Shown here in pieces: positions 1 to 64,000 of a DNA stretch of 64,000 bases. Where the stretch lies: the NCBI RefSeq assembly GCF_015560805.1, contig NZ_JADMSO010000002.1:1-64000 (forward strand), written 5' to 3'. Both the position numbers and the translations under genes were made by a program. The number at the start of each line of letters is the position of its first letter. The first letter of the stretch is position 1. Origin of the DNA: Mediterraneibacter glycyrrhizinilyticus. GTDB lineage: Bacteria; Bacillota; Clostridia; Lachnospirales; Lachnospiraceae. Under the pieces are notes generated by a model that was not told the origin of the DNA, did no database searches, and saw nothing but the letters and a program-made list of their open reading frames with translations.

Positions 1-57
1 TCCTTGATCTATGACTATCATATACTATTTATTGAAAATGGTCATGTTTATTTTGTA

Positions 58-309
58 CTATTTATATTCTAACATCATATAACCATTGCGATAATCATCG
101 CTATCAGAACGTTCTGGTTTTTCATATCCCAAGTGGTCATCCATTTCCGCTTCCATCATCTCTTTGATGGTTCCACCAAGAAGATCTTTCAGAGCATCCT
201 GGATATCTTCTGCTGATTGGATATCGTATTCTTCCAAGAGTTGATGAATGATGTTACGTTTTCCTTCTGTCATTTGTACTTTGTGTACAGGTTTCTTTTC
301 TCTTGCCAT
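58..309 (-). pseudogene. IS256-family transposase, N-terminal remnant
   Basis: About 83 residues matching the start of IS256-type (Mutator-like) transposases: a helical N-terminus, then LLGGTIKEMMEAEMDDHLGY and a DDYRNGY stretch. Full enzymes are about 400 residues and carry a DDE catalytic core; here the frame leaves the family sequence just after DYRNGY and stops, so no catalytic part remains. I start at the ATG that gives MAREKK because an AAGGAGG site lies just upstream; an in-frame start 36 bases further out is less likely. It is a dead fragment that marks past insertion and deletion at the window edge. Confidence 0.8.
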
Positions 310-510
310 AATAAAAGGCCTCCTTATGATAAAATATTTTACCATAGAAGACCTTCTAAAACATTATTTACAGAAAAAGTTTCACATTCTCCATTGTCCT
401 CTTGACGGAGAGCAGTTCATGAACATGGTGTCTCCTTTCTTTTGCTAAAGTGGGTCAATATGGACTGCTTTGTGTGTAGATATTTCATTGTGTCAGAATT
501 TATCAGTGAC
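310..510. mobile_element. Probable end region of the IS256-type element
   Basis: Stretch between the transposase start and the next gene. The AT-rich part at about 345-400 lies where an IS256-family terminal inverted repeat would sit, but the other end of the element is not in the window, so neither the repeat nor a target duplication can be confirmed. No coding sequence of note; two short plus-strand frames here look like noise. Confidence 0.3.
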
Positions 511-678
511 CTAAATCTTGAAGACTAATATAGCTTTATTTGTTCCGACCATAGACATAGTTACTAATTTATATCCTTTATTCAGCATTTCCTCTGATTT
601 TTTCTCGATAGCTTTTGCTAAATCTTCTACACCGGTAGAACATTCTACAACAACTGATTTATAGACTAAATTGAACAT
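511..678 (-). CDS. 55-residue DUF4177-like small protein
   Basis: A small frame of 55 codons with a very good ribosome site (GGAGGGAGC four to five bases before ATG). The product starts MFNLVYKSVVVEC and ends KGYKLVTMSMVGTNKAILVF. This arrangement (a short strand, a helix rich in Lys and Glu, then 'GYKLV' and a closing strand) resembles DUF4177 proteins, whose function is unknown. It follows a 30-residue membrane peptide by 12 bases and an XRE regulator gene, and is probably the third gene of that operon. The family assignment is tentative; coding status is supported by the ribosome site and the tight spacing. Confidence 0.6.
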   Translation of the reverse strand: MFNLVYKSVVVECSTGVEDLAKAIEKKSEEMLNKGYKLVTMSMVGTNKAILVFKI

Positions 679-690
679 TTTAGCTCCCTC

Positions 691-783
691 CTATTTCTTC
701 TTCTTTTTATCCCACCAAGTACCTGCTAATGAACAACTTCCGCCCATAGCTATAAAGACGATCATAATAAGCCAAAATTCCAT
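691..783 (-). CDS. 30-residue single-span membrane peptide
   Basis: A 30-codon frame: a hydrophobic segment (residues 3-22, MEFWLIMIVFIAMGG...) followed by WW, Asp and a run of five lysines, as expected for a small protein with one membrane helix and a positively charged cytoplasmic tail. An AGAGAGGAA ribosome site lies about nine bases upstream. It sits 20 bases after the stop of the XRE regulator and 12 bases before the DUF4177-like gene, so all three are probably cotranscribed. I do not recognise the family. It could be a type I toxin-like or sensor peptide, but nothing here proves a function. Confidence 0.5.
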   Translation of the reverse strand: MEFWLIMIVFIAMGGSCSLAGTWWDKKKKK

Positions 784-803
784 GATTATATCATTCCTCT
801 CTT

Positions 804-1391
804 TTAATTTGTTGAATACTGAAAAATAGAAATTACAATAAAACATATAATAAGTGTGATTACACCTGTAATGAGTGCAAATATGATTTTCTGGTAATTT
901 CTTTTTCCTAGTTCTTGTTGTGTTTCATCATGTGTTAATTGTTTTCCGTCAATAAACGCTAGAATTTCTTTATAAGTTTGAATGTCATAGACCTTTTTGA
1001 ATTTTTCAATTTTACTTGCCGTATAGAGTGTTATTGTGAACAAGCATAACCAGATAACAATTCCTATATTTCCCTTAATACTAAATAAAGGATAGGCACT
1101 TACGGCTACGACGATCAACTCCATAAGAAAAACCATACTTATCATATGAAACTTTTTAGTTGCTTCTTTTTCTACAATCTTCCGCATCTCCTTTATATCT
1201 TCTTTTATAAAATCATCTAAAGACACATTGAAGATATTAGATAAAGTAATCAAACTTTTAACATCCGGACAACTTTTATTTGTTTCCCAGTTAGAAATTG
1301 TTTGTCTTGAAACAAATACTTTAAGAGCCAGCTCTTCTTGAGAAATTTTTTGTTGTTCTCTGAATTTCTTGATTTGTAATCCAATATCCAT
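804..1391 (-). CDS. XRE-family regulator with membrane helices
   Basis: A 195-residue protein. Residues 5-60 are a Cro/C1-type helix-turn-helix (QEELALKVFVSRQTISNWE is the recognition part). The rest holds about three hydrophobic segments near residues 84-103, 108-127 and 168-190, so the DNA-binding domain is probably tethered to the membrane. An AAGGAGAAG ribosome site precedes the ATG. It is the first gene of an operon with two mini-proteins. A perfect palindrome about 45 bases upstream overlaps a TTGACA on this strand and is a candidate autoregulatory operator. Ligand and targets are unknown. Confidence 0.85.
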   Translation of the reverse strand: MDIGLQIKKFREQQKISQEELALKVFVSRQTISNWETNKSCPDVKSLITLSNIFNVSLDDFIKEDIKEMRKIVEKEATKKFHMISMVFLMELIVVAVSAYPLFSIKGNIGIVIWLCLFTITLYTASKIEKFKKVYDIQTYKEILAFIDGKQLTHDETQQELGKRNYQKIIFALITGVITLIICFIVISIFQYSTN

Positions 1392-1435
1392 CTTGAATCT
1401 TCTCCTTTATTGTATCTGAATATAGCGGTTTTGTC

Positions 1436-1453
1436 TGTCAAAAGCCTTTGACA
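1436..1453. promoter_or_regulatory. Palindrome upstream of XRE operon, candidate operator
   Basis: Perfect inverted repeat TGTCAAA-AGCC-TTTGACA. The left arm, read on the minus strand, contains TTGACA, so a repressor bound here would cover the -35 region of the XRE operon. XRE regulators usually bind such short palindromes. The matching -10 is weak, so promoter assignment is less certain than the palindrome. Confidence 0.45.
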
Positions 1454-1672
1454 TTGCCCTTTTTTCATTGTTAAAATAGTTTTACATAAATTAAAATAGG
1501 ATTTTCCAACTAATTATACTCGGTTTCATATTTAAGTTACAAGAAAATTTTGTAGAATATGCGGAATCCGTGCATGTAAATAATACTTGCGCAGGAGACG
1601 GCACACTGTAAGGCAGACTTGCTGGCTATTAGAAAAATCTTCGAGCATAATGGATACTGAAAGGAGGTACAT

Positions 1673-2398
1673 ATGAGATTAGGACAGACGATCACAGAGA
1701 TACGAAAAGAAAGGAATATGACACAAGAAGACTTTGCACGAATTTTTCATGTTACACGACAGACGGTATCAAATTGGGAGAAAGAAAAGAATTATCCGGA
1801 TTTGGAGACTCTGATTTTTATGAGTGAAGAATTTCATATCTCCCTGGACGTTATGCTTAAGGAGGATACGAAGATGGTAAAAAAATTGAATAAGGAAATA
1901 AAGTTCAGCAAAAGATTTAAGAAAAATATCATGTTAGGTTTGAGTATGACTTTAATCTTGTTGCTGCTCGGCTTGACCGGTTGGGGGATTGTCTGGCACA
2001 ATACGAAAAACTCATTGGAAGCGAAGTTTGAAGCAGGTGTGGAAAGCAATGGGTTTCAGTTTGATGAGCAATTGGGATATTATAAGAAGATGAGCGGTCA
2101 GGACAGTTATTTCACATTGCCGAATCAGTCCATGCCGGAATATTTTGATTTTACACTGCATTTCCATAATATGGTTTTGGATTATTATACGATCGAGGAT
2201 GGAAAGAATATCCAAATACGGTGGAGTGAGGGAAAAGAAGACGGCAAACCGGAACATACGCTTTCGGTCAGGGATGAACAGGGTGCATATGAATATACGT
2301 TAGGAAAAGAGCAGGAAAGAGAATTATGTGAGACAAATGTGACGATTCGTGAGATCCTGACAGAGGGAGAAATAATTTTCGAGGACGTATACGAATAG
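1673..2398 (+). CDS. XRE-family regulator, single-span membrane protein
   Basis: A 241-residue protein with an N-terminal Cro/C1 helix-turn-helix (residues 5-60; TQEDFARIFHVTRQTVSNWE), one strong membrane helix at about 83-106 (IMLGLSMTLILLLLGLTGWG), and an outer domain of about 130 residues with no family I recognise. The layout suggests a one-component sensor: DNA-binding domain inside, sensing domain outside. The start has a textbook GAAAGGAGG site. It is divergent from the neighbouring XRE operon, which shares its N-terminal domain type but not its C-terminus. A hairpin terminator follows the stop. Confidence 0.85.
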   Translation: MRLGQTITEIRKERNMTQEDFARIFHVTRQTVSNWEKEKNYPDLETLIFMSEEFHISLDVMLKEDTKMVKKLNKEIKFSKRFKKNIMLGLSMTLILLLLGLTGWGIVWHNTKNSLEAKFEAGVESNGFQFDEQLGYYKKMSGQDSYFTLPNQSMPEYFDFTLHFHNMVLDYYTIEDGKNIQIRWSEGKEDGKPEHTLSVRDEQGAYEYTLGKEQERELCETNVTIREILTEGEIIFEDVYE

Positions 2399-2405
2399 TA
2401 AACGA

Positions 2406-2440
2406 GGCTTCTTCTTTGTGTGCGAAAGAAGAAGCCTTTT
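2406..2440 (+). terminator. Rho-independent terminator of the second XRE gene
   Basis: Perfect 12-bp stem GGCTTCTTCTTT / AAAGAAGAAGCC with a 7-base loop, followed by TTTT. It begins eight bases after the stop codon. Confidence 0.85.
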
Positions 2441-2731
2441 CTCTGTTCTGAGGAAATATCATTCGGAATCAAGCGATTCCTGTACAGTATCGGCAATTTG
2501 ATCTAGGCTGTATACGTCGTAGGTCAGTTGTTCTGACAGGGGAGGTTAAATTCTCCTTTCAGAGATTTTAAAGTTTTAGCTTAGGCTAAAGATTGATTCC
2601 ACAGGCAAGAAATCGTATAATGAAAAACATAAAATCAAGCTACTGTGGCTACGATCTTGGTTAAGAAGCAGGTTGATACGAGAAATATAAAAATAAAGGA
2701 TTCAATGAAAGAATGATTTGAGGGATACATA
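2441..2731. other. Intergenic stretch without a recognised gene
   Basis: About 290 bases between the XRE terminator and the RhuM gene. No frame here looks coding and no RNA family is apparent. Only a short inverted repeat (TTTAGC-tta-GGCTAAA near 2575-2595) and an AT-rich segment before the RhuM ribosome site (GAGGG) are visible. It may be remnant DNA from rearrangements in this accessory stretch. Confidence 0.4.
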
Positions 2732-3700
2732 ATGACTGAGAACAAAGATACAAAAAAGCAGATTCGCAACAGCACGGTTGATTTTCTTATATTTACAAAG
2801 GATGCTCATGAAGATGGCATTGAAGTTCGTGTGCAGGATCATGATGTATGGTTGACACAAAAAGCGATTGATCAGCTTTTCGAGGTAGACAGAAGTGTTG
2901 TCACAAAACACTTGAAAAATATTTATGAAAGTTGCGAATTATCTGAGGATTCAACTTGTGCAAATTTTGCACAAGTTGCGGATAATGGAAAAACTTATCA
3001 ATATAAGTTCTATTCGTTGGCTGCCATAATTGCAGTTGGATATCGAGTCAATTCGGAAAGAGCAACTCAGTTTCGGCAGTGGGCAACAAAAGTGTTGGAT
3101 ACCTTTACTAAGCAGGGATATGTTTTGGATAAGAGTAGACTGATTAACGGTCAGCTGTTTGATGAAGATTATTTTGAACATTTGATTTCTGAAATACAGG
3201 AGATTCGAGCAAGCGAACGCCGCTTCTATCAAAAGATCACGGATATTTATGCAACTGCAGTTGATTATTCTCTTGATAGTCAAATCACGAAAGAGTTTTT
3301 TGCGACAGTACAGAATAAAATGCATTATGCAGTTCATGGAAATACTGCAGCGGAGGTTATTGTAGCAAGAGCAGATCATACGAAAGAGCATATGGGCTTA
3401 ACTTCATGGCGTAATGCGCCCGATGGGAAAATTGTCAAAGCGGATGTATCCATTGCAAAAAATTATTTATCCATTGATGAAACACAAGAGTTAAACGAGA
3501 TTGTTACGATGTATTTGGATTATGCTACAAGGCAGGCAAGACGGCATATTCCCATGACAATGTCAGATTGGGCTTCAAAACTGGATGCGTTTCTACAATT
3601 TAACGATGCAGAAGTTCTGCAAAACAAAGGGAAAGTTACTGCGGCAATTGCAAAATCTTTTGTGCGGACGGAAAGTGAGGTATGTTATGCAGTATATTAG
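2732..3700 (+). CDS. RhuM-family protein, 3' end apparently truncated
   Basis: A 322-residue member of the RhuM ('virulence RhuM') family: an N-terminal domain that recalls phage antirepressor/Bro-like folds (VWLTQKAIDQLFEVDRSVVTKHLKNI), followed by the conserved RhuM middle and C-terminal region (SERRFYQKITDIYATAVDY, MHYAVHGNTAAEVI, MPMTMSDWASKLDAFL). The family is common in mobile islands and its role is not established. The usual C-terminal ending after AIAKSF is missing: the frame then reads VRTESEVCYAVY through the ribosome site and start of the downstream gene. This points to a deletion junction near 3660. Confidence 0.8.
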   Translation: MTENKDTKKQIRNSTVDFLIFTKDAHEDGIEVRVQDHDVWLTQKAIDQLFEVDRSVVTKHLKNIYESCELSEDSTCANFAQVADNGKTYQYKFYSLAAIIAVGYRVNSERATQFRQWATKVLDTFTKQGYVLDKSRLINGQLFDEDYFEHLISEIQEIRASERRFYQKITDIYATAVDYSLDSQITKEFFATVQNKMHYAVHGNTAAEVIVARADHTKEHMGLTSWRNAPDGKIVKADVSIAKNYLSIDETQELNEIVTMYLDYATRQARRHIPMTMSDWASKLDAFLQFNDAEVLQNKGKVTAAIAKSFVRTESEVCYAVY

Positions 3701-4205
3701 CTATTACGATTCTCCACTTGGAAAAATGTTGTTGTCGGCGGACGAGATCGGGCTGACCGGTGTATGGTTCGATGAGCAGAAATATTTTGCCCGTTGTTTG
3801 GATGAAGCATATGAAGAGAAAGAGATTCCGTTGTTTGCGGATGTAAAAAAGTGGTTTGATGTCTATTTTTCAGCAAAGAAACCGGATATTTCGATTCCGC
3901 TCCATCTGGTCGGAACAAAGTTTCAGATGGAAGTATGGGAGATACTCTGTACGATTCCTTATGGAAAAACGATGACTTACGGAGAAATTGCCAGACAGAT
4001 CGCTTTCAAAAGAGGGATGCGGACGATGTCCGCACAGGCTGTGGGAGGAGCTGTCGGGCATAATCCAGTTTCTGTGATCGTGCCGTGTCACAGAGTCATC
4101 GGGGCAAACGGAAGCTTGACCGGATATGCAGGCGGAATTGACAAGAAGATAAAATTACTGGAGATTGAAAAGGCAGAGGGATGGCATAAAGATGGAAATT
4201 CGTGA
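3687..4205 (+). CDS. ogt: Methylated-DNA--protein-cysteine methyltransferase
   Basis: A 172-residue suicide repair protein that takes methyl groups from O6-methylguanine in DNA onto its own cysteine. The acceptor motif PCHRVIG is at residues 133-139 (Cys134), preceded by the HTH-like DNA-binding part (PYGKTMTYGEIARQI) that flips the base. An N-terminal RNase-H-like domain covers about residues 1-75. I choose the ATG at 3687 because of the GAAAGTGAGG site; a longer frame starting inside the RhuM gene has no family support. It overlaps the next acetyltransferase by 14 bases, so the two are probably translated together. Confidence 0.9.
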   Translation: MQYISYYDSPLGKMLLSADEIGLTGVWFDEQKYFARCLDEAYEEKEIPLFADVKKWFDVYFSAKKPDISIPLHLVGTKFQMEVWEILCTIPYGKTMTYGEIARQIAFKRGMRTMSAQAVGGAVGHNPVSVIVPCHRVIGANGSLTGYAGGIDKKIKLLEIEKAEGWHKDGNS

Positions 4206-4668
4206 ATATCAAAGTACAGATTGTAAGGAAATTGCAGAATTATTTTATCACACGGTTCATACAGTCAATGCGAAAGATTATACAAAAGAACAGTTGGATG
4301 TGTGGGCGACGGGAAAAGTGGATCTCGAAAAATGGGATCGTTCATTTTGCGAACATGATACGGTTGTAGCAGTAGAAGACGGGCAGATTGTTGGCTTCGG
4401 CGATATGGATGATACCGGATATTTGGACAGGTTGTATGTCCACGCAAAATACCAGAGAAGAGGGATCGCATCGGCAATCTGTGATCGTCTGGAGAGAAAA
4501 TGGCTGGAACAAAAGATTGCGGGAAAAAATGTCTCGAAAAAGATCATAACACATGCGTCGATCACGGCGCGCCCGTTCTTTGAAAAGCGGGGATACCGGG
4601 TTGTGAAAGAACAACAGGTAACCCGGCAGGGTGTTTTGTTGATAAATTATGTGATGGAAAAGGAATAG
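4192..4668 (+). CDS. GNAT-family N-acetyltransferase
   Basis: A 158-residue acetyl-CoA-dependent acetyltransferase. The acetyl-CoA site is visible as LYVHAKYQRRGIASAICDRLE (about residues 83-103; Q/R-x-x-G-I/A motif), and the C-terminal part has the family ending ITARPFFEKRGYRVVKEQQV. Length and topology resemble small 'PhnO/YjcF-like' GNATs that act on small amines or peptides; the substrate cannot be read from sequence. The start at 4192 overlaps the preceding gene; an upstream in-frame ATG at 4165 would add nine residues foreign to the family. Confidence 0.85.
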   Translation: MEIREYQSTDCKEIAELFYHTVHTVNAKDYTKEQLDVWATGKVDLEKWDRSFCEHDTVVAVEDGQIVGFGDMDDTGYLDRLYVHAKYQRRGIASAICDRLERKWLEQKIAGKNVSKKIITHASITARPFFEKRGYRVVKEQQVTRQGVLLINYVMEKE

Positions 4669-4671
4669 CAG

Positions 4672-5556
4672 ATGAAGATCAGAGAAGTAAAGGAGAATAA
4701 AAAACAATATTTACCGTTGTTGCTGCTTGCAGATGAGCAGGAGGATATGGTCGATCGTTACCTGGAACGCGGAAAAATGTATGTGTTGGAAGATGACGGT
4801 GTAAAAAGTGAATGTGTCGTGACAGATGAGGGGAATGGGATTTTGGAAATTAAAAATCTTGCAACAGTTCCGGGATTTCAAAGGAAAGGGTACGGGAAAG
4901 AATTAATTTTATTTCTTGAGAAAGAATGTAATGCTGATTTTTCGAGTTTACAGGTTGGTACAGGAGAAAGTGCTCTGACAGTTCCCTTTTATGAAAAGTG
5001 TGGATTTACTTATTCTCATCGGATCAAAGATTTTTTTACAGAGCATTATGATCATCCAATCTATGAAAATGGAATCCAACTGAAAGATATGATCTATATG
5101 TGCAGACCGTTTTATCAGATTCGGAAGTTCCGAGATACGGATCTGGAGGAAGTGATGCAGATCTGGCTTGAGAGCAATCTTCAGGCGCATTCGTTTATCG
5201 AAGCGTCCTATTGGGAAAAGAATTATGAGGCGGTAAAAGAAATGCTTCCCCATGCGGAAATTTATGTTTGTATCGATAAGAGTACGGAACAGATCGCCGG
5301 ATTTATCGGACTGTACGATCGGTCGGAGGGAGATTACATTGAGGGGATTTTTGTGAAAAGTACGGCGAGGTCAAAAGGGATCGGGAAGTTTATGCTGGAT
5401 CATGTGAAAGGACGGAAAAAGAAGTTGACGCTGTCCGTTTATCAAAAAAACCGGCGGGCAGTGCAGTTTTATATGCGGGAGGGCTTTAAGATCGAATCGG
5501 AGCAGATAGAAATTCCAACCAAAGAGAAAGAATATACAATGACATGGAACGTGTGA
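4672..5556 (+). CDS. Tandem GNAT acetyltransferase (two domains)
   Basis: A 294-residue protein with two GNAT domains. The first (about 1-135) has VPGFQRKGYGKELILFLEKE; the second (about 142-294) has VKSTARSKGIGKFMLDHVKG and a typical end, VYQKNRRAVQFYMREGFK. In Clostridia, similar double-GNAT proteins are annotated simply as N-acetyltransferases. It starts three bases after the previous acetyltransferase and is clearly in the same transcript. A fusion of two formerly separate acetyltransferases is the likely origin; whether both halves are active is not evident. Substrate unknown. Confidence 0.85.
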   Translation: MKIREVKENKKQYLPLLLLADEQEDMVDRYLERGKMYVLEDDGVKSECVVTDEGNGILEIKNLATVPGFQRKGYGKELILFLEKECNADFSSLQVGTGESALTVPFYEKCGFTYSHRIKDFFTEHYDHPIYENGIQLKDMIYMCRPFYQIRKFRDTDLEEVMQIWLESNLQAHSFIEASYWEKNYEAVKEMLPHAEIYVCIDKSTEQIAGFIGLYDRSEGDYIEGIFVKSTARSKGIGKFMLDHVKGRKKKLTLSVYQKNRRAVQFYMREGFKIESEQIEIPTKEKEYTMTWNV

Positions 5557-5604
5557 TTTGGTGATGAAATGAAAAGAGTTCTCATAAGTATAGACTGACG
5601 ATAA

Positions 5605-6936
5605 ATGATCGGTGTAACTATGAGAACACTTTTTTTATTGATGCAGTCCGTACAGAAATTTTTATGGGGAATTCCGATGTTGTTGCTGCTTTTGGGAACA
5701 CATATGTATTTTACGGTAAAGCTGCATTTTATCCAGCGGAAACTTCCACTTGGAATCCGATGGAGCGTTTTGCCGGAAAAGGAAGCGGGAACCGGCGGAA
5801 TCTCTCCATTTTCAGCGCTCGCGACAGCGTTGGCGGCGACGATTGGAACCGGAAATATCATCGGGATTTCCACGGCGATCGCGATTGGAGGACCGGGAGC
5901 GATTTTCTGGTGCTGGATCACAGGTGTCTTAGGAATCGCAACCTGCTATGCGGAGTGTTATTTGTCAGTACGTTTCCGGGTGCAAAAGACAGATGGATCT
6001 TATACTGGAGGACCGATGTATGTGATGGAGCATGCGCTTCATCAAAAAAGCGCGGCGATTGTGTTCGCGCTGGCAGTTGTGCTCGTCTCGTTTGGGATGG
6101 GAAGCAGCGTCCAGTCTCATTCGATCGCAGCGGCAGTGAACGAACATTGGACGATAGATCCAAAAGTGATCGGAATCTTATTGGGAGGTCTGGTGGGAAT
6201 CGTGATCTTAGGAGGTGTAGATAAGATCACGAAAGTCTGTACATGGCTGGTTCCGTTTATGAGCTGTTTTTTTCTGGGAGGCTGTCTGTTTCTTGTGTGG
6301 AAGAACAGGGACGTCTTTCTGGAAACAATCCGTCTCATTGTGACTTCGGCATTTTCAGCCCGTTCGGCAGCAGGAGGAGTGGCAGGTGTCACTGTGATGA
6401 CGGGGCTGAGGATCGGTGTTGCGCGCGGATTGTTTACGAGCGAAGCCGGACTTGGCTCCATTCCGATCTCGGCGGCTGCGGCACAGACGAAATCAGCATA
6501 CCGACAGAGCCTTGTGTCAATGACCGGCGTGTTCTGGGATACTGTTGTGATGTGCGCGGTTACGGGGATCGCGATCATCGGATGTATGATCAAAGAACCT
6601 GCGCGCTATTTGCAGGCGGCAGATGACAGGTTGTGCTTTCTGGCATTTGAAAATCTTCCGTTTCGCGGAAGTGAGATGCTGTCAGTGTCGCTTGTACTGT
6701 TTGCATTTGCTACGATCATCGGATGGAGTTATTACGGAGAGCGGGCGGTGGAGTATCTCGGAAAAGGGCGGGGAATCCGTCTGTACCGGATCTTATATAT
6801 CGGATCCGTGCTGATCGGGACGATCCTCCCTTTAGAAGCGGTATGGGAAATGTCGGATCTGTTTAATTCATTGATGGTGCTTCCGAATGTGTTCTGCCTT
6901 TGGATGTTGAAACGATATGTGGAGTGGAAAGAATAG
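5605..6936 (+). CDS. AGCS-family sodium:alanine/glycine symporter
   Basis: A 443-residue membrane protein with about ten to eleven helices. The family signature is clear: TIGTGNIIGISTAIAIGGPGAIFW, followed by GGPMYVMEHAL, and GLFTSEAGLGSIPISAAAA. The family couples Na+ entry to uptake of alanine, glycine or similar amino acids. The start is uncertain because no candidate has a strong ribosome site; 5605, 5620 and 5641 are all possible, and the transmembrane region is unaffected by the choice. It lies 48 bases after the GNAT gene, with no terminator seen between them. Confidence 0.88.
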   Translation: MIGVTMRTLFLLMQSVQKFLWGIPMLLLLLGTHMYFTVKLHFIQRKLPLGIRWSVLPEKEAGTGGISPFSALATALAATIGTGNIIGISTAIAIGGPGAIFWCWITGVLGIATCYAECYLSVRFRVQKTDGSYTGGPMYVMEHALHQKSAAIVFALAVVLVSFGMGSSVQSHSIAAAVNEHWTIDPKVIGILLGGLVGIVILGGVDKITKVCTWLVPFMSCFFLGGCLFLVWKNRDVFLETIRLIVTSAFSARSAAGGVAGVTVMTGLRIGVARGLFTSEAGLGSIPISAAAAQTKSAYRQSLVSMTGVFWDTVVMCAVTGIAIIGCMIKEPARYLQAADDRLCFLAFENLPFRGSEMLSVSLVLFAFATIIGWSYYGERAVEYLGKGRGIRLYRILYIGSVLIGTILPLEAVWEMSDLFNSLMVLPNVFCLWMLKRYVEWKE

Positions 6937-6978
6937 GAAACATCAGGCGGTCAGGATGGAATTCCAGAGGAAAAAAGA

Positions 6979-7007
6979 TTGTAAAATTATCGCTTACCCC
7001 CTATAAT
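6979..7007 (+). promoter_or_regulatory. Promoter upstream of moaC
   Basis: TTGTAA and a perfect TATAAT separated by 17 bases, about 50 bases before the moaC start. Confidence 0.6.
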
Positions 7008-7055
7008 ATAGAAAGATTGATGAAGAAAAGTACGGAAAAGAGGAAGAGAAAAACC

Positions 7056-7622
7056 ATGGAACTGACACATTTTGATGAAAATGGAAAGGCGCGGATGGTG
7101 GATGTTACGGATAAGCAGGATACTGTACGGGAGGCGACCGCAGCCGGAAAGATCACCGTGAGCCGGACAGTATACGATGCGATCGAGGCGGGAAAGGTAG
7201 GAAAAGGAGATGTTCTGTCTGTTGCGACGACTGCCGGCATTATGGGGGCGAAGCGGACGGCGGATCTGATTCCGATGTGCCATATCCTTCCGATCACTAA
7301 CTGCCGGATCCGTTTTCAGATGGAACCGGAAGAATGTGCGGTATATTGTTATTGTACCGTGAAAGTGACCGGAAAGACCGGGGTGGAGATGGAGGCGCTG
7401 GCCGGAGTGAGCGTAGCGCTTCTGACGGTGTATGATATGTGTAAAGCGCTGGACAAGTCGATGGAGATCGGGGAGATCTATCTTTGCAGAAAGACCGGCG
7501 GAAAGAGCGGAGACGTGCGTAATGAAAAGCCGCTGCAGCAGATTTCGATTTCGGAAGAGCCGGCAGGAAATGGGAAGAAAAGCAAGACGGACTGGGATGC
7601 GAAAGATCTTCATCTTTGGTAA
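7056..7622 (+). CDS. moaC: Cyclic pyranopterin monophosphate synthase
   Basis: A 188-residue MoaC, which converts the MoaA product (3',8-cyclo-7,8-dihydro-GTP) to cyclic pyranopterin monophosphate in molybdenum-cofactor synthesis. Family landmarks: N-terminal MVDVTDKQDTVREA, KGDVLSVATTAGIMGAKRT, LIPMCHILPITNC, and GKTGVEMEALAGVSVALLTV with MCKALDK. The last 30 residues beyond the usual end are basic and variable. The start at 7056 follows an AGGAAGAG site; the longer frame upstream overlaps the symporter and is not family-like. It is separated by about 16 kb from the main molybdenum cluster and instead heads a run of RNA- and protein-modifying genes. Confidence 0.93.
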   Translation: MELTHFDENGKARMVDVTDKQDTVREATAAGKITVSRTVYDAIEAGKVGKGDVLSVATTAGIMGAKRTADLIPMCHILPITNCRIRFQMEPEECAVYCYCTVKVTGKTGVEMEALAGVSVALLTVYDMCKALDKSMEIGEIYLCRKTGGKSGDVRNEKPLQQISISEEPAGNGKKSKTDWDAKDLHLW

Positions 7623-7670
7623 AAAAAGAGGGAGAAATTTAAAAAGATAAAAAGAAAGGAAAAAGTGACT

Positions 7671-8636
7671 ATGAAATGGAATAGATTTCGTTTAAAAACA
7701 ACAACAGAGGCGGAAGATATTGTCAGCAGCATGCTGGCAGATCTTGGAGTAGAGGGGGTACAGATCGAGGATAAGATCCCGCTGACCGCTGCGGATAAAG
7801 AGCAGATGTTTGTAGATATCCTGCCGGAGACGGAAGCGGATGACGGAATTGCATATTTGAGTTTCTATTTGGATTCGGAGATGGACAAGTCAGAGATGGA
7901 CGAACTGCTTGCCAATGTAAAAAGAGAATTGGAAGAGATGTCGGAATTTATGGATCTTGGAGAATGTACGATCGAAGAATCACAGACAGAGGACATTGAC
8001 TGGGTGAATAACTGGAAGCAGTATTTTCATCAGTTCTATGTTGATGACATTCTGATCATTCCGTCCTGGGAAGAAGTGAAGCCGGAGGACAGTGACAAGA
8101 TGGTGATCCATATCGATCCGGGAACTGCGTTCGGTACGGGAATGCACGAGACGACACAGCTCTGCATCCGTCAGATCCGCAAACATGTTACGCCGGAGAC
8201 GAAGATCCTGGATGTGGGATGCGGCAGTGGAATTTTGGGAATGCTGGCGCTGAAGTTCGGCGCGGCTTATTCGGTCGGAACGGATCTGGATCCATGTGCC
8301 ATCGATGCGACGCATGAGAATATGGAAGTGAACGGAATCGCAAAAGATCAGTACGAGGTGATGATCGGTAATATTATCGATGACGAAGAGATCCAGAAAA
8401 AAGTCGGAATTGAAGAATATGACATTGTAGCGGCAAATATTCTTGCTCCGGTTCTTGTAGAACTGACGCCGGTGATCGTCAATCAGCTGAAACCGGGCGG
8501 AGTTTACATTACAAGCGGTATCATTGACGATAAAGAAGAAACTGTTGTGGAAGCTGTGAAAAAGGCAGGACTGGAAGTGCTGGAAGTCACTTATCAGGGA
8601 GAATGGGTTTCCGTGACAGCGAGAAAACGGGCTTGA
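7671..8636 (+). CDS. prmA: Ribosomal protein L11 methyltransferase
   Basis: A 321-residue enzyme that trimethylates ribosomal protein L11 using S-adenosylmethionine. The N-terminal L11-recognition domain covers about 1-120; the methyltransferase core has the SAM motif LDVGCGSGILGMLALKFGA (about residues 180-200) and AANILAPVLVEL, the PrmA version of motif IV. The ATG at 7671 has AAAGGA ten bases upstream; a GTG at 7665 is less well placed. It is followed by rsmE, the common order in Firmicutes. Confidence 0.93.
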   Translation: MKWNRFRLKTTTEAEDIVSSMLADLGVEGVQIEDKIPLTAADKEQMFVDILPETEADDGIAYLSFYLDSEMDKSEMDELLANVKRELEEMSEFMDLGECTIEESQTEDIDWVNNWKQYFHQFYVDDILIIPSWEEVKPEDSDKMVIHIDPGTAFGTGMHETTQLCIRQIRKHVTPETKILDVGCGSGILGMLALKFGAAYSVGTDLDPCAIDATHENMEVNGIAKDQYEVMIGNIIDDEEIQKKVGIEEYDIVAANILAPVLVELTPVIVNQLKPGGVYITSGIIDDKEETVVEAVKKAGLEVLEVTYQGEWVSVTARKRA

Positions 8637-8716
8637 GTTCGGGAAGTGCAGAGAATGAAAGCATTCGGCAGTATAGAAAATGACAGGATAAGCAGGACGT
8701 TATAAGGAGAGAGGGC

Positions 8717-9451
8717 ATGCATCATTTTTTTACGGATCCGTCGCAGGTACGGGATGGTAAGATTTTTATAGAGGGATCGGACGTCAATCATATGAAAAAT
8801 GTGCTTCGTATGAGAGTGGGAGAACAAGTGCAGATCAGCGATCAGAACGGGAAGAATTATCTTTGCGAGCTGGAAACGTTTGAAGAAGAACAGGCATGCT
8901 TCCGGATCGTAGAGATACAGCGATCGCAGAATGAATTGGGATCCCGGCTGTATTTATTCCAAGGACTTCCGAAATCAGATAAGATGGAGTTGATCGTTCA
9001 GAAAGCGGTGGAGCTTGGCGTGTATGAGGTGATCCCGGTTGCCACGCACCGTGCGGTTGTAAAGTTGGATGAAAAAAAGGCGGCAAAGAAGACCGTACGC
9101 TGGAATGCGATCGCAGAGGGAGCGGCAAAGCAGTCGGGGCGTGATGTGATACCGGTCGTGAAAAATGTGATGACATTGGAAGACGCGCTTGCGTATGCGG
9201 CGGATCTGGATCTGATCTTGATGCCTTATGAGGATGCGCAGGGAATGGCAAAGACAAGACGTGTGATCAGAGAAATCCGGCAGGGACAGTCGGTGGGGAT
9301 TTTTATCGGACCGGAGGGCGGATTTGAGGAAGCGGAAGTGCAAAAAGCACAGGAGACGGGCGCAGTGCCGATCACGCTCGGGAAGCGGATCCTGCGGACG
9401 GAGACGGCGGGAATAGCGGTACTCTCGATCCTGATGTATCATCTGGAATAA
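8717..9451 (+). CDS. rsmE: 16S rRNA (uracil-1498-N3)-methyltransferase
   Basis: A 244-residue SPOUT-class enzyme that methylates U1498 of 16S rRNA near the decoding site. An N-terminal PUA-like domain (about 1-70: HFFTDPSQVRDGKIFIEGSDVNHM) precedes the knotted SAM-binding domain with KSDKMELIVQKAVELGV, IFIGPEGGFEEAEV (about 195-208) and LGKRILRTETAGIAVLSIL. The start has an AAGGAGAGA site. It lies about 80 bases after prmA, with which it often forms an operon. Confidence 0.93.
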   Translation: MHHFFTDPSQVRDGKIFIEGSDVNHMKNVLRMRVGEQVQISDQNGKNYLCELETFEEEQACFRIVEIQRSQNELGSRLYLFQGLPKSDKMELIVQKAVELGVYEVIPVATHRAVVKLDEKKAAKKTVRWNAIAEGAAKQSGRDVIPVVKNVMTLEDALAYAADLDLILMPYEDAQGMAKTRRVIREIRQGQSVGIFIGPEGGFEEAEVQKAQETGAVPITLGKRILRTETAGIAVLSILMYHLE

Positions 9452-9510
9452 CGGATTCATACTTTATAATATCAGGAAGAAATGAGAAGAAATGTAAAGG
9501 AAGGATAGGA

Positions 9511-10668
9511 ATGGAAGTTTATTTAGATAACTCGGCGACAACGAGGGCATATCCGGAAGTCGGTGAGCTTGTGTATAAAGTGATGTGCCGGGATTATGGG
9601 AACCCGTCTTCGATGCACCGGAAAGGCGTGGAGGCGGAGCATTATGTAAAAGACGCAAAAGAAACGATCGCAAAAAATCTGAAAGTTAATGCGAAAGAAA
9701 TCTTTTTTACGTCCGGCGGTACGGAAAGCGATAATCTGGCTCTGATCGGTGTGGCGCGGGCAAATAAAAGGAGAGGAAATCATCTGATCACTTCCTCGAT
9801 CGAACATCCGGCTATTTTGAATACGATGCGTCATCTGGAGGAGGAAGAGGGATTCCGTGTCACATATCTTCCGGTTGACGCGGCGGGAAGAATCCGGCTT
9901 GACGCATTGAAAGAAGCGCTGTGTGAGGATACGATCCTGGTTTCTGTGATGTATGTCAACAACGAAGTGGGAACGGTACAGCCGATCGAGGAAGCGGTGC
10001 AGATGGTCAAAGCTTACGATCCGCAGATCATTTTTCATTCGGATGCAGTACAGGGATATGGAAAATACCGCATTTATCCGAAGCGTATGGGGATCGACCT
10101 GCTCTCCGCCAGCGGGCATAAGATCCACGGACCGAAAGGGATCGGTTTTCTCTATATCGGAGAAAAAGTGAAGATCACTCCGATCGTGTACGGCGGAGAA
10201 CAGCAGAAAAATATCCGCTCCGGAACAGAAAATGTCCCGGGAATCGCGGGATTGGGACTGGCGTCGGAGATGATCTACAAAGATCTGGACATGAAAGTGG
10301 CGCTGATGCGGGAGTTAAAAGCATATTTTATCGAGGGACTGAAGAAAATAGACCGTACCGTGATCCATGGTCTGACGGACGAGGGAAGCGCGCCGCACAT
10401 CATCAGTGCGGGGATCGCAGGAATCCGAAGCGAGGTGCTTCTCCACACATTGGAAGAGAAAGGGATCTATGTATCTTCCGGCTCGGCATGCGCATCCAAT
10501 CATCCGGCGATCAGCGGTGTGCTGAAAGGGATCGGAGCCGCGCAGGAATATCTGGACGCAACACTTCGGTTCAGTATGTCGGAGTTTACGACGAAAGAAG
10601 AAATTGACTATACATTGGAAACACTATATAATTGTGTACCGATGCTTCGTAAATATACACGCAGATAA
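9511..10668 (+). CDS. Cysteine desulfurase (NifS/IscS type)
   Basis: A 385-residue pyridoxal-phosphate enzyme that removes sulfur from cysteine and holds it as a persulfide. The Schiff-base lysine is in SASGHKIHGPKG (Lys204) and the persulfide cysteine in SSGSACAS (Cys327), a short loop as in group I enzymes. Its position directly before thiI, only 25 bases away, is the same pairing as nifZ-thiI in Bacillus subtilis, so its main job is probably to feed sulfur to ThiI for 4-thiouridine in tRNA, and perhaps to thiamine synthesis. A general iron-sulfur role cannot be excluded. Confidence 0.92.
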   Translation: MEVYLDNSATTRAYPEVGELVYKVMCRDYGNPSSMHRKGVEAEHYVKDAKETIAKNLKVNAKEIFFTSGGTESDNLALIGVARANKRRGNHLITSSIEHPAILNTMRHLEEEEGFRVTYLPVDAAGRIRLDALKEALCEDTILVSVMYVNNEVGTVQPIEEAVQMVKAYDPQIIFHSDAVQGYGKYRIYPKRMGIDLLSASGHKIHGPKGIGFLYIGEKVKITPIVYGGEQQKNIRSGTENVPGIAGLGLASEMIYKDLDMKVALMRELKAYFIEGLKKIDRTVIHGLTDEGSAPHIISAGIAGIRSEVLLHTLEEKGIYVSSGSACASNHPAISGVLKGIGAAQEYLDATLRFSMSEFTTKEEIDYTLETLYNCVPMLRKYTRR

Positions 10669-10693
10669 AAGCGGCAAAGGAGACAAGAAGATT

Positions 10694-11875
10694 ATGAAAT
10701 TTCATTCATTTTTGATAAAGTACGGTGAGATCGGAATCAAAGGAAAGAACCGGTATCTGTTCGAAGATGCACTTGTACGTCAGATGCGGTTTGCGCTGAA
10801 AGATGTGGACGGTTCCTTTTATGTACACAAATCTTATGGAAGAGTTTATGTAGACTGCGACGGAGATTACGACTATGAAGAGACCGTTGAGAGTCTGAAG
10901 CGGGTGTTTGGTATCGTCGGTATCTGCCCGGTCGTACGTCTGGAAGATCGTGGATTTGAACAGTTGAAAAAAGATGTTGCTGCATATATCGGGGAAATGT
11001 ACCCGGATAAAAATAAAACATTCAAAGTGGAGGCGAGACGGAGCAGGAAATCTTATCCGAAGACTTCCATGGAAATCAACTGTGATCTCGGAGAAGTGAT
11101 CCTTGAGACTTATCCGGAGATGAAAGTGGATGTGCATCATCCGGACATCCGGTTGAATGTGGAGGTTCGGGAAGAGATTTACCTCTATTCCGAGATCATT
11201 CCGGGACCGGGCGGCATGCCGGTCGGAACGAACGGAAGCGCGATGCTGCTTCTTTCCGGCGGGATTGACAGCCCGGTTGCCGGATATATGGTTTCCAAAC
11301 GTGGCGTGGAACTGGAAGCGACTTATTTTCATGCACCGCCGTATACAAGCGAGCGTGCAAAAGAAAAAGTTGTGGATCTGGCAAAACTGGTTTCCAAGTA
11401 TGCGGGACCGATCAAGCTGCACGTTGTGAACTTTACGGATATTCAGCTTTACATTTATGAGAAATGTCCGCACGAGGAGCTGACGATCATCATGCGCCGT
11501 TATATGATGAAGATCGCAGAGCATTTTGCGAAAAAAGACGGCTGTCTTGGTATGATCACGGGAGAGAGTATCGGACAGGTTGCAAGCCAGACGATGCAGA
11601 GCCTGGCGGCGACCAACGCAGTTTGTACGCTGCCGGTATACCGTCCTTTGATCGGATTTGATAAACGGGAGATCGTGGAGATTTCCGAAAAGATCGATAC
11701 GTATGAGACGTCGATACAGCCGTTTGAGGATTGTTGTACGATCTTTGTTGCGAAACATCCGGTGACAAAACCGAATCTGGAACGGATCGAGAAGTCGGAA
11801 CTGAATCTTTCGGAGAAGATCGACGAACTGGTGCAGCAGGCGATCGACACAGTAGAGATCATCAAAGTCAAATAA
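10694..11875 (+). CDS. thiI: tRNA 4-thiouridine synthase ThiI
   Basis: A 393-residue enzyme that inserts sulfur at U8 of tRNA (s4U8). It carries a ferredoxin-like/THUMP N-terminal part (about 1-165) and an ATP pyrophosphatase PP-loop domain with MLLLSGGIDSPVAGYM (around 185-198). The C-terminal rhodanese domain of the E. coli enzyme is absent, as usual in Firmicutes, so sulfur must come from the upstream desulfurase. The ATG at 10694 follows GGAGACAAG; the longer frame overlaps the desulfurase and has no family match. Confidence 0.95.
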   Translation: MKFHSFLIKYGEIGIKGKNRYLFEDALVRQMRFALKDVDGSFYVHKSYGRVYVDCDGDYDYEETVESLKRVFGIVGICPVVRLEDRGFEQLKKDVAAYIGEMYPDKNKTFKVEARRSRKSYPKTSMEINCDLGEVILETYPEMKVDVHHPDIRLNVEVREEIYLYSEIIPGPGGMPVGTNGSAMLLLSGGIDSPVAGYMVSKRGVELEATYFHAPPYTSERAKEKVVDLAKLVSKYAGPIKLHVVNFTDIQLYIYEKCPHEELTIIMRRYMMKIAEHFAKKDGCLGMITGESIGQVASQTMQSLAATNAVCTLPVYRPLIGFDKREIVEISEKIDTYETSIQPFEDCCTIFVAKHPVTKPNLERIEKSELNLSEKIDELVQQAIDTVEIIKVK

Positions 11876-11878
11876 TCA

Positions 11879-11949
11879 CCGGAAGTGCCAAAAGGCACAT
11901 TCCGGGATTGTAAGCAGTCGCCAAGGTCTGGGGCAAGCCCGGACTTTGG
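11879..11949. repeat. Two adjacent hairpins after thiI
   Basis: CCGGAA-GTGCC-aaaa-GGCAC-a-TTCCGG (11879-11905) and CCAAGGTCTGGG-gcaag-CCCGGACTTTGG (11921-11949). Neither is followed by a U-run, so they are not classical terminators. They may stabilise the thiI message end or belong to a REP-like repeat; only one copy is seen here. Confidence 0.5.
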
Positions 11950-11962
11950 CTCGTAGCCTATA

Positions 11963-11995
11963 CAAAAAACAGGCTGTCTCGAAATGAGACAGCCT
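11963..11995 (-). terminator. Terminator of the HPr-like gene
   Basis: On the minus strand AGGCTGTCTC-atttc-GAGACAGCCT followed by GTTTTTTG, a perfect 10-bp stem and U-run beginning about 30 bases after the HPr-like stop codon. The plus strand lacks a U-run on the other side. Confidence 0.85.
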
Positions 11996-12027
11996 GAATA
12001 TCATCTGATGGAAAGATCGGTCGGATC

Positions 12028-12261
12028 TTACTTGATAATGTATGGATCAAGAGCAGCGAGAATGCTGTCAAGATCACCGTCAGCATGAATGTTGAGGTCG
12101 ATCGGCTTGGAAAGATCCAGGCTGAAGATGCCCATGATTGATTTGGCATCGATCACATATCTTCCGGATACTAAATCAAAGTCATTGTCATATTTGGTAA
12201 TTTCATTTACGAATGATTTTACTTTGTCGATTGAGTTTAACGAAATCTGAACAGTTTTCAT
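12028..12261 (-). CDS. HPr-like protein lacking the catalytic histidine
   Basis: A 77-residue HPr-fold protein. The second half matches HPr closely, including the regulatory-serine segment AKSIMGIFSLDL (Ser41 here, equal to Ser46 of HPr) and the final helix region. The first loop, where HPr has GIHARPA with phospho-accepting His15, reads NSIDKVKSFV and contains no histidine. It therefore cannot carry phosphate from enzyme I; by analogy to Crh of Bacillus it might act as a regulatory protein phosphorylated on serine by HPr kinase, though this is inference. It has its own promoter and terminator. Confidence 0.82.
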   Translation of the reverse strand: MKTVQISLNSIDKVKSFVNEITKYDNDFDLVSGRYVIDAKSIMGIFSLDLSKPIDLNIHADGDLDSILAALDPYIIK

Positions 12262-12315
12262 TACGGTAGTCCTCCTTGTTCTTTGTCAGTCAGGGGCTTT
12301 TTGCACCCTATGTTT

Positions 12316-12344
12316 ATTCTACGAAATCAGTTCGTAAAAGTCAA
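12316..12344 (-). promoter_or_regulatory. Promoter of the HPr-like gene
   Basis: Read on the minus strand: TTGACT, 17 bases, TAGAAT. It lies about 55 bases upstream of the HPr-like start and inside the region shared with divergent mtaB. Confidence 0.65.
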
Positions 12345-12383
12345 GGAAGAGACTGGAAAAAATATAAAAGGAGAGTTACAAAA

Positions 12384-13679
12384 ATGAAAAAAGTTGCACT
12401 GCATAATCTTGGATGCAAGGTAAACGCATACGAGACCGAAGCCATGCAGGAAATGCTGGAGGGCGCGGGGTACGAGATCGTGCCGTTTCAGGAGGGCGCA
12501 GATATCTATATCATCAATACCTGCACCGTGACAAATATCGCAGACCGCAAATCAAGACAGATGCTGCACCGCGCCCGGAAGATGAATCCGGAGGCGGTCG
12601 TTGTGGCGGCAGGCTGTTATGTGCAGGCGCAGGAAGCAAAAGAGGATATCGATCCATGTATCGATATCGTGATCGGAAATAACAAGAAACAGGATCTGCT
12701 GTCTATTTTGACAGAATATGAGGCGCAGCATTCAGATGTAAAAAAAGAAATGATCGATATCAATCATACACATGAATATGAGGAGCTGCATCTGACGAAG
12801 ACCGGAGAACATACGCGGGCATATATCAAAGTGCAGGATGGATGCAACCAGTTTTGCTCCTACTGCATTATTCCTTATGCGAGAGGGCGGGTGCGCAGCC
12901 GCCGTCCGGAGAGCGTAGTGGAGGAAGTGCGTCATCTTGCGGCAAATGGATATCGCGAAGTCGTACTGACCGGAATCCACCTGAGTTCTTACGGGATCGA
13001 TCTCGACGAGGAGATCGGGCTTCTGGAACTGATCCGCGCGGTGCATGCTGTTGAGGGGATCGAACGGATCCGTCTTGGATCACTGGAGCCACGTATCATC
13101 ACTGAAGAATTTGCACGCAGTTTGTCTGAGTTGCCGAAAGTATGTCCTCATTTTCATCTGTCCCTGCAAAGCGGATGCGATGAGACATTGAAGCGGATGA
13201 ACCGTCGTTACAACAGCGAAGAATATTATGAAAAATGTACGCTTCTGCGGAAATATTTTCAGGAGCCGGCGCTGACGACGGATGTGATCGTCGGATTCCC
13301 GGGAGAGACGGAAGAGGAATTCGAAGCGTCACGGGCATTTGTGGAGCGAGTGAGTTTTTATGAGACGCATATATTCAAATATTCCCGCAGGGAGGGGACC
13401 CGCGCCGCTGTGATGAAAGATCAGGTTCCGGAGCAGATCAAAGCGAAACGCAGCGCAGTGCTGATCGGTCTCGGACATGAAAAACAGAATGAATATGAAC
13501 GGAAATATACAGGGAGAGAAGTGGAAGTTCTCATAGAAGAGACCGCGGAAATCGGTGGAAAAGAAGTCTGGATCGGACACACGAAAGAATATATCAAAGT
13601 GGCGGTTTCCTCGGAAGAGAACCTGCAGAACCGGATCGTAAAAGGCACGGTAGGCAAGGATTTACAAATTATTCATTGA
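12384..13679 (+). CDS. mtaB: tRNA t6A37 methylthiotransferase MtaB
   Basis: A 431-residue radical-SAM enzyme that converts t6A37 to ms2t6A37 in tRNAs reading ANN codons. Three parts are visible: an N-terminal MTTase domain with HNLGCKVNAYETE, NTCTVTN and AAGCYVQ cysteines for one cluster, the radical-SAM core with CNQFCSYC (Cys154, Cys158, Cys161), and a C-terminal TRAM domain (about 370-430). LGCKVNAYE is the MtaB form of the motif and separates it from MiaB and RimO. The ATG at 12384 has an AAAGGAGAG site; upstream codons are non-family. Confidence 0.94.
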   Translation: MKKVALHNLGCKVNAYETEAMQEMLEGAGYEIVPFQEGADIYIINTCTVTNIADRKSRQMLHRARKMNPEAVVVAAGCYVQAQEAKEDIDPCIDIVIGNNKKQDLLSILTEYEAQHSDVKKEMIDINHTHEYEELHLTKTGEHTRAYIKVQDGCNQFCSYCIIPYARGRVRSRRPESVVEEVRHLAANGYREVVLTGIHLSSYGIDLDEEIGLLELIRAVHAVEGIERIRLGSLEPRIITEEFARSLSELPKVCPHFHLSLQSGCDETLKRMNRRYNSEEYYEKCTLLRKYFQEPALTTDVIVGFPGETEEEFEASRAFVERVSFYETHIFKYSRREGTRAAVMKDQVPEQIKAKRSAVLIGLGHEKQNEYERKYTGREVEVLIEETAEIGGKEVWIGHTKEYIKVAVSSEENLQNRIVKGTVGKDLQIIH

Positions 13680-13704
13680 ATTTTAAATCGCTTTATATTA
13701 GAAT
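13676..13704 (+). promoter_or_regulatory. Promoter of the ireB operon
   Basis: TTGAAT, 17 bases, TAGAAT. The -35 box overlaps the stop codon of mtaB; the start of ireB is about 60 bases further. Confidence 0.6.
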
Positions 13705-13764
13705 AAAGTGTAGTGATTTTATAGAGATTGACGCAAGAAATGAAAGGAAAACGGAGGGAAAAGC

Positions 13765-14028
13765 ATGAGTGATTTAAGCAATACACAGTTCTTCCAGGTT
13801 GAACCGGGACCGCAGATTTCCGCGAAAGATATTCTGGAGATCGTGTTCAAGGCACTGAAAGAAAAAGGATACAATCCGGTCAATCAGATCGTCGGATATA
13901 TCATGTCCGGAGATCCGACTTATATTACAAGTTACAACGGCGCGCGAAGTCTTGTGATGAAAGTAGAGCGCGATGAATTGGTAGAAGAATTGCTGAAAGC
14001 GTATATTCAGCATAATTCATGGGAATGA
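13765..14028 (+). CDS. ireB: IreB-family regulatory phosphoprotein
   Basis: An 87-residue member of the UPF0297/IreB family, which is conserved through Firmicutes. In Enterococcus faecalis IreB is a substrate of the PASTA kinase IreK and dampens cell-wall stress resistance to cephalosporins. The sequence shows the family core, [37 protein letters not shown] (split around residues 27-63), and a short threonine-containing N-terminus (SNTQFF) where phosphorylation occurs in the enterococcal protein. A good GGAGGG site precedes the ATG. It heads the conserved run ireB-ruvX-DUF1292. Confidence 0.92.
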
Positions 14029-14035
14029 TCAGATT

Positions 14036-14452
14036 ATGAGGATCATGGGACTGGATTACGGGACAAAGACGGTCGGAGTGGCGATCAGCGATGCTTTGAA
14101 GATCACTGCGCAGGGGATCGAGACGATCGAGCGCAAAGAAGAGAACAAGCTGCGCCGGACTTGCGCCCGTATAGAAGAATTGATAAAAGAATACGACGTG
14201 GAGAAGATTGTGCTTGGATTTCCGAAGCACATGAATAATGATATCGGGGAACGTGCGGAGAAAGCACTGGAATTTGGCGAGATGCTCAAAAGACGGACCG
14301 GATTGGAAGTTGTGATGTGGGACGAACGTTTGACGACGGTTGCGGCGGAGCGTACGCTGATCGAAAGTAAGGTAAGAAGAGAGAACCGGAAGCAGTATAT
14401 CGATAAGATTGCGGCGGTTTTTATTCTTCAGGGGTATCTGGATTCACTGTAA
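14036..14452 (+). CDS. ruvX: RuvX/YqgF-family nuclease
   Basis: A 138-residue RNase H-fold protein, known as putative Holliday junction resolvase RuvX/YqgF and linked to 16S rRNA 5'-end maturation in E. coli. The N-terminal [16 protein letters not shown] provides the first catalytic Asp; [11 protein letters not shown] and [17 protein letters not shown] supply the others. It starts seven bases after ireB and is followed by the DUF1292 gene, the same order as yrzL-yrrK-yrzB in Bacillus subtilis. Confidence 0.92.
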
Positions 14453-14507
14453 ATAACAAGGCAAAATAGAGAGCGGCAAGTATAGATGCCGCAAAGGGAG
14501 CATATAG

Positions 14508-14768
14508 ATGGAAAAAATCAAATTTACATTTGAAGATGCCGGAGAATCTGTTGAGTTTTTTGTGCTGGAACAGACGAAGCTCAATGGCTCTGTATACATA
14601 TTGGTAACAGACTCACAGGAAGACGACGCGGAATGTCTGATTTTAAAAGAGACGGTGTCGAAAGAAGACGGAGAGAGTATCTACGAGGTCGTAGAGGATG
14701 ATACCGAACTTCTGGCAGTGTCGAAGCTTTTTGAAGAGTTGCTGGAAGATGTAGATATTGAAATGTAA
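14508..14768 (+). CDS. DUF1292 protein (YrzB-like)
   Basis: An 86-residue acidic protein of the DUF1292 family, unknown function. Features: ITFEDAGESVEFFVLEQTKLNG-type opening with 'Y/F-x-V-L-E', ESIYEVVEDDTELLAVSKLFEELL near the end, and about one third acidic residues. The AAAGGGAGC site sets the start. It lies between ruvX and rnj, in the usual Firmicutes order. Confidence 0.85.
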   Translation: MEKIKFTFEDAGESVEFFVLEQTKLNGSVYILVTDSQEDDAECLILKETVSKEDGESIYEVVEDDTELLAVSKLFEELLEDVDIEM

Positions 14769-14782
14769 GAACGGAGGTGTAA

Positions 14783-16453
14783 ATGTTTGTGAAAAAACAG
14801 AATAACGGAAAGCTTCGGATCATACCGCTGGGAGGTCTGGAGCAGATTGGAATGAATATTACTGCCTTTGAATATGAAGACAGTATTATTGTGGTGGACT
14901 GCGGATTGGCATTCCCGGAGGACGACATGCTGGGTATCGATCTGGTGATCCCGGATGTGACTTATTTGAAAGATAATATCGACAAGGTGAAAGGATTTGT
15001 GATCACTCACGGACATGAGGATCATATCGGTGCGTTGCCGTATGTGCTCAAAGAGATCAATCTTCCGATCTATACGACGAAGCTGACGATGGGGATTATT
15101 GAGAATAAGCTGAAAGAGCACAATCTGCTGCGCAGTACGAGAAGAAAGGTAGTCCGTCACGGACAGTCGATCAATCTGGGCAAGTTCCGGATCGAATTTA
15201 TCAAGACAAACCATAGTATCCAGGATGCGTCTGCACTTGCGATCTATTCCCCGGCAGGTATTGTTGTGCATACCGGAGACTTTAAGGTGGATTACACGCC
15301 GGTGTTTGGGGACGCGATCGATCTGCAGCGTTTTGCGGAGATCGGAAAAAAAGGCGTGCTGGCATTGATGTCTGACAGCACCAACGCGGAGCGGAAAGGA
15401 TTTACCCAGTCTGAGCGGACGGTTGGAATCACATTTGATCATATTTTTGCGGAACATCAGAACACGCGTATCATTATCGCTACGTTCGCTTCCAATGTGG
15501 ACCGTGTGCAGCAGATCATCAACTCTGCCTACAAATATGGAAGAAAAGTAGTCGTGGAAGGACGGAGCATGGTCAATATCATCTCTACGGCGTCGGAGCT
15601 TGGCTATCTGAACGTGCCGGAGCATACGTTGATCGAGATCGATGAGATGAAAAATTATCCGCCGGAGAAGATGGTCCTGATCACAACCGGAAGTCAGGGA
15701 GAGTCTATGGCAGCGTTGTCGCGCATGGCGGCGGATGTGCACCGAAAAGTGACGATCCAGCCGAACGACACGATCATTTTCAGCTCCAACCCGATCCCGG
15801 GAAATGAAAAATCCGTTTCCAAGGTGATCAATGAGCTGTCGGCAAAAGGTGCGAACGTGATCTTTCAGGACGCTCATGTATCCGGACATGCCTGTCAGGA
15901 AGAGTTAAAACTGATCTATTCGCTGGTGAAACCGAAGTATGCGGTTCCTGTTCACGGTGAATACCGTCATCTGAAAGCAAATTCAGAGATCGCGCGGAAT
16001 CTTGGAATCCCGAATGAGAATATCTTTATCCTGCAGTCGGGAGACGTACTGGAGATGGATGAGGAGTCTGCAAGAGTGACAGATAAGGTGCATACCGGGG
16101 CGATCCTTGTGGATGGTCTCGGAGTCGGAGACGTCGGAAATATCGTCCTGCGAGACCGGCAGCATCTGGCGGAAGACGGGATCATTATCGTTGTGCTGAC
16201 GTTGGAGCGCGGAAGCAACCGCCTGCTTGCCGGACCGGATATTGTTTCACGAGGGTTTGTATATGTGAGGGAGTCTGAGGGTCTGATGGAGGAAGCGAGA
16301 AATGCCGTTTCCGAAAGTCTGGAAAAATGTCTTTCCAACCGTCATTCCGATTGGAATAAGATCAAACTGACGATCCGCGATACGATGAATGATTTCATTT
16401 GGAAAAAGACGAAGAGAAGACCGATGATTATCCCGATTATTATGGATGTGTGA
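14783..16453 (+). CDS. rnj: Ribonuclease J
   Basis: A 556-residue metallo-beta-lactamase/beta-CASP ribonuclease for mRNA decay and rRNA 5' processing, with both endonuclease and 5'-3' exonuclease activity in the family. The metal site is THGHEDHIGALPY (His76, His78, Asp80, His81). The beta-CASP part includes LMSDSTNAER and FSSNPIPGNE, and the C-terminal domain starts at about 450. The length equals RNase J1. Only one copy is seen in this window. The start has AACGGAGGTG. Confidence 0.93.
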   Translation: MFVKKQNNGKLRIIPLGGLEQIGMNITAFEYEDSIIVVDCGLAFPEDDMLGIDLVIPDVTYLKDNIDKVKGFVITHGHEDHIGALPYVLKEINLPIYTTKLTMGIIENKLKEHNLLRSTRRKVVRHGQSINLGKFRIEFIKTNHSIQDASALAIYSPAGIVVHTGDFKVDYTPVFGDAIDLQRFAEIGKKGVLALMSDSTNAERKGFTQSERTVGITFDHIFAEHQNTRIIIATFASNVDRVQQIINSAYKYGRKVVVEGRSMVNIISTASELGYLNVPEHTLIEIDEMKNYPPEKMVLITTGSQGESMAALSRMAADVHRKVTIQPNDTIIFSSNPIPGNEKSVSKVINELSAKGANVIFQDAHVSGHACQEELKLIYSLVKPKYAVPVHGEYRHLKANSEIARNLGIPNENIFILQSGDVLEMDEESARVTDKVHTGAILVDGLGVGDVGNIVLRDRQHLAEDGIIIVVLTLERGSNRLLAGPDIVSRGFVYVRESEGLMEEARNAVSESLEKCLSNRHSDWNKIKLTIRDTMNDFIWKKTKRRPMIIPIIMDV

Positions 16454-16455
16454 TT

Positions 16456-17148
16456 ATGATAGTAGATGAACGTATTGTGACATTCATCAATTCTATGGAG
16501 ACAGAGAACAGTCGAATATTAGAGAACATCGAGAGAGAAGCTCTGGATGCCCGAGTTCCGATCATTCGGAAAGAGATGCAGAGCTTCTTAAAGGTGCTCT
16601 TACTTGTGAAGAGACCTATGCGCGTTCTGGAAGTCGGAACTGCCGTAGGTTTCTCTGCGTTATTGATGAGTGAATATCTGCCGGAGAGCGCAGTGATCAC
16701 AACAATTGAAAATTATGAGAAGAGGATTCCCATAGCAAGGGAAAACTTCCGCCGGGCAGGAAAGGAAGCGCAGATCACCTTGCTTGAGGGGGATGCGCAG
16801 GATGTGCTGAAGACATTGGACGAACCGTATGATTTTATCTTTATGGATGCGGCAAAGGGACAGTATATCCATTTTCTTCCGGATGTATTAAGACTTCTTG
16901 TGCCGGGAGGACTTTTGGTCTCGGACAATGTGATGCAGGACGGGAGCATCATCGAATCCCGGTTTTGTGTGGAACGCCGGGATCGTACGATCCATGCAAG
17001 GATGCGGGAATATTTATACGAACTGAAACACAATGAGCTGCTGGAAACATCCATCGTTCCGCTTGGAGACGGCGTGGCGCTGAGTGTGAAAGCAGAAAAA
17101 GGAAAGAAAAATATTCAGGAAAATATACAGGAAAGGAAACAGATATGA
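16456..17148 (+). CDS. trmR: tRNA 5-hydroxyuridine O-methyltransferase (TrmR-like)
   Basis: A 230-residue SAM-dependent O-methyltransferase of the caffeoyl-CoA/catechol fold with MRVLEVGTAVGFSALLMSEYL as the SAM motif and DFIFMDAAKGQYIHFLPDVL as the metal-binding region. The adjacent U32 gene overlaps it by four bases (ATGA). In Bacillus subtilis the ortholog YrrM (TrmR) methylates 5-hydroxyuridine at tRNA position 34 and is next to U32-family yrrN-yrrO, so the pair here supports this role. An alternative small-molecule methyltransferase function is less likely. Start 16456 overlaps nothing; the upstream in-frame ATG lies inside rnj. Confidence 0.82.
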   Translation: MIVDERIVTFINSMETENSRILENIEREALDARVPIIRKEMQSFLKVLLLVKRPMRVLEVGTAVGFSALLMSEYLPESAVITTIENYEKRIPIARENFRRAGKEAQITLLEGDAQDVLKTLDEPYDFIFMDAAKGQYIHFLPDVLRLLVPGGLLVSDNVMQDGSIIESRFCVERRDRTIHARMREYLYELKHNELLETSIVPLGDGVALSVKAEKGKKNIQENIQERKQI

Positions 17149-18392
17149 GTGAAGCAAAGCAGAGAAGACATCCGGAACTGCTGATTCCGGCGAGCAGTCT
17201 GGAAGTGCTGAAAACCGCGGTGATCTTTGGTGCGGATGCGGTATATATCGGAGGAGAAGCATTCGGGCTGCGTGCAAAAGCGAAGAATTTCTCGATGGAT
17301 GATATGAAAGAGGGGATCGCATTTGCACACGAGTATGGTGTGAAAGTCTATGTGACGGCAAATATCCTTGCCCACAATGATGATCTGGAGGGGGTCAGAA
17401 CCTATTTTGAAGAATTGAAAGAGATCAAGCCGGATGCTCTGATCATTGCCGATCCCGGGGTGTTCGAGATCGCAAAAGAGGTGTGCCCGGAGATCGAGCG
17501 TCACATCAGCACGCAGGCGAACAATACGAATTACGGTACATATAACTTCTGGTATCGGCAGGGGGCGAGCAGAGTCGTATCGGCAAGAGAACTGTCGATG
17601 GAAGAGTTAAGAGAACTCCGTGCGAATATTCCGCAAGATCTGGAAATCGAGACGTTCATCCACGGAGCCATGTGCATTTCTTATTCGGGACGGTGTCTTT
17701 TGAGTAATTATTTTACCGGGCGTGACGCCAACCGCGGAGCATGTACACATCCGTGCCGGTGGAAATATGCGGTGGTCGAGGAGACCAGACCGGGCGAGTA
17801 TATGCCGGTGTATGAAAATGAGCGGGGAACTTACATTTTTAACTCGAAAGATCTTTGCATGATCGAACATATTCCGGAGCTGATCGACGCCGGGATCGAC
17901 AGCTTGAAGATCGAGGGCAGGATGAAGACTGCGCTTTATGTGGCGACGGTGGCGAGAACATACCGGAGGGCATTGGATGATTACCGGCAGGATCCGAAGC
18001 TTTACGAAAAAAATATGCCATGGTATCTGGATCAGATATCCAACTGCACTTACCGACAGTTTACAACTGGATTTTTCTTTGGAAAGCCGGATGAGAACAC
18101 ACAGATCTATGACAGCAACACTTATGTGAAAGAATATACATATCTTGGGATTGTCGGAGAAGTAAAGGACGGTTTGTGCCGGATCGAACAGCGGAATAAA
18201 TTCTCGGTGGGAGAGACCATCGAGATCATGAAGCCCGACGGAAGCGACATAGAAGTGGTCGTGCGCCGGATTCTGAACGAAGAAGGGGAAGAGCAGGAGA
18301 GTGCGCCGCATTCGAAGCAGGTGCTGTATGTCGATCTGGAGGGAAAGGCAGAAAAATATGATATTCTGAGACGGGCGGAAAGAAAAGAATAA
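17145..18392 (+). CDS. U32-family tRNA hydroxylation protein
   Basis: A 415-residue peptidase-U32-family protein. The family signature is clear around residues 170-205: FIHGAMCISYSGRCLLSNYF, then TGRDANRGACTHPCRW, with cysteines that hold an iron-sulfur cluster. Members called TrhP (YegQ in E. coli, YrrO in Bacillus) make 5-hydroxyuridine at tRNA wobble position 34 from prephenate. Its overlap with the TrmR-like methyltransferase fits: this protein makes ho5U34 and TrmR methylates it. Older annotations call it a collagenase-like protease; context argues against that. Confidence 0.85.
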   Translation: MSEAKQRRHPELLIPASSLEVLKTAVIFGADAVYIGGEAFGLRAKAKNFSMDDMKEGIAFAHEYGVKVYVTANILAHNDDLEGVRTYFEELKEIKPDALIIADPGVFEIAKEVCPEIERHISTQANNTNYGTYNFWYRQGASRVVSARELSMEELRELRANIPQDLEIETFIHGAMCISYSGRCLLSNYFTGRDANRGACTHPCRWKYAVVEETRPGEYMPVYENERGTYIFNSKDLCMIEHIPELIDAGIDSLKIEGRMKTALYVATVARTYRRALDDYRQDPKLYEKNMPWYLDQISNCTYRQFTTGFFFGKPDENTQIYDSNTYVKEYTYLGIVGEVKDGLCRIEQRNKFSVGETIEIMKPDGSDIEVVVRRILNEEGEEQESAPHSKQVLYVDLEGKAEKYDILRRAERKE

Positions 18393-18440
18393 AAAACATC
18401 AAAAATTTAGCAGTTTATCAGATTAAATCGCTAAGTTCTA

Positions 18441-18469
18441 TTGCATAATTTCAAATTTTTCGGTATAAT
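18441..18469 (+). promoter_or_regulatory. Promoter of the OPT transporter gene
   Basis: TTGCAT, 17 bases, perfect TATAAT, 36 bases before the start. The surrounding DNA is strongly AT-rich with runs such as AAATTTTT, so a regulator such as CodY could bind there, but no consensus CodY box is evident. Confidence 0.7.
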
Positions 18470-18504
18470 ATCACATGTTGTGACTAATGAAAAGGAGAGA
18501 GGAT

Positions 18505-20421
18505 ATGAACAACGAAAAAGAATTTAAGCCATATATCCCGGCTGAAAAGGTTACTCCAGAGTTGACAGTAACGTCAATCGTAATGGGTATCATCCTTGCA
18601 GTGGTATTTGGCGCGGCAAACGCGTATCTTGGGTTGCGCGTCGGTATGACGGTATCTGCATCTATTCCGGCAGCCGTTATCTCCATGGGTGTGATCCGTG
18701 TGATCATGCGCAAAAACTCTATTTTGGAAAGTAACATAGTACAGACGATCGGTTCTGCAGGAGAATCTCTGGCTGCAGGAGCGATCTTCACTCTGCCGGC
18801 ACTTTTCTTGTGGGCAGCAGAAGGTAAGATGGACAAACCGGGAATTTTTGAAATTACGATCATCGCTTTACTTGGTGGTCTTCTCGGAGTATTCTTCATG
18901 GTACCGCTCCGTAATGCTCTGATCGTAAAAGAGCACGGAACACTTCCGTATCCGGAGGGAACTGCATGTGCAGAAGTACTTCTGGCAGGAGAAGAGGGCG
19001 GAGCAAATGCATCGACTGTATTTGCAGGTCTCGGAATCGCGGCAGCATTCAAGTTTGTGATCGACGGTCTGAAACTTGTTCCGAGTGAAGTGAGTTTCCG
19101 CGTAAAAGGTTTTGCAGGAGAGATCGGAACTCAGATTTATCCGGCTGTTATGTCAGTAGGTTATATCTGCGGACCGAAGATTTCTTCCTACATGTTCGCC
19201 GGCGGATGTATCAGCTGGCTTGTATTGATTCCGTTGATCGTGCTGTTCGGTTCTGAACTGACACTGTATCCGGGAACAGTTCCGATCGGAGAATTGTTCG
19301 CAACAGGCGGTGCAAGCGCGATCTGGTCTAACTACATCAAATATATCGGTGCAGGAGCACTTGCTGCTGGTGGTATCATCAGTCTGATCAAGTCTCTTCC
19401 GCTGATCGTACGCACATTCCGCGATGCCATGAAGAGCATGAAAGGCGGAGTTGGAAGCGACAGCAACGAGCGTACAGCACAGGATCTGAGCATGAAATTT
19501 ATTTTGATCGCAATTCTTATTCTGACACTGCTTGTATGGCTTGTACCGGCTATCCCGGTAACACTGGTTGGAGCGATCATCGTTGTGATCTTCGGATTCT
19601 TCTTTGCAACAGTATCTTCCAGAATGGTAGGTCTTGTAGGAAGCTCTAACAACCCGGTATCCGGTATGGCGATCGCAACACTTTTGTTTGCAACGATCAT
19701 CCTGAAACTGACAGGAGACGTTGGAGCACACGGTATGCAGGGCGCTATCGCGATCGGTTCTATCATCTGTATCGTAGCAGCGATCGCAGGTGATACTTCA
19801 CAGGATCTGAAGACCGGTTATCTGCTTGGTTCAACACCGAAGAAACAGCAGATCGGAGAGGTTCTTGGTGTTGTTGCTGCCGCATTTGCTATCGGTGGAG
19901 TACTGTATCTGTTAGATGCTGCATGGGGATTCGGTTCAGAAGAACTTGGAGCGCCTCAGGCAATGCTGATGAAGATGATCATCGAAGGTGTTATGGATGG
20001 AAATCTTCCATGGGCACTTGTATTTACAGGAGTATTCCTTGCAATTGTGATCGAGATCCTTGGAATCCCGGTACTTCCGTTTGCAATCGGTGTATATCTT
20101 CCGGTACAGCTCAACGCTTGTATCATGGTTGGTGGACTGGTTCGTCTTGGTGTTGAAAAATACAGCGCTAAGAAAGCAAACAAAGATGCTATCGTTAACG
20201 ACGGTGTTCTGTTCTGTTCAGGTATGATCGCAGGAGAGGGTCTTGTAGGTATCTTACTTGCTCTGTTCGCGATCGGCGGAATCGATCAGGTGATCAACCT
20301 GTCCGGAAAGCTGAATCTGGCGCCGGCAGTTGCTAACGTTGCAAGCCTTGGAGTATTTGCTCTGCTTATTCTGATCGTTCTGAAATTCTCTGTTTGGAAA
20401 AAGAGAAAAGAGAGTAAATAA
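18505..20421 (+). CDS. OPT-family oligopeptide transporter
   Basis: A 638-residue membrane protein with about 15 hydrophobic segments. It shows the OPT family start PELTVTSIVMGIILAVVFG and AANAYLGLRVGMTVSASIPA, plus GTACAEVLLAGEEGG and later GSSNNPVSGMAIATLL. Bacterial OPT members are proton-coupled and are thought to carry small peptides or metal chelates. The start at 18505 has an AAGGAGAG site; an ATG 18 bases upstream would overlap that site. The PqqD-like gene follows two bases after the stop, so the two are coupled. Confidence 0.9.
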   Translation: MNNEKEFKPYIPAEKVTPELTVTSIVMGIILAVVFGAANAYLGLRVGMTVSASIPAAVISMGVIRVIMRKNSILESNIVQTIGSAGESLAAGAIFTLPALFLWAAEGKMDKPGIFEITIIALLGGLLGVFFMVPLRNALIVKEHGTLPYPEGTACAEVLLAGEEGGANASTVFAGLGIAAAFKFVIDGLKLVPSEVSFRVKGFAGEIGTQIYPAVMSVGYICGPKISSYMFAGGCISWLVLIPLIVLFGSELTLYPGTVPIGELFATGGASAIWSNYIKYIGAGALAAGGIISLIKSLPLIVRTFRDAMKSMKGGVGSDSNERTAQDLSMKFILIAILILTLLVWLVPAIPVTLVGAIIVVIFGFFFATVSSRMVGLVGSSNNPVSGMAIATLLFATIILKLTGDVGAHGMQGAIAIGSIICIVAAIAGDTSQDLKTGYLLGSTPKKQQIGEVLGVVAAAFAIGGVLYLLDAAWGFGSEELGAPQAMLMKMIIEGVMDGNLPWALVFTGVFLAIVIEILGIPVLPFAIGVYLPVQLNACIMVGGLVRLGVEKYSAKKANKDAIVNDGVLFCSGMIAGEGLVGILLALFAIGGIDQVINLSGKLNLAPAVANVASLGVFALLILIVLKFSVWKKRKESK

Positions 20422-20423
20422 TC

Positions 20424-20774
20424 ATGAAGAAAAAAGATAATGTGATTTCAGCAAATTATCTGGAAAAGATTCCGATGCGCCCGGAAGAGATCGGGTGGAG
20501 CACGGATGAAAAGGGAATTGTGACTCTGGATATCGAGAATACCGGAGTGATGAACCGGATTGCACAGAAGCTGTTTCACAAGCCAAAAGTCACACACGTT
20601 CATCTGGATGCGACCGGCAGTTTTGTATGGCCGCTTTTGGATGGCAAGAAAAATATTATCGAGCTTGGAGAATTGGTAAAAGAGCAGTTTGGGGAAGAGG
20701 CAGAACCGCTTTATCCGAGACTGGCGAAGTTTTTTCAGATTTTAGACAGTTATCATTTTCTGAAATGGCAGTAA
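20424..20774 (+). CDS. PqqD-family small protein beside OPT transporter
   Basis: A 116-residue protein of the PqqD fold: the core is VHLDATGSFVWPLLDGKKNI, then IIELGELVKEQFGEEAEPLYPRL (residues about 60-100). PqqD-type domains bind precursor peptides in RiPP pathways and hand them to a radical-SAM enzyme, but no radical-SAM maturase or precursor peptide is next to it; the partner is an OPT peptide transporter. Similar pairs occur in Lachnospiraceae. A role as a peptide-recognition subunit for the transporter is possible but unproved. A terminator follows at once. Confidence 0.72.
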   Translation: MKKKDNVISANYLEKIPMRPEEIGWSTDEKGIVTLDIENTGVMNRIAQKLFHKPKVTHVHLDATGSFVWPLLDGKKNIIELGELVKEQFGEEAEPLYPRLAKFFQILDSYHFLKWQ

Positions 20775-20778
20775 AAAT

Positions 20779-20809
20779 GGGCTGGAGCCGTAAGGCTTCA
20801 GCTCTTTTT
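20779..20809 (+). terminator. Terminator after OPT/PqqD-like genes
   Basis: GGGCTGGAGCC-gtaa-GGCTTCAGCTC followed by TTTTT, a GC-rich stem with one G-U pair beginning five bases after the stop. Confidence 0.85.
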
Positions 20810-20908
20810 GAAAATAATATTTTAATAAAACGACAGCATCAGTGTACACTGTCGCTATCGATTGACACAATATCATATTACAATACGAGAGAAAAGGGGG
20901 ATTTGCTT

Positions 20909-22237
20909 ATGAAAAAAAGTAATCCAATCGCACTTCTGCCGATCGGTGTCTTTCTGGTTTTATATCTGGGACTTGGGATCTTATTTGAGTATGTGCTGAA
21001 AATCCCGATGGGATTTTACAATATTCCGATCATCATTGCATTTCTTGCGGCGATTCTTGTCGCGTGTCTGCAGAACCGCAATGTAAAATTTGATGAAAAG
21101 CTGGAACTGATGGCACAGGGACTGGCAGACAAGAATATCATCACGATGCTGCTGATCTTCCTGACAGCGGGAACATTTGTCGGCGTCGTAGGACGGAGCA
21201 GTGCGGAGAGTGTGGCATATTTTATGCTGGGACTGATCCCGACCAGATTTGCCGTTGTTGTCTTGTTTGTTGTGGCTTGTTTTGTATCGACGGCAATGGG
21301 GACGTCTGTCGGAACGATCACGCTTCTGACGCCGATCGCGGTTGCGGTCTCAACGGCATCCGGTTTTGATCTGCCGCTTTGTATCGGTTCGGTAATGGGA
21401 GGAGCGATGTTTGGGGATAACCTTTCTTTTATTTCCGATACGACGATCGCAGCCTGTAACGGACAGGGATGTGCTATGAAAGATAAATTCCGGGAGAATT
21501 TCGGAATCGCGCTGCCGGCGGCGCTTGCGACCGTGATATTGATTTTGGTGCTTTCATTCCGCACACAGCTTGACGGAGCGGTTGTGGAATCTTATAATCT
21601 GATCCAGATCGTGCCGTACGTTCTTGTCCTGATCGGAGGAATTGCGGGGATCAACGTGTTTGTCGTTCTCCTGATCGGAATCATATCCGGGGCGGCGATC
21701 ATGCTCGGCACAGGGCAGACAGCGCCGACAGATCTTCTGGCAAATATGGGATCCGGCGCAGCGGGAATGTTTGAAACTTCCATGGTTGCGATCCTTGTGG
21801 CTGCGATGTGTGCGCTGATCCGCGAGTACGGCGGATTTGAAGCGCTGCTGTCCGCGATCCGCAGAGTATTCAAAGGGAAGCGGGGCGGTCAGCTCGGTAT
21901 GGGACTGCTTGTCGGTGCGATGGATATTGCAACGGCGAACAATACAGTGGCGATCGTAATGGCAAATCCGATCGCAAAGGAAATGTCAAAGGAATATGGG
22001 ATCACATCCAGAAAAGCGGCATCGCTTTTGGATACCTTTTCCTGTATATCACAGGGGGTGATCCCTTACGGTGCGCAGATGCTTGTTGCGATTTCCGCGG
22101 CAGCGGAACTGGGACATGAAGTTTCCGCATTTCAGATCATTCCGAATCTGTTTTATCCGGGACTTTTATTGGTCAGCTCTCTGATCTTTATCTTTGTGCT
22201 GCCGCAGAAAAACAGTGCGCCGGAACAAAAACATTAG
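20909..22237 (+). CDS. NhaC-family Na+/H+ antiporter
   Basis: A 442-residue membrane protein of the NhaC type. Visible landmarks include GTFVGVVGRSSAESVAYFML, STAMGTSVGTITLLTPIAVA, GSVMGGAMFGDNLSFISDTT and the late MDIATANNTVAIVMANPIAK. It exchanges cytoplasmic Na+ for protons, or in some relatives carries malate/lactate or other organic acids; which one cannot be told. The ATG at 20909 follows GAAAAGGGGG; the long upstream in-frame part runs through the PqqD gene and terminator and is not coding. Its stop is seven bases from the stop of convergent sigK. Confidence 0.88.
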   Translation: MKKSNPIALLPIGVFLVLYLGLGILFEYVLKIPMGFYNIPIIIAFLAAILVACLQNRNVKFDEKLELMAQGLADKNIITMLLIFLTAGTFVGVVGRSSAESVAYFMLGLIPTRFAVVVLFVVACFVSTAMGTSVGTITLLTPIAVAVSTASGFDLPLCIGSVMGGAMFGDNLSFISDTTIAACNGQGCAMKDKFRENFGIALPAALATVILILVLSFRTQLDGAVVESYNLIQIVPYVLVLIGGIAGINVFVVLLIGIISGAAIMLGTGQTAPTDLLANMGSGAAGMFETSMVAILVAAMCALIREYGGFEALLSAIRRVFKGKRGGQLGMGLLVGAMDIATANNTVAIVMANPIAKEMSKEYGITSRKAASLLDTFSCISQGVIPYGAQMLVAISAAAELGHEVSAFQIIPNLFYPGLLLVSSLIFIFVLPQKNSAPEQKH

Positions 22238-22244
22238 AAAATCA

Positions 22245-22862
22245 TCAGAATACTTTCCGGAGTTTTTCAACTGCACTTTTTTCAATACGCGATACATAAG
22301 AGCGGGAGATGCCGAGTTGTCTGGCAATCTCCCGTTGTGTGTATTCTTCTCCGCTGTAAAGTCCGTAGCGCATTTTCAGAACAAGACGCTCTCTGTCGGA
22401 AAGTTCACTCTCCACTTTTTCATATAATTTCTGAATATTTTCCCGGAGATATATTTTTTCGGAAACGTCTTCTTCATCGGTCTCGATGATGTCGTAAAGT
22501 TTGATCTCATTTCCCTCACGGTCGGTACCGATCGGTTCGTAGAGGGAGACTTCTTTATTGGATTTCTTTTTGGAACGTAAGTACATCAGGATCTCATTTT
22601 CGATACATTTCGATGCATAAGCGGCCAGGCGGTTTCCTTTGTCTGCATTGAATGTAACGACTGCTTTGATCAGACCGATCGTTCCGATCGAGATCAGGTC
22701 TTCCGGATCTTCATCCAGATATTGATATTTTTTGACAACATGTGCGACGAGCCGTAGATTGTGTTCGATGAGGATGTGTTTTGCGTGCAGGTCTCCCTCC
22801 GTGTACTGCTGGATATATTGTTTTTCTTCCGAGGGGGTCAGTGGATTTGGAAAAGATTTCAA
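22245..22862 (-). CDS. sigK: Sporulation sigma factor SigK
   Basis: A 205-residue sigma-70-family factor. Region 2 reads DLISIGTIGLIKAV and AYASKCIENEILMYLRSKKK; the SigK mark is KEVSLYEPIGTDREGNEIKLYDI. Region 4 ends YTQREIARQLGISRSYVSRIEKSAVEKL. It directs late mother-cell transcription during sporulation. It is a single intact frame, with no skin-type element inserted. I choose TTG (22862) because AAGAGGTG lies just upstream; a GTG at 22880 has a worse site. No membrane pro-sequence beyond a few residues is evident, unlike Bacillus. Confidence 0.9.
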   Translation of the reverse strand: MKSFPNPLTPSEEKQYIQQYTEGDLHAKHILIEHNLRLVAHVVKKYQYLDEDPEDLISIGTIGLIKAVVTFNADKGNRLAAYASKCIENEILMYLRSKKKSNKEVSLYEPIGTDREGNEIKLYDIIETDEEDVSEKIYLRENIQKLYEKVESELSDRERLVLKMRYGLYSGEEYTQREIARQLGISRSYVSRIEKSAVEKLRKVF

Positions 22863-23010
22863 GATGGCACCTCTTAGCACATTTGGTATAGTCTATGTGA
22901 GGAGGACAGTTTCTGTGCTTTTCCATACCCAAAGCGAACATTTTTAAACCAGTCTCAAAAATTGTGAGCATATATTTTCATATTTCGATACAGCCAAAGG
23001 TGCGATTAAA

Positions 23011-23051
23011 AATCTAAAAAATTATTAGAACATCTAATAGAATCTAAAAAA
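23011..23051. promoter_or_regulatory. Repeated motif cluster upstream of xdhC
   Basis: Two copies of AATCTAAAAAA (from 23011 and from 23041) flank a perfect inverted repeat TATTAGA-aca-TCTAATA (23023-23039). The symmetric arrangement suggests a regulator-binding region for the molybdenum cluster. Confidence 0.45.
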
Positions 23052-23076
23052 GAATATGATACATCTGTTTTTTTTA

Positions 23077-23100
23077 TTTCTGATATGATATAATCAGAAA
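23077..23100 (+). promoter_or_regulatory. Operator overlapping the xdhC -10 box
   Basis: Perfect 8-bp inverted repeat TTTCTGAT-atgatata-ATCAGAAA with the -10 hexamer TATAAT (23089-23094) inside it. No good -35 exists 17 bases upstream. A protein bound here would block the promoter. It lies about 26 bases before the xdhC start. Confidence 0.55.
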
Positions 23101-23126
23101 TATCAAAGGCAAAAAGAGGTGCAAAG

Positions 23127-24143
23127 ATGGCAAAATTATTTGATGCTTTAGAAGAACAAATCGTGAATGGTCAGAGTGCGGTGCTTTTGAGTATTTACAA
23201 GAGCACAGGATCCGCGCCGCGCGGTGCAGGGGCTCATATGTTAGTCACAGAAGCGGGGCGCGTGTTCGGAACAGTCGGCGGCGGAGCGGTGGAATATGAA
23301 TCCGAACTCTTTGCTCACCGACTATTAAAAGAAAAGAAGTCGGTCTGTGAACATTACCGGCTTGCTCCGAATGACGTGCGGGATCTTGGAATGGTCTGCG
23401 GCGGGGATGTAGACATCAGCTTCATCTATGTGGACGCAGATGAGAAACGGTGGCAGGAGATGGCGGAGGGCTGCAGGGCAATGGAAGCTGCGGGAGAATC
23501 TGTCTGGCTGCTGATCGGTCTGAACGGGATCCATGAGGGGGAGGCGGCTGTTTACGGAAAGAAAACGGGGCAGATCGGATGGAAGATCCCGGAAACAGTC
23601 ATAGAGGAGATGCGCACTGCATTTGGAACGGTGGAAGCGGATGGGACTACTTACTATTATGAGCGGCTTCACAGTTCCGGAAAGGTGTATATTTTTGGCG
23701 GAGGTCATGTGGCGCAGGCATTGGTTCCGATTCTGACATCGGTAGACTTTTCCTGTGTGATATTGGAGAATCGGGAGGAGTTTTGCCGACCGGAATTATT
23801 TCCCGGAGCAGAGGACGTGCGCATGATCGAAAACTGGTATCTGGGAGATTATGTATCGATCGGTGAGGAAGATTATGTCTGTGTTATGACGCGGGGACAT
23901 AAAGATGATACGATCGTTCAGGAACAGATCTTACGGACTCCGGCGGCATATATCGGAGTGATCGGAAGCAGAAGAAAGAAAGCAAGCGTATTTCGGGTGT
24001 TGAAAGAAGATGGGTTTACAGATCGGGATCTGGAACGGATCACAACGCCGATCGGGCTTGAGATCGGCGCGGAGACTCCGGCGGAAATTGCGATCAGTAT
24101 TGCGGCGCAGATGATCGAAGTACGGGCAAAAGTACGGAAGTAG
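23127..24143 (+). CDS. XdhC/CoxI-family molybdoenzyme maturation protein
   Basis: A 338-residue protein with an N-terminal XdhC_CoxI domain (SIYKSTGSAPRGAGAHMLV, GTVGGGAVEYESE) and a C-terminal Rossmann domain (VYIFGGGHVAQALVPIL; VIGSRRKKASVFRVL near 280). XdhC of Rhodobacter binds molybdenum cofactor and helps insert the sulfurated form into xanthine dehydrogenase. It is the first gene of the molybdenum cluster. In Clostridia such proteins also accompany selenium-dependent molybdenum hydroxylases. No target enzyme is in this window. Confidence 0.9.
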   Translation: MAKLFDALEEQIVNGQSAVLLSIYKSTGSAPRGAGAHMLVTEAGRVFGTVGGGAVEYESELFAHRLLKEKKSVCEHYRLAPNDVRDLGMVCGGDVDISFIYVDADEKRWQEMAEGCRAMEAAGESVWLLIGLNGIHEGEAAVYGKKTGQIGWKIPETVIEEMRTAFGTVEADGTTYYYERLHSSGKVYIFGGGHVAQALVPILTSVDFSCVILENREEFCRPELFPGAEDVRMIENWYLGDYVSIGEEDYVCVMTRGHKDDTIVQEQILRTPAAYIGVIGSRRKKASVFRVLKEDGFTDRDLERITTPIGLEIGAETPAEIAISIAAQMIEVRAKVRK

Positions 24144-24167
24144 GAAGAAAGGCAGGCGACGATATTA

Positions 24168-25148
24168 TTGAGCGGACAGACAGTATCATATGAAGATACC
24201 GGAGCGGTGATCATGGCAGCCGGCGGCGGAGCGCGCCGGAATGCCCCGGGTGCGTTGGATGTAGTTGGTGGTTTGAGTCATGTAAAACGGGTTGTTTTAA
24301 ATTTTCAAAGAGCAGGGATCAAAGATCTGATCCTCGTGTGCGGAGAGGAAGAGGACGCTCTGAAAAAACAGCTGCGAGGATTTGGGGTAACGTTTTTGAG
24401 AATAGATCCGGAAAAAGGAACCGAGATGTTTGAGGCAGTCAGACTGGGGCTTTCGTATTGCAGAGAACGATGCAGCCAGATTTTTGTATGTCCGGTGGAT
24501 GTCCCGTTCTTTTCTGCCGGAACGGTGGAGCGATTATGGAAGAGTTCGGCGGAGGTGGCGATCCCGTCTTATCAAAACAGAGGCGGACATCCGGTCAAAA
24601 TCCGGCGGCAGGCTGTGGAATCGATCCTTTCGTACCGGGGAAACGACGGACTGCGGGGGGCGATCCGGGAGGCACATGCTGAGGTGGAATATATTGAGGT
24701 GGAAGATGTGGGAAGCGTTTCACCCGCCGGGGAGAGAAAATCAGATCATCGGCTGGAAGCGCAATATCGGAGCGAACTGTCAAGAGCAAGAGTAAAAGTA
24801 CAGCTTGTAAATACAAAACCATATTTCGGACCGGGGATGGTCACATTACTCAAACAGATCCGGAGTCTCGGCTCGGTACGGGAAGCGAGTGAAAAAACAG
24901 GGATTTCATACAGCAAAGCATGGACGATGATCCGAACGGCGGAGGAGGAAACCGGAGCGGAACTGGTGGGACGCCAGCAGGGCGGAAAATATGGCGGTAT
25001 GGCAGAAGTGACGAAAGCAGGAATGGAACTGATCCGAAAATATGAGGAACTGGAACGTTGCGTCCAGAAATACAGCGACGAGAAATTTCGGGAAATATTT
25101 CAAGGCGGCACTTTGATGATGAACACAGACGGAGGGAACGAACTATGA
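24168..25148 (+). CDS. MobA/MocA-like nucleotidyltransferase fused to ModE HTH
   Basis: A 326-residue fusion. Residues about 10-195 are an NTP-transferase domain of the MocA/MobA type (IMAAGGG, VILVCG-like strand, FVCPVDVPFFSAGTVERLW, YQNRGGHPVKI), which would attach CMP or GMP to molybdopterin. Residues about 205-305 are a ModE/LysR-type winged helix (FGPGMVTLLKQIRSLGSVRE, GISYSKAWTMI), typical of molybdate-responsive regulators. The nucleotide-binding signature is altered: after AAGGGARRNAPG the usual lysine is not there. It may be mainly regulatory. Start is TTG at 24168; the stop overlaps the next gene by ATGA. Confidence 0.82.
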   Translation: MSGQTVSYEDTGAVIMAAGGGARRNAPGALDVVGGLSHVKRVVLNFQRAGIKDLILVCGEEEDALKKQLRGFGVTFLRIDPEKGTEMFEAVRLGLSYCRERCSQIFVCPVDVPFFSAGTVERLWKSSAEVAIPSYQNRGGHPVKIRRQAVESILSYRGNDGLRGAIREAHAEVEYIEVEDVGSVSPAGERKSDHRLEAQYRSELSRARVKVQLVNTKPYFGPGMVTLLKQIRSLGSVREASEKTGISYSKAWTMIRTAEEETGAELVGRQQGGKYGGMAEVTKAGMELIRKYEELERCVQKYSDEKFREIFQGGTLMMNTDGGNEL

Positions 25149-26164
25149 AAAAAATGAAGACGGAAGATGCGGTGGGACAGATTTTGTGTCATGACATTAC
25201 GCAGATCATTCCGGGCGTGACAAAAGATGCGGTGTTCCGGAAAGGACATGTGATCAGGGAAGAAGATATCCCGGTACTTTTAAGCGTGGGAAAGGATCAT
25301 ATTTATATTTGGGAAAATAATGAAAACATGCTACATGAAAATGAAGCGGCGGAGATTTTATATCGTTTCTGTGGAAATAAAAACATGTCGCCGGGAGCAG
25401 TGAAAGAGGGTAAAATCGAAGTGATCGCAGAATGTGACGGACTTTTGAAGGTGGATCGGAAGAAATTAAATGCCCTCAACCATCTCGGCGAGATGATGAT
25501 CGCCAGCCGGCACGGCAATTTCCCTGTGAAAAAAGGGGATAAGATTGCGGGAACGAGGATCATTCCTCTTGTGATCGAGAAAGAAAAAATGCGGCGCGCA
25601 GAGGAAGTGTGCAAAGGAGATCCGATTTTTGAATTGAAACCTTTCGTACATAAAAAAGTCGGGATCGTAACGACCGGAAACGAAGTGTATCACAGGCGGA
25701 TCGAGGATGCGTTTACTCCGGTACTGAAAGAAAAACTTGCCGAATATGATACGGAGATCATCGGTCATCGGATCAGCGACGATAATCCGGAACGGGTGAC
25801 GGGATTTATCATGGAACTTTTGGATCTCGGAGCGGATCTGATCTTGTGCAGCGGGGGAATGAGCGTGGATCCGGATGACCGGACGCCGCTTGCGATCAGA
25901 AATACGGGAGCCGATGTGGTTTCTTATGGAGCGCCGGTGCTTCCGGGGGCAATGTTTATGCTCGCCTATTATAATAGAAAGATCCCGATCGTCGGGCTGC
26001 CGGGGTGTGTGATGTATGCGAAACGTACGGTATTTGATCTTGTGCTTCCGAGGATCATGGCGGATGAAATCCTTGTGAAAGAAGATTTGGACAGCCTGGG
26101 CGAGGGCGGTTTATGTCTGTCTTGTTCGGTCTGTACATTTCCAAACTGCGGATTCGGGAAATAG
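25145..26164 (+). CDS. MoeA-like molybdopterin-binding protein
   Basis: A 339-residue protein whose C-terminal two thirds is a MoCF/MogA-like domain: KKVGIVTTGNEVYHRRI, GADLILCSGGMSVDPDD and PIVGLPGCVMYAKRTVFDL. The N-terminal half (GVTKDAVFRKGHVIREEDIPVLLSVGK) resembles the MoeA-like proteins of XDH clusters. It probably handles insertion of molybdenum or hands cofactor to the enzyme. Unusual: the C-terminus ends in a cysteine group C-x2-C-x2-C-x5-C (Cys324, 327, 330, 335), which could bind metal. Start overlaps the upstream gene by ATGA. Confidence 0.85.
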   Translation: MKKMKTEDAVGQILCHDITQIIPGVTKDAVFRKGHVIREEDIPVLLSVGKDHIYIWENNENMLHENEAAEILYRFCGNKNMSPGAVKEGKIEVIAECDGLLKVDRKKLNALNHLGEMMIASRHGNFPVKKGDKIAGTRIIPLVIEKEKMRRAEEVCKGDPIFELKPFVHKKVGIVTTGNEVYHRRIEDAFTPVLKEKLAEYDTEIIGHRISDDNPERVTGFIMELLDLGADLILCSGGMSVDPDDRTPLAIRNTGADVVSYGAPVLPGAMFMLAYYNRKIPIVGLPGCVMYAKRTVFDLVLPRIMADEILVKEDLDSLGEGGLCLSCSVCTFPNCGFGK

Positions 26165-26175
26165 GGGGAACGAGC

Positions 26176-27153
26176 GTGAGAGATCAATATGGGAGAACCG
26201 TAGATTATATGCGCGTGTCGATCACGGATCGCTGCAATCTCCGCTGCCGGTATTGTATGCCGGAGGGGATCGAACTGGTATCTATGGAGGAAATCCTGAC
26301 TTATGAAGAAATTGAACGGATCTGTACAGCAGCGGCAAAAACCGGGATCCGGAAACTGAAGATCACAGGAGGAGAACCGCTTGTACGGCTTGGCTGTGCA
26401 GAGTTGATCGGAAGATTGAAACAGATTCCCGGTATGGAACAGGTGACACTTACGACGAACGGCGTGCTTTTAAAAGAACAGCTGCCGGATCTGAAAGCTG
26501 CGGGACTGGATGCGGTGAATATCAGTATGGACAGTCTGGACCGGGAGAGTTATCGGAAGATCACCGGACGGGATCAGCTGCCGCTTGTGCTTGAGAGCAT
26601 TGAGGCTGTGCTTGAGAGCGGGATCGTGGCAAAGGTCAATTCCGTCCTTTTAAAATCTGTAAATGAGAAAGAGTGGGAAGATCTGGCAGGACTGGCAGAA
26701 CGTTATCCTCTGGACGTCCGGTTTATCGAGATGATGCCGATCGGGTATGGAAGACAGTTTGAGGCGGTGTCCAATGAAGAGATCAGAAAGAAGCTGGAAC
26801 TGCGATATCCGGAAATGGCGGCGGATGAACGAGAACATGGGAACGGACCGGCACAATATTATCAGATTCCGGGATTTCAGGGAAGCATTGGCTTTATCAG
26901 TGCGATCCACGGGAAATTTTGCGGAAGCTGCAATCGGATCCGTCTGACCGCTCAGGGACTTTTGAAGCCATGTCTCTGTTATGGTGAAACATATGATCTG
27001 CGCAGCGCACTTCGGACGAAGAAGAAAGAAGAGGGGGAATACCTCCTGCAGAAACAGATTCAAAATGCAGTGGCAGGAAAGCCGGAAGCGCATTGCTTTG
27101 AAGCGGTTCAGGAGATCACAGAAGATCGGAAGATGGTACAGATCGGCGGATAA
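26176..27153 (+). CDS. moaA: GTP 3',8-cyclase MoaA
   Basis: A 325-residue radical-SAM enzyme for the first step of molybdenum-cofactor synthesis, rearranging GTP. The N-terminal cluster cysteines are in CNLRCRYC (Cys20, Cys24, Cys27), and the second cluster in CGSCNRIRLTAQGLLKPCLC near the C-terminus. I choose the GTG at 26176 because AGGGGGAA lies five to six bases upstream and the product then starts VRDQYGRTVDYMRVS like other MoaA; the ATG of the longer frame is within the MoeA-like gene. It lies 11 bases after that gene. Confidence 0.95.
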   Translation: MRDQYGRTVDYMRVSITDRCNLRCRYCMPEGIELVSMEEILTYEEIERICTAAAKTGIRKLKITGGEPLVRLGCAELIGRLKQIPGMEQVTLTTNGVLLKEQLPDLKAAGLDAVNISMDSLDRESYRKITGRDQLPLVLESIEAVLESGIVAKVNSVLLKSVNEKEWEDLAGLAERYPLDVRFIEMMPIGYGRQFEAVSNEEIRKKLELRYPEMAADEREHGNGPAQYYQIPGFQGSIGFISAIHGKFCGSCNRIRLTAQGLLKPCLCYGETYDLRSALRTKKKEEGEYLLQKQIQNAVAGKPEAHCFEAVQEITEDRKMVQIGG

Positions 27154-27176
27154 AAAGAAAGGCAGAGGAGAGAAAG

Positions 27177-28112
27177 ATGGGAAAAGTCATTGCAGTCTGC
27201 ATCAGTGAAAAAAAGGGAACGCAGAAAAAAGAAGTGGAAGAAGTACGTCTGGTGGAAGACTGGGGGATCGAGCAGGATGCGCATGCCGGAAAATGGCATC
27301 GGCAGGTGAGCCTGCTTTCATTTGAAAAAATTGAGGCATTTCGGGAAAAAGGCGCGGAAGTCGATTTCGGAGCATTTGGGGAAAATATGATCATAGCGGG
27401 GTATGATCTTCGCAAAATACCGGTCGGCGCAACATTCCAGATCGGAGAGGCAAGACTGGTCCTGACCCAGATCGGAAAAGAATGCCACAGTCATTGCGAA
27501 ATTTATAAAAAAATGGGAGACTGCATCATGCCGAGGGAGGGCGTGTTTACCGTTGTGGAAAAGGGCGGCATTGTGCGCCCGGGAGATGAAGTGAAGATGA
27601 CGCTTCCGGCAGCGGACCGTCCGTTTACGGCGGCAGTCGTCACATTGAGCGACAAAGGATTTGCAGGGGAACGGGAGGATAAAAGCGGTCCTCTGGTCGC
27701 AGCGATGCTCAAAGAAGCCGGTTATGAGGTGGCTGAGACGTTGCTTTTGCCGGATGGGAGATCCGGATTGGAACGGCAGCTGATACGTCTGGCAGACCAG
27801 CGGCAGATCAGTGTGATCTTTACGACAGGGGGCACCGGATTTTCGGAGCGTGACGTGACGCCGGAAGCGACACTTGCGGTATGTGACCGGATGGCGCCGG
27901 GAATTGCGGATGCGATACGAATGCATTCATTGTCGATCACGGATCGGGCGATGTTTGGCCGTGCAGTATCGGGGATCCGAAAAAAGACATTGATCGTGAA
28001 TCTGCCGGGAAGCCCGAAAGCGGTAAAAGAAAGTCTTGAGTATGTGCTTCCTGCGCTTGGACATGGGCTTGGAATCTTAAGGGGAACCGAGAATGAATGT
28101 GGAAACTGTTGA
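27177..28112 (+). CDS. MOSC domain fused to MogA/MoaB domain
   Basis: A 311-residue two-domain protein. Residues 1-145 are a MOSC domain (sulfur-carrier fold; FGENMIIAGYDL, GKECHSHCEIY with a cysteine pair). Residues about 148-311 are a MogA/MoaB molybdopterin adenylyltransferase with FTAAVVTLSDKGFAGEREDK, FTTGGTGFSERDVTPEATL and NLPGSPKAVKESLEYVLPAL. The adenylyltransferase half activates molybdopterin for metal insertion; the MOSC half may deliver sulfur to the molybdenum center. Such fusions are known in Clostridia. It follows moaA by 23 bases, on an AGAGGAGAG site. Confidence 0.88.
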   Translation: MGKVIAVCISEKKGTQKKEVEEVRLVEDWGIEQDAHAGKWHRQVSLLSFEKIEAFREKGAEVDFGAFGENMIIAGYDLRKIPVGATFQIGEARLVLTQIGKECHSHCEIYKKMGDCIMPREGVFTVVEKGGIVRPGDEVKMTLPAADRPFTAAVVTLSDKGFAGEREDKSGPLVAAMLKEAGYEVAETLLLPDGRSGLERQLIRLADQRQISVIFTTGGTGFSERDVTPEATLAVCDRMAPGIADAIRMHSLSITDRAMFGRAVSGIRKKTLIVNLPGSPKAVKESLEYVLPALGHGLGILRGTENECGNC

Positions 28113-28128
28113 TGAAAGGAGATCAAGC

Positions 28129-29043
28129 ATGAAAATGAACATGAAAAAGAAAGGGATCGCAATGCTGCTGACTGTAGCACTGGCAGCAGGGATGACAGGA
28201 TGTGCAGGAGAAAAAGAGCCGGCACCGGGAAAGCCATCAGAAAAGGCGAAAAACGAAACAGCGGAAAGTAAAGAGGACAAGGTGTCAGAGGAGACGGAAA
28301 TTCAGGTATTTATTGCGGCAAGTCTGAACACGGTCATGACAGAGCTGGCGGAAAAGTATAACGAAGAACATCCGGAAGTCAAGATCATATATAATGCGGA
28401 CAGTTCCGGAACTTTGATGACGCAGATCGAAGAGGGATATGCGTGCGATCTGTTTTTCTCTGCGGCACAAAAACAGATGGATCAACTGGAGAACGACGGA
28501 TTTCTCGTGGACGGAACACGGGCAGACGTCGTAAACAATCAGGTGGTCGTGGTGACATTAAAAGATAGCGGGACAGCCGTGACGGGTCTTGCTGATCTGG
28601 GCGAAGCGGAAAGTATTGCACTTGCGGGAGGCAGTGTTCCGGTCGGAAAATATACAAGACAGGCGATGGTGAATCTCGGGATGCTTCCGGAAACAGAAGA
28701 TGTGTCCGCGATCACAACGGCAGAGATATCCGAGGTGCTTGGGGGTGTTGAGATTTCCGAACAGGATAACGTCAGCAAGGTACTGACTGCCGTTGTGGAG
28801 GGCTCCTGCGAAGTGGGAACAACGTACTATTCCGATACATATGGCTATGAAGAAGAATTGGACATTCTGGAAACGGTACCGTATGATCTGACGGGCAATG
28901 TGATCTACCCGATCGCGCAGGTGAAAAATACCGAAGCAGATGAAGCGCAGACAAAAGCGGCGGAAGCGTTTTTGGCATACATATTGTCGGATGAGGCAAA
29001 AGCTGTTTTTGACGCATATTATTTTGATACAGAGATTGAGTAG
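28129..29043 (+). CDS. modA: Molybdate ABC transporter binding lipoprotein
   Basis: A 304-residue periplasm-equivalent binding protein, anchored as a lipoprotein: signal sequence MKKKGIAMLLTVALAAGMTGC with lipobox Cys at residue 25, then an acidic linker rich in K and E. The ModA core has VFIAASLNTVMTELAEKY, KIIYNADSSGTLMTQIEEGY, DLFFSAAQKQMDQL and a closing segment ending FDAYYFD. I choose the ATG at 28129 after AAAGGAGA. Its neighbours modB and modC complete the importer of molybdate (or tungstate). Confidence 0.92.
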   Translation: MKMNMKKKGIAMLLTVALAAGMTGCAGEKEPAPGKPSEKAKNETAESKEDKVSEETEIQVFIAASLNTVMTELAEKYNEEHPEVKIIYNADSSGTLMTQIEEGYACDLFFSAAQKQMDQLENDGFLVDGTRADVVNNQVVVVTLKDSGTAVTGLADLGEAESIALAGGSVPVGKYTRQAMVNLGMLPETEDVSAITTAEISEVLGGVEISEQDNVSKVLTAVVEGSCEVGTTYYSDTYGYEEELDILETVPYDLTGNVIYPIAQVKNTEADEAQTKAAEAFLAYILSDEAKAVFDAYYFDTEIE

Positions 29044-29060
29044 GAAAAAGGAGAAACCTT

Positions 29061-29765
29061 ATGGAAGCGGTTGTGGAAATCTTAAAAGAACTGGATTGGA
29101 GTCCTCTCTGGATCTCACTTAAGACAGGGACGGCGGCAACGGTGATCTCCTTTTTTCTTGGAATCTTTGCGGCAGGAAAGGTCATGCATACGACACCGGG
29201 GAAAAAAGCGGTTCTGGATGGGATCCTGACGCTTCCGATGGTCATTCCGCCTACGGCGGCAGGCTTCTTTCTGCTGCTTTTGTTCAGCAGGAGAAGACCG
29301 CTTGGAATCCTTTTATACGAGCAGTTTGATATCAAAGTTGTACAAACCTGGCTTGGCTGTATCATCGCGGCGACGGTGATCGCCTTTCCGCTGATGTACC
29401 GCAATGCCAGAGCTGCGTTTGAACAGATCGACGTGAATCTGATCTATGCGGCAAGGACGCTTGGAATGTCTGAGACGAAAATTTTCTGGAAAGTGGTGCT
29501 TCCGTCGGCGGGACCCGGGGTAGCTTCCGGTACGATCCTGACGTTTGCAAGAGCGCTGGGGGAATATGGCGCAACATCGATGCTGGCGGGAAATATTCCG
29601 GGAAAAACGGGGACGATCTCACAGAAGATCGCGATGGTCATTCAGGACGGCGATTATCTGACTGCAGGCATATGGGTTGCGATCGTAATCCTGATCGCAT
29701 TTATCGTGATTTTTTTAATGAACCTGATCTCCGGAAAACACATGAAACAGGTCAAACGTTGGTAA
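29061..29765 (+). CDS. modB: Molybdate ABC transporter permease
   Basis: A 234-residue membrane protein with about five to six helices and the permease EAA loop (EQIDVNLIYAARTLGMSETK followed by IFWKVVLPSAGPG at about residues 115-150), through which it contacts ModC. Typical ModB length is 225-235. It starts 18 bases after modA with AAAAAGGAGAAA. Confidence 0.93.
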   Translation: MEAVVEILKELDWSPLWISLKTGTAATVISFFLGIFAAGKVMHTTPGKKAVLDGILTLPMVIPPTAAGFFLLLLFSRRRPLGILLYEQFDIKVVQTWLGCIIAATVIAFPLMYRNARAAFEQIDVNLIYAARTLGMSETKIFWKVVLPSAGPGVASGTILTFARALGEYGATSMLAGNIPGKTGTISQKIAMVIQDGDYLTAGIWVAIVILIAFIVIFLMNLISGKHMKQVKRW

Positions 29766-29824
29766 AAATGCGTCAGGAGCGGAGAAAAACTTTGGAAAAT
29801 GCATGAGAATACGAGGTGCAGCAA

Positions 29825-30886
29825 ATGGGGATCTTTATAGATGTACATAAAAAACTGGGAAATTTCACATTGAATATCCGGTTTGCAAGTGAAGCAAAGC
29901 GAATCGGGATTCTTGGAGCGTCGGGGTGCGGGAAGAGTATGACTTTGAAAAGTATTGCGGGGATCATTTCCCCGGATGCCGGTACGATCCGGATCGGTGA
30001 ACAGATTGTTTTTGATTCCGGGAAAAAGATCAATGTGAAACCGCAGAATCGTCGGGCAGGATATTTGTTCCAGAATTATGCGCTTTTTCCGAATATGACC
30101 GTAGAACAAAATATTGCGGCCGGACTTTCGGGAAGCCGGGAGGAAAAGCGGAAACGGGTGCGGGAGATGGTCGGGAAATTTCAGTTGGACGGTCTGGAAC
30201 GACGGCTTCCGGGAGAACTTTCCGGCGGGCAGCAGCAGAGGACAGCACTGGCGCGGATCATGGCATATAAACCGGAGATCATTCTCCTGGATGAACCATT
30301 TTCCGCACTGGATATTTATCTGAAAGATAATCTGCAGCGGGAAATGGAAAACATGTTGAAAGACTATGAGGGAACGGTGATCCTTGTGTCTCATGACAGG
30401 GATGAGGTATACCGCTTTTGTGAAGAGACCGTGATCCTGGATCATGGGAACGTGCTTGTATCGGACAAGACGAAAGAACTGTTTCAAAATCCTCGTCTGA
30501 AAGAAGCGGCTAAACTGACCGGATGTAAAAATTTTTTCAAGGCAAAACGTGTGGATGCGCATACGGTGGAACTGACCGAATGGGGACTCTTCCTGCATGT
30601 ACGAAAGGATGTCCCGGAAAATTGTGAGTGGATCGGCTATCGTGCGCACGATTTCATTCCGGTCTGGGGAGAGCGGAAAAAAAACAGTATTCCGGTCTGT
30701 GTGGAAAATACAGCGCAGCTTCCGTTTGAAGTTCAGTATTATCTGACGGTGTCCGGGGAAAAAAAGACTAACGATCCGGAGACGGTCCGCTGGTTTGTAC
30801 AGCGGGAAAAAATCGCGCAGTTAAAGGAAAAAGGAATGCCGGATCATCTGCAGCTTTCGGAAGAATGTATGATGTTTCTGGCATAA
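29825..30886 (+). CDS. modC: Molybdate ABC transporter ATPase
   Basis: A 353-residue ATPase. Walker A is GASGCGKSMT (residues 31-40), the ABC signature LSGGQQQRTALAR, and Walker B ILLDEPFSALD; the C-terminal third is a TOBE/MOP-like regulatory part, as in ModC. The signature Gln after the Walker A is common in this subfamily. I choose the ATG at 29825 because GAGG is eight bases upstream; the GTG at 29816 overlaps that site. Five bases after its stop begins a partial copy of the cloverleaf repeat seen at 46 kb. Confidence 0.92.
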   Translation: MGIFIDVHKKLGNFTLNIRFASEAKRIGILGASGCGKSMTLKSIAGIISPDAGTIRIGEQIVFDSGKKINVKPQNRRAGYLFQNYALFPNMTVEQNIAAGLSGSREEKRKRVREMVGKFQLDGLERRLPGELSGGQQQRTALARIMAYKPEIILLDEPFSALDIYLKDNLQREMENMLKDYEGTVILVSHDRDEVYRFCEETVILDHGNVLVSDKTKELFQNPRLKEAAKLTGCKNFFKAKRVDAHTVELTEWGLFLHVRKDVPENCEWIGYRAHDFIPVWGERKKNSIPVCVENTAQLPFEVQYYLTVSGEKKTNDPETVRWFVQREKIAQLKEKGMPDHLQLSEECMMFLA

Positions 30887-30890
30887 GTGC

Positions 30891-30931
30891 AGCGTCGGTG
30901 CACAAGGGAAAAATGATCGATGAAGAGCAAA
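30891..30931 (-). repeat. Partial copy of the cloverleaf repeat end
   Basis: Read on the plus strand, this matches the inverted right end of the repeat at 46050-46093 over 41 bases with three substitutions and one missing G: shared pieces are AGCGTCGGTG, ACAAGGG, AAAAA and TCGATGAAGAGCAAA. Only this end is present; no inner arm is seen. It shows the larger element is repetitive. Confidence 0.7.
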
Positions 30932-30965
30932 GCATCAGAAGAATATTCAGAAGCTCAGAAAGTTC

Positions 30966-30995
30966 TTGACAGAAACGATCAAAGAGGAATATGAT
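30966..30995 (+). promoter_or_regulatory. Promoter of the comM-dprA-topA run
   Basis: TTGACA, 18 bases, TATGAT, about 120 bases before the comM start. A perfect inverted repeat AGTCGGAG-aattct-CTCCGACT follows at 31005-31026 in the 5' leader and may form a hairpin or serve as an operator. Confidence 0.6.
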
Positions 30996-31115
30996 ACAAT
31001 CATCAGTCGGAGAATTCTCTCCGACTCACACGATCCGACCGAGTCGGTCATAAATCCGAAAAGGATAAAAAGAGAATAACGTAAAAAGCAGGAAAAGTAG
31101 AAAGGAAGTGCGTAC

Positions 31116-32708
31116 ATGGGTGTAAGTACGGTACAGTCTGCAGCTGTTTTCGGGCTTCGGGTAGAGTTGGTCAATGTGGAAGCGGACGTTGGAAACGGGC
31201 TTCCGGCATTTCATATGGTTGGGTACCTCTCATCGGAAGTGAAAGAAGCCGGGGAACGGGTGCGGACAGCGATCCGAAATTCCGGTTTGGAATTTCCGGC
31301 AAAGAAGACCGTAATCAATCTGTCTCCGGCTACGATCCGAAAACGAGGGGCGGCATTTGACCTGCCGATTGCCATTGCGATCTTAACCTCTCTCGGAACG
31401 GTCGCACAAAAAGATACGAAAGGGCTTCTGATCCTGGGAGAACTGGGACTTGACGGAACAGTGCACAAAGTTCCGGGAGTGCTGCCGGTTGTGATGGAAG
31501 CAAAAAAGCAGGGAATCTGCCGCTGTATGATCCCGTTAGAAAACGAGCAGGAAGCCAGGCTGGTGGATGGGATGGAAGTGACCGGAGTGCAGACTTTAAA
31601 AGAAGCTTTCGAATGGATCAAAGGAACAAAGAAGAGGCGTTTGTCACAGCAAAAGAAAAAAGGCATGGAAGTTTCCAAAGGAAAAGTATACGGAGAGGAA
31701 CGGGAGTGTGCAGAAGAAAAGCCGGACTTTCAGGATATATGCGGGCAAAGCGCCGTGAAACGTGCGGTGGAGGTTGCTGTGGCTGGCGGACATAATCTTC
31801 TGATGGTAGGACCGCCGGGAAGCGGAAAGACGATGATCGCCAAACGGATCCCGACGATCCTGCCGCCGCTTACGTTGGAGGAAAGTCTGGAGATCACAAA
31901 AATATACAGCATTGTCGGTCAGATCGACGGTCAGGAGCCGCTGATCAGGACACGTCCGTTTCGGAGTGTTCATCATACGGTGACAAAAACGGCGCTGACC
32001 GGAGGCGGATTGATCCCGTCTCCGGGAGAGATCACGTTGGCGCATGGAGGCGTTCTGTTTTTGGATGAATTGCCGGAGTTTCGCAAACCGGTATTGGAAG
32101 TGCTGCGCCAGCCGCTGGAAGAACGGAAAATCTGGATTTCCCGCACACATGGAACTTATTTATTTCCGGCAAATTTTATGCTTGTCTGTGCGATGAACCC
32201 ATGTCCGTGCGGAGAGTTTGGAAGTGGGAACTGTACATGTACACCGGGGCAGGTACGAGGCTATCTCGGAAAATTAAGTCAGCCTTTTTTGGATCGGATG
32301 GATCTGTGTGTGGAGGCTCCGAAAGTGACCTATGCGGCGCTAAAAGGGAAAATGTCAGGGAGAAAAACGGCAGAAAGAAAAGGGGAAACTTCCGCACAGA
32401 TCCGGCAGAGAGTATGCGCGGCAAGAGAGATACAGAACAGACGGTTTTCTGATTCCGGCACAGGATTTAATGCGATGATGAGTATCCGGGAAGTGGAGCA
32501 ATATTGTAAATTAGGGGATAAGGAGGAGGCATTGATCCAAATGGCATATGAGAGACTGGGACTGACAGCGAGATCTTATCATAAGATCTTGAAAGTTGCC
32601 CGCACGATCGCAGATCTTGCAGGATCGGAAAAGATCGAATCGATGCATTTAGCCGAGGCGATCGGTTATCGGTCATTTGATCAAGAATACAGAGGAGGGA
32701 TCTTATGA
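31116..32708 (+). CDS. comM: YifB/ComM-family AAA+ ATPase
   Basis: A 530-residue Mg-chelatase-type AAA+ protein. The N-terminal ChlI-like domain (about 1-170) has VNVEADVGNGLPAFHMVGYL and VEFPAKKT-like motifs; the ATPase core has MVGPPGSGKTMIAKRIPTIL (Walker A about 230-240) and HGGVLFLDELPEF (Walker B). A C4 group occurs in CAMNPCPCGEFGSGNCTC. ComM is a helicase that helps branch migration during natural transformation in Gram-negatives; its job in Clostridia is less clear. It overlaps dprA by four bases, and that context supports a DNA-uptake or recombination role. Confidence 0.92.
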   Translation: MGVSTVQSAAVFGLRVELVNVEADVGNGLPAFHMVGYLSSEVKEAGERVRTAIRNSGLEFPAKKTVINLSPATIRKRGAAFDLPIAIAILTSLGTVAQKDTKGLLILGELGLDGTVHKVPGVLPVVMEAKKQGICRCMIPLENEQEARLVDGMEVTGVQTLKEAFEWIKGTKKRRLSQQKKKGMEVSKGKVYGEERECAEEKPDFQDICGQSAVKRAVEVAVAGGHNLLMVGPPGSGKTMIAKRIPTILPPLTLEESLEITKIYSIVGQIDGQEPLIRTRPFRSVHHTVTKTALTGGGLIPSPGEITLAHGGVLFLDELPEFRKPVLEVLRQPLEERKIWISRTHGTYLFPANFMLVCAMNPCPCGEFGSGNCTCTPGQVRGYLGKLSQPFLDRMDLCVEAPKVTYAALKGKMSGRKTAERKGETSAQIRQRVCAAREIQNRRFSDSGTGFNAMMSIREVEQYCKLGDKEEALIQMAYERLGLTARSYHKILKVARTIADLAGSEKIESMHLAEAIGYRSFDQEYRGGIL

Positions 32709-33829
32709 ATCATACAGCGCGTGCGTTTGAATATTGGTTTGCATCGATACCGGGGCTTACGGATGAAAAAAAGATCTTGCTCCGATCATGTATGAAATCG
32801 GGAGAAGCGATTTATTATATAGAAGAAACAGAATTGGGACGGATGAAGTTCTTAAATGAGACAGACCGCAATACGATTATGCAGGAGCAAAAAAAGAGAG
32901 ATCCGAAAGAAGAATGGGCTCGGGTGACAGACAGCGGAATCTGGATGAGCCTCTCGTTTGAGGAAACATATCCTGCCCGGTTGTCGTGTATTTCCGATAA
33001 ACCTTATGCATTGTATGGAAAGGGACATCTTCCCAAAGACAAGGAACCGTCGGCTGCGATCGTCGGGGCGAGGGCGTGCACTGCCTATGGGGAAGAATGT
33101 GCGAGATGGTTTGCGAAAGAGTTGGTAAAAAACGGGATCCAGATCATCAGCGGGATGGCGCGCGGGATCGACGGAAGCGCCCAGAGAGGCGCGCTGACTG
33201 GAGGAGGGACGACCTATGCAGTGTTGGGAAACGGCGTGGATATCTGTTATCCGAGGGAGCACATCGGGCTGTATACGGATATTCTGGCACATGGCGGAGG
33301 GATTCTGTCGGAACAGCCGCCGGAGACGAAACCATTTGCATGGAATTTTCCGAGGCGCAACCGGATCATCAGTGCGCTGTCAGACGTGGTGCTCGTGATG
33401 GAGGCGAAGGAAAAAAGCGGTTCCCTGATCACCGCAGACCTTGCATTGGAGCAGGGAAAAGATGTGTATGCGCTTCCCGGACCGGTGGGAAGTCCTTTGA
33501 GCCGCGGGTGTCATTTTTTGATCCGGCAGGGAGCCGGAATACTGATCTCGCCGGAAGAATTATGTCTGGATCTTGGAATTGTAGAAAAGGAGGAAAAGAG
33601 GGGAAAAAAGACCGAAACTCAAAAAGTGCTTGAAACGAAAGAAGATTTGGTGTATAGTTCATTTGGCGTTTCTCCAAAAAGCGTGGGGCAGATCGTGGAA
33701 GAAATCGAACTTCCGCCGTCTGAGATCATCGGGATCTTGACCATGCTGGAAATGAAAGGCTATATCAGAGAAAAAGCAAAGAATTATTATGTCAGATGCG
33801 GGGAGGGTGCTCGTGTCTGTGGTGAGTGA
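32705..33829 (+). CDS. dprA: DNA-processing protein DprA
   Basis: A 374-residue DprA: an N-terminal SAM-like domain, the Rossmann-like DprA core with SAAIVGARACTAYGEECAR, ISGMARGIDGSAQRGAL, PRRNRIISALSDVVLVMEA and YALPGPVGSPLSRG, and a C-terminal winged-helix DML1-like domain (about 305-370). It loads RecA on incoming single-stranded DNA in transformation. Overlaps comM by four bases (ATGA). The 42-residue charged linker before the winged helix is longer than usual. Confidence 0.94.
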   Translation: MNHTARAFEYWFASIPGLTDEKKILLRSCMKSGEAIYYIEETELGRMKFLNETDRNTIMQEQKKRDPKEEWARVTDSGIWMSLSFEETYPARLSCISDKPYALYGKGHLPKDKEPSAAIVGARACTAYGEECARWFAKELVKNGIQIISGMARGIDGSAQRGALTGGGTTYAVLGNGVDICYPREHIGLYTDILAHGGGILSEQPPETKPFAWNFPRRNRIISALSDVVLVMEAKEKSGSLITADLALEQGKDVYALPGPVGSPLSRGCHFLIRQGAGILISPEELCLDLGIVEKEEKRGKKTETQKVLETKEDLVYSSFGVSPKSVGQIVEEIELPPSEIIGILTMLEMKGYIREKAKNYYVRCGEGARVCGE

Positions 33830-33877
33830 ATAAAGAAAGGCGCGTGATCATACCGCCGAATGGAGGAAATAAGTACC

Positions 33878-35953
33878 ATGGCACATTATCTGGTTATTGT
33901 GGAGTCACCGGCAAAGGTGAAGACCATTAAAAAGTTTTTGGGAAGCAGTTATACAGTCGCTGCGTCAAACGGACATGTACGGGATCTGCCGAAAAGTCAG
34001 CTTGGGGTGGATCCGGAAAATGATTTTGAACCCAAATACATTACGATCCGGGGAAAGGGAGATATTCTTGCGAATTTGAGAAAAGAAGCAAAGAAAGCGG
34101 ATAAAGTTTTTCTCGCAACTGACCCGGACCGTGAGGGAGAAGCTATTTCATGGCACTTGGCGGCGGCTCTGAAACTGGATGAAAAGAAAATGCGCCGTAT
34201 TACGTTTAACGAGATCACGAAAAATGCGATCAAGGCATCGTTAAAAGCTCCTCGGGAGATCGATATGGATCTGGTGGACGCGCAGCAGGCGCGCCGCGTC
34301 CTGGATCGTATGGTGGGATACCGGATCAGCCCGCTGCTCTGGGCAAAAGTAAAGCGTGGTCTGAGTGCCGGACGTGTTCAGTCTGTGGCGCTTCGGATCA
34401 TTGCGGACCGGGAAGCGCAGATCGACGCATTTATACCGGAAGAATACTGGACGCTGGATGCTGTCTTTAAAGTGAAAGGTGAGCGTCGTCCGCTGACTGC
34501 AAAGTTCTACGGAACGGAAAAGAACAAGATGGAGATCCACTCGAAAGAGGAATTGGATCAGATCAAGCAGGCAGTAGAAGCGACGGATTATCGTATTGCG
34601 GATATTAAGAAAGGGGAGCGGATCCGAAAAGCGCCGCTTCCGTTTACCACCAGTACGCTTCAGCAGGAGGCGGCAAAGGTTTTGAATTTCGGAACGCAGA
34701 AAACAATGCGGATCGCACAGCAGTTATACGAGGGTGTGGATATCAAAGGCAACGGAACGGTCGGTGTCATCACCTATCTGCGTACGGATTCCACACGTAT
34801 TTCTGAGGAAGCAGATGCTGCGGCAAGAGCTTATATTGCGGAGACGTATGGCAGCGATTATGTAGCGGCAGGAAGTTCGGAGAAAAAGACCGAGAAGAAG
34901 ATCCAGGATGCCCACGAGGCGATCCGTCCGTCGGATATTACAAGAACACCGGCGGCTCTTAAAGACTCTCTGACGAGAGACCAGTTCCGGTTGTACCAGT
35001 TGATCTGGAAACGGTTTGCGGCAAGCCGGATGCAGCCGGCAAGATTTGAGACGACTTCCGTGAAGATCGCGGCGGGAGATTATCTGTTTACGGTGGCGAC
35101 GTCCCGCGTGGCGTTCGAGGGATTCCGTACGGTTTATACCGAAGCGGACGAGGAAAAAGAAGAGAGCAATGTGCTGGTCAACGGTCTGAGCATGGACTCG
35201 GTGCTGACGAAAGAAGCACTGGAAGAAAAACAGCATTTTACACAGCCGCCGGCACATTATACCGAGGCAACGCTTGTAAAGACACTGGAGGAACTGGGAA
35301 TCGGACGTCCGAGTACGTACGCGCCGACGATCTCCACGATTTTGGCGCGCCGGTATATTACAAAAGAGGGAAAGAATCTGTATATGACGGAGATCGGCGA
35401 GGTTGTGAACAATATCATGAAACAGTCGTTCCCGAGTATTGTGGATGTGAATTTTACAGCGAACATGGAGGGTCTTCTTGATATGGTCGAGGAGGGAAAA
35501 GTTGCATGGAAAGAAGTCATCCGCAATTTCTATCCGGATCTGGACGAGGCGGTCAAGATTGCGGAAAAGGAACTGGAAAGCGTCAAGATCGAAGATGAAG
35601 TGACCGATGTGATCTGCGAAGAATGCGGACGAAATATGGTGATCAAATACGGACCGCACGGAAAATTTCTGGCATGTCCGGGATTTCCAGAGTGCAGGAA
35701 CACAAAGCCGTATCTGGAGAAGATCGGCGTGCCGTGTCCACTCTGCGGCGGCGAAGTCGTGATCCGCAAGACGAAAAAGGGCAGAAAGTACTATGGATGT
35801 GAGAACCATCCGGACTGTGATTTTATGTCTTGGCAGAAGCCGTCCGAGAAAAAATGTCCGGACTGCGGAGGCTATATGGTCGAAAAGGGAAATAAGCTGG
35901 TCTGCGCAGATGAAAAATGCGGTTATGTGGAAAATATGAAAAAGGAAGAATAA
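33878..35953 (+). CDS. topA: DNA topoisomerase I
   Basis: A 691-residue type IA topoisomerase. TOPRIM domain: LVIVESPAKVKTIKKFLG and ATDPDREGEAISWHL; catalytic Tyr300 in GVITYLRTDSTRIS; then the lower gate region with FTQPPAHYTEATLVKTLEELGIG split across. The C-terminus carries three zinc-ribbon-like modules (CEECGRNM, CPLCGGEVVI and CPDCGGYM), the last with C-x4-C variation. It relaxes negative supercoils. ATG at 33878 follows GGAGGAAAT. Confidence 0.95.
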   Translation: MAHYLVIVESPAKVKTIKKFLGSSYTVAASNGHVRDLPKSQLGVDPENDFEPKYITIRGKGDILANLRKEAKKADKVFLATDPDREGEAISWHLAAALKLDEKKMRRITFNEITKNAIKASLKAPREIDMDLVDAQQARRVLDRMVGYRISPLLWAKVKRGLSAGRVQSVALRIIADREAQIDAFIPEEYWTLDAVFKVKGERRPLTAKFYGTEKNKMEIHSKEELDQIKQAVEATDYRIADIKKGERIRKAPLPFTTSTLQQEAAKVLNFGTQKTMRIAQQLYEGVDIKGNGTVGVITYLRTDSTRISEEADAAARAYIAETYGSDYVAAGSSEKKTEKKIQDAHEAIRPSDITRTPAALKDSLTRDQFRLYQLIWKRFAASRMQPARFETTSVKIAAGDYLFTVATSRVAFEGFRTVYTEADEEKEESNVLVNGLSMDSVLTKEALEEKQHFTQPPAHYTEATLVKTLEELGIGRPSTYAPTISTILARRYITKEGKNLYMTEIGEVVNNIMKQSFPSIVDVNFTANMEGLLDMVEEGKVAWKEVIRNFYPDLDEAVKIAEKELESVKIEDEVTDVICEECGRNMVIKYGPHGKFLACPGFPECRNTKPYLEKIGVPCPLCGGEVVIRKTKKGRKYYGCENHPDCDFMSWQKPSEKKCPDCGGYMVEKGNKLVCADEKCGYVENMKKEE

Positions 35954-35970
35954 TTTCATTGCTATTTCAA

Positions 35971-36028
35971 AAATTGTATGATAACATAAGTTTGTTAGTC
36001 GAATTGATGTGATTTTTGCATACAATTT
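35971..36028. promoter_or_regulatory. Long-range inverted repeat upstream of codY
   Basis: Perfect 10-bp arms AAATTGTATG (35971-35980) and CATACAATTT (36019-36028) separated by 38 bases. The right arm contains TACAAT, which may be a -10 box. A regulator binding both arms, or an RNA hairpin, could control codY. Confidence 0.45.
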
Positions 36029-36045
36029 AAAATCGGAGGAAAATA

Positions 36046-36825
36046 ATGAGTGTACAGTTACTGGATAAAACAAGAAAGATTAATAAACTGCTTCATAACA
36101 ATAATTCCAGCAAGGTAGTGTTTAACGATATATGCGCTGTGCTGACAGAGATTCTGAATTCAAATGTTTTGGTCGTGAGCAAGAAAGGGAAGATCCTCGG
36201 CGTGAGCAAATGTGCGTCCGTTGCATGCATCGGCGAGCTGCTCGGCGAGTCTGTCGGTTCTCATATTGATGGAATGTTAAACGAACGTCTGCTGAGTATT
36301 TTATCGACGAAGGAGAATGTGAATCTGGAAACACTTGGATTTTCTCCGGAAAATGTAGGCGGTTATCAGGCGATCATCACGCCGATCGATATTGCGGGAG
36401 AACGTCTCGGAACGCTGTTTTTATATAAATGCAATGAGACGTATTCGATTGACGATATTATTTTGAGTGAGTACGGCACCGCGGTCGTAGGTCTGGAGAT
36501 GCTTCGCTCCGTTAATGAAGAGAGTGCGGAGGAATCGAGAAAAGAGCATATTGTACAGTCTGCGATCGGAACATTGTCGTTTTCGGAACTGGAAGCGATC
36601 ATTCATATTTTTGATGAATTAAACGGAACGGAGGGAATCCTTGTCGCGAGCAAGATCGCAGACAGGGTCGGCATCACAAGATCGGTGATCGTCAACGCAC
36701 TGCGGAAGTTCGAGAGCGCCGGTGTGATCGAATCTCGTTCTTCCGGAATGAAAGGTACATATATCAAGGTTCTGAACGACTATGTATTTACAGAGCTGGA
36801 AAAGATCAAAAAAGAAAAACTTTGA
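36046..36825 (+). CDS. codY: GTP-sensing global regulator CodY
   Basis: A 259-residue CodY. An N-terminal GAF domain (about 1-155) senses branched-chain amino acids and the protein also senses GTP; the C-terminal winged helix has GILVASKIADRVGITRSVIV and NALRKFESAGVIESRSSG, the DNA-recognition part conserved in all CodY proteins. It represses nutrient-uptake and biosynthetic genes in rich conditions. Located after topA in the common Firmicutes order, although the genes clpYQ/hslVU found there in Bacillus are absent. Its own terminator follows. Confidence 0.96.
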   Translation: MSVQLLDKTRKINKLLHNNNSSKVVFNDICAVLTEILNSNVLVVSKKGKILGVSKCASVACIGELLGESVGSHIDGMLNERLLSILSTKENVNLETLGFSPENVGGYQAIITPIDIAGERLGTLFLYKCNETYSIDDIILSEYGTAVVGLEMLRSVNEESAEESRKEHIVQSAIGTLSFSELEAIIHIFDELNGTEGILVASKIADRVGITRSVIVNALRKFESAGVIESRSSGMKGTYIKVLNDYVFTELEKIKKEKL

Positions 36826-36861
36826 TAAAGAACGATTGATAAAGAACGAAAAAAGAGAATG

Positions 36862-36893
36862 AAAAGGGGTATCAGGGATCTGATGCCCTTTTG
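36862..36893 (+). terminator. Terminator of codY
   Basis: AAAAGGGGTATCAG-ggat-CTGATGCCCTTTT with a run of T. Upstream lies a 13-bp direct repeat (GATAAAGAACGAT / GATAAAGAACGAA) of unknown meaning. Confidence 0.8.
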
Positions 36894-36965
36894 TTGCAAA
36901 AGATATAGAACGACCCAGGCGGAAGAGTCCGGTGAACGGGCGTGGTCTGATAAGGAGGAGAAACG

Positions 36966-37292
36966 ATGTACGAGGGAAATCCGGCGGATTTAAGAATGGT
37001 AAAACTGATCTCAGCGGATGCGGTTCTGGATGAGGCGATCCATAAGTGTCAGGTTTTCAAATATGATATGGAGGAAGATTTCATTTATCTGGAATTGAAA
37101 GAAAACGACTTGACGACGATCTCTCTGGATGCAAAATACCGCTGTTATATTGCCACGAGAAATGAACTTCTCTGTTGTACCGGAGTTGTAAAAGAACGGT
37201 TTCATTCCGAAGATGGAAATATGCTTGTCTTTCGGATCGAGAATGGATTTTATACGATCTCGGACGGTGACGGGATCGAAAAAAACATGTAA
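36966..37292 (+). CDS. Unrecognised 108-residue beta-rich protein
   Basis: I do not recognise the family with confidence. The 108-residue product has alternating short strands (FKYDMEEDFIYLELKENDL, TISLDAKYRCYIATRNELLC, GVVKERFHSEDGNMLVFRIE) and ends NGFYTISDGDGIEKNM. The pattern is like the N-terminal beta-barrel of YcgR/PilZ-type proteins, without a PilZ domain after it. It has a very good ribosome site (AAGGAGGAG) and clean coding features, and it lies alone between codY and groES with its own apparent leader. There is no signal peptide. Confidence 0.65.
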   Translation: MYEGNPADLRMVKLISADAVLDEAIHKCQVFKYDMEEDFIYLELKENDLTTISLDAKYRCYIATRNELLCCTGVVKERFHSEDGNMLVFRIENGFYTISDGDGIEKNM

Positions 37293-37335
37293 AAAAGTAT
37301 CTGCAAAAATATCTGGAGAAAAAATGAAAACTCTG

Positions 37336-37364
37336 TTGACAAATAGTCGGCAGAGTGCTATTTT
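37336..37364 (+). promoter_or_regulatory. groESL promoter
   Basis: TTGACA and TATTTT separated by 17 bases, directly upstream of the CIRCE element. Confidence 0.75.
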
Positions 37365-37375
37365 ATATTCATGGG

Positions 37376-37402
37376 TTAGCACTCAAAAGAAATGAGTGCT
37401 AA
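37376..37402 (+). promoter_or_regulatory. CIRCE operator for HrcA
   Basis: Perfect TTAGCACTC-N9-GAGTGCTAA inverted repeat, the binding site of the heat-shock repressor HrcA. It lies between the -10 box and the groES ribosome site, so groESL is repressed by HrcA at normal temperature. Confidence 0.97.
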
Positions 37403-37425
37403 CAAAAAGAAAAGGAGGAATTACA

Positions 37426-37713
37426 ATGAAGTTAGTACCATTGGGTGACAAGATTGTATTAAAGCAGTTAGAGGCAGAAGAGACAACGAAATCCGGAATC
37501 GTACTCCCGGGTCAGGCAAAAGAAAAGCCGCAGGAAGCTGAAGTGATCGCAGTCGGACCGGGCGGAACAATAGATGGAAAAGAAGTGGTAATGCAGGTAA
37601 AAGTCGGGGATAAAGTAATTTACTCCAAGTATGCAGGCACAGAAGTAGAACTTGACGGCGAAGAATATATCATTGTAAAACAGAGCGATATTCTTGCGAT
37701 CGTGGAAGCATAG
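37426..37713 (+). CDS. groES: Co-chaperonin GroES
   Basis: A 95-residue GroES, the lid of the GroEL folding chamber. It starts MKLVPLGDKIVLKQLEAEE and has the mobile loop TTKSGIVLPGQAKEKPQ and the end of the family core VGDKVIYSKYAGTEVELDG. The AAAGGAGG site is at the normal distance; the in-frame ATG at 37396 would place the start inside the CIRCE element. Confidence 0.97.
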   Translation: MKLVPLGDKIVLKQLEAEETTKSGIVLPGQAKEKPQEAEVIAVGPGGTIDGKEVVMQVKVGDKVIYSKYAGTEVELDGEEYIIVKQSDILAIVEA

Positions 37714-37776
37714 AGGACTTTTCGGATAAAGAACTTTTTGACAGAGAAATTGAAGAATTTATATTGACAGGAGTGA

Positions 37777-39408
<1,632 letters not shown>

Positions 39409-39429
39409 TCTTTCCCGGCAGTATATACA

Positions 39430-39503
39430 GGGGCAGTTCCCGGAAAAAGTGTTTATCCAGAGTGGCGGATGGGGCAACTTTTTCGGGAGCTGCTCTCTTT
39501 TTT
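39430..39503 (+). terminator. Terminator of groESL
   Basis: Long stem: GGGGCAGTTCCCGGAAAAAG pairs with CTTTTTCGGGAGCTGCTCTC around a 26-base loop, followed by TTTTTTC. Confidence 0.75.
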
Positions 39504-39513
39504 CGGAAATGTC

Positions 39514-39542
39514 TTGACAAGTGTGGTAAAGTTTTGTACCAT
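39514..39542 (+). promoter_or_regulatory. Promoter of guaB
   Basis: TTGACA, 17 bases, TACCAT. A small inverted repeat TGGTA-aagttttg-TACCA overlaps the -10 box and may be an operator. The leader that follows (to 39691) has no purine-riboswitch signature that I can see. Confidence 0.55.
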
Positions 39543-39664
39543 ATCACATAAAACAGCCGCAGAGACTGTGACGGAGTTTGGAGCTTTGCCCGTCCGGAAG
39601 CGGTTTGGATTGCAGTTGTGCAATTGTTTGTGGACGAATGATAAAGGCATTCGTTTTACGTTGA

Positions 39665-41146
<1,482 letters not shown>

Positions 41147-41168
41147 ACTTATGGCAGAATAAAAACGG

Positions 41169-41217
41169 AGAGTTGGGCTTGTGAGAAGAAACTTACAGTC
41201 CGGCTCTTCTTTATTTT
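41169..41217 (+). terminator. Terminator of guaB
   Basis: AGAGTTGGGCTTGTGAG and CTTACAGTCCGGCTCT form an imperfect stem with G-U pairs, followed by TCTTTATTTT. Confidence 0.7.
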
Positions 41218-41227
41218 ATAGGGGGGC

Positions 41228-41266
41228 AGCGTCAGTGTACAGGAGATGAGATGCTTCTTGTACACG
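41228..41266. repeat. Short repeat-like hairpin after guaB
   Basis: AGCGTCAGTGTACAGG resembles the terminal arm of the cloverleaf repeat (AGCGTCGGTGTACAAGG), and TTCTTGTACACGGA follows as its inverted partner with GTGTACA/TGTACAC arms. It may be a deletion derivative of the repeat. The match is short, so common origin is uncertain. Confidence 0.4.
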
Positions 41267-41357
41267 GATGTTGGTGTCGAATGGAAAAAAGTATTCATGA
41301 AACCACAAAAAATACAGAAAAAATCCACAAAAAACCACAGAAAAATAGAGGTTCAGC

Positions 41358-41386
41358 TTGACAGAAAAAGCTTCTGATAGTATGAT
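41358..41386 (+). promoter_or_regulatory. Promoter of the shell-protein operon
   Basis: TTGACA, 17 bases, TATGAT: a strong match, 55 bases before the first EutS-like gene. Confidence 0.7.
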
Positions 41387-41440
41387 TTTCTATATGAGAA
41401 AACGGTATGTGATTTTCTGAAAGTGAGGAAGAGTTAAGAG

Positions 41441-41803
41441 ATGAACGATCATGGCGAACAGATAAGAATTGTACAGGAAACGGTAGCCGGAAAAGAGATT
41501 ACATTTGCACATGTGATGGGAGGTCCGGCGCCGATCATTTATCAGAAACTGGGGCTGAACCCGCAGCTTGATTATGGATCATCTGCAATTGGGATCATGA
41601 ATATGACGCCGCCGGAGTCTGCGGTGATCGCTTCGGATATTGCAGTGAAAAGCGGAAATGTCTATCTGGGATTTGCAGACCGGTTTACCGGAACATTGAT
41701 CATTACCGGGGAGATTTCCGATGTGACATCGGCATTGACGGAGATCGTAAATTATTTCAGGGATTCTCTCGGATATGTGGTTTGTGATATTACAAAACGA
41801 TAG
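41441..41803 (+). CDS. EutS/PduU-type microcompartment shell protein (first)
   Basis: A 120-residue BMC-domain protein of the circularly permuted EutS/PduU class. The family pattern is visible: RIVQETVAGKEITFAHVMGG, AIGIMNMTPPESAVIASDIA, VYLGFADRFTGTLIITGEIS and a final helix before YVVCDITK. Members form hexamers with a small beta-barrel cap, usually in ethanolamine or propanediol compartments. No ammonia lyase, diol dehydratase or aldehyde dehydrogenase is near; the neighbours are a second EutS-like gene and a EutP-like GTPase. Confidence 0.88.
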   Translation: MNDHGEQIRIVQETVAGKEITFAHVMGGPAPIIYQKLGLNPQLDYGSSAIGIMNMTPPESAVIASDIAVKSGNVYLGFADRFTGTLIITGEISDVTSALTEIVNYFRDSLGYVVCDITKR

Positions 41804-41814
41804 GAAGTAATGAT

Positions 41815-42243
41815 ATGGCTCAGATAACGAAAGAAGCGTTGCTTGAAAAGTTATTTCAGAATGATTATGAAGAACTCAAAGGGAAAAGACTGCGTCTGAC
41901 ACGGGTGAGGGTTCCGGGAAAAGAAGTCTGTATGGCACATGTTATCAGCAGATCGGATACCTGTATTTATGAGAATCTGGCGCTGCATATCGGAGTGCAC
42001 GAGGGAGAAGACCATACGGGAGAATCCATCGGTCTGATCCGTTTTACTCCTTGGGAGTCGGTTGTGGCAGCCGCAGATATCGCGGTAAAAAGCGCGGACG
42101 TCGAGATTGGATTTATGGATCGGTTTTGCGGGACGTTGATTTTGCTTGGGAATTTAAGCTCGGTGCAGACCGCAGTGGAAGAAGTCGTAAAGTTTTTTGA
42201 CGAGAAGCTTGGATTTAGGACGTGTGAGATTCACAGGAGTTAA
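41815..42243 (+). CDS. EutS/PduU-type microcompartment shell protein (second)
   Basis: A 142-residue EutS/PduU-type shell protein, longer than the first by an N-terminal stretch (AQITKEALLEKLFQNDYEEL). The common pattern follows: RVRVPGKEVCMAHVISR, SIGLIRFTPWESVVAAADIA, VEIGFMDRFCGTLILLGNLS. It starts 12 bases after the first copy and the two are diverged paralogs, not a recent duplication. Together they could form mixed or separate hexamers. No other shell types (BMC-P, BMC-T) are seen here. Confidence 0.88.
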   Translation: MAQITKEALLEKLFQNDYEELKGKRLRLTRVRVPGKEVCMAHVISRSDTCIYENLALHIGVHEGEDHTGESIGLIRFTPWESVVAAADIAVKSADVEIGFMDRFCGTLILLGNLSSVQTAVEEVVKFFDEKLGFRTCEIHRS

Positions 42244-42248
42244 GGAAC

Positions 42249-42770
42249 ATGAAAAAGATATTTTTAATGGGCAGAAGTGAAGCCGGGAAAACTTCCCTGA
42301 CACAGGCGCTGAAGGGAGAAGAACTTCATTATGTAAAGACACAGTATACGAATACCGATGACGATACGATCGATTCCCCGGGAGAGTATGCGGAGTCAAA
42401 GCATTTCAGTGTGGGGCTTGCCTGTTTTTCCTTTGAAGCGGATGTAGTAGCGCTTGTACAGGCAGCAGATGAGCCGTATAATTTGTTCGGTCCGGGAGGG
42501 CGGGCATTTATCCTGCGACCCTATATCGGAATCATCACAAAAGTAGATTCCCCGCACGCCAATGTTCCGATGGTCAGACAGTGGATGGTCAATGCCGGAT
42601 GCGAGCGCATTTTTGAAGTGAATAACGTGACTCGTGAGGGGCTGGATGAGCTGATCGCTTATTTGGAAGAAGATCTTCCGAAATTGTCGATGGAGGAAGC
42701 GAAGTTTAAGCAGAGTCTGGGACTGAATGAATGGGATCCTCTTCCGGATGGGGTGAGTTACCCAGAGTGA
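42249..42770 (+). CDS. EutP/PduV-type GTPase-like protein
   Basis: A 173-residue member of the EutP/PduV family, which is P-loop and Ras-like. Walker A is MGRSEAGKTSLTQALKGE (residues 6-23); there is a DSPGEYAE switch region and a TKVDSPHANV guanine-specificity segment. PduV of Salmonella localises to the compartment and links it to filament-like movement; EutP has an acetate-kinase-like activity in some reports. It is the third gene of the shell operon, five bases after the second shell gene. Confidence 0.88.
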   Translation: MKKIFLMGRSEAGKTSLTQALKGEELHYVKTQYTNTDDDTIDSPGEYAESKHFSVGLACFSFEADVVALVQAADEPYNLFGPGGRAFILRPYIGIITKVDSPHANVPMVRQWMVNAGCERIFEVNNVTREGLDELIAYLEEDLPKLSMEEAKFKQSLGLNEWDPLPDGVSYPE

Positions 42771-42816
42771 AGCGGCTTTTGTATGAATAAAGTAGTTCTG
42801 CGGACAGGTTTGAGCG

Positions 42817-43620
42817 ATGGAAACAAAAGCTTTTTATGAAAAGAGTCTAAAGATGAAAGATACGGGCAATCATAGAAAAAAACAAAAAAGATCACAGAAT
42901 AGATCGCAGAACCGAGCATACAGAGCAGGAAGTTCTGCAAGCGCAGCAAAAGCGCACAGGCGGCAGGTCATTTGTATTCAGATTGGACTGGCAGTGCTTG
43001 GTGCGCTTCTTTTTATATTGATATTGTACAGCTGTGGGAGACGAAGCGGACAATCCGGTCATCTGAATGTGGATGCCTCTATGCCTGAAATTGATGTGCA
43101 GCTTTTGGATGTCAATGAATATTCGCGCCCGGGGATCGAATCGGATCCGATTACCGGCGTTGTGATCCATTATACTGCAAATCCCGGAAGCACAGCGCAG
43201 GAAAATCGGGATTATTTCAATGGTCTGCAGGATGGACACGATACATCGGTGAGCAGTCATTTTGTGGTGGGACTGGATGGGGAGATCATCCAATGTGTGC
43301 CCACATGGGAGATCGCGTATGCTTCCAACGAACGGAATCATGATACAGTGTCGATCGAATGCTGTCATCCGGATGAAACCGGAGAGTTTACAGAAGAAAC
43401 TTATGCGTCCGTAGTGCAGCTGACTGCATTTTTATGCAGAAAATATGATCTGACGGCAGATGCAGTGATCCGCCATTACGATGTGACCGGAAAAGACTGC
43501 CCTCGCTATTTTGTACAAAATGAAGACGCGTGGAAGACCTTTCGGGAAGATGTGGCGAGAGCGCTTGCAAAGGGTGGTTCGGATGAAGCCGGGAAAGAAA
43601 ACGGAGAAGGAAAAGGATAA
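42817..43620 (+). CDS. Membrane-anchored N-acetylmuramoyl-L-alanine amidase
   Basis: A 267-residue amidase_2 (T7 lysozyme/PGRP-like) enzyme that cuts between muramic acid and the stem peptide. A basic cytoplasmic N-terminus, one membrane helix at about 50-69 (VICIQIGLAVLGALLFILIL), then the catalytic domain: TGVVIHYTANPGSTAQENRDY, VSSHFVVGLDGEIIQCVP, and zinc site HYDVTGKDCPRYF. It acts on the wall outside the membrane. The start codon is uncertain; 42817 and 42853 are the candidates. Not clearly linked to the shell operon, 46 bases away. Confidence 0.85.
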   Translation: METKAFYEKSLKMKDTGNHRKKQKRSQNRSQNRAYRAGSSASAAKAHRRQVICIQIGLAVLGALLFILILYSCGRRSGQSGHLNVDASMPEIDVQLLDVNEYSRPGIESDPITGVVIHYTANPGSTAQENRDYFNGLQDGHDTSVSSHFVVGLDGEIIQCVPTWEIAYASNERNHDTVSIECCHPDETGEFTEETYASVVQLTAFLCRKYDLTADAVIRHYDVTGKDCPRYFVQNEDAWKTFREDVARALAKGGSDEAGKENGEGKG

Positions 43621-43629
43621 TGGAAATAC

Positions 43630-43658
43630 TTGCATAGATATGCGCAAGTTGGTATAAT
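43630..43658 (+). promoter_or_regulatory. Promoter of the chorismate mutase-shikimate kinase gene
   Basis: TTGCAT, 17 bases, perfect TATAAT, 78 bases before the start. Confidence 0.7.
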
Positions 43659-43735
43659 GTGCGGATAGGGAAGAGCGGGATTTCCAGACGTCGCTTTCCA
43701 AAGTGAGCTGCCCGCATGAAAGGAAGAGAGAAGAA

Positions 43736-44527
43736 ATGAACGATTTGGAAATGTATCGCGAGCAGCTTGCGATGTGTGATGATAAGATTATTGACGCTCT
43801 GGCGGAACGGAATCAGATTGTCGAAAAGATCATGTCTTATAAAGAAGAGTACGGAATGCGGATCCTGCAGCCGGCACAGGAAGAGAAACAGGAACGGATC
43901 CGCAGGGAAAAGTTAAAAGACAATCGCTATGAAAAAGAGATCGAAGATGTGTTTGAGCGGATCATCCGGAACAGTAAACGGATTCAGGCAAGAACATTGT
44001 TTCCATACAATATTGTTCTGATCGGGTTTATGGGGGCAGGGAAATCCACGGTTTCCGATTATCTGAGTACGATGTTTGCAATGGAGATCGTCGAGATGGA
44101 TCAGGTGATCGCAGATCGGGAAGAGATGAGCATTCCGGATATTTTTTCTACTTACGGAGAAGAATATTTTCGGGATTTGGAGACGGATCTGCTGATCGAG
44201 ATGCAGTCGAGAAAAAATACGATCATTTCCTGCGGAGGCGGAGCGGCGCTTAGAGAGCGTAATGTAAAAGAAATGAAAAAGAACGGAAGAGTCGTGCTTT
44301 TAACGGCAAGCCCGAGCACGGTGTATGAACGTGTGAAAGACTGTGGGGATCGTCCGATTCTAAATGGAAACAAAAATGTTGCTTATATTGCAGATTTAAT
44401 GGAAACGCGTCGTGAAAAATATGAGGCCGCGGCAGATATTGTGATTCGGACAGATGAAAAAACCGTGCTGGAAATCTGCGAAGAACTGATCACAAAATTA
44501 ACGGAGTTAGAAAAGAAAGATGTTTGA
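43736..44527 (+). CDS. Chorismate mutase-shikimate kinase fusion
   Basis: A 263-residue bifunctional enzyme for aromatic amino acids. Residues about 1-85 are an AroQ-type chorismate mutase helix bundle (CDDKIIDALAERNQIVEKIM); residues about 92-260 are shikimate kinase with Walker A GFMGAGKSTVSDYL, the acceptor region EMDQVIADREEMSIPDIFS, EYFRDLETDLL, and CGGGAALRE. The two steps are not consecutive in the pathway. Start 43736 has GAAAGGAAGAG; the longer frame is unlikely. Fusions of this kind are known in Clostridia. Overlaps the next gene by eight bases. Confidence 0.9.
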   Translation: MNDLEMYREQLAMCDDKIIDALAERNQIVEKIMSYKEEYGMRILQPAQEEKQERIRREKLKDNRYEKEIEDVFERIIRNSKRIQARTLFPYNIVLIGFMGAGKSTVSDYLSTMFAMEIVEMDQVIADREEMSIPDIFSTYGEEYFRDLETDLLIEMQSRKNTIISCGGGAALRERNVKEMKKNGRVVLLTASPSTVYERVKDCGDRPILNGNKNVAYIADLMETRREKYEAAADIVIRTDEKTVLEICEELITKLTELEKKDV

Positions 44528-45014
44528 TAAATTTTTTCCGGATGAATATGTAGCATCCACTTATGTGATTGCATTTGAAAAACTATATGAGGAAGGGTAT
44601 CGCGGCGTTATTTTTGATATTGATAATACGTTGGTACCACATGGAGCGCCGGCGGATGAGCGCGCAAAGAAGTTGTTTGAAAGACTTGGAAAAATCGGAT
44701 TTGAATCCTGTCTGCTTTCAAATAACAAAGAACCGCGGGTTAAGATGTTTAATGAAGAAATCGGGACAAATTACATTTTTAACGCGCACAAACCGTCTAC
44801 AAAAAATTATCTGCATGCAATGGAACTGATGGGGACGGATAAGACGAATACATTGTTTATCGGTGATCAGCTTTTTACGGATGTATGGGGCGCAAAAAGG
44901 ACCGGGATCCGTAATATCCTTGTGAAACCGATTTATCCGAAAGAAGAGATTCAGATCGTTTTAAAGCGGTATCTGGAGCGGGTCGTGCTTCATTTCTATT
45001 TGAAAAAGAAATAA
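44520..45014 (+). CDS. YqeG-family HAD phosphatase
   Basis: A 164-residue HAD-IIIA phosphatase. The motif-I FDIDNTLVPHG (Asp nucleophile) and the later GDQLFTDVWGAKRTGI (motif IV) match YqeG/phosphatidylglycerophosphatase-like enzymes. In Bacillus YqeG lies next to yqeH and aroE; here its neighbour is shikimate kinase, an equivalent context. Candidate role: phosphatidylglycerophosphate phosphatase, as reported for the yeast Gep4 and some bacterial relatives. Confidence 0.88.
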   Translation: MFDKFFPDEYVASTYVIAFEKLYEEGYRGVIFDIDNTLVPHGAPADERAKKLFERLGKIGFESCLLSNNKEPRVKMFNEEIGTNYIFNAHKPSTKNYLHAMELMGTDKTNTLFIGDQLFTDVWGAKRTGIRNILVKPIYPKEEIQIVLKRYLERVVLHFYLKKK

Positions 45015-45019
45015 AAAGG

Positions 45020-45048
45020 TTGAAAAAAGCAGAAAATTATTATAGAAT
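45020..45048 (+). promoter_or_regulatory. Promoter of efp
   Basis: TTGAAA, 17 bases, TAGAAT, about 55 bases upstream of the efp start. Confidence 0.6.
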
Positions 45049-45102
45049 GATAAAAGCTGAGAACATATGCGCATAGAGCGCGCGATTGAAGGAGGATTAC
45101 AA

Positions 45103-45660
45103 ATGATCGCAGCAGGAGATTTTAAGAACGGTGTTACCGTTGAGATTGATGGAAATATTTACCAGATTCTGGAATTCCAGCATGTAAAACCTGGAAAAGG
45201 AGCCGCTTTTGTAAGAACGAAACTGAAAAACATCATTAGCGGTGGTGTGATTGAAAAGACATTCAGACCGACAGAGAAATTCCCGAAAGCACATATCGAC
45301 AGAAAAGATATGCAGTATCTGTATCAGGATGGTGATCTGTACAACTTTATGGATGTTGAGACATATGATCAGATCGCATTGGACAAAGAAGTTGTAGGGG
45401 ATGCGCTGAAGTTTGTAAAAGAGAACGAAGTAGTAAAAGTATGTTCTCACAAAGGTAACGTATTTTCCGTTGAGCCGCCTCTGTTTGTAGAACTTGCAAT
45501 TACAGAGACAGAGCCGGGATTCAAAGGCGATACGGCACAGGGAGCAACCAAGCCGGCAACAGTTGAGACAGGTGCAACTGTTATGGTTCCGCTGTTTGTT
45601 GAGAATGGAGATGTTCTGAAGATTGATACCCGTACAGGAGAATATCTGTCCAGAGTATAA
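45103..45660 (+). CDS. efp: Elongation factor P
   Basis: A 185-residue EF-P, which rescues ribosomes stalled at proline runs. Lys32 in [17 protein letters not shown] is at the tip of the first domain and is the residue modified in other bacteria (5-aminopentanolylation in Bacillus). Three beta-barrel domains follow the standard lengths. The strong GAAGGAGG site fixes the ATG at 45103. A hairpin follows the stop. Confidence 0.96.
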
Positions 45661-45710
45661 GAATAGGCAGTGATTTTTTGAAGTGTCAGAATACAGGCAT
45701 TTCTAATATA

Positions 45711-45744
45711 GGATGGGAGCGATTCGTTTGAATTGCTCCCATCC
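45711..45744 (+). terminator. Hairpin after efp
   Basis: GGATGGGAGC-g-ATTC-gttt-GAAT-t-GCTCCCATCC, a 14-bp stem with one mismatch; no clear U-run follows, so termination would be weak. Confidence 0.5.
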
Positions 45745-45807
45745 TGCATTATAAGATCAGGATTCCGAAGTTTTTGATTCCCGCCGGCTTTTTATGATCT
45801 GCCATTG

Positions 45808-46093
45808 ATAGCGTCGATGTACAAGGGGGAAACACGCCTCAAACCGCGTAATTTCGGTGATTTTCAGCGTTATCCTCAATCAGCGTACGTCCAGTACGCT
45901 TCAATCGTCTGCCTTGAAAATCACCGAATTATCTGCGGTTGAGGTCGGTGAGTCGAGAAGAAACAAATCTAAGCCTCTTTTAGGTACTTGAACGACGCGT
46001 ACAGAGACGAGACGTACGCGGAGTGAAAGTAACAATAAAGAGGCTTAGATTTGCTCTTCATCGACCGTTTTTCCCCTTGTACACCGACGCTAT
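45808..46093. repeat. Cloverleaf-like repeat element, about 285 bp
   Basis: Non-coding element with three nested inverted repeats. Outer arms: ATAGCGTCGATGTACAAGGG at 45808 pairs with the end around 46068-46093 (two mismatches). Left inner hairpin 45837-45944: CCTCAAACCGC...AATTTCGGTGATTTTCA with its complement, two 1-base bulges, and a GCGTAC/GTACGC mini-stem in the loop. Right inner hairpin 45965-46052: AAATCTAAGCCTCTTT perfectly complementary to its partner, with CGCGTAC/GTACGCG in the loop. A 41-base copy of one end lies after modC, so it is dispersed. No ORF inside. Function unknown: RNA, MITE-like or REP-like. Confidence 0.8.
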
Positions 46094-46626
46094 ATGAGTA
46101 CGGGAATCAGCGTTATAAGGGTAAGTGATCCGAAAACAACGGAGGTTTTCATGATGGCAGATATTGCAAATAGGAACAGGATCAACAGCCACGGATTTCG
46201 TAAATTTTTGTAGTAGTACGCTTTATCTTCATAAGAAGTATGCAGTTCAAACGGTTTTCCGTCATTTGCTTTTTCTACGATCAGCAGTTCACGGTTGAAC
46301 GTTGTCGCATTGGTTGCCAGACGTCCGCCTTTTTCAGCCCATGGTCGCCAACGTATTTTCCCGATGGAGTAATTAAGATTTATATTTTTATAGAAAACTT
46401 TATATCCCATATCTTCTAAAAACATATAATAATTGTCTGCTTCTTCTTTGGATTTGTGTCCGATAAAATCGATACAGTATTTTACCTGGTTGGGGCGACA
46501 TGGCTCGAATTCATATAAGATTTTTTCTGTTCGTATAAGGCGATAGCCTTTCTTGGACATGTTGTTCAGCCATTTCATTTGTGTATTCAAAAGACCGCCC
46601 AAAAATCGATAATATTTTTTACTCAT
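46090..46626 (-). CDS. DUF2812 membrane protein
   Basis: A 178-residue DUF2812 protein. The conserved domain (about 1-105) shows LLNTQMKWLNNMSKKGYRLIRTEKILYEFEPC and a second 'GYKVFYKNINLNYSIGKIRW'-type block; two hydrophobic segments near the C-terminus (about 137-155 and 160-177) follow. The stop codon falls within the outer arm of the cloverleaf repeat, so the C-terminus may have been shortened. ATG at 46626 has GGAGGTG. It overlaps the PadR gene by eight bases; PadR-DUF2812 pairs are common and the regulator probably controls both. Function is unknown. Confidence 0.8.
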   Translation of the reverse strand: MSKKYYRFLGGLLNTQMKWLNNMSKKGYRLIRTEKILYEFEPCRPNQVKYCIDFIGHKSKEEADNYYMFLEDMGYKVFYKNINLNYSIGKIRWRPWAEKGGRLATNATTFNRELLIVEKANDGKPFELHTSYEDKAYYYKNLRNPWLLILFLFAISAIMKTSVVFGSLTLITLIPVLI

Positions 46627-46945
46627 ATGCACCTCCGATGATCGTATCTGCTATGTTTACAAGTTCATGAAGCCTCGCAAGCTCTTTTTCTGCAATTTCT
46701 TTTCCCTGAGGTGTTATGCAATATTCTTTTTTTCTTTTTTCCAGATCGCCATAGGGCGTGATCCAACCTTTTTTTTCTAAAGAGGTCAACGCGCCGTATA
46801 AAGTACCTGCCCCTAACAAAAGCTGCCCTTTCGTTTTATCTTCAATAAACTGCATAACGGCATATCCATGCCTTGGTGTATAGAGGGAAAGCAAAATATA
46901 AAAGGTCACTTCTGTAAGTGCCCCGCTTTTTGTATTGTCCCGCAT
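46619..46945 (-). CDS. PadR-family transcriptional regulator
   Basis: A 108-residue PadR repressor: TEVTFYILLSLYTPRHGYAVMQFIE is the winged-helix start, LLLGAGTLYGALTSLEKKGWI the recognition region, and the short C-terminal helix (AEKELARLHELVNIADTIIG) makes the dimer. The upstream ORF codons lack a ribosome site and I choose the ATG at 46945 with GGAGGTAT just upstream. It lies 5' of DUF2812 in the same operon. An inverted repeat upstream is a probable operator. Confidence 0.88.
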   Translation of the reverse strand: MRDNTKSGALTEVTFYILLSLYTPRHGYAVMQFIEDKTKGQLLLGAGTLYGALTSLEKKGWITPYGDLEKRKKEYCITPQGKEIAEKELARLHELVNIADTIIGGAYE

Positions 46946-46963
46946 GAATGATACCTCCAATAC

Positions 46964-46997
46964 TACGGTTACTGTAATAAATATTTCACTAACCGTA
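46964..46997. promoter_or_regulatory. Candidate PadR operator
   Basis: TACGGTTA and TAACCGTA, perfect 8-bp arms separated by 18 bases, lie within 55 bases upstream of the PadR gene. Wide-spaced inverted repeats of this type are usual PadR sites. Confidence 0.6.
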
Positions 46998-47034
46998 ATA
47001 GGATGCAAGAGTTTGTTGATGATGAAAATCAAGA

Positions 47035-47063
47035 TTGCTTTTCATATGAAAAAGCGATATAAT
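47035..47063 (+). promoter_or_regulatory. Promoter of the DUF5688 gene
   Basis: TTGCTT, 17 bases, perfect TATAAT, about 107 bases before the start codon. Confidence 0.55.
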
Positions 47064-47169
47064 CAGTTTATGTAATTTGTTTCTAAATCAACAATTCCGG
47101 TACATCTCGTACCAAATTTCTCATTTTAATTTCAAGACGGACGCGTATAGGGAAAGTGAAAGGAGTTAT

Positions 47170-48096
47170 ATGGAATATCAGGAATTTTTAAGCGCGGTTG
47201 AAAGAAAAATGAATTTAAAAATGACAGGAGGGATGCATGCCAGCTTGCATGAAGCGGTGAAAAATAATGGTGAAGTAAAAAGAGGAGTTCTGGTGGAAAG
47301 CCCGGGAATCAATATTTCTCCGGCATTTTATCTGGAAGAAGTATATCAGCGGTATCAAAGTGGTGATACATTGGATCAGCTTGTAGATGAACTTTTAAAA
47401 TGTTATCAGGAAGTAAGGTGCAAAAAGTCATTGGATATAACGGATCTGGAAACGATAGAGGGGATTCGGGATAAGGTTGTATTTAAATTGATTCATTCTG
47501 AAAAAAACAGAGCTTTGCTGAAAGAAATTCCTCATCGGGAGATTCTGGATCTGAGTATAGTGTTCTATTTGATCGTTGACATGGAGGAGCGTTCGACTGC
47601 GACTATTTTGATTCGAAATGAACATTTAAAAGTATGGGGGATGGATGAAGAACAGCTTTTGTCATTTGCGTATGAAAATGTGCAGAGGCTGATACCGCCG
47701 CAGTTGTTTTTGATGCGGGAAATTGTAGAAGAAACATTGGAGCTTGGGAGAAGAAAACCGATCAATCTGTTTGAATATCCGGAAAATCTGAAAGGCGAAT
47801 TTATGTATGTTCTTACTAATTCTCATCGTAATTTGGGTGCGGCTGCAATTCTTTATCCCGGTGTGCAAAAAAAGATCGCAGAGATTCTCAACGGCGGTTA
47901 TTATGTGATCCCGAGCAGTGTACATGAGATGATCATAGTACCAATGACGGAAAGTATTACGAGAAAAGAATTAGATCAAATGGTGAAGGAGGTAAATGAA
48001 AATGTAGTAGATCCGGAAGAAATCCTAAGTGATCATGTTTATATATATGATGCGGGGAAAGAGGTACTGCAATGGGTATTTTCAAGCAGGATATAG
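47170..48096 (+). CDS. DUF5688-family protein
   Basis: A 308-residue protein of DUF5688, a family common in Lachnospiraceae with unknown function. It begins MEYQEFLSAVERKMNLKM, with a lysine-rich middle, then GINISPAFYLEEVYQRYQSGDTLD, LDLSIVFYLIVDMEERSTATILIRNEHL and a GGYYVIPSSVHEMIIVP block. No signal peptide or membrane helix. I choose the ATG at 47170 with AAAGGAGT upstream; the longer frame would begin within the promoter. It lies 89 bases before the coiled-coil gene, maybe one operon. Confidence 0.78.
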   Translation: MEYQEFLSAVERKMNLKMTGGMHASLHEAVKNNGEVKRGVLVESPGINISPAFYLEEVYQRYQSGDTLDQLVDELLKCYQEVRCKKSLDITDLETIEGIRDKVVFKLIHSEKNRALLKEIPHREILDLSIVFYLIVDMEERSTATILIRNEHLKVWGMDEEQLLSFAYENVQRLIPPQLFLMREIVEETLELGRRKPINLFEYPENLKGEFMYVLTNSHRNLGAAAILYPGVQKKIAEILNGGYYVIPSSVHEMIIVPMTESITRKELDQMVKEVNENVVDPEEILSDHVYIYDAGKEVLQWVFSSRI

Positions 48097-48185
48097 ATGC
48101 GATATGAAGTTGAAACCGGACATTCTGTTGAAAATGCCAAGGTTTTTATTATTTAAAATTCTAGTGAACAAAGGAGATGAGAAGT

Positions 48186-48650
48186 ATGGAAGAAACGAAG
48201 ATGCTGCAGGCAATCCGTGGGATTTTCCGAGAGGAGACCGCAAGCCTGCGAGAAGAAATGACAGGACTGCATAAGGAGACCGCGAGCCTGCGAGAGGAAG
48301 TGACAGGACTGCATAAGGAGACCGCGAGCCTGCGAGAGGAAATGACAGGACTGCATAAGGAGACCGCGAGCCTCAGAGTAGAATTTCAGCAGAATCTGGA
48401 AAAAACCGAGAAAAATATTCTGGAAGTTTTGCGAAAAGAAATTCGGGCATCTGAAAATTCTACTTTGGAGGAAGTGGATCGCTTACAGGAAATTATGGAG
48501 CGGCGAATCGGAGAGGTAAATGAAAAAATAGAAAACGTAGAACGGTATTATCGAATCAGCAGATTGGAAAACGACAATACAACTCTGGTGTTGCAGATTG
48601 TTGAAGATTACGGGAGACGTCTGGAAAAATTAGAGCGTGTGATCGCCTAA
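48186..48650 (+). CDS. Coiled-coil protein with 14-residue repeats
   Basis: A 154-residue protein I cannot assign to a family. Residues 17-58 are three nearly identical copies of ETASLREEMTGLHK (one has V for M), then half a fourth; this gives two heptads per copy and a continuous coiled coil. The rest is a charged helical tail with more coiled-coil potential (QNLEKTEKNILEVLRKEI). No signal peptide or membrane helix. Start set by AAAGGAG at nine bases. It follows DUF5688 and could be its partner, but that is guesswork. Confidence 0.75.
   Translation: MEETKMLQAIRGIFREETASLREEMTGLHKETASLREEVTGLHKETASLREEMTGLHKETASLRVEFQQNLEKTEKNILEVLRKEIRASENSTLEEVDRLQEIMERRIGEVNEKIENVERYYRISRLENDNTTLVLQIVEDYGRRLEKLERVIA
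48234..48377 (+). repeat. 42-bp tandem repeats within the coiled-coil gene
   Basis: Units at 48234-48275, 48276-48317 and 48318-48359, plus a partial unit to about 48377. They differ by a few bases (AAG/GAG, ATG/GTG), so copies are recent and likely to vary in number between strains. All copies stay in frame. Confidence 0.9.
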
Positions 48651-48657
48651 AAAGGAC

Positions 48658-48686
48658 TTGTGTCATAGTAAGGAACGCGCTATAAT
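48658..48686 (+). promoter_or_regulatory. Promoter of the GlpA-like operon
   Basis: TTGTGT, 17 bases, perfect TATAAT, about 160 bases before the gene; the transcript would carry a leader of about 150 bases. Confidence 0.6.
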
Positions 48687-48764
48687 CATTACATAAGACA
48701 ATAAAACTTTCGGATGATCCATGGATCAGAGGGATGTTTCTGAAAGCGGAGCCAAGGAGAGCAG

Positions 48765-48816
48765 AGACCGGCAGAGGACGTATCAGACAGGTACGTTTTT
48801 TCTGTCGGTCTTTTTT
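48765..48816 (+). terminator. Leader terminator (possible attenuator)
   Basis: AGACCGGCAGA pairs with TCTGTCGGTCT, and an inner ACGTA/TACGT stem extends it; TTTTTT follows. It lies between the promoter and the GlpA-like start (48846) and would stop transcription before the operon unless read through, as in GlpP-controlled glycerol operons. The control factor is not evident. Confidence 0.7.
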
Positions 48817-48845
48817 CGCTTTGGCTGATACAAGGAGGAAATGAT

Positions 48846-50345
48846 ATGTATGATGTAGTGATTATCGGAGCAGGTGTGTCCGGATCGTCGATCGCACGGG
48901 AACTGTCACGATATCAGGTGAATGTTTGCGTACTTGAAAAAGAAGAGGATGTCTGCTGCGGAACTTCCAAGGCAAACAGCGGGATCGTCCATGCGGGATA
49001 CGATGCAGAGCCGGGAAGTCTGATGGCAAAGCTGAATGTTCAGGGAAACAAGATGATGGAATCACTTTCAAAAGAACTAGATTTCTCATTTGCACGAACC
49101 GGTTCGTTTGTAGTCTGTACTGAGGAGGAAAATATTCCGAAATTGGAAGCGCTTCAGAAGAGAGGGATCAAAAATGGCGTAGAAAATCTGCAGATCCTCG
49201 GGAAAGAAGAAGCGCTTGCGATGGAACCGAATCTTTCCGAGGATACGGTTGCGGTACTTTATGCGCCGACAGCGGGGATCGTCTGTCCGTTCGGTCTGAA
49301 CATCGCGATGGCAGAAAATGCGGCAGTGAACGGCGTCTCTTTCTTTTTCGATACGAAAGTGGAAACAATTGAACGGATGAGATTGGCTGAACATCCAGGA
49401 ACTTCTGAACTGTCGGAAAATGAAAAAGCGGGATTTCAGATCAAGACATCCAGAGGGACATTTGAAGCGAAATATATCGTAAATGCGGCGGGGGTTTATG
49501 CAGACAGATTTCATAATATGGTGAGTGAAAAGAAAATTAAGATCACACCACGGAAAGGAGAGTATTTCCTGTTGGATAAAAGTGCAGGAAAACATGTGAG
49601 CCGAACCATTTTTGCACTTCCGGGGAAGTATGGAAAAGGTGTATTGGTCAGCCAGACTGTCCACGGAAATCTGCTTGTAGGACCGACTGCGACGGACTTG
49701 GATGATAAAGAGGGCAATTACACGACAGCAGACGGATTGGCGGAAATCCGGGAAAAATCAGGAAATTGTGTGAAAAATATTCCTCTTCGCAGCGTGATCA
49801 CGAGCTTTGCGGGACTGCGTGCGCATGAAGAGGGACATGAATTTCTAATCGGGGAATTGGAGGATGTACCGGGATTTATTGACTGCGCCGGAATTGAATC
49901 GCCGGGACTTACAAGTGCGCCGGCAATCGGTAAGATGGTGGCAGGAATTTTGAAAGAAAAGATGGATCTGAAAGAGGATCCGAATTTTCAGGGGACACGG
50001 AAAGGGATTTTGGATCCGTCTCGGCTTTCTCTGGAAGAACATAATGAACTGATCCAGAAAAATCCCGCATATGGAAATATGATCTGCAGGTGTGAAATGA
50101 TTTCGGAGGGGGAAATTTTGGATGCGATCCACCGACCGCTCGGCGCGAAGTCATTAGACGGCATAAAAAGACGAACACGCGCAGGAATGGGAAGGTGTCA
50201 GTCCGGTTTTTGTTCTCCGCGGACAATGGAAATTCTTTCGAGAGAATTGAAAGTACCGATGGAAGAACTGACAAAGTCGGGCGGCGGTTCCAAACTGATC
50301 ACCGGACACAGCAAAGAGATTTATCAGGGGGAGGATGCGGAATGA
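48846..50345 (+). CDS. GlpA-like FAD-dependent glycerol-3-phosphate dehydrogenase
   Basis: A 499-residue FAD oxidoreductase of the DAO family with a C-terminal BFD-like [2Fe-2S] domain. FAD site: DVVIIGAGVSGSSIARELSRY (residues 3-23); the four cysteines are in ICRCEMISEGEIL and RCQSGFCSPR (about 418-467). Anaerobic GlpA works with GlpB and GlpC in E. coli; here the following gene is GlpB-like and DUF1667 replaces GlpC, as in many Clostridia. A related L-2-hydroxyglutarate oxidase activity is a weaker alternative. Strong AAGGAGG site. Confidence 0.85.
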   Translation: MYDVVIIGAGVSGSSIARELSRYQVNVCVLEKEEDVCCGTSKANSGIVHAGYDAEPGSLMAKLNVQGNKMMESLSKELDFSFARTGSFVVCTEEENIPKLEALQKRGIKNGVENLQILGKEEALAMEPNLSEDTVAVLYAPTAGIVCPFGLNIAMAENAAVNGVSFFFDTKVETIERMRLAEHPGTSELSENEKAGFQIKTSRGTFEAKYIVNAAGVYADRFHNMVSEKKIKITPRKGEYFLLDKSAGKHVSRTIFALPGKYGKGVLVSQTVHGNLLVGPTATDLDDKEGNYTTADGLAEIREKSGNCVKNIPLRSVITSFAGLRAHEEGHEFLIGELEDVPGFIDCAGIESPGLTSAPAIGKMVAGILKEKMDLKEDPNFQGTRKGILDPSRLSLEEHNELIQKNPAYGNMICRCEMISEGEILDAIHRPLGAKSLDGIKRRTRAGMGRCQSGFCSPRTMEILSRELKVPMEELTKSGGGSKLITGHSKEIYQGEDAE

Positions 50346-51616
50346 AAACATATGATATTGTCATTATCGGCGGAGGTCCGGCCGGTTTGGCAGCGGCGGT
50401 TTCCGCGAGAAAACAGGGAGAGGAAAGCATTGTGATCCTGGAGCGGGATAAGGAACTGGGAGGAATTTTAAATCAATGTATTCATAACGGATTTGGTCTG
50501 CATACATTTCAGGAAGAGCTGACCGGACCGGAATATGCGGCGCGGTTTATGAAACAAGTTGAGGAACTTGGAATCGAATATCGTTTGAACACAATGGTAG
50601 TTGAGATCAGCAGTGATAAGGTTGTAACGGCGATGAGCCGCCGGGATGGAATGTATCAGATCCGGGCAAAGGCGCTGATCCTGGCAATGGGATGCCGCGA
50701 AAGGGCGCGGGGAGCGCTGAATATTCCGGGATACCGTCCGGCGGGGATTTATTCGGCGGGAACTGCCCAGCGGCTGGTCAACAAAGAGGGATTTATGCCG
50801 GGCAGAAAAGTGGTGATCCTCGGATCGGGAGACATCGGTCTGATCATGGCGCGCCGCATGACACTGGAGGGGGCGGAAGTGAAAGTCGTGGCGGAACTGA
50901 TGCCTTATTCCGGCGGGTTAAAGCGAAATATCGTACAGTGTTTGGATGATTATGATATTCCGTTGAAACTGAGTCATACGGTGATCGATATCAAAGGAAA
51001 AGAGCGGGTGGAGGGGATCGTGCTGGCAGAAGTCGATGAGACGAACCGACCGATTCCCGGAACCGAAGAATTTTACGAATGTGATACTTTGCTGCTCTCA
51101 GTCGGTCTGATTCCGGAAAATGAATTGTCCGCACAGATGGGTATTGCGTTGAGCAACGTGACTTCCGGTCCGGTTGTGGATGAAAGTCTGGAAACCAATT
51201 TGGACGGCGTGTTTGCCTGCGGAAATGTACTGCATGTGCATGATCTGGTGGATTTTGTGTCGGAAGAAGCAGCAACCGCCGGAAAAAATGCCGCATGCTA
51301 TGTAAAAAACGAACGAATGAAGAGCGGGATCTCGATTCCTATAAAAGCAGAGAACGGAGTACGCTATACCGTTCCGTCACGGATCGATCCGGAACGGATG
51401 GAGGAGAAACAGATCGTACGTTTTCGTGTGGGAAAAGTGTATAAAAATTGCCGGATCTGTGCATTTTTAGATGGAGAGCAGATCATTTCCAGAAAACGTC
51501 CGGTCGTGGCTCCCGGAGAGATGGAACAAGTTATTTTGAAAAAAGAATGGTTTGAGCAGCCGCCAGAATGTACAGACGGAAGCGGGCATGAACTGATCAT
51601 TCGGATTGAAGAATAG
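50342..51616 (+). CDS. FAD/NAD(P)-dependent oxidoreductase, GlpB-like partner
   Basis: A 424-residue flavoprotein with two nucleotide-binding folds: DIVIIGGGPAGLAAAVSA (FAD, residues 4-21) and KVVILGSGDIGLIMARRMTL (NAD(P), about 155-175). It begins in the last codons of the GlpA-like gene (ATGA overlap). In Clostridia, this protein with the GlpA-like one and DUF1667 makes the electron-transfer unit that feeds glycerol-3-phosphate oxidation. The longer in-frame ORF start upstream lies within the previous gene. Confidence 0.85.
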   Translation: MKTYDIVIIGGGPAGLAAAVSARKQGEESIVILERDKELGGILNQCIHNGFGLHTFQEELTGPEYAARFMKQVEELGIEYRLNTMVVEISSDKVVTAMSRRDGMYQIRAKALILAMGCRERARGALNIPGYRPAGIYSAGTAQRLVNKEGFMPGRKVVILGSGDIGLIMARRMTLEGAEVKVVAELMPYSGGLKRNIVQCLDDYDIPLKLSHTVIDIKGKERVEGIVLAEVDETNRPIPGTEEFYECDTLLLSVGLIPENELSAQMGIALSNVTSGPVVDESLETNLDGVFACGNVLHVHDLVDFVSEEAATAGKNAACYVKNERMKSGISIPIKAENGVRYTVPSRIDPERMEEKQIVRFRVGKVYKNCRICAFLDGEQIISRKRPVVAPGEMEQVILKKEWFEQPPECTDGSGHELIIRIEE

Positions 51617-51633
51617 AAAGGGAGGGATCGAGG

Positions 51634-52011
51634 ATGGAACGAAAGGAATTGATTTGTATCGGTTGTCCGATGGGCTGTCCGGTGACGGTGGAAATGAATG
51701 GAGAAAACGTCGTATCGGTGACCGGAAATACCTGTCCGAGAGGCGAGCGTTATGCGCGGAAAGAAGTGACGGATCCGACCCGGATCGTGACTTCGACCGT
51801 GAAAGTCAGAGGCGGAGCAGAGCTGCTTGTGCCTGTGAAGACAAAAGAGGATATTCCGAAAGGGAAAATATTTGAATGTATGAAAGCACTGACAGGTGTT
51901 GAAGTGAGTGCGCCGATAGGTATCGGAGATGTGATCATATCGGATGTGGCAGGTACCGGAGTCGATATCGTAGCTACAAAAGAGGTGCGGTCAGTCGGAA
52001 AAGCCGATTGA
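51634..52011 (+). CDS. DUF1667 protein (small iron-sulfur subunit)
   Basis: A 125-residue DUF1667 protein. CIGCPMGCPVTVEM (Cys8, Cys11, Cys15) and CPRGERYARKE (a fourth cysteine near residue 33) suggest an iron-sulfur or metal site. It follows the GlpB-like gene by 17 bases and completes the three-gene unit, in the position of GlpC. No membrane helix. Function in electron transfer is inferred from context only. Confidence 0.85.
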   Translation: MERKELICIGCPMGCPVTVEMNGENVVSVTGNTCPRGERYARKEVTDPTRIVTSTVKVRGGAELLVPVKTKEDIPKGKIFECMKALTGVEVSAPIGIGDVIISDVAGTGVDIVATKEVRSVGKAD

Positions 52012-52023
52012 AAAAGGACGATT

Positions 52024-52041
52024 GAAAAAGCGAGCTTTTTT
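52024..52041 (+). terminator. Weak terminator after the GlpA-like operon
   Basis: GAAAAAGC-ga-GCTTTTTT: a short stem with T-run starting about 12 bases after the DUF1667 stop. Confidence 0.5.
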
Positions 52042-52066
52042 GCTTTCCATGCTCTGCCGAAGATGC

Positions 52067-52072
52067 TATAAT
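52067..52072 (+). promoter_or_regulatory. -10 box upstream of the M16C peptidase gene
   Basis: Perfect TATAAT; the sequence 17 bases upstream (TTTCCA) is a poor -35. A leader hairpin (near 52094-52138, CCAGTCAGT with ACTGACGGCTGG) follows. Confidence 0.4.
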
Positions 52073-52168
52073 ATACCGTGCAAATATTCTGCCAGTCAGT
52101 GAATGCACGAACTGCGTATGGTTGAAAACTGACGGCTGGAAGAGAATAAGAAAAAGAGAGGAACAGCA

Positions 52169-55102
52169 ATGAGTATTTTTGATCTGAATGCATATGAAGT
52201 TGTTTTGACGGAAGATCTGCCGGATCTGAAGTCAAAAGGCTATTTATTAAAACATAAAAAAAGCGGCGCCCGTGTCCTTTTGATGGAAAATGATGATGAG
52301 AATAAAGTCTTTACGATCGGATTTCGGACGCCGCCGTCAGACAGTACCGGAGTTCCGCATATCATGGAACATTCCGTGCTCTGCGGTTCGAGAGATTTCC
52401 CGGTTAAGGATCCGTTTGTGGAGCTTGTCAAAGGATCGTTGAACACTTTTTTAAATGCGATGACGTATCCGGACAAGACCGTATATCCGGTGGCGAGCTG
52501 TAATGACAAAGATTTCCAGAATCTGATGCATGTTTACATGGATGCGGTATTCTATCCGAATATTTATCAGCACGACGAGATTTTCCGGCAGGAGGGATGG
52601 AGTTACAAACTGGATGAGCCGGACGGCAAATTGGAATACAACGGAGTCGTTTATAATGAGATGAAAGGAGCATTTTCGTCTCCGGAGGGCGTGCTGGACC
52701 GTGTGATCTTAAATTCCCTGTTCCCGGATACGTCCTATGCGTATGAGTCAGGAGGAGATCCGGAAGAGATTCCGAACCTGACATACGAACAGTTTTTGGA
52801 TTTTCATCGGAAATATTATCATCCGTCCAACAGTTACATTTACCTGTACGGCGATATGGATATGGAAGAAAAACTGAAATGGCTGGATGAAAATTATCTG
52901 TGTGAATTTGACGCGGCAGAAGTGGACTCTGAGATCTGTTTTCAGAAACCATTTGATAAGATGATCGAAGTAGAAAAGACGTATTCTATCTCCAGTGAGG
53001 AGACGGAGGAAGAGAATACCTATCTTTCCTACAATAAAGTGATCGCAACCAGTCTGGATGAAAAGCTTTATCAGGCATTCCAGATCTTGGATTATGCGCT
53101 GTTATCCGCGCCGGGGGCGCCGCTGAAAAAAGCGTTGATGGATGCGGGGATCGGCAAAGATATCATGGGATCTTACGACAACGGGATTTATCAGCCGATC
53201 TTTTCCATCATCGCGAAAAATGCGGAGCCGCAGCAGAAAGAACAGTTTGTGCAGGTGATCGAAGATACATTGCGTAAGATCGTGGAGGATGGAATCGATC
53301 GGAAAGCGCTGGAAGCGGGAATTAATTATCATGAGTTCCGGTTCCGGGAAGCGGATTTCGGAAATTACCCGAAAGGTCTGATGTACGGGCTGGATCTGTT
53401 TGACAGCTGGCTGTACGATGAAAAGAAACCGTTTATCCATATGCAGGCGATCCCGACATTTGCATTCTTGAAAGAGCAGATCGGCACGCGGTATTTTGAA
53501 GATCTGATCCAGAAATGGATTCTTGACAATCCCCACGGATCTATGGTGATCGTAAAACCGGAGAGAGGAAGAACCGCGCGGATGGACCGGGAACTGGATG
53601 AAAAACTGCAGACGTATAAAGCAGGACTTTCTCCGGACGAGGTGGAAAAGCTTGCCCGGGATACGGCGGAACTGATCGTATATCAGGAAAGTGAAGATGC
53701 AAGAGAAGATATGGAAAAGATTCCGGTGCTTGGACGGGAAGATATTTCCAGAGAGATCGCACCGATCTGTAATGAAGAACGGGTGTGTGGCGGGATCCCC
53801 ATGGTTTATCACAATGTGGAGACAAACGGTATTGGATATGTGACGCTGTTGTTCGATCTGTCAGGAGTTCCGGAAGAGAAACTTCCGTATGTGGGAATGC
53901 TTCAGGCAGTACTTGGGATCATTGACACGACACATTATGAATATGGGGAATTGTTCAATGAGATCAACGTTCATACCGGAGGGATCGGCACATCGCTGGA
54001 GTTATATCCGGATGTGACAAAGGTAAAAGAAAAAGAATTCCGGGCGACGTTTGAGATGAAAGGAAAGGCATTATATCCGAAGATGGATGTATTGTTCAAA
54101 ATGATGCGCGAGATTCTTACAGAGTCCAAGCTGGAAGATGAAAAGCGTTTAAAAGAGATTCTTTCGATGCTGAAATCCCGGCTGCAGATGAGCTTCCTTT
54201 CCTCCGGACATACGACGGCGGCATTGAGAGCATTGTCTTATTCGTCTCCGTTGTCCAAGTTCAAAGATGATACCGATGGAATCGGCTACTATGAAGCGGT
54301 AAAAGAGATCGAAGAACATTTTGAGGAGAAAAAGGAAGAACTGATCGCGAATCTGAAAGAACTTGCGGCACGGATTTTCCGGGCAGACAATCTGATGATC
54401 AGTTACACGGCGGCGCCGGAGGGGCTGGATGCGGTTGAAAAAGAAATGGAGACGTTCAAAAACGGACTGTTTGAGAGAACGGACGGCGATGAGCAGGAAA
54501 ACCGCTGCATTTTACACTGCGTAAAGCGAAATGAGGGATTTAAGACGTCCTCGAAAGTACAGTATGTGGCGCGGACCGGTAATTTCATTGACGGAGGCGC
54601 AGCGTACAGCGGAGCGCTTCATATTTTGAAAGTGATCTTAAGTTATGATTACCTGTGGCAGAATATCCGTGTCAAAGGCGGCGCGTATGGATGCATGTGC
54701 AACTTTAACAGGATCGGAGAGGGGTATCTGATCTCCTACCGTGATCCGAATCTGGAGAAAACGATCGATGTATACGAAAAAGTAACTGAGTATCTGCGTA
54801 ATTTCGAGGCGGATGACCGGGATATGAATAAATATATCATCGGAACGATCAGCAATATCGACCGACCGATGAATCCGTCGGCAAAGGGCACGCGTTCCAT
54901 GAATCTCTATATGAATCATGTGACGGAAGAGATGATCAGAAAGGAACGGGAAGAGATCTTAAATGCCGGACAGGAAGAAATCCGTGCGCTTGCGGATGTT
55001 GTTGCGGCGATGCTTGCGGCGGATCAGCTCTGTGTGATCGGAAGTGAGGAAAAGATCGAGGAACAAAAAGCATTATTCGGCGAAGTCAGAACATTGTTTT
55101 AA
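52169..55102 (+). CDS. M16C-family zinc metallopeptidase (insulinase type)
   Basis: A 977-residue peptidase of the presequence-protease (PreP/Cym1) type. The inverted zinc motif HIMEH is at residues 64-68, with the third ligand region NGVVYNEMKGAFSSPE about 75 residues later; a central M16C linker and an inactive second half (no HxxEH) follow, as in the family. It degrades oligopeptides in a closed chamber. There is no signal peptide, so it is likely cytoplasmic. Start has AGAGAGGAA. Confidence 0.93.
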   Translation: MSIFDLNAYEVVLTEDLPDLKSKGYLLKHKKSGARVLLMENDDENKVFTIGFRTPPSDSTGVPHIMEHSVLCGSRDFPVKDPFVELVKGSLNTFLNAMTYPDKTVYPVASCNDKDFQNLMHVYMDAVFYPNIYQHDEIFRQEGWSYKLDEPDGKLEYNGVVYNEMKGAFSSPEGVLDRVILNSLFPDTSYAYESGGDPEEIPNLTYEQFLDFHRKYYHPSNSYIYLYGDMDMEEKLKWLDENYLCEFDAAEVDSEICFQKPFDKMIEVEKTYSISSEETEEENTYLSYNKVIATSLDEKLYQAFQILDYALLSAPGAPLKKALMDAGIGKDIMGSYDNGIYQPIFSIIAKNAEPQQKEQFVQVIEDTLRKIVEDGIDRKALEAGINYHEFRFREADFGNYPKGLMYGLDLFDSWLYDEKKPFIHMQAIPTFAFLKEQIGTRYFEDLIQKWILDNPHGSMVIVKPERGRTARMDRELDEKLQTYKAGLSPDEVEKLARDTAELIVYQESEDAREDMEKIPVLGREDISREIAPICNEERVCGGIPMVYHNVETNGIGYVTLLFDLSGVPEEKLPYVGMLQAVLGIIDTTHYEYGELFNEINVHTGGIGTSLELYPDVTKVKEKEFRATFEMKGKALYPKMDVLFKMMREILTESKLEDEKRLKEILSMLKSRLQMSFLSSGHTTAALRALSYSSPLSKFKDDTDGIGYYEAVKEIEEHFEEKKEELIANLKELAARIFRADNLMISYTAAPEGLDAVEKEMETFKNGLFERTDGDEQENRCILHCVKRNEGFKTSSKVQYVARTGNFIDGGAAYSGALHILKVILSYDYLWQNIRVKGGAYGCMCNFNRIGEGYLISYRDPNLEKTIDVYEKVTEYLRNFEADDRDMNKYIIGTISNIDRPMNPSAKGTRSMNLYMNHVTEEMIRKEREEILNAGQEEIRALADVVAAMLAADQLCVIGSEEKIEEQKALFGEVRTLF

Positions 55103-55120
55103 GACAAAGGAGAAAACGGG

Positions 55121-56020
55121 ATGAAAGAAAATTTTAAGTCCGGATTTGTGACATTGATCGGACGTCCGAACGTGGGAAAATCTACGCTCATGAATCAGCT
55201 GATCGGGCAGAAGATCGCGATCACGTCCAATAAACCGCAGACAACTAGAAACCGGATCCAGACGGTTCTGACAACAGAGGAAGGACAGATCGTTTTTGTG
55301 GATACGCCGGGCATCCATAAGGCAAAAAACAAACTCGGCGAATATATGGTCAATATCGCGGAACGTTCGCTGAACGAAGTGGATGTGGTGCTCTGGCTTG
55401 TGGAACCGACGAACTTTATCGGAGCAGGAGAGCGGCATATCATTGAACAGCTGAAAAAGGTGAAAACGCCGGTGATCCTTGTGATCAACAAGATCGATAT
55501 GGTGAAACGGGAAGAAATTTTAACGTTTATCGACACATACCGCACGGAGTATGATTTTGCGGAGATCGTTCCGGTTTCTGCGAGAAGCGGAGAGAACAGC
55601 GATGAATTGGTGCGGGTGATCATGCAGTATCTGCCGTATGGACCGCAGTTCTATGACGAAGATACGATCACGGATCAGCCGGAACGTCAGATCGTGGCGG
55701 AACTGATCCGTGAAAAAGCGTTGCATTGTCTTCAGGAGGAGATTCCGCACGGGATCGCAGTTGCGATCGACCGGATGAAAATGCAGAATAAAGTGATGCA
55801 TATTGACGCGACGATCATTTGCGAGCGGGATTCCCATAAAGGGATCATCATCGGAAAACAGGGCGGTATGCTGAAAAAAATCGGCAGTACGGCGCGCTAT
55901 GAGATCGAGCGGCTTTTGGACTGCAAGGTAAATCTGAAACTTTGGGTAAAAGTACAGAAGAACTGGAGAGACAGTGATTTCCTTATGAAAAACTTTGGTT
56001 ACCATGAGGATGAAATGTAA
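55121..56020 (+). CDS. era: GTPase Era
   Basis: A 299-residue Era, which binds 16S rRNA and helps 30S maturation. G1 GRPNVGKST (residues 14-22), G3 DTPGIHKAKNKLG, G4 NKIDM; the KH domain has GKQGGMLKKIGSTARYEIE near 250. Starts 18 bases after the peptidase stop with AAAGGAG. Followed by yqzL and recO as in other Firmicutes. Confidence 0.96.
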   Translation: MKENFKSGFVTLIGRPNVGKSTLMNQLIGQKIAITSNKPQTTRNRIQTVLTTEEGQIVFVDTPGIHKAKNKLGEYMVNIAERSLNEVDVVLWLVEPTNFIGAGERHIIEQLKKVKTPVILVINKIDMVKREEILTFIDTYRTEYDFAEIVPVSARSGENSDELVRVIMQYLPYGPQFYDEDTITDQPERQIVAELIREKALHCLQEEIPHGIAVAIDRMKMQNKVMHIDATIICERDSHKGIIIGKQGGMLKKIGSTARYEIERLLDCKVNLKLWVKVQKNWRDSDFLMKNFGYHEDEM

Positions 56021-56154
56021 CGACAACCGCATACTGGCAGAATTTGTGTAGTATAGCTGGAACCGAACCGGAAAACCTAATAGTAAAGAAAACAAGGCTT
56101 TGTCACGACAGCGGCAAAGCTTTGTCGATCTTATACAGAGGAAGAGGTGGACGG

Positions 56155-56337
56155 ATGGAACAGCGATATTGGGAACAGTTTATGAAGAGCGGAAGCGTGG
56201 CAGATTATCTTGATTATAAAAGAGAGACGGGCGAGATATCTCCATGCGGGAAAAACAGACAGGACAGAGGGAAACGAGTTGAATCAGATCGTATTGACGG
56301 GGCTGGTGCTTCAGGCAGCACCGGTTGGAGAATATGA
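56155..56337 (+). CDS. YqzL-family small protein
   Basis: A 60-residue frame starting MEQRYWEQFMKSGSVADYLDYKRE. In Bacillus subtilis and other Firmicutes a short YqzL protein with the same W-x-x-F-x-x-[ST]-G-x-[VI]-x-x-Y-[LI] pattern lies between era and recO, so synteny and sequence agree. The ribosome site GAAGAGGTGG is good. The last 19 codons overlap the recO start in another frame and are probably of little importance. Function unknown. Confidence 0.75.
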   Translation: MEQRYWEQFMKSGSVADYLDYKRETGEISPCGKNRQDRGKRVESDRIDGAGASGSTGWRI

Positions 56338-57028
56338 CAGAAGAGTTGTGATATTGACGAAAGAACAGGGGAAGATCTCAGCGTTTGCAAGGGGGGCGAG
56401 AAGACCGAACAGTCCGCTTGTTGCAGCTGTGAACCCCTTTTCTTTTGGTGAGTTCACCGTGTATGCGGGGCGGTCTTCCTATACGGTCCAGTCGGCGAAG
56501 ATATCCAACTATTTTTCGGAATTGCGGGAAGATATGGAGGGCGCCTGTTACGGATTTTATTTTCTGGAATTTACGTCTTATTATACGAAAGAGGCAAATG
56601 ATGAGCGAGAGATGCTCAAACTGCTTTATCAGACACTGCGGGCGCTGACCAATCCGCATATTCCGAACCGGCTGATCCGGTACATATTTGAACTGCGCGC
56701 GCTCTGCATTAACGGGGAGGGACCGCAGGTATTTCAGTGCATTTCCTGTGGGAAAACAAAAGGTCAGCTTGTGTTCAGTGTGAAAAAGGGAGGACTTGTC
56801 TGTCCGGATTGTGGAAAAGATGTGATCGACGGCATTTGTCTGAACCAGTCCACGTTGTATAGTATGCAATATATAGAGAGCAGCCAGATCGAAAAACTGT
56901 ATACGTTTGTAGTAAAAGAAAACGTGTTGGAAGAATTGGCGCGGGTGATGAAGCGGTATACGGACGTATATGTGGATAAACGGTTTAAATCGCTGGAAAT
57001 ACTGGAGACGCTGGTTGGTCTGGAATAA
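56279..57028 (+). CDS. recO: DNA repair protein RecO
   Basis: A 249-residue RecO. It has the N-terminal OB-fold (NQIVLTGLVLQAAPVGEYDRR, VILTKEQGKISAFARGARR) that binds single-stranded DNA, a helical part, and a C4 zinc site (CISCGKTKGQ and CPDCG). It loads RecA together with RecR. I choose TTG at 56279 because AGAGGG is eight bases upstream and the product then begins like other RecO; an ATG at 56210 would add 23 non-family residues inside yqzL. Confidence 0.9.
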   Translation: MNQIVLTGLVLQAAPVGEYDRRVVILTKEQGKISAFARGARRPNSPLVAAVNPFSFGEFTVYAGRSSYTVQSAKISNYFSELREDMEGACYGFYFLEFTSYYTKEANDEREMLKLLYQTLRALTNPHIPNRLIRYIFELRALCINGEGPQVFQCISCGKTKGQLVFSVKKGGLVCPDCGKDVIDGICLNQSTLYSMQYIESSQIEKLYTFVVKENVLEELARVMKRYTDVYVDKRFKSLEILETLVGLE

Positions 57029-57038
57029 GTTTTTCGCC

Positions 57039-57067
57039 TTTACAAACGCACCGGGAACGGCTATAAT
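57039..57067 (+). promoter_or_regulatory. Promoter of glyS
   Basis: TTTACA, 17 bases, TATAAT, about 80 bases before the start. I see no T-box signature in the leader. Confidence 0.65.
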
Positions 57068-57149
57068 TAGGGAGAAATTGAGTTCAAGAAACAGGGAAAA
57101 CCGAGTTCAAGAAAAAGAAATGTGAAAAGAAATGTGAGGAACAGAAACT

Positions 57150-58550
57150 ATGGCTGAAAAGACGATGGAAAAGATTGTAGCTCTTGCAAAATCAAGAGGA
57201 TTTGTGTATCCGGGATCTGAGATTTACGGAGGTCTTGCGAATACATGGGATTACGGCAATCTTGGCGTGGAATTAAAGAATAATGTAAAAAAAGCATGGT
57301 GGCAGAAGTTCGTGCAGGAGTCTCCGTACAATGTCGGTGTGGACTGTGCGATCCTGATGAATCCGCAGACATGGGTGGCTTCCGGACATCTGGGCGGATT
57401 TTCCGATCCGCTGATGGATTGTAAGGAATGTCATGAGCGTTTCCGTGCTGATAAGCTGATCGAAGATTACTGTGCGGAAAAAGGAATCGAGATCGAGGGT
57501 GCGGTGGATGCGTGGTCTCAGGAGGAGATGACTGCATTTATCGAAGAACATCAGATTCCATGCCCGTCTTGCGGCAAACATAATTTTACAGATATCCGTC
57601 AGTTCAACCTGATGTTCAAGACATTCCAGGGCGTTACGGAAGATGCGAAGAATACAGTATATCTTCGTCCGGAGACGGCGCAGGGAATTTTTGTAAACTT
57701 TAAGAACGTACAGAGAACTTCGAGAAAGAAGATCCCGTTTGGCATCGCTCAGATCGGTAAATCATTCCGTAATGAGATCACACCGGGTAACTTTACGTTC
57801 CGTACAAGAGAGTTTGAACAGATGGAGCTGGAATTCTTCTGTGAGCCGGATACCGATCTGGAATGGTTTGCATACTGGAAACAGTTCTGCCTTGACTGGC
57901 TGCATGCGCTGGGAATGAAAGATGACGAGATCCGTTACCGTGACCACGATCAGGAAGAACTTTCGTTTTACAGTAAAGCGACGACAGACGTGGAGTTCCT
58001 GTTCCCGTTCGGATGGGGAGAACTCTGGGGAATCGCAGACCGTACCAATTACGATTTGTCACAGCATATGGAAGTATCCAAACAGGATCTGACCTATTTT
58101 GACGATGAGAAGAAAGAGAAATACATTCCATATGTAATTGAACCGTCACTGGGAGCGGATCGTATGGTACTTGCATTCCTTTGCAGCGCATACGATGAGG
58201 AGAATATCGGAACCGAAGAGAAACCGGATATGCGTACCGTGCTTCATTTCCATCCGGTGCTTGCCCCGGTAAAAGTAGGTATTCTTCCACTTTCTAAAAA
58301 GCTCAACGAAGGTGCGGAGAAGATTTATGCGGAACTGAGTAAATATTACAACTGTGAATTTGATGACCGCGGAAATATCGGAAAACGTTACCGCCGTCAG
58401 GATGAGATCGGAACGCCGTTCTGCGTAACTTACGACTTTGAGTCTGAGGAAGACGGTGCAGTAACAGTGCGCGACCGTGATACGATGCAGCAGGAAAGAA
58501 TCAAGATCGAAGATCTGAAATCATATTTGGAAGAGAAGATGAGATTTTAA
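57150..58550 (+). CDS. glyS: Glycine--tRNA ligase (single-chain type)
   Basis: A 466-residue class II synthetase of the alpha2, eukaryote-like form, not the bacterial alpha2beta2 one. Motifs: [20 protein letters not shown] (motif 1-2 region), [32 protein letters not shown] (motif 2, in two pieces) and [17 protein letters not shown] (motif 3), then an anticodon-binding domain (about 345-460). Short insert domain with CPSCGKHNF. The start has GAGGAAC upstream. Next to recO-era as in Clostridia. Confidence 0.95.
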
Positions 58551-58551
58551 G

Positions 58552-59937
58552 ATGGAAAAAGCAGAACAGAAAGAATGGAATCTGTGGGAAATCTATGATG
58601 ATACCCAGTTACAGGAATTAGAGAAATTGAACGAAGCGTACAAAGCATTTCTGGATGCCGGAAAGACGGAGCGGGAGTGTGTGACGGAGATTGTGCGTCA
58701 GGCGGAAGCGGCAGGCTATCGTGATCTGTACAGTATGGATGCGGTGAAAGCCGGCGATAAAGTGTATGCGACCTGGATGGAGAAGTCCATCGCGTTGTTC
58801 CATGTGGGAAGCGAACCGTTGGAACAGGGAATGAACATCTTAGGCGCGCACATCGATTCCCCTCGTCTGGATTTGAAACAGAATCCGTTGTATGAGGACA
58901 GTGGATTTGCATATTTTGATACCCATTATTACGGCGGGATCAAGAAATACCAGTGGGTGACGATCCCGCTTGGCATCCACGGTGTGATCGTGCGCAAAGA
59001 CGGAACGAAAGAAGTCGTATCCATCGGGGAAAAGGAAGAGGATCCGGTATTTGCGGTGACAGATCTTCTTGTGCATTTATCCTCCAAACAGATGGAGAAG
59101 AAAGCTTCCGCAGTCGTGGAGGGTGAGAATCTGGATATCCTGATCGGAAGCAGACCGCTTGCAGGTGAGGAAAAAGAGGCGGTTGCAGCGCAGATCATGA
59201 AGCTTTTGGCAGATACATACCATATAGAAAGAGAAGATCTGATGTCTGCGGAACTGGAGGTTGTTCCGGCAGGAAAGGCAAGAGACTGTGGACTGGACCG
59301 CAGTATGGTGATGGCGTATGGGCAGGACGATCGTATCTGCGCGTATACGTCTCTTGCGGCGATGCTGGATGTAGAGACGGTGAGTCGGACCTCCTGCTGT
59401 ATTCTGGTTGATAAAGAAGAGATCGGAAGTGTGGGCGCAACCGGTATGCACTCCCGTTTCTTTGAAAATGCGGTTGCGGATTTATATGAAAAACTGGGCG
59501 GATTTTCAGAGCTGAAACTTCGCCGGACATTGGCGCGCTCTACGATGATCTCTTCGGATGTCAGTGCGGCGTATGATCCGATGTATACAGAGGTTTACGA
59601 TAAGAAATCCACAAGTTTCTTTGGAAAGGGACCGGTTTTCTGTAAGCATACAGGATCCCGAGGAAAAAGCGGATCCAATGACGCCAATGCGGAGTATATT
59701 GCAAAGCTGAGAAATGTATTTGATGCACATGAGGTACATTTCCAGATGGCAGAACTCGGAAAAGTAGATGCGGGCGGCGGCGGAACGATCGCATATATCC
59801 TGGCACAGTACGGTATGGAGGTGATCGACGGCGGCGTTGCAGTTCTTTGTATGCATGCGCCGTGGGAAATCTCCAGCAAGGCGGATGTCTATGAGGCGTA
59901 CCGCGGTTACTGCGCATTTTTAAAAGACATGAAATAA
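58552..59937 (+). CDS. M18-family aminopeptidase (first)
   Basis: A 461-residue di-zinc aminopeptidase of the M18 (ApeA/aspartyl aminopeptidase-like) family. Metal ligands: GAHIDSPRLDLKQNPLYED, DKEEIGSVGATGMHSRF, DVSAAYDPMY, and near the end AGGGGTIAYILAQYGMEVIDGGVAVL with HAPWEISSKADVYE. Cytoplasmic, no signal peptide. It begins one base after the glyS stop and so is probably on the glyS transcript. A close paralog follows. Confidence 0.92.
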   Translation: MEKAEQKEWNLWEIYDDTQLQELEKLNEAYKAFLDAGKTERECVTEIVRQAEAAGYRDLYSMDAVKAGDKVYATWMEKSIALFHVGSEPLEQGMNILGAHIDSPRLDLKQNPLYEDSGFAYFDTHYYGGIKKYQWVTIPLGIHGVIVRKDGTKEVVSIGEKEEDPVFAVTDLLVHLSSKQMEKKASAVVEGENLDILIGSRPLAGEEKEAVAAQIMKLLADTYHIEREDLMSAELEVVPAGKARDCGLDRSMVMAYGQDDRICAYTSLAAMLDVETVSRTSCCILVDKEEIGSVGATGMHSRFFENAVADLYEKLGGFSELKLRRTLARSTMISSDVSAAYDPMYTEVYDKKSTSFFGKGPVFCKHTGSRGKSGSNDANAEYIAKLRNVFDAHEVHFQMAELGKVDAGGGGTIAYILAQYGMEVIDGGVAVLCMHAPWEISSKADVYEAYRGYCAFLKDMK

Positions 59938-60024
59938 AAAGTCACGCATAGTTTGTGACCGGCAGAATCATAATAAGACTATCCGATCGATCGTGGATGT
60001 GAAAAGCAAAGGGAGGGACTTATT

Positions 60025-61440
60025 ATGAAACGGAGACAGGCATGGACGTTGTATAAAAAAGAAGAGGAAACGGCGATTGAGGAACTTTGTTCCGGATATC
60101 GCCGTTTTTTGGATGCCGGGAAAACCGAGCGGGAATGTATCAAAGAGGCGGTGCGGCTGGCAAAGAAAAAAGGGTATCGGAAATTGTCGGAATGCAGGCA
60201 GATCAAACCGGGAGACAAAGTATATGCGGTGCACAGCTCCAAGACCGCGGTATTTTTTCAGATAGGAACGGATTTGCAAGGAACTGCATCAGCAGCATTT
60301 CGGATCATCGGGGCGCATGTGGATTCGCCGCGGTTGGATGTCAAACAGGTTCCGCTTTATGAAGAATCCAACCAAGTGTATCTGGACACCCATTATTACG
60401 GAGGAATCAAGAAGTATCAGTGGCTATCTCTGCCACTGGCTCTGCATGGCGTGGTCGTACACAAAGACGGGACGAAAACATTGGTACAGATCGGAGAAAA
60501 AGAAGAAGATCCGGTTTTTGTGATCACGGATCTGCTCCCGCATCTCGGGAAAGATCTGCTTGAGAAAAAGGTACGAGAATTTATCGACGCTGAGAAACTG
60601 GATCTTCTGATCGGGAATCGCGCGGAAAAGAGTGGGAGGGCAGTCGAATATATCCGGCAGCTTCTTATGCAGAAGTATCAGATCGGGGAGGAAGACTTTC
60701 TTTCTGCGGAACTGGAAGTCGTTCCGGCAGGAAATGCGAGAGACTGCGGTTTGGACGGCAGCATGATCCTCGCGTATGGACAGGATGACAGAAGCTGCGC
60801 GTACGCGGCGCTTTTGGCGCTTCTGGAATCATCGGAGACGCAGTTAGAACATACATGCTGCTGTATTCTGGCGGACAAAGAAGAGACAGGAAGCCGGGGA
60901 GCGACCGGAATGCATTCCCGGTTTTTTGAAAATACAGCGGCGGATGTTTTGGAGAAGCTTGCGATCAGTCAAGACAAAGAGCGAAACGGAAACAAGGGAC
61001 AAAAGAGAGCGACAGATCGGAGACTGCGACATGTTCTGCAGAATTCGCAGATGCTTTCCGCGGATGTCAGCGCTGCATATGATCCGTTATATGAGACCTA
61101 TTTTGAAAAGAAAAATGCCGCGTATCTTTCGGAGGGCGTTGTGTTCTGCAAATACAGCGGGAGCGGAGGAAAGGCAGGAGGAAACGACGCCAGTGCCGAA
61201 TATATGGCAAAACTGCGCCGGATCATGGACGAAGCCGGTGTGGTGTATCAGACAGCGGAACTGGGGGCGGTAGACAGAGGAGGCGGCGGAACGATCGCAT
61301 ACATTCTTGCGGAATATGGGATGGATGTGATCGACTGCGGACCGGCGGTTTTGGGCATGCATGCACCGTGGGAAGTGCTCAGCAAAGCCGATTTATTTGA
61401 GACTGTGAAAGCGTATCGTGCGTTTTATCAGGAAGTGTGA
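60025..61440 (+). CDS. M18-family aminopeptidase (second)
   Basis: A 471-residue paralog of the preceding gene, clearly alike over the full length: AHVDSPRLDVKQVPLYEES, ILADKEETGSRGATGMHSRF, DVSAAYDPLYETYFEK, GGGGTIAYILAEYGMDVID and HAPWEVLSKADLFE. It differs by an insert near residue 310-325 (KERNGNKGQKRATDRR) and a basic N-terminus. Divergence is considerable, so duplication is not recent. The 87-bp gap contains a small hairpin, and the start has AAAGGGAGG. Confidence 0.92.
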   Translation: MKRRQAWTLYKKEEETAIEELCSGYRRFLDAGKTERECIKEAVRLAKKKGYRKLSECRQIKPGDKVYAVHSSKTAVFFQIGTDLQGTASAAFRIIGAHVDSPRLDVKQVPLYEESNQVYLDTHYYGGIKKYQWLSLPLALHGVVVHKDGTKTLVQIGEKEEDPVFVITDLLPHLGKDLLEKKVREFIDAEKLDLLIGNRAEKSGRAVEYIRQLLMQKYQIGEEDFLSAELEVVPAGNARDCGLDGSMILAYGQDDRSCAYAALLALLESSETQLEHTCCCILADKEETGSRGATGMHSRFFENTAADVLEKLAISQDKERNGNKGQKRATDRRLRHVLQNSQMLSADVSAAYDPLYETYFEKKNAAYLSEGVVFCKYSGSGGKAGGNDASAEYMAKLRRIMDEAGVVYQTAELGAVDRGGGGTIAYILAEYGMDVIDCGPAVLGMHAPWEVLSKADLFETVKAYRAFYQEV

Positions 61441-61504
61441 TCGGAGCAGGGATGGAGGCGATGGCAAAATTTGTACAATTCTGGCAAATTTGGGGTTAAA
61501 TCGC

Positions 61505-61533
61505 TTGACGGGAAACAGCAAAACCTTTAGAAT
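61505..61533 (+). promoter_or_regulatory. Promoter of ppdK
   Basis: TTGACG, 17 bases, TAGAAT, about 60 bases before the start. Confidence 0.6.
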
Positions 61534-61591
61534 AGATATGCACTTAGTCTAAATGTATTTGCAAAATAATATTTTAGGAGGGTCATTAGAC

Positions 61592-64000
61592 ATGGCAAAA
61601 TGGGTTTATATGTTTACCGAAGGTAACGCAACCATGAGAAACCTGCTTGGTGGAAAAGGTGCGAACCTTGCAGAAATGACAAGCCTCGGACTTCCTGTAC
61701 CACAGGGATTCACAGTAACAACTGAAGCTTGTACACAGTATTATGAGGACGGCAGAAAGATCAATGACGAGATCATGGCACAGATCATGGAAGCCATTGA
61801 GAAACTGGAAGGAATCACAGGAAAGAAATTCGGAGACAAAGAGAATCCGCTTCTCGTTTCCGTACGTTCCGGAGCAAGAGCTTCCATGCCTGGTATGATG
61901 GACACGATCCTGAACCTGGGATTGAACGAGGAAGTTGTTGAGACTCTGGCAGAAGCATCCGGAAATGCTCGTTGGGCATGGGATTGCTACAGAAGATTTA
62001 TCCAGATGTATTCTGACGTAGTTATGGAAGTTGGTAAGAAGTATTTTGAAGAGCTTATCGACAAGATGAAAGAAGAAAAAGGTGTAACTCAGGACGTAGA
62101 ACTGACAGCAGAAGATCTGAAGACTCTGGCAGGACAGTTCAAAGCTGAGTATAAAGAGAAAATCGGCGAAGACTTCCCGGCTGACGCAAAAGAACAGCTG
62201 ATGGGAGCTGTTAAGGCTGTATTCCGTTCATGGGACAACCCGAGAGCAAACGTTTATCGTCGTGACAATGATATCCCGTATTCATGGGGAACAGCTGTTA
62301 ACGTACAGATGATGGCATTTGGTAACATGGGAGATGACTGTGGAACAGGTGTTGCATTTACACGTGACCCGGCTACAGGGGAGAACGGTCTGTTCGGAGA
62401 ATTCCTGACAAACGCTCAGGGAGAGGACGTTGTTGCCGGAGTTCGTACTCCGATGCATATTTCCGAGATGGAACAGAAATTCCCGGAAGCATTCGCACAG
62501 TTCAAAGAAGTTTGCCATACACTGGAAACACACTACAGAGATATGCAGGATATGGAGTTTACAGTAGAGCACGGTAAACTGTATATGCTTCAGACTCGTA
62601 ACGGTAAGAGAACCGCTCAGGCTGCTCTGAAGATCGCATGCGACCTTGTTGACGAGGGAATGAGAACAGAAGAAGAAGCAGTAGCTATGATCGATCCGAG
62701 AAACTTAGATACACTGCTTCACCCACAGTTCGATGCTGCTGCACTGAAAGCTGCAACACCGATGGCAAAAGCACTTGGAGCATCTCCGGGAGCTGCTTGC
62801 GGTAAAGTTGTCTTCACAGCAGACGATGCAGTTGAGTGGGCTGCAAGAGGAGAGAAAGTGATCCTTGTTCGTCTTGAGACATCTCCGGAAGATATCACAG
62901 GAATGAAGTCCGCACAGGGTATCCTGACAGTTCGCGGTGGTATGACATCTCACGCAGCCGTAGTTGCTCGTGGAATGGGAACATGCTGCGTATCCGGATG
63001 CGGAGACATTGTGATGGACGAAGCAAACAAGAAATTTACATTAGCTGGAAAAGAGTTCCACGAGGGAGACTGCATTTCTCTTGACGGATCCACAGGAGCT
63101 ATTTACGATGGAATCATCCCGACAGTAGACGCTACGATCGCTGGTGAGTTCGGAAGAATCATGGGATGGGCTGACAAATACAGAACAATGAAAGTTCGTA
63201 CAAATGCAGATACTCCGGCTGACGCTAAGAAAGCACGCGAGCTGGGAGCAGAGGGTATCGGACTTTGCCGTACAGAGCATATGTTCTTCGAGGGCAACAG
63301 AATCGATGCGTTCCGTGAGATGATCTGTTCTGAGACAGTAGAAGAAAGAGAAGCTGCACTGGACAAGATCCTTCCGGAACAGCAGGGAGACTTTGAGGCA
63401 CTGTACGAGGCGCTGGAAGGAAATCCGGTAACAATCCGTTTCCTTGATCCGCCGCTTCATGAGTTCGTTCCGACTGAGGAAGAAGATATTAAGAAACTGG
63501 CTGATGCTCAGGGCAAAACTGTTGAGCAGATCAAAGCGATCATCGACAGCCTGCACGAGTTCAACCCGATGATGGGACACCGTGGATGCCGTCTGGCAGT
63601 TACTTATCCGGAAATCGCTAAGATGCAGACAAAAGCTGTTATCCGTGCAGCGATCAACGTACAGAAAGCACATGCTGACTGGACAGTAAAACCGGAGATC
63701 ATGATTCCACTCGTTGGAGACATCAAAGAGTTGAAATATGTGAAGAAATTCGTTGTTGAGACTGCTGATGCAGAGATCGCTGCTTCCGGAATCGACCTGA
63801 AATACGAAGTGGGAACAATGATCGAGATCCCGAGAGCTGCTCTGACAGCTGACGAGATCGCAAAAGAAGCTGACTTCTTCTGCTTCGGTACAAACGATTT
63901 GACACAGATGACATTTGGATTCTCCCGTGATGACGCTGGTAAATTCCTGGATGCCTACTATGACGCTAAGATCTTCGAGAACGATCCGTTCGCAAAACTG
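61592..64000 (+). CDS. ppdK: Pyruvate, phosphate dikinase, 3' end outside window
   Basis: The first 803 codons of PPDK (full enzyme about 875), which interconverts pyruvate plus ATP plus phosphate with PEP, AMP and PPi; in such anaerobes it usually runs glycolysis with PPi. Start MAKWVYMFTEGNATMRNLLG with GGGAGG upstream. The N-terminal nucleotide domain is complete; the swivelling phospho-histidine is in RGGMTSHAAVVARGMG (His454, next to 455 in Clostridium symbiosum PPDK). The PEP-binding barrel has begun (LCRTEHMFFEG, EIMIPLVGD); the catalytic cysteine lies outside. Biased codons suggest high expression. Confidence 0.95.
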   Translation, partial: MAKWVYMFTEGNATMRNLLGGKGANLAEMTSLGLPVPQGFTVTTEACTQYYEDGRKINDEIMAQIMEAIEKLEGITGKKFGDKENPLLVSVRSGARASMPGMMDTILNLGLNEEVVETLAEASGNARWAWDCYRRFIQMYSDVVMEVGKKYFEELIDKMKEEKGVTQDVELTAEDLKTLAGQFKAEYKEKIGEDFPADAKEQLMGAVKAVFRSWDNPRANVYRRDNDIPYSWGTAVNVQMMAFGNMGDDCGTGVAFTRDPATGENGLFGEFLTNAQGEDVVAGVRTPMHISEMEQKFPEAFAQFKEVCHTLETHYRDMQDMEFTVEHGKLYMLQTRNGKRTAQAALKIACDLVDEGMRTEEEAVAMIDPRNLDTLLHPQFDAAALKAATPMAKALGASPGAACGKVVFTADDAVEWAARGEKVILVRLETSPEDITGMKSAQGILTVRGGMTSHAAVVARGMGTCCVSGCGDIVMDEANKKFTLAGKEFHEGDCISLDGSTGAIYDGIIPTVDATIAGEFGRIMGWADKYRTMKVRTNADTPADAKKARELGAEGIGLCRTEHMFFEGNRIDAFREMICSETVEEREAALDKILPEQQGDFEALYEALEGNPVTIRFLDPPLHEFVPTEEEDIKKLADAQGKTVEQIKAIIDSLHEFNPMMGHRGCRLAVTYPEIAKMQTKAVIRAAINVQKAHADWTVKPEIMIPLVGDIKELKYVKKFVVETADAEIAASGIDLKYEVGTMIEIPRAALTADEIAKEADFFCFGTNDLTQMTFGFSRDDAGKFLDAYYDAKIFENDPFAKL

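Follow-up and report, generated by a model that had tools for sequence, protein, structure and literature searches.

A mobile element of Mediterraneibacter glycyrrhizinilyticus with two head-to-head hairpins that share a conserved tandem G.A core with repeats in other bacterial phyla

The 64,000-nucleotide stretch of the Mediterraneibacter glycyrrhizinilyticus genome analysed here (the window; contig NZ_JADMSO010000002.1, positions 1–64,000) contains a 280-bp element, located between two TA dinucleotides at positions 45811–46090 (284 bp including both TAs), that is almost certainly a MITE, that is, a non-autonomous, non-coding mobile element with a TA target. This assignment follows from the multiple copies, the inverted terminal repeats, the TA duplication with a corresponding empty site, and the presence or absence of the element in related genomes; the element is short and has no transposase gene. 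Of the three readings offered in a first-pass annotation of this DNA, namely, a structured RNA, a mobile element and a large REP-like protein target, these observations support the second. Overall, the interpretation that we favor, as reasonably probable, is a MITE that is moved in trans and has an interior made of two head-to-head hairpin modules working as folded DNA. MITEs as a class are already known; what appears to be new is the hairpin module inside this one, which is found across phyla.

According to the first-pass annotation, outer arms of about 25 bp enclose two further long hairpins, each with a GCGTAC-type mini-stem in its loop, in an arrangement that could not be due to chance. 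Direct analysis bears out this description (Table 1). The outer inverted repeat (45808–45832/46069–46093; 25 nt, 92%) encloses those of arm 1 (45837–45866/45915–45944; 30 nt, 77%) and arm 2 (45952–45980/46037–46065; 29 nt, 83%), and the GCGTAC/GTACGC mini-stem is present in each arm (45883–45888/45894–45899 and 45997–46002/46014–46019). The minimum free energy predicted for the element is −155.8 kcal/mol compared to −90.0 ± 5.1 kcal/mol for shuffled sequences (z = −12.9), and 0 of the 100 shuffles reached a value as low. The window copy is slightly atypical in size, 284 bp vs 278–279 bp in other copies, because the left terminal repeat has an additional G and 5 nt (GAGAC) are duplicated in arm 2. 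The sequence GGTCGNNGAGTC in the linker region (45945–45958) is retained in nearly all two-hairpin families; the GAGTC within this region fits GANTC, the site that is exposed in CIR repeats.

Table 1. Features of the two-hairpin element in the window
Feature	Position	Strand	Evidence
Left TA, target dinucleotide	45809..45810		TA at either end of almost every full copy; one TA between neighboring copies; single TA at empty sites
Left terminal inverted repeat, GCGTCGATGTACAAGGGGGAAA, one G more than in other copies	45811..45832	+	Inverted-repeat search, alignment of copies
Arm 1 hairpin	45837..45944		30-nt inverted repeat; paired-change test on 16 elements
Conserved core of arm 1, G.A-rich strand minus	45854..45929	-	Covariance model R2, 90.1 bits (the window arm is itself among the 32 training rows)
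Mini-stem of arm 1, GCGTAC GTCCA GTACGC	45883..45899	+	Read from sequence; covariation
Linker between arms, GGTCGNNGAGTC across families, extending into the arm bases	45945..45951		Alignment of two-hairpin elements
Arm 2 hairpin	45952..46065		29-nt inverted repeat; paired-change test on 16 elements
Conserved core of arm 2, G.A-rich strand plus	45967..46048	+	Covariance model R2, 53 bits
Mini-stem of arm 2, loop with a 5-nt GAGAC duplication (about 46004–46013) private to the window copy	45997..46019	+	Sequence, comparison of copies
Right terminal inverted repeat	46069..46090	-	Inverted-repeat search, alignment of copies
Right TA; with 46090, the TAG stop codon of the minus-strand ORF 46090–46632	46091..46092		Sequence, ORF list

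The element is flanked on one side by the 3' end of an efp-like gene (ORF 45067–45660, identified by eye) and on the other by a minus-strand ORF (46090–46632). The initial assertion that it codes for nothing is nearly right, except that the last base of the element together with the right TA supplies the TAG stop codon of this ORF; therefore, the insertion probably altered the C-terminus of the encoded protein. Just downstream of the efp-like gene, there is a 25-bp inverted repeat with a 4-nt loop (45701–45754), a likely terminator-like hairpin that is absent from the terminator-scan list.

Further full-length copies, empty sites in relatives and compensatory changes in the arms were named in the first-pass annotation as the features to look for, and all three are present. 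The host genome (G000) contains 8 full-length copies with 91–100% identity, along with many fragments, and the genome of a congener (G005) carries at least 30 full copies, at 74–78% to the window copy; no trace of the element was found in 9 of the 11 other genomes of the genus searched. In the host genome, the terminal repeat GCGTCGRTGTACAAGGGG yields 122 matches with at most 3 mismatches vs 6 for a reversed-pattern control, and many of these matches are 41–53-bp palindromes from which the arms are deleted with differing breakpoints. The length is 278–279 bp in 22 of the 23 copies from the two genomes, and 275–279 bp across two-hairpin families with different ends. Nearly all full copies are flanked by TA on both sides, and neighboring copies share one TA (GACGC-TA-GCGTC). 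One copy (L008, G000 C11:193914–194190) is inserted within another repeat, and the copies of that repeat in the congener G007 read ...ACAATCCG-TA-GGTATC, with a single TA opposite the TA...TA of the filled site; the filled copy carries an additional T at its right-hand junction. In the orthologous intergenic regions of congeners, the element is likewise missing. Another candidate empty site (L276/L277) was set aside given an 11-bp difference and unequal flanks. Searching phages and plasmids directly with the DNA of the element produced no match, and the window-end pattern was not detected in viral contigs.

Two unrelated repeats were noticed in the course of this comparison. The repeat ATTGTGGGAGTGCAAAGCACGAAACAATCCGTAGGTATC is present in at least 8 places in G007 (for example, L344–L351), and one of its relatives, in the host genome, is the target of copy L008. 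A second family of about 98 bp (TGTATAGGCGACGAGCCAAAGTCCGGGCTTGCCCGAGACC...) occupies at least 16 places in the host genome with 95–100% identity, for example, at C12 about 12385–12490, beside copy L003.

For the pairing test, two-hairpin elements from several genomes were oriented alike, and 16 of these were compared. In the outer arm, 95.4% of the cells are paired, and 12 of the 27 pairs have changed on both sides; the corresponding values are 96.2% and 17 of 36 for arm 1, and 94.6% and 20 of 36 for arm 2. When the partner was slid by one or two columns in the same 16 elements, 34–48% of the cells were paired, with far fewer double changes. We conclude that selection acts on the structure of each of the three arms. 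Stem covariation alone is no proof of function because long hairpins can copy one arm from the other; the conservation of mismatches in the core, however, argues against such copying as the explanation of the arms.

Both hairpins carry the same core of about 60 nt in opposite orientations, such that arm 1 aligns with the reverse complement of arm 2. Among 32 core sequences, 88.1% of the cells are paired, compared to 31–43% when slid, and 245 cells have changed on both sides vs 80 expected from shuffles; the mini-stem of the core is 97.3% paired, with double changes in 7 of its 7 pairs. On the G.A strand, the apparent internal loop resolves into an ordered helix of tandem G.A mismatches, with the mini-stem as its cap. 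This helix includes G.A/A.G at columns 22–23/59–60, with Watson-Crick pairs in their place in some families, an isolated covarying pair 24/58 (GC in 13, CG in 10 and UA in 6 sequences), further G.A/A.G at columns 25–26/56–57, and invariant G.A/A.G at columns 29–30/52–53, followed by the mini-stem. Because Watson-Crick steps replace the mismatched steps in register, the helix reading is supported, and by analogy with known nucleic-acid structure, the G.A pairs may be sheared. Altogether, we are highly confident that the core is under selection for its fold. A potential mini-ORF that some cores have in the G.A strand (ATGAGGCGTAGC...) was considered and dropped; it is not conserved in Streptomyces or in G000. 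A weaker relative of the core (L091, G164:C16 about 40432–40507) consists mostly of Watson-Crick pairs and has no obvious transposon ends; it is located between genes that, by eye, resemble pgk and tpiA, and could be a captured or ancestral form.

The distribution of the core is far broader than that of the window element. A covariance model of the core (R1) detected it in 18 of 250 genomes of the Lachnospiraceae. Some of these genomes contain the two-hairpin form, with ends TAGCGTC... or TACCCTC... and an inverted second core about 115 nt on, and a third two-hairpin end type, TACCCAAAG..., is found in the genome that harbors the window; single-hairpin forms, with ends such as CTAGTACAGCG, are found in others. 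A second model (R2) identified the core in 24 of 398 genomes sampled from the phylum of the window. A 68-nt core query matches Streptomyces plasmids, in which it again forms the tip of a long palindrome. When species-representative genomes were scanned with a pattern, at least 119 stretches with the core were retrieved, from Lachnospiraceae, Oscillospiraceae, Clostridiaceae, Syntrophomonadaceae, Streptomyces, Sciscionella, Propionibacteriaceae and a Myxococcota MAG. The scan pattern fixes some letters, so that conservation at those positions is due in part to how the stretches were selected; the R1 matches and the free positions are unaffected. In 9 of the 11 genomes searched after the scan, there are 8–36 core matches per genome. 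In other Bacillota, Streptomyces, Sciscionella, Propionibacteriaceae and the Myxococcota MAG, the core is at the tip of single-hairpin MITEs of about 155–170 bp. The core is absent from the E. coli genomes searched and was not found in the phage collection; there was one match in a viral contig.

The ends associated with the core are diverse. In single-hairpin families, the TA-to-TA length is 153–171 bp in the 18 of 22 where it is readable, and in gapped alignments, the arms of different families are 0.51 alike vs 0.72 for each arm and its own partner. Elements of the Streptomyces GACCGACCGG family are 158 bp long, and 9 of the 14 copies have a perfect TNA duplication (TTA, TAA or TCA); for a Streptomyces single-hairpin relative, comparison of two S. 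atratus plasmids reveals an exact empty site with TAA. An IS5-family IS in another Streptomyces (NZ_CP109482) has the same 17-nt end as the GACCGACCGG family, a TTA duplication, and the domains PF01609 and PF13340, and a second Streptomyces end type, TAGGGCCTGTCCGGCGGATCA, matches the end of other IS5-family ISs. In Lachnospiraceae, the ends of two IS630-family ISs (in G133 and G039), TAGTGTACTGACA..., are closely similar, but not identical, to the ends of single-hairpin MITEs (for example, L117 and L115), and do not resemble those of the window element. Exact matches to a potential mover come from Streptomyces, and the IS630 link comes from the similarity of the ends of other elements. Because the same core is associated with ends from two DDE families that are not related to each other (IS5 and IS630), it seems to be independent of the transposase. 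Model R2 did not detect the core in the autonomous ISs examined; the sole match, L322, is a single-hairpin MITE beside an IS630 fragment.

The mover of the lineage of the window element is most likely a DDE transposase acting in trans, of the IS630-like type. In the draft genomes G000 and G005, no transposase was found to match the ends of the window element, TAGCGTCGGTGTACAAGG. Of the five congeners searched for DDE_3 (PF13358), G000 and G005, both drafts, have none, and at the DDE_Tnp_1 (PF01609) loci read in 12 genomes, the MITE ends are unmatched in G000, G005 and the other two-hairpin carriers; an IS5-like IS is present in G113, but its ends, TAGAGCGTGTTTGAAAAA, do not match those of the MITEs in that genome. 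No intact autonomous copy between two ends is present among the first 100 matches listed in G000 or in nine G005 stretches.

Several additional observations pertain to the Streptomyces relatives. L280 (NZ_CP108277.1 about 807503–807660) and L281 (NZ_CP108284.1 about 796888–797083), on two S. atratus plasmids, share the insertion site and the TTA duplication and differ in the hairpin tip (158 bp vs 196 bp), with the loop of the 196-bp form containing the palindrome GGGGTCTCCCCTGCTCGAGCGAAGCCGAGAGCTTGGGG. In L161, the element is interrupted by a sequence similar to GGGGTCTCCCCTGCTCGAGCGAAGCCGAGAGCTTGGGG, as would be expected if the hairpins were the target of another repeat. In L234 and L235, at about 1501–2214 of two Streptomyces plasmids, the TAGGGCCTGTCCGGCGGATCA end adjoins a gene for a 201-aa protein without a Pfam family, perhaps, a passenger moved by the same IS5-type ends.

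In agreement with the first-pass annotation, which did not recognize the structure as a described family, no Rfam family scored above the gathering threshold for the window, and a permissive search of the element yielded chance-level matches only; in 14 related loci, nothing was found for the element, the only hit being a TPP riboswitch elsewhere in L163. We found no earlier description in the open-licence papers searched, and one might exist elsewhere. MITEs of small size with TA ends and long hairpins are a well-described class in bacteria, which includes the two-armed CIR repeats (PMC2229807); neither Streptomyces nor Clostridia comes up in a 2024 review of prokaryotic MITEs (PMC10969869). 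The window element resembles the IS630/Tc1-mariner-type MITEs of this class in being short, non-coding and multi-copy, with inverted ends, a TA target and long-hairpin transcripts (PMC2229807). Unlike those MITEs, it contains two conserved modules that are common across phyla and transposase families, and a matching IS630 was not found in the host genome. The RUP element of pneumococcus, which is linked to IS630, and the Correia elements are examples of this type. With IS5-family MITEs, the link is through the Streptomyces single-hairpin relatives, which share the ends and the TNA duplication with an IS5-family IS; the window element, in contrast, has other ends and a TA target, and the ISs examined lack the core. 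Among the G000 and G005 loci read, there is no autonomous IS5 whose ends match those of the element, and the Streptomyces match is in another strain. The CIR repeats of Caulobacter and Brucella similarly combine two long hairpin arms and a linker in a small repeat but have no terminal inverted repeat, and their conserved motif is a methylation site in the loop (PMC2229807; compared by description). REP/BIME elements with RAYT are likewise palindromic and intergenic, the two inverted hairpins recall a BIME, and the ends of the element contain CGTC; however, REPs are 20–40 nt long and tagged at one end with GTAG or CGTC (PMC3733652), so that the REP-like reading of the first-pass annotation fails on the size of the element (280 bp) and its paired CGTC. 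Compared by eye to integron attC sites, with their RYYYAAC...GTTRRRY boxes at the hairpin base, the element differs in having its conserved part at the hairpin tip. An IS110 bridge-RNA reading of two hairpins with internal loops was dropped as well, given the conservation of the cores and their opposite orientation; moreover, there was no sign of linkage to IS110.

The orientation of the core relative to adjacent genes was analysed for 64 elements with called neighbors, a small set from mixed phyla. Read-through from a gene within 200 bp would produce the G.A strand at 17 sites and the other strand at 16, and the co-directional arrangement was found at 15 sites vs 19. This lack of strand preference favors a role at the DNA level over one at the RNA level, and in the two-hairpin form, with the cores head to head, neither strand is favored. 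On these grounds, together with the apparent independence of the core from the transposase, we consider it probable that the core acts as DNA rather than RNA and lean slightly toward its recognition by a host factor rather than by the transposase. Under this scenario, a DDE transposase would move the element in trans, via the imperfect inverted ends, to a TA target, and the interior would represent two head-to-head copies of a hairpin module that is common to MITEs of at least two unrelated transposase families. The element could base-pair over its whole length, with the tandem G.A core at the tip, and the module might act as folded DNA, either an extruded cruciform or a single strand folded during replication or transposition. 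A candidate conserved host factor that recognizes the G.A core could then favor transposition or stop repair nucleases from removing the palindrome, to the benefit of the element. A more ambitious version, which we put forward tentatively as somewhat short of probable, is that the G.A hairpin is a transposase-independent selfish module joined to IS5 or IS630 ends in at least three phyla, a folded DNA that would either attract or block a universal factor of host replication or repair.

An alternative, in our assessment unlikely, is that the element functions as RNA, with a structured tandem-G.A RNA produced by read-through that stabilizes mRNAs or acts as an sRNA, in which case the double form would provide one functional hairpin either way. 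The very stable predicted RNA fold (z = −12.9), the covariation in the core and arms, and the tandem G.A pairs, which are typical of structured RNA, are compatible with this possibility, and known bacterial MITEs are transcribed and involved in mRNA regulation (PMC2229807); nevertheless, the G.A strand is unbiased relative to neighboring genes at the 64 sites, so that orientation adds nothing to the structured-RNA reading of the first-pass annotation, no Rfam family matches, and the ends and size are fixed in a transposon-like manner. It is also quite improbable that the transposase itself recognizes the folded core and uses a fixed core-to-end distance as a ruler: the lengths are indeed nearly constant (about 155–170 bp for single and 275–279 bp for double forms) despite the differing arm sequences, but the same core is found with IS5-type ends and a TNA duplication and with IS630-like ends and TA, and the autonomous ISs examined lack it. 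The persistence of many internally deleted copies, the 41–53-bp end-only palindromes, would fit a neutral palindrome, in which the core is a mere spacer and the arms are complementary via repair-templated copying; we deem this very unlikely, given that invariant G.A and A.G mismatches and a sequence kept across phyla are not expected of a spacer. Finally, a recombination site or replication signal (attC-like, a single-strand origin, or a viral-type terminal hairpin) is extremely unlikely: the hairpin is strand-foldable, conserved and imperfect, and the element, with its three arms, recalls the T-shaped termini of parvovirus-like genomes, but these are interspersed insertions with IS ends that duplicate TA or TNA, no linked integrase or Rep came to notice in passing, and the core was not found in the phage collection, with the one viral contig match.

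Bacterial MITEs are usually described as deletion remnants of which only the ends matter. Here, the interior is the most conserved part of the element, with even the ordered mismatches and the isolated covarying pair retained, and the core recurs with different ends, target duplications and hosts, which points to a so far unrecognized function inside non-autonomous transposons. The covariance model of the core picks up numerous repeats without annotation in Streptomyces and gut Clostridia. If the G.A hairpin is indeed a transposase-independent selfish module, as in the more ambitious version above, it would be a new kind of functional part of mobile DNA.
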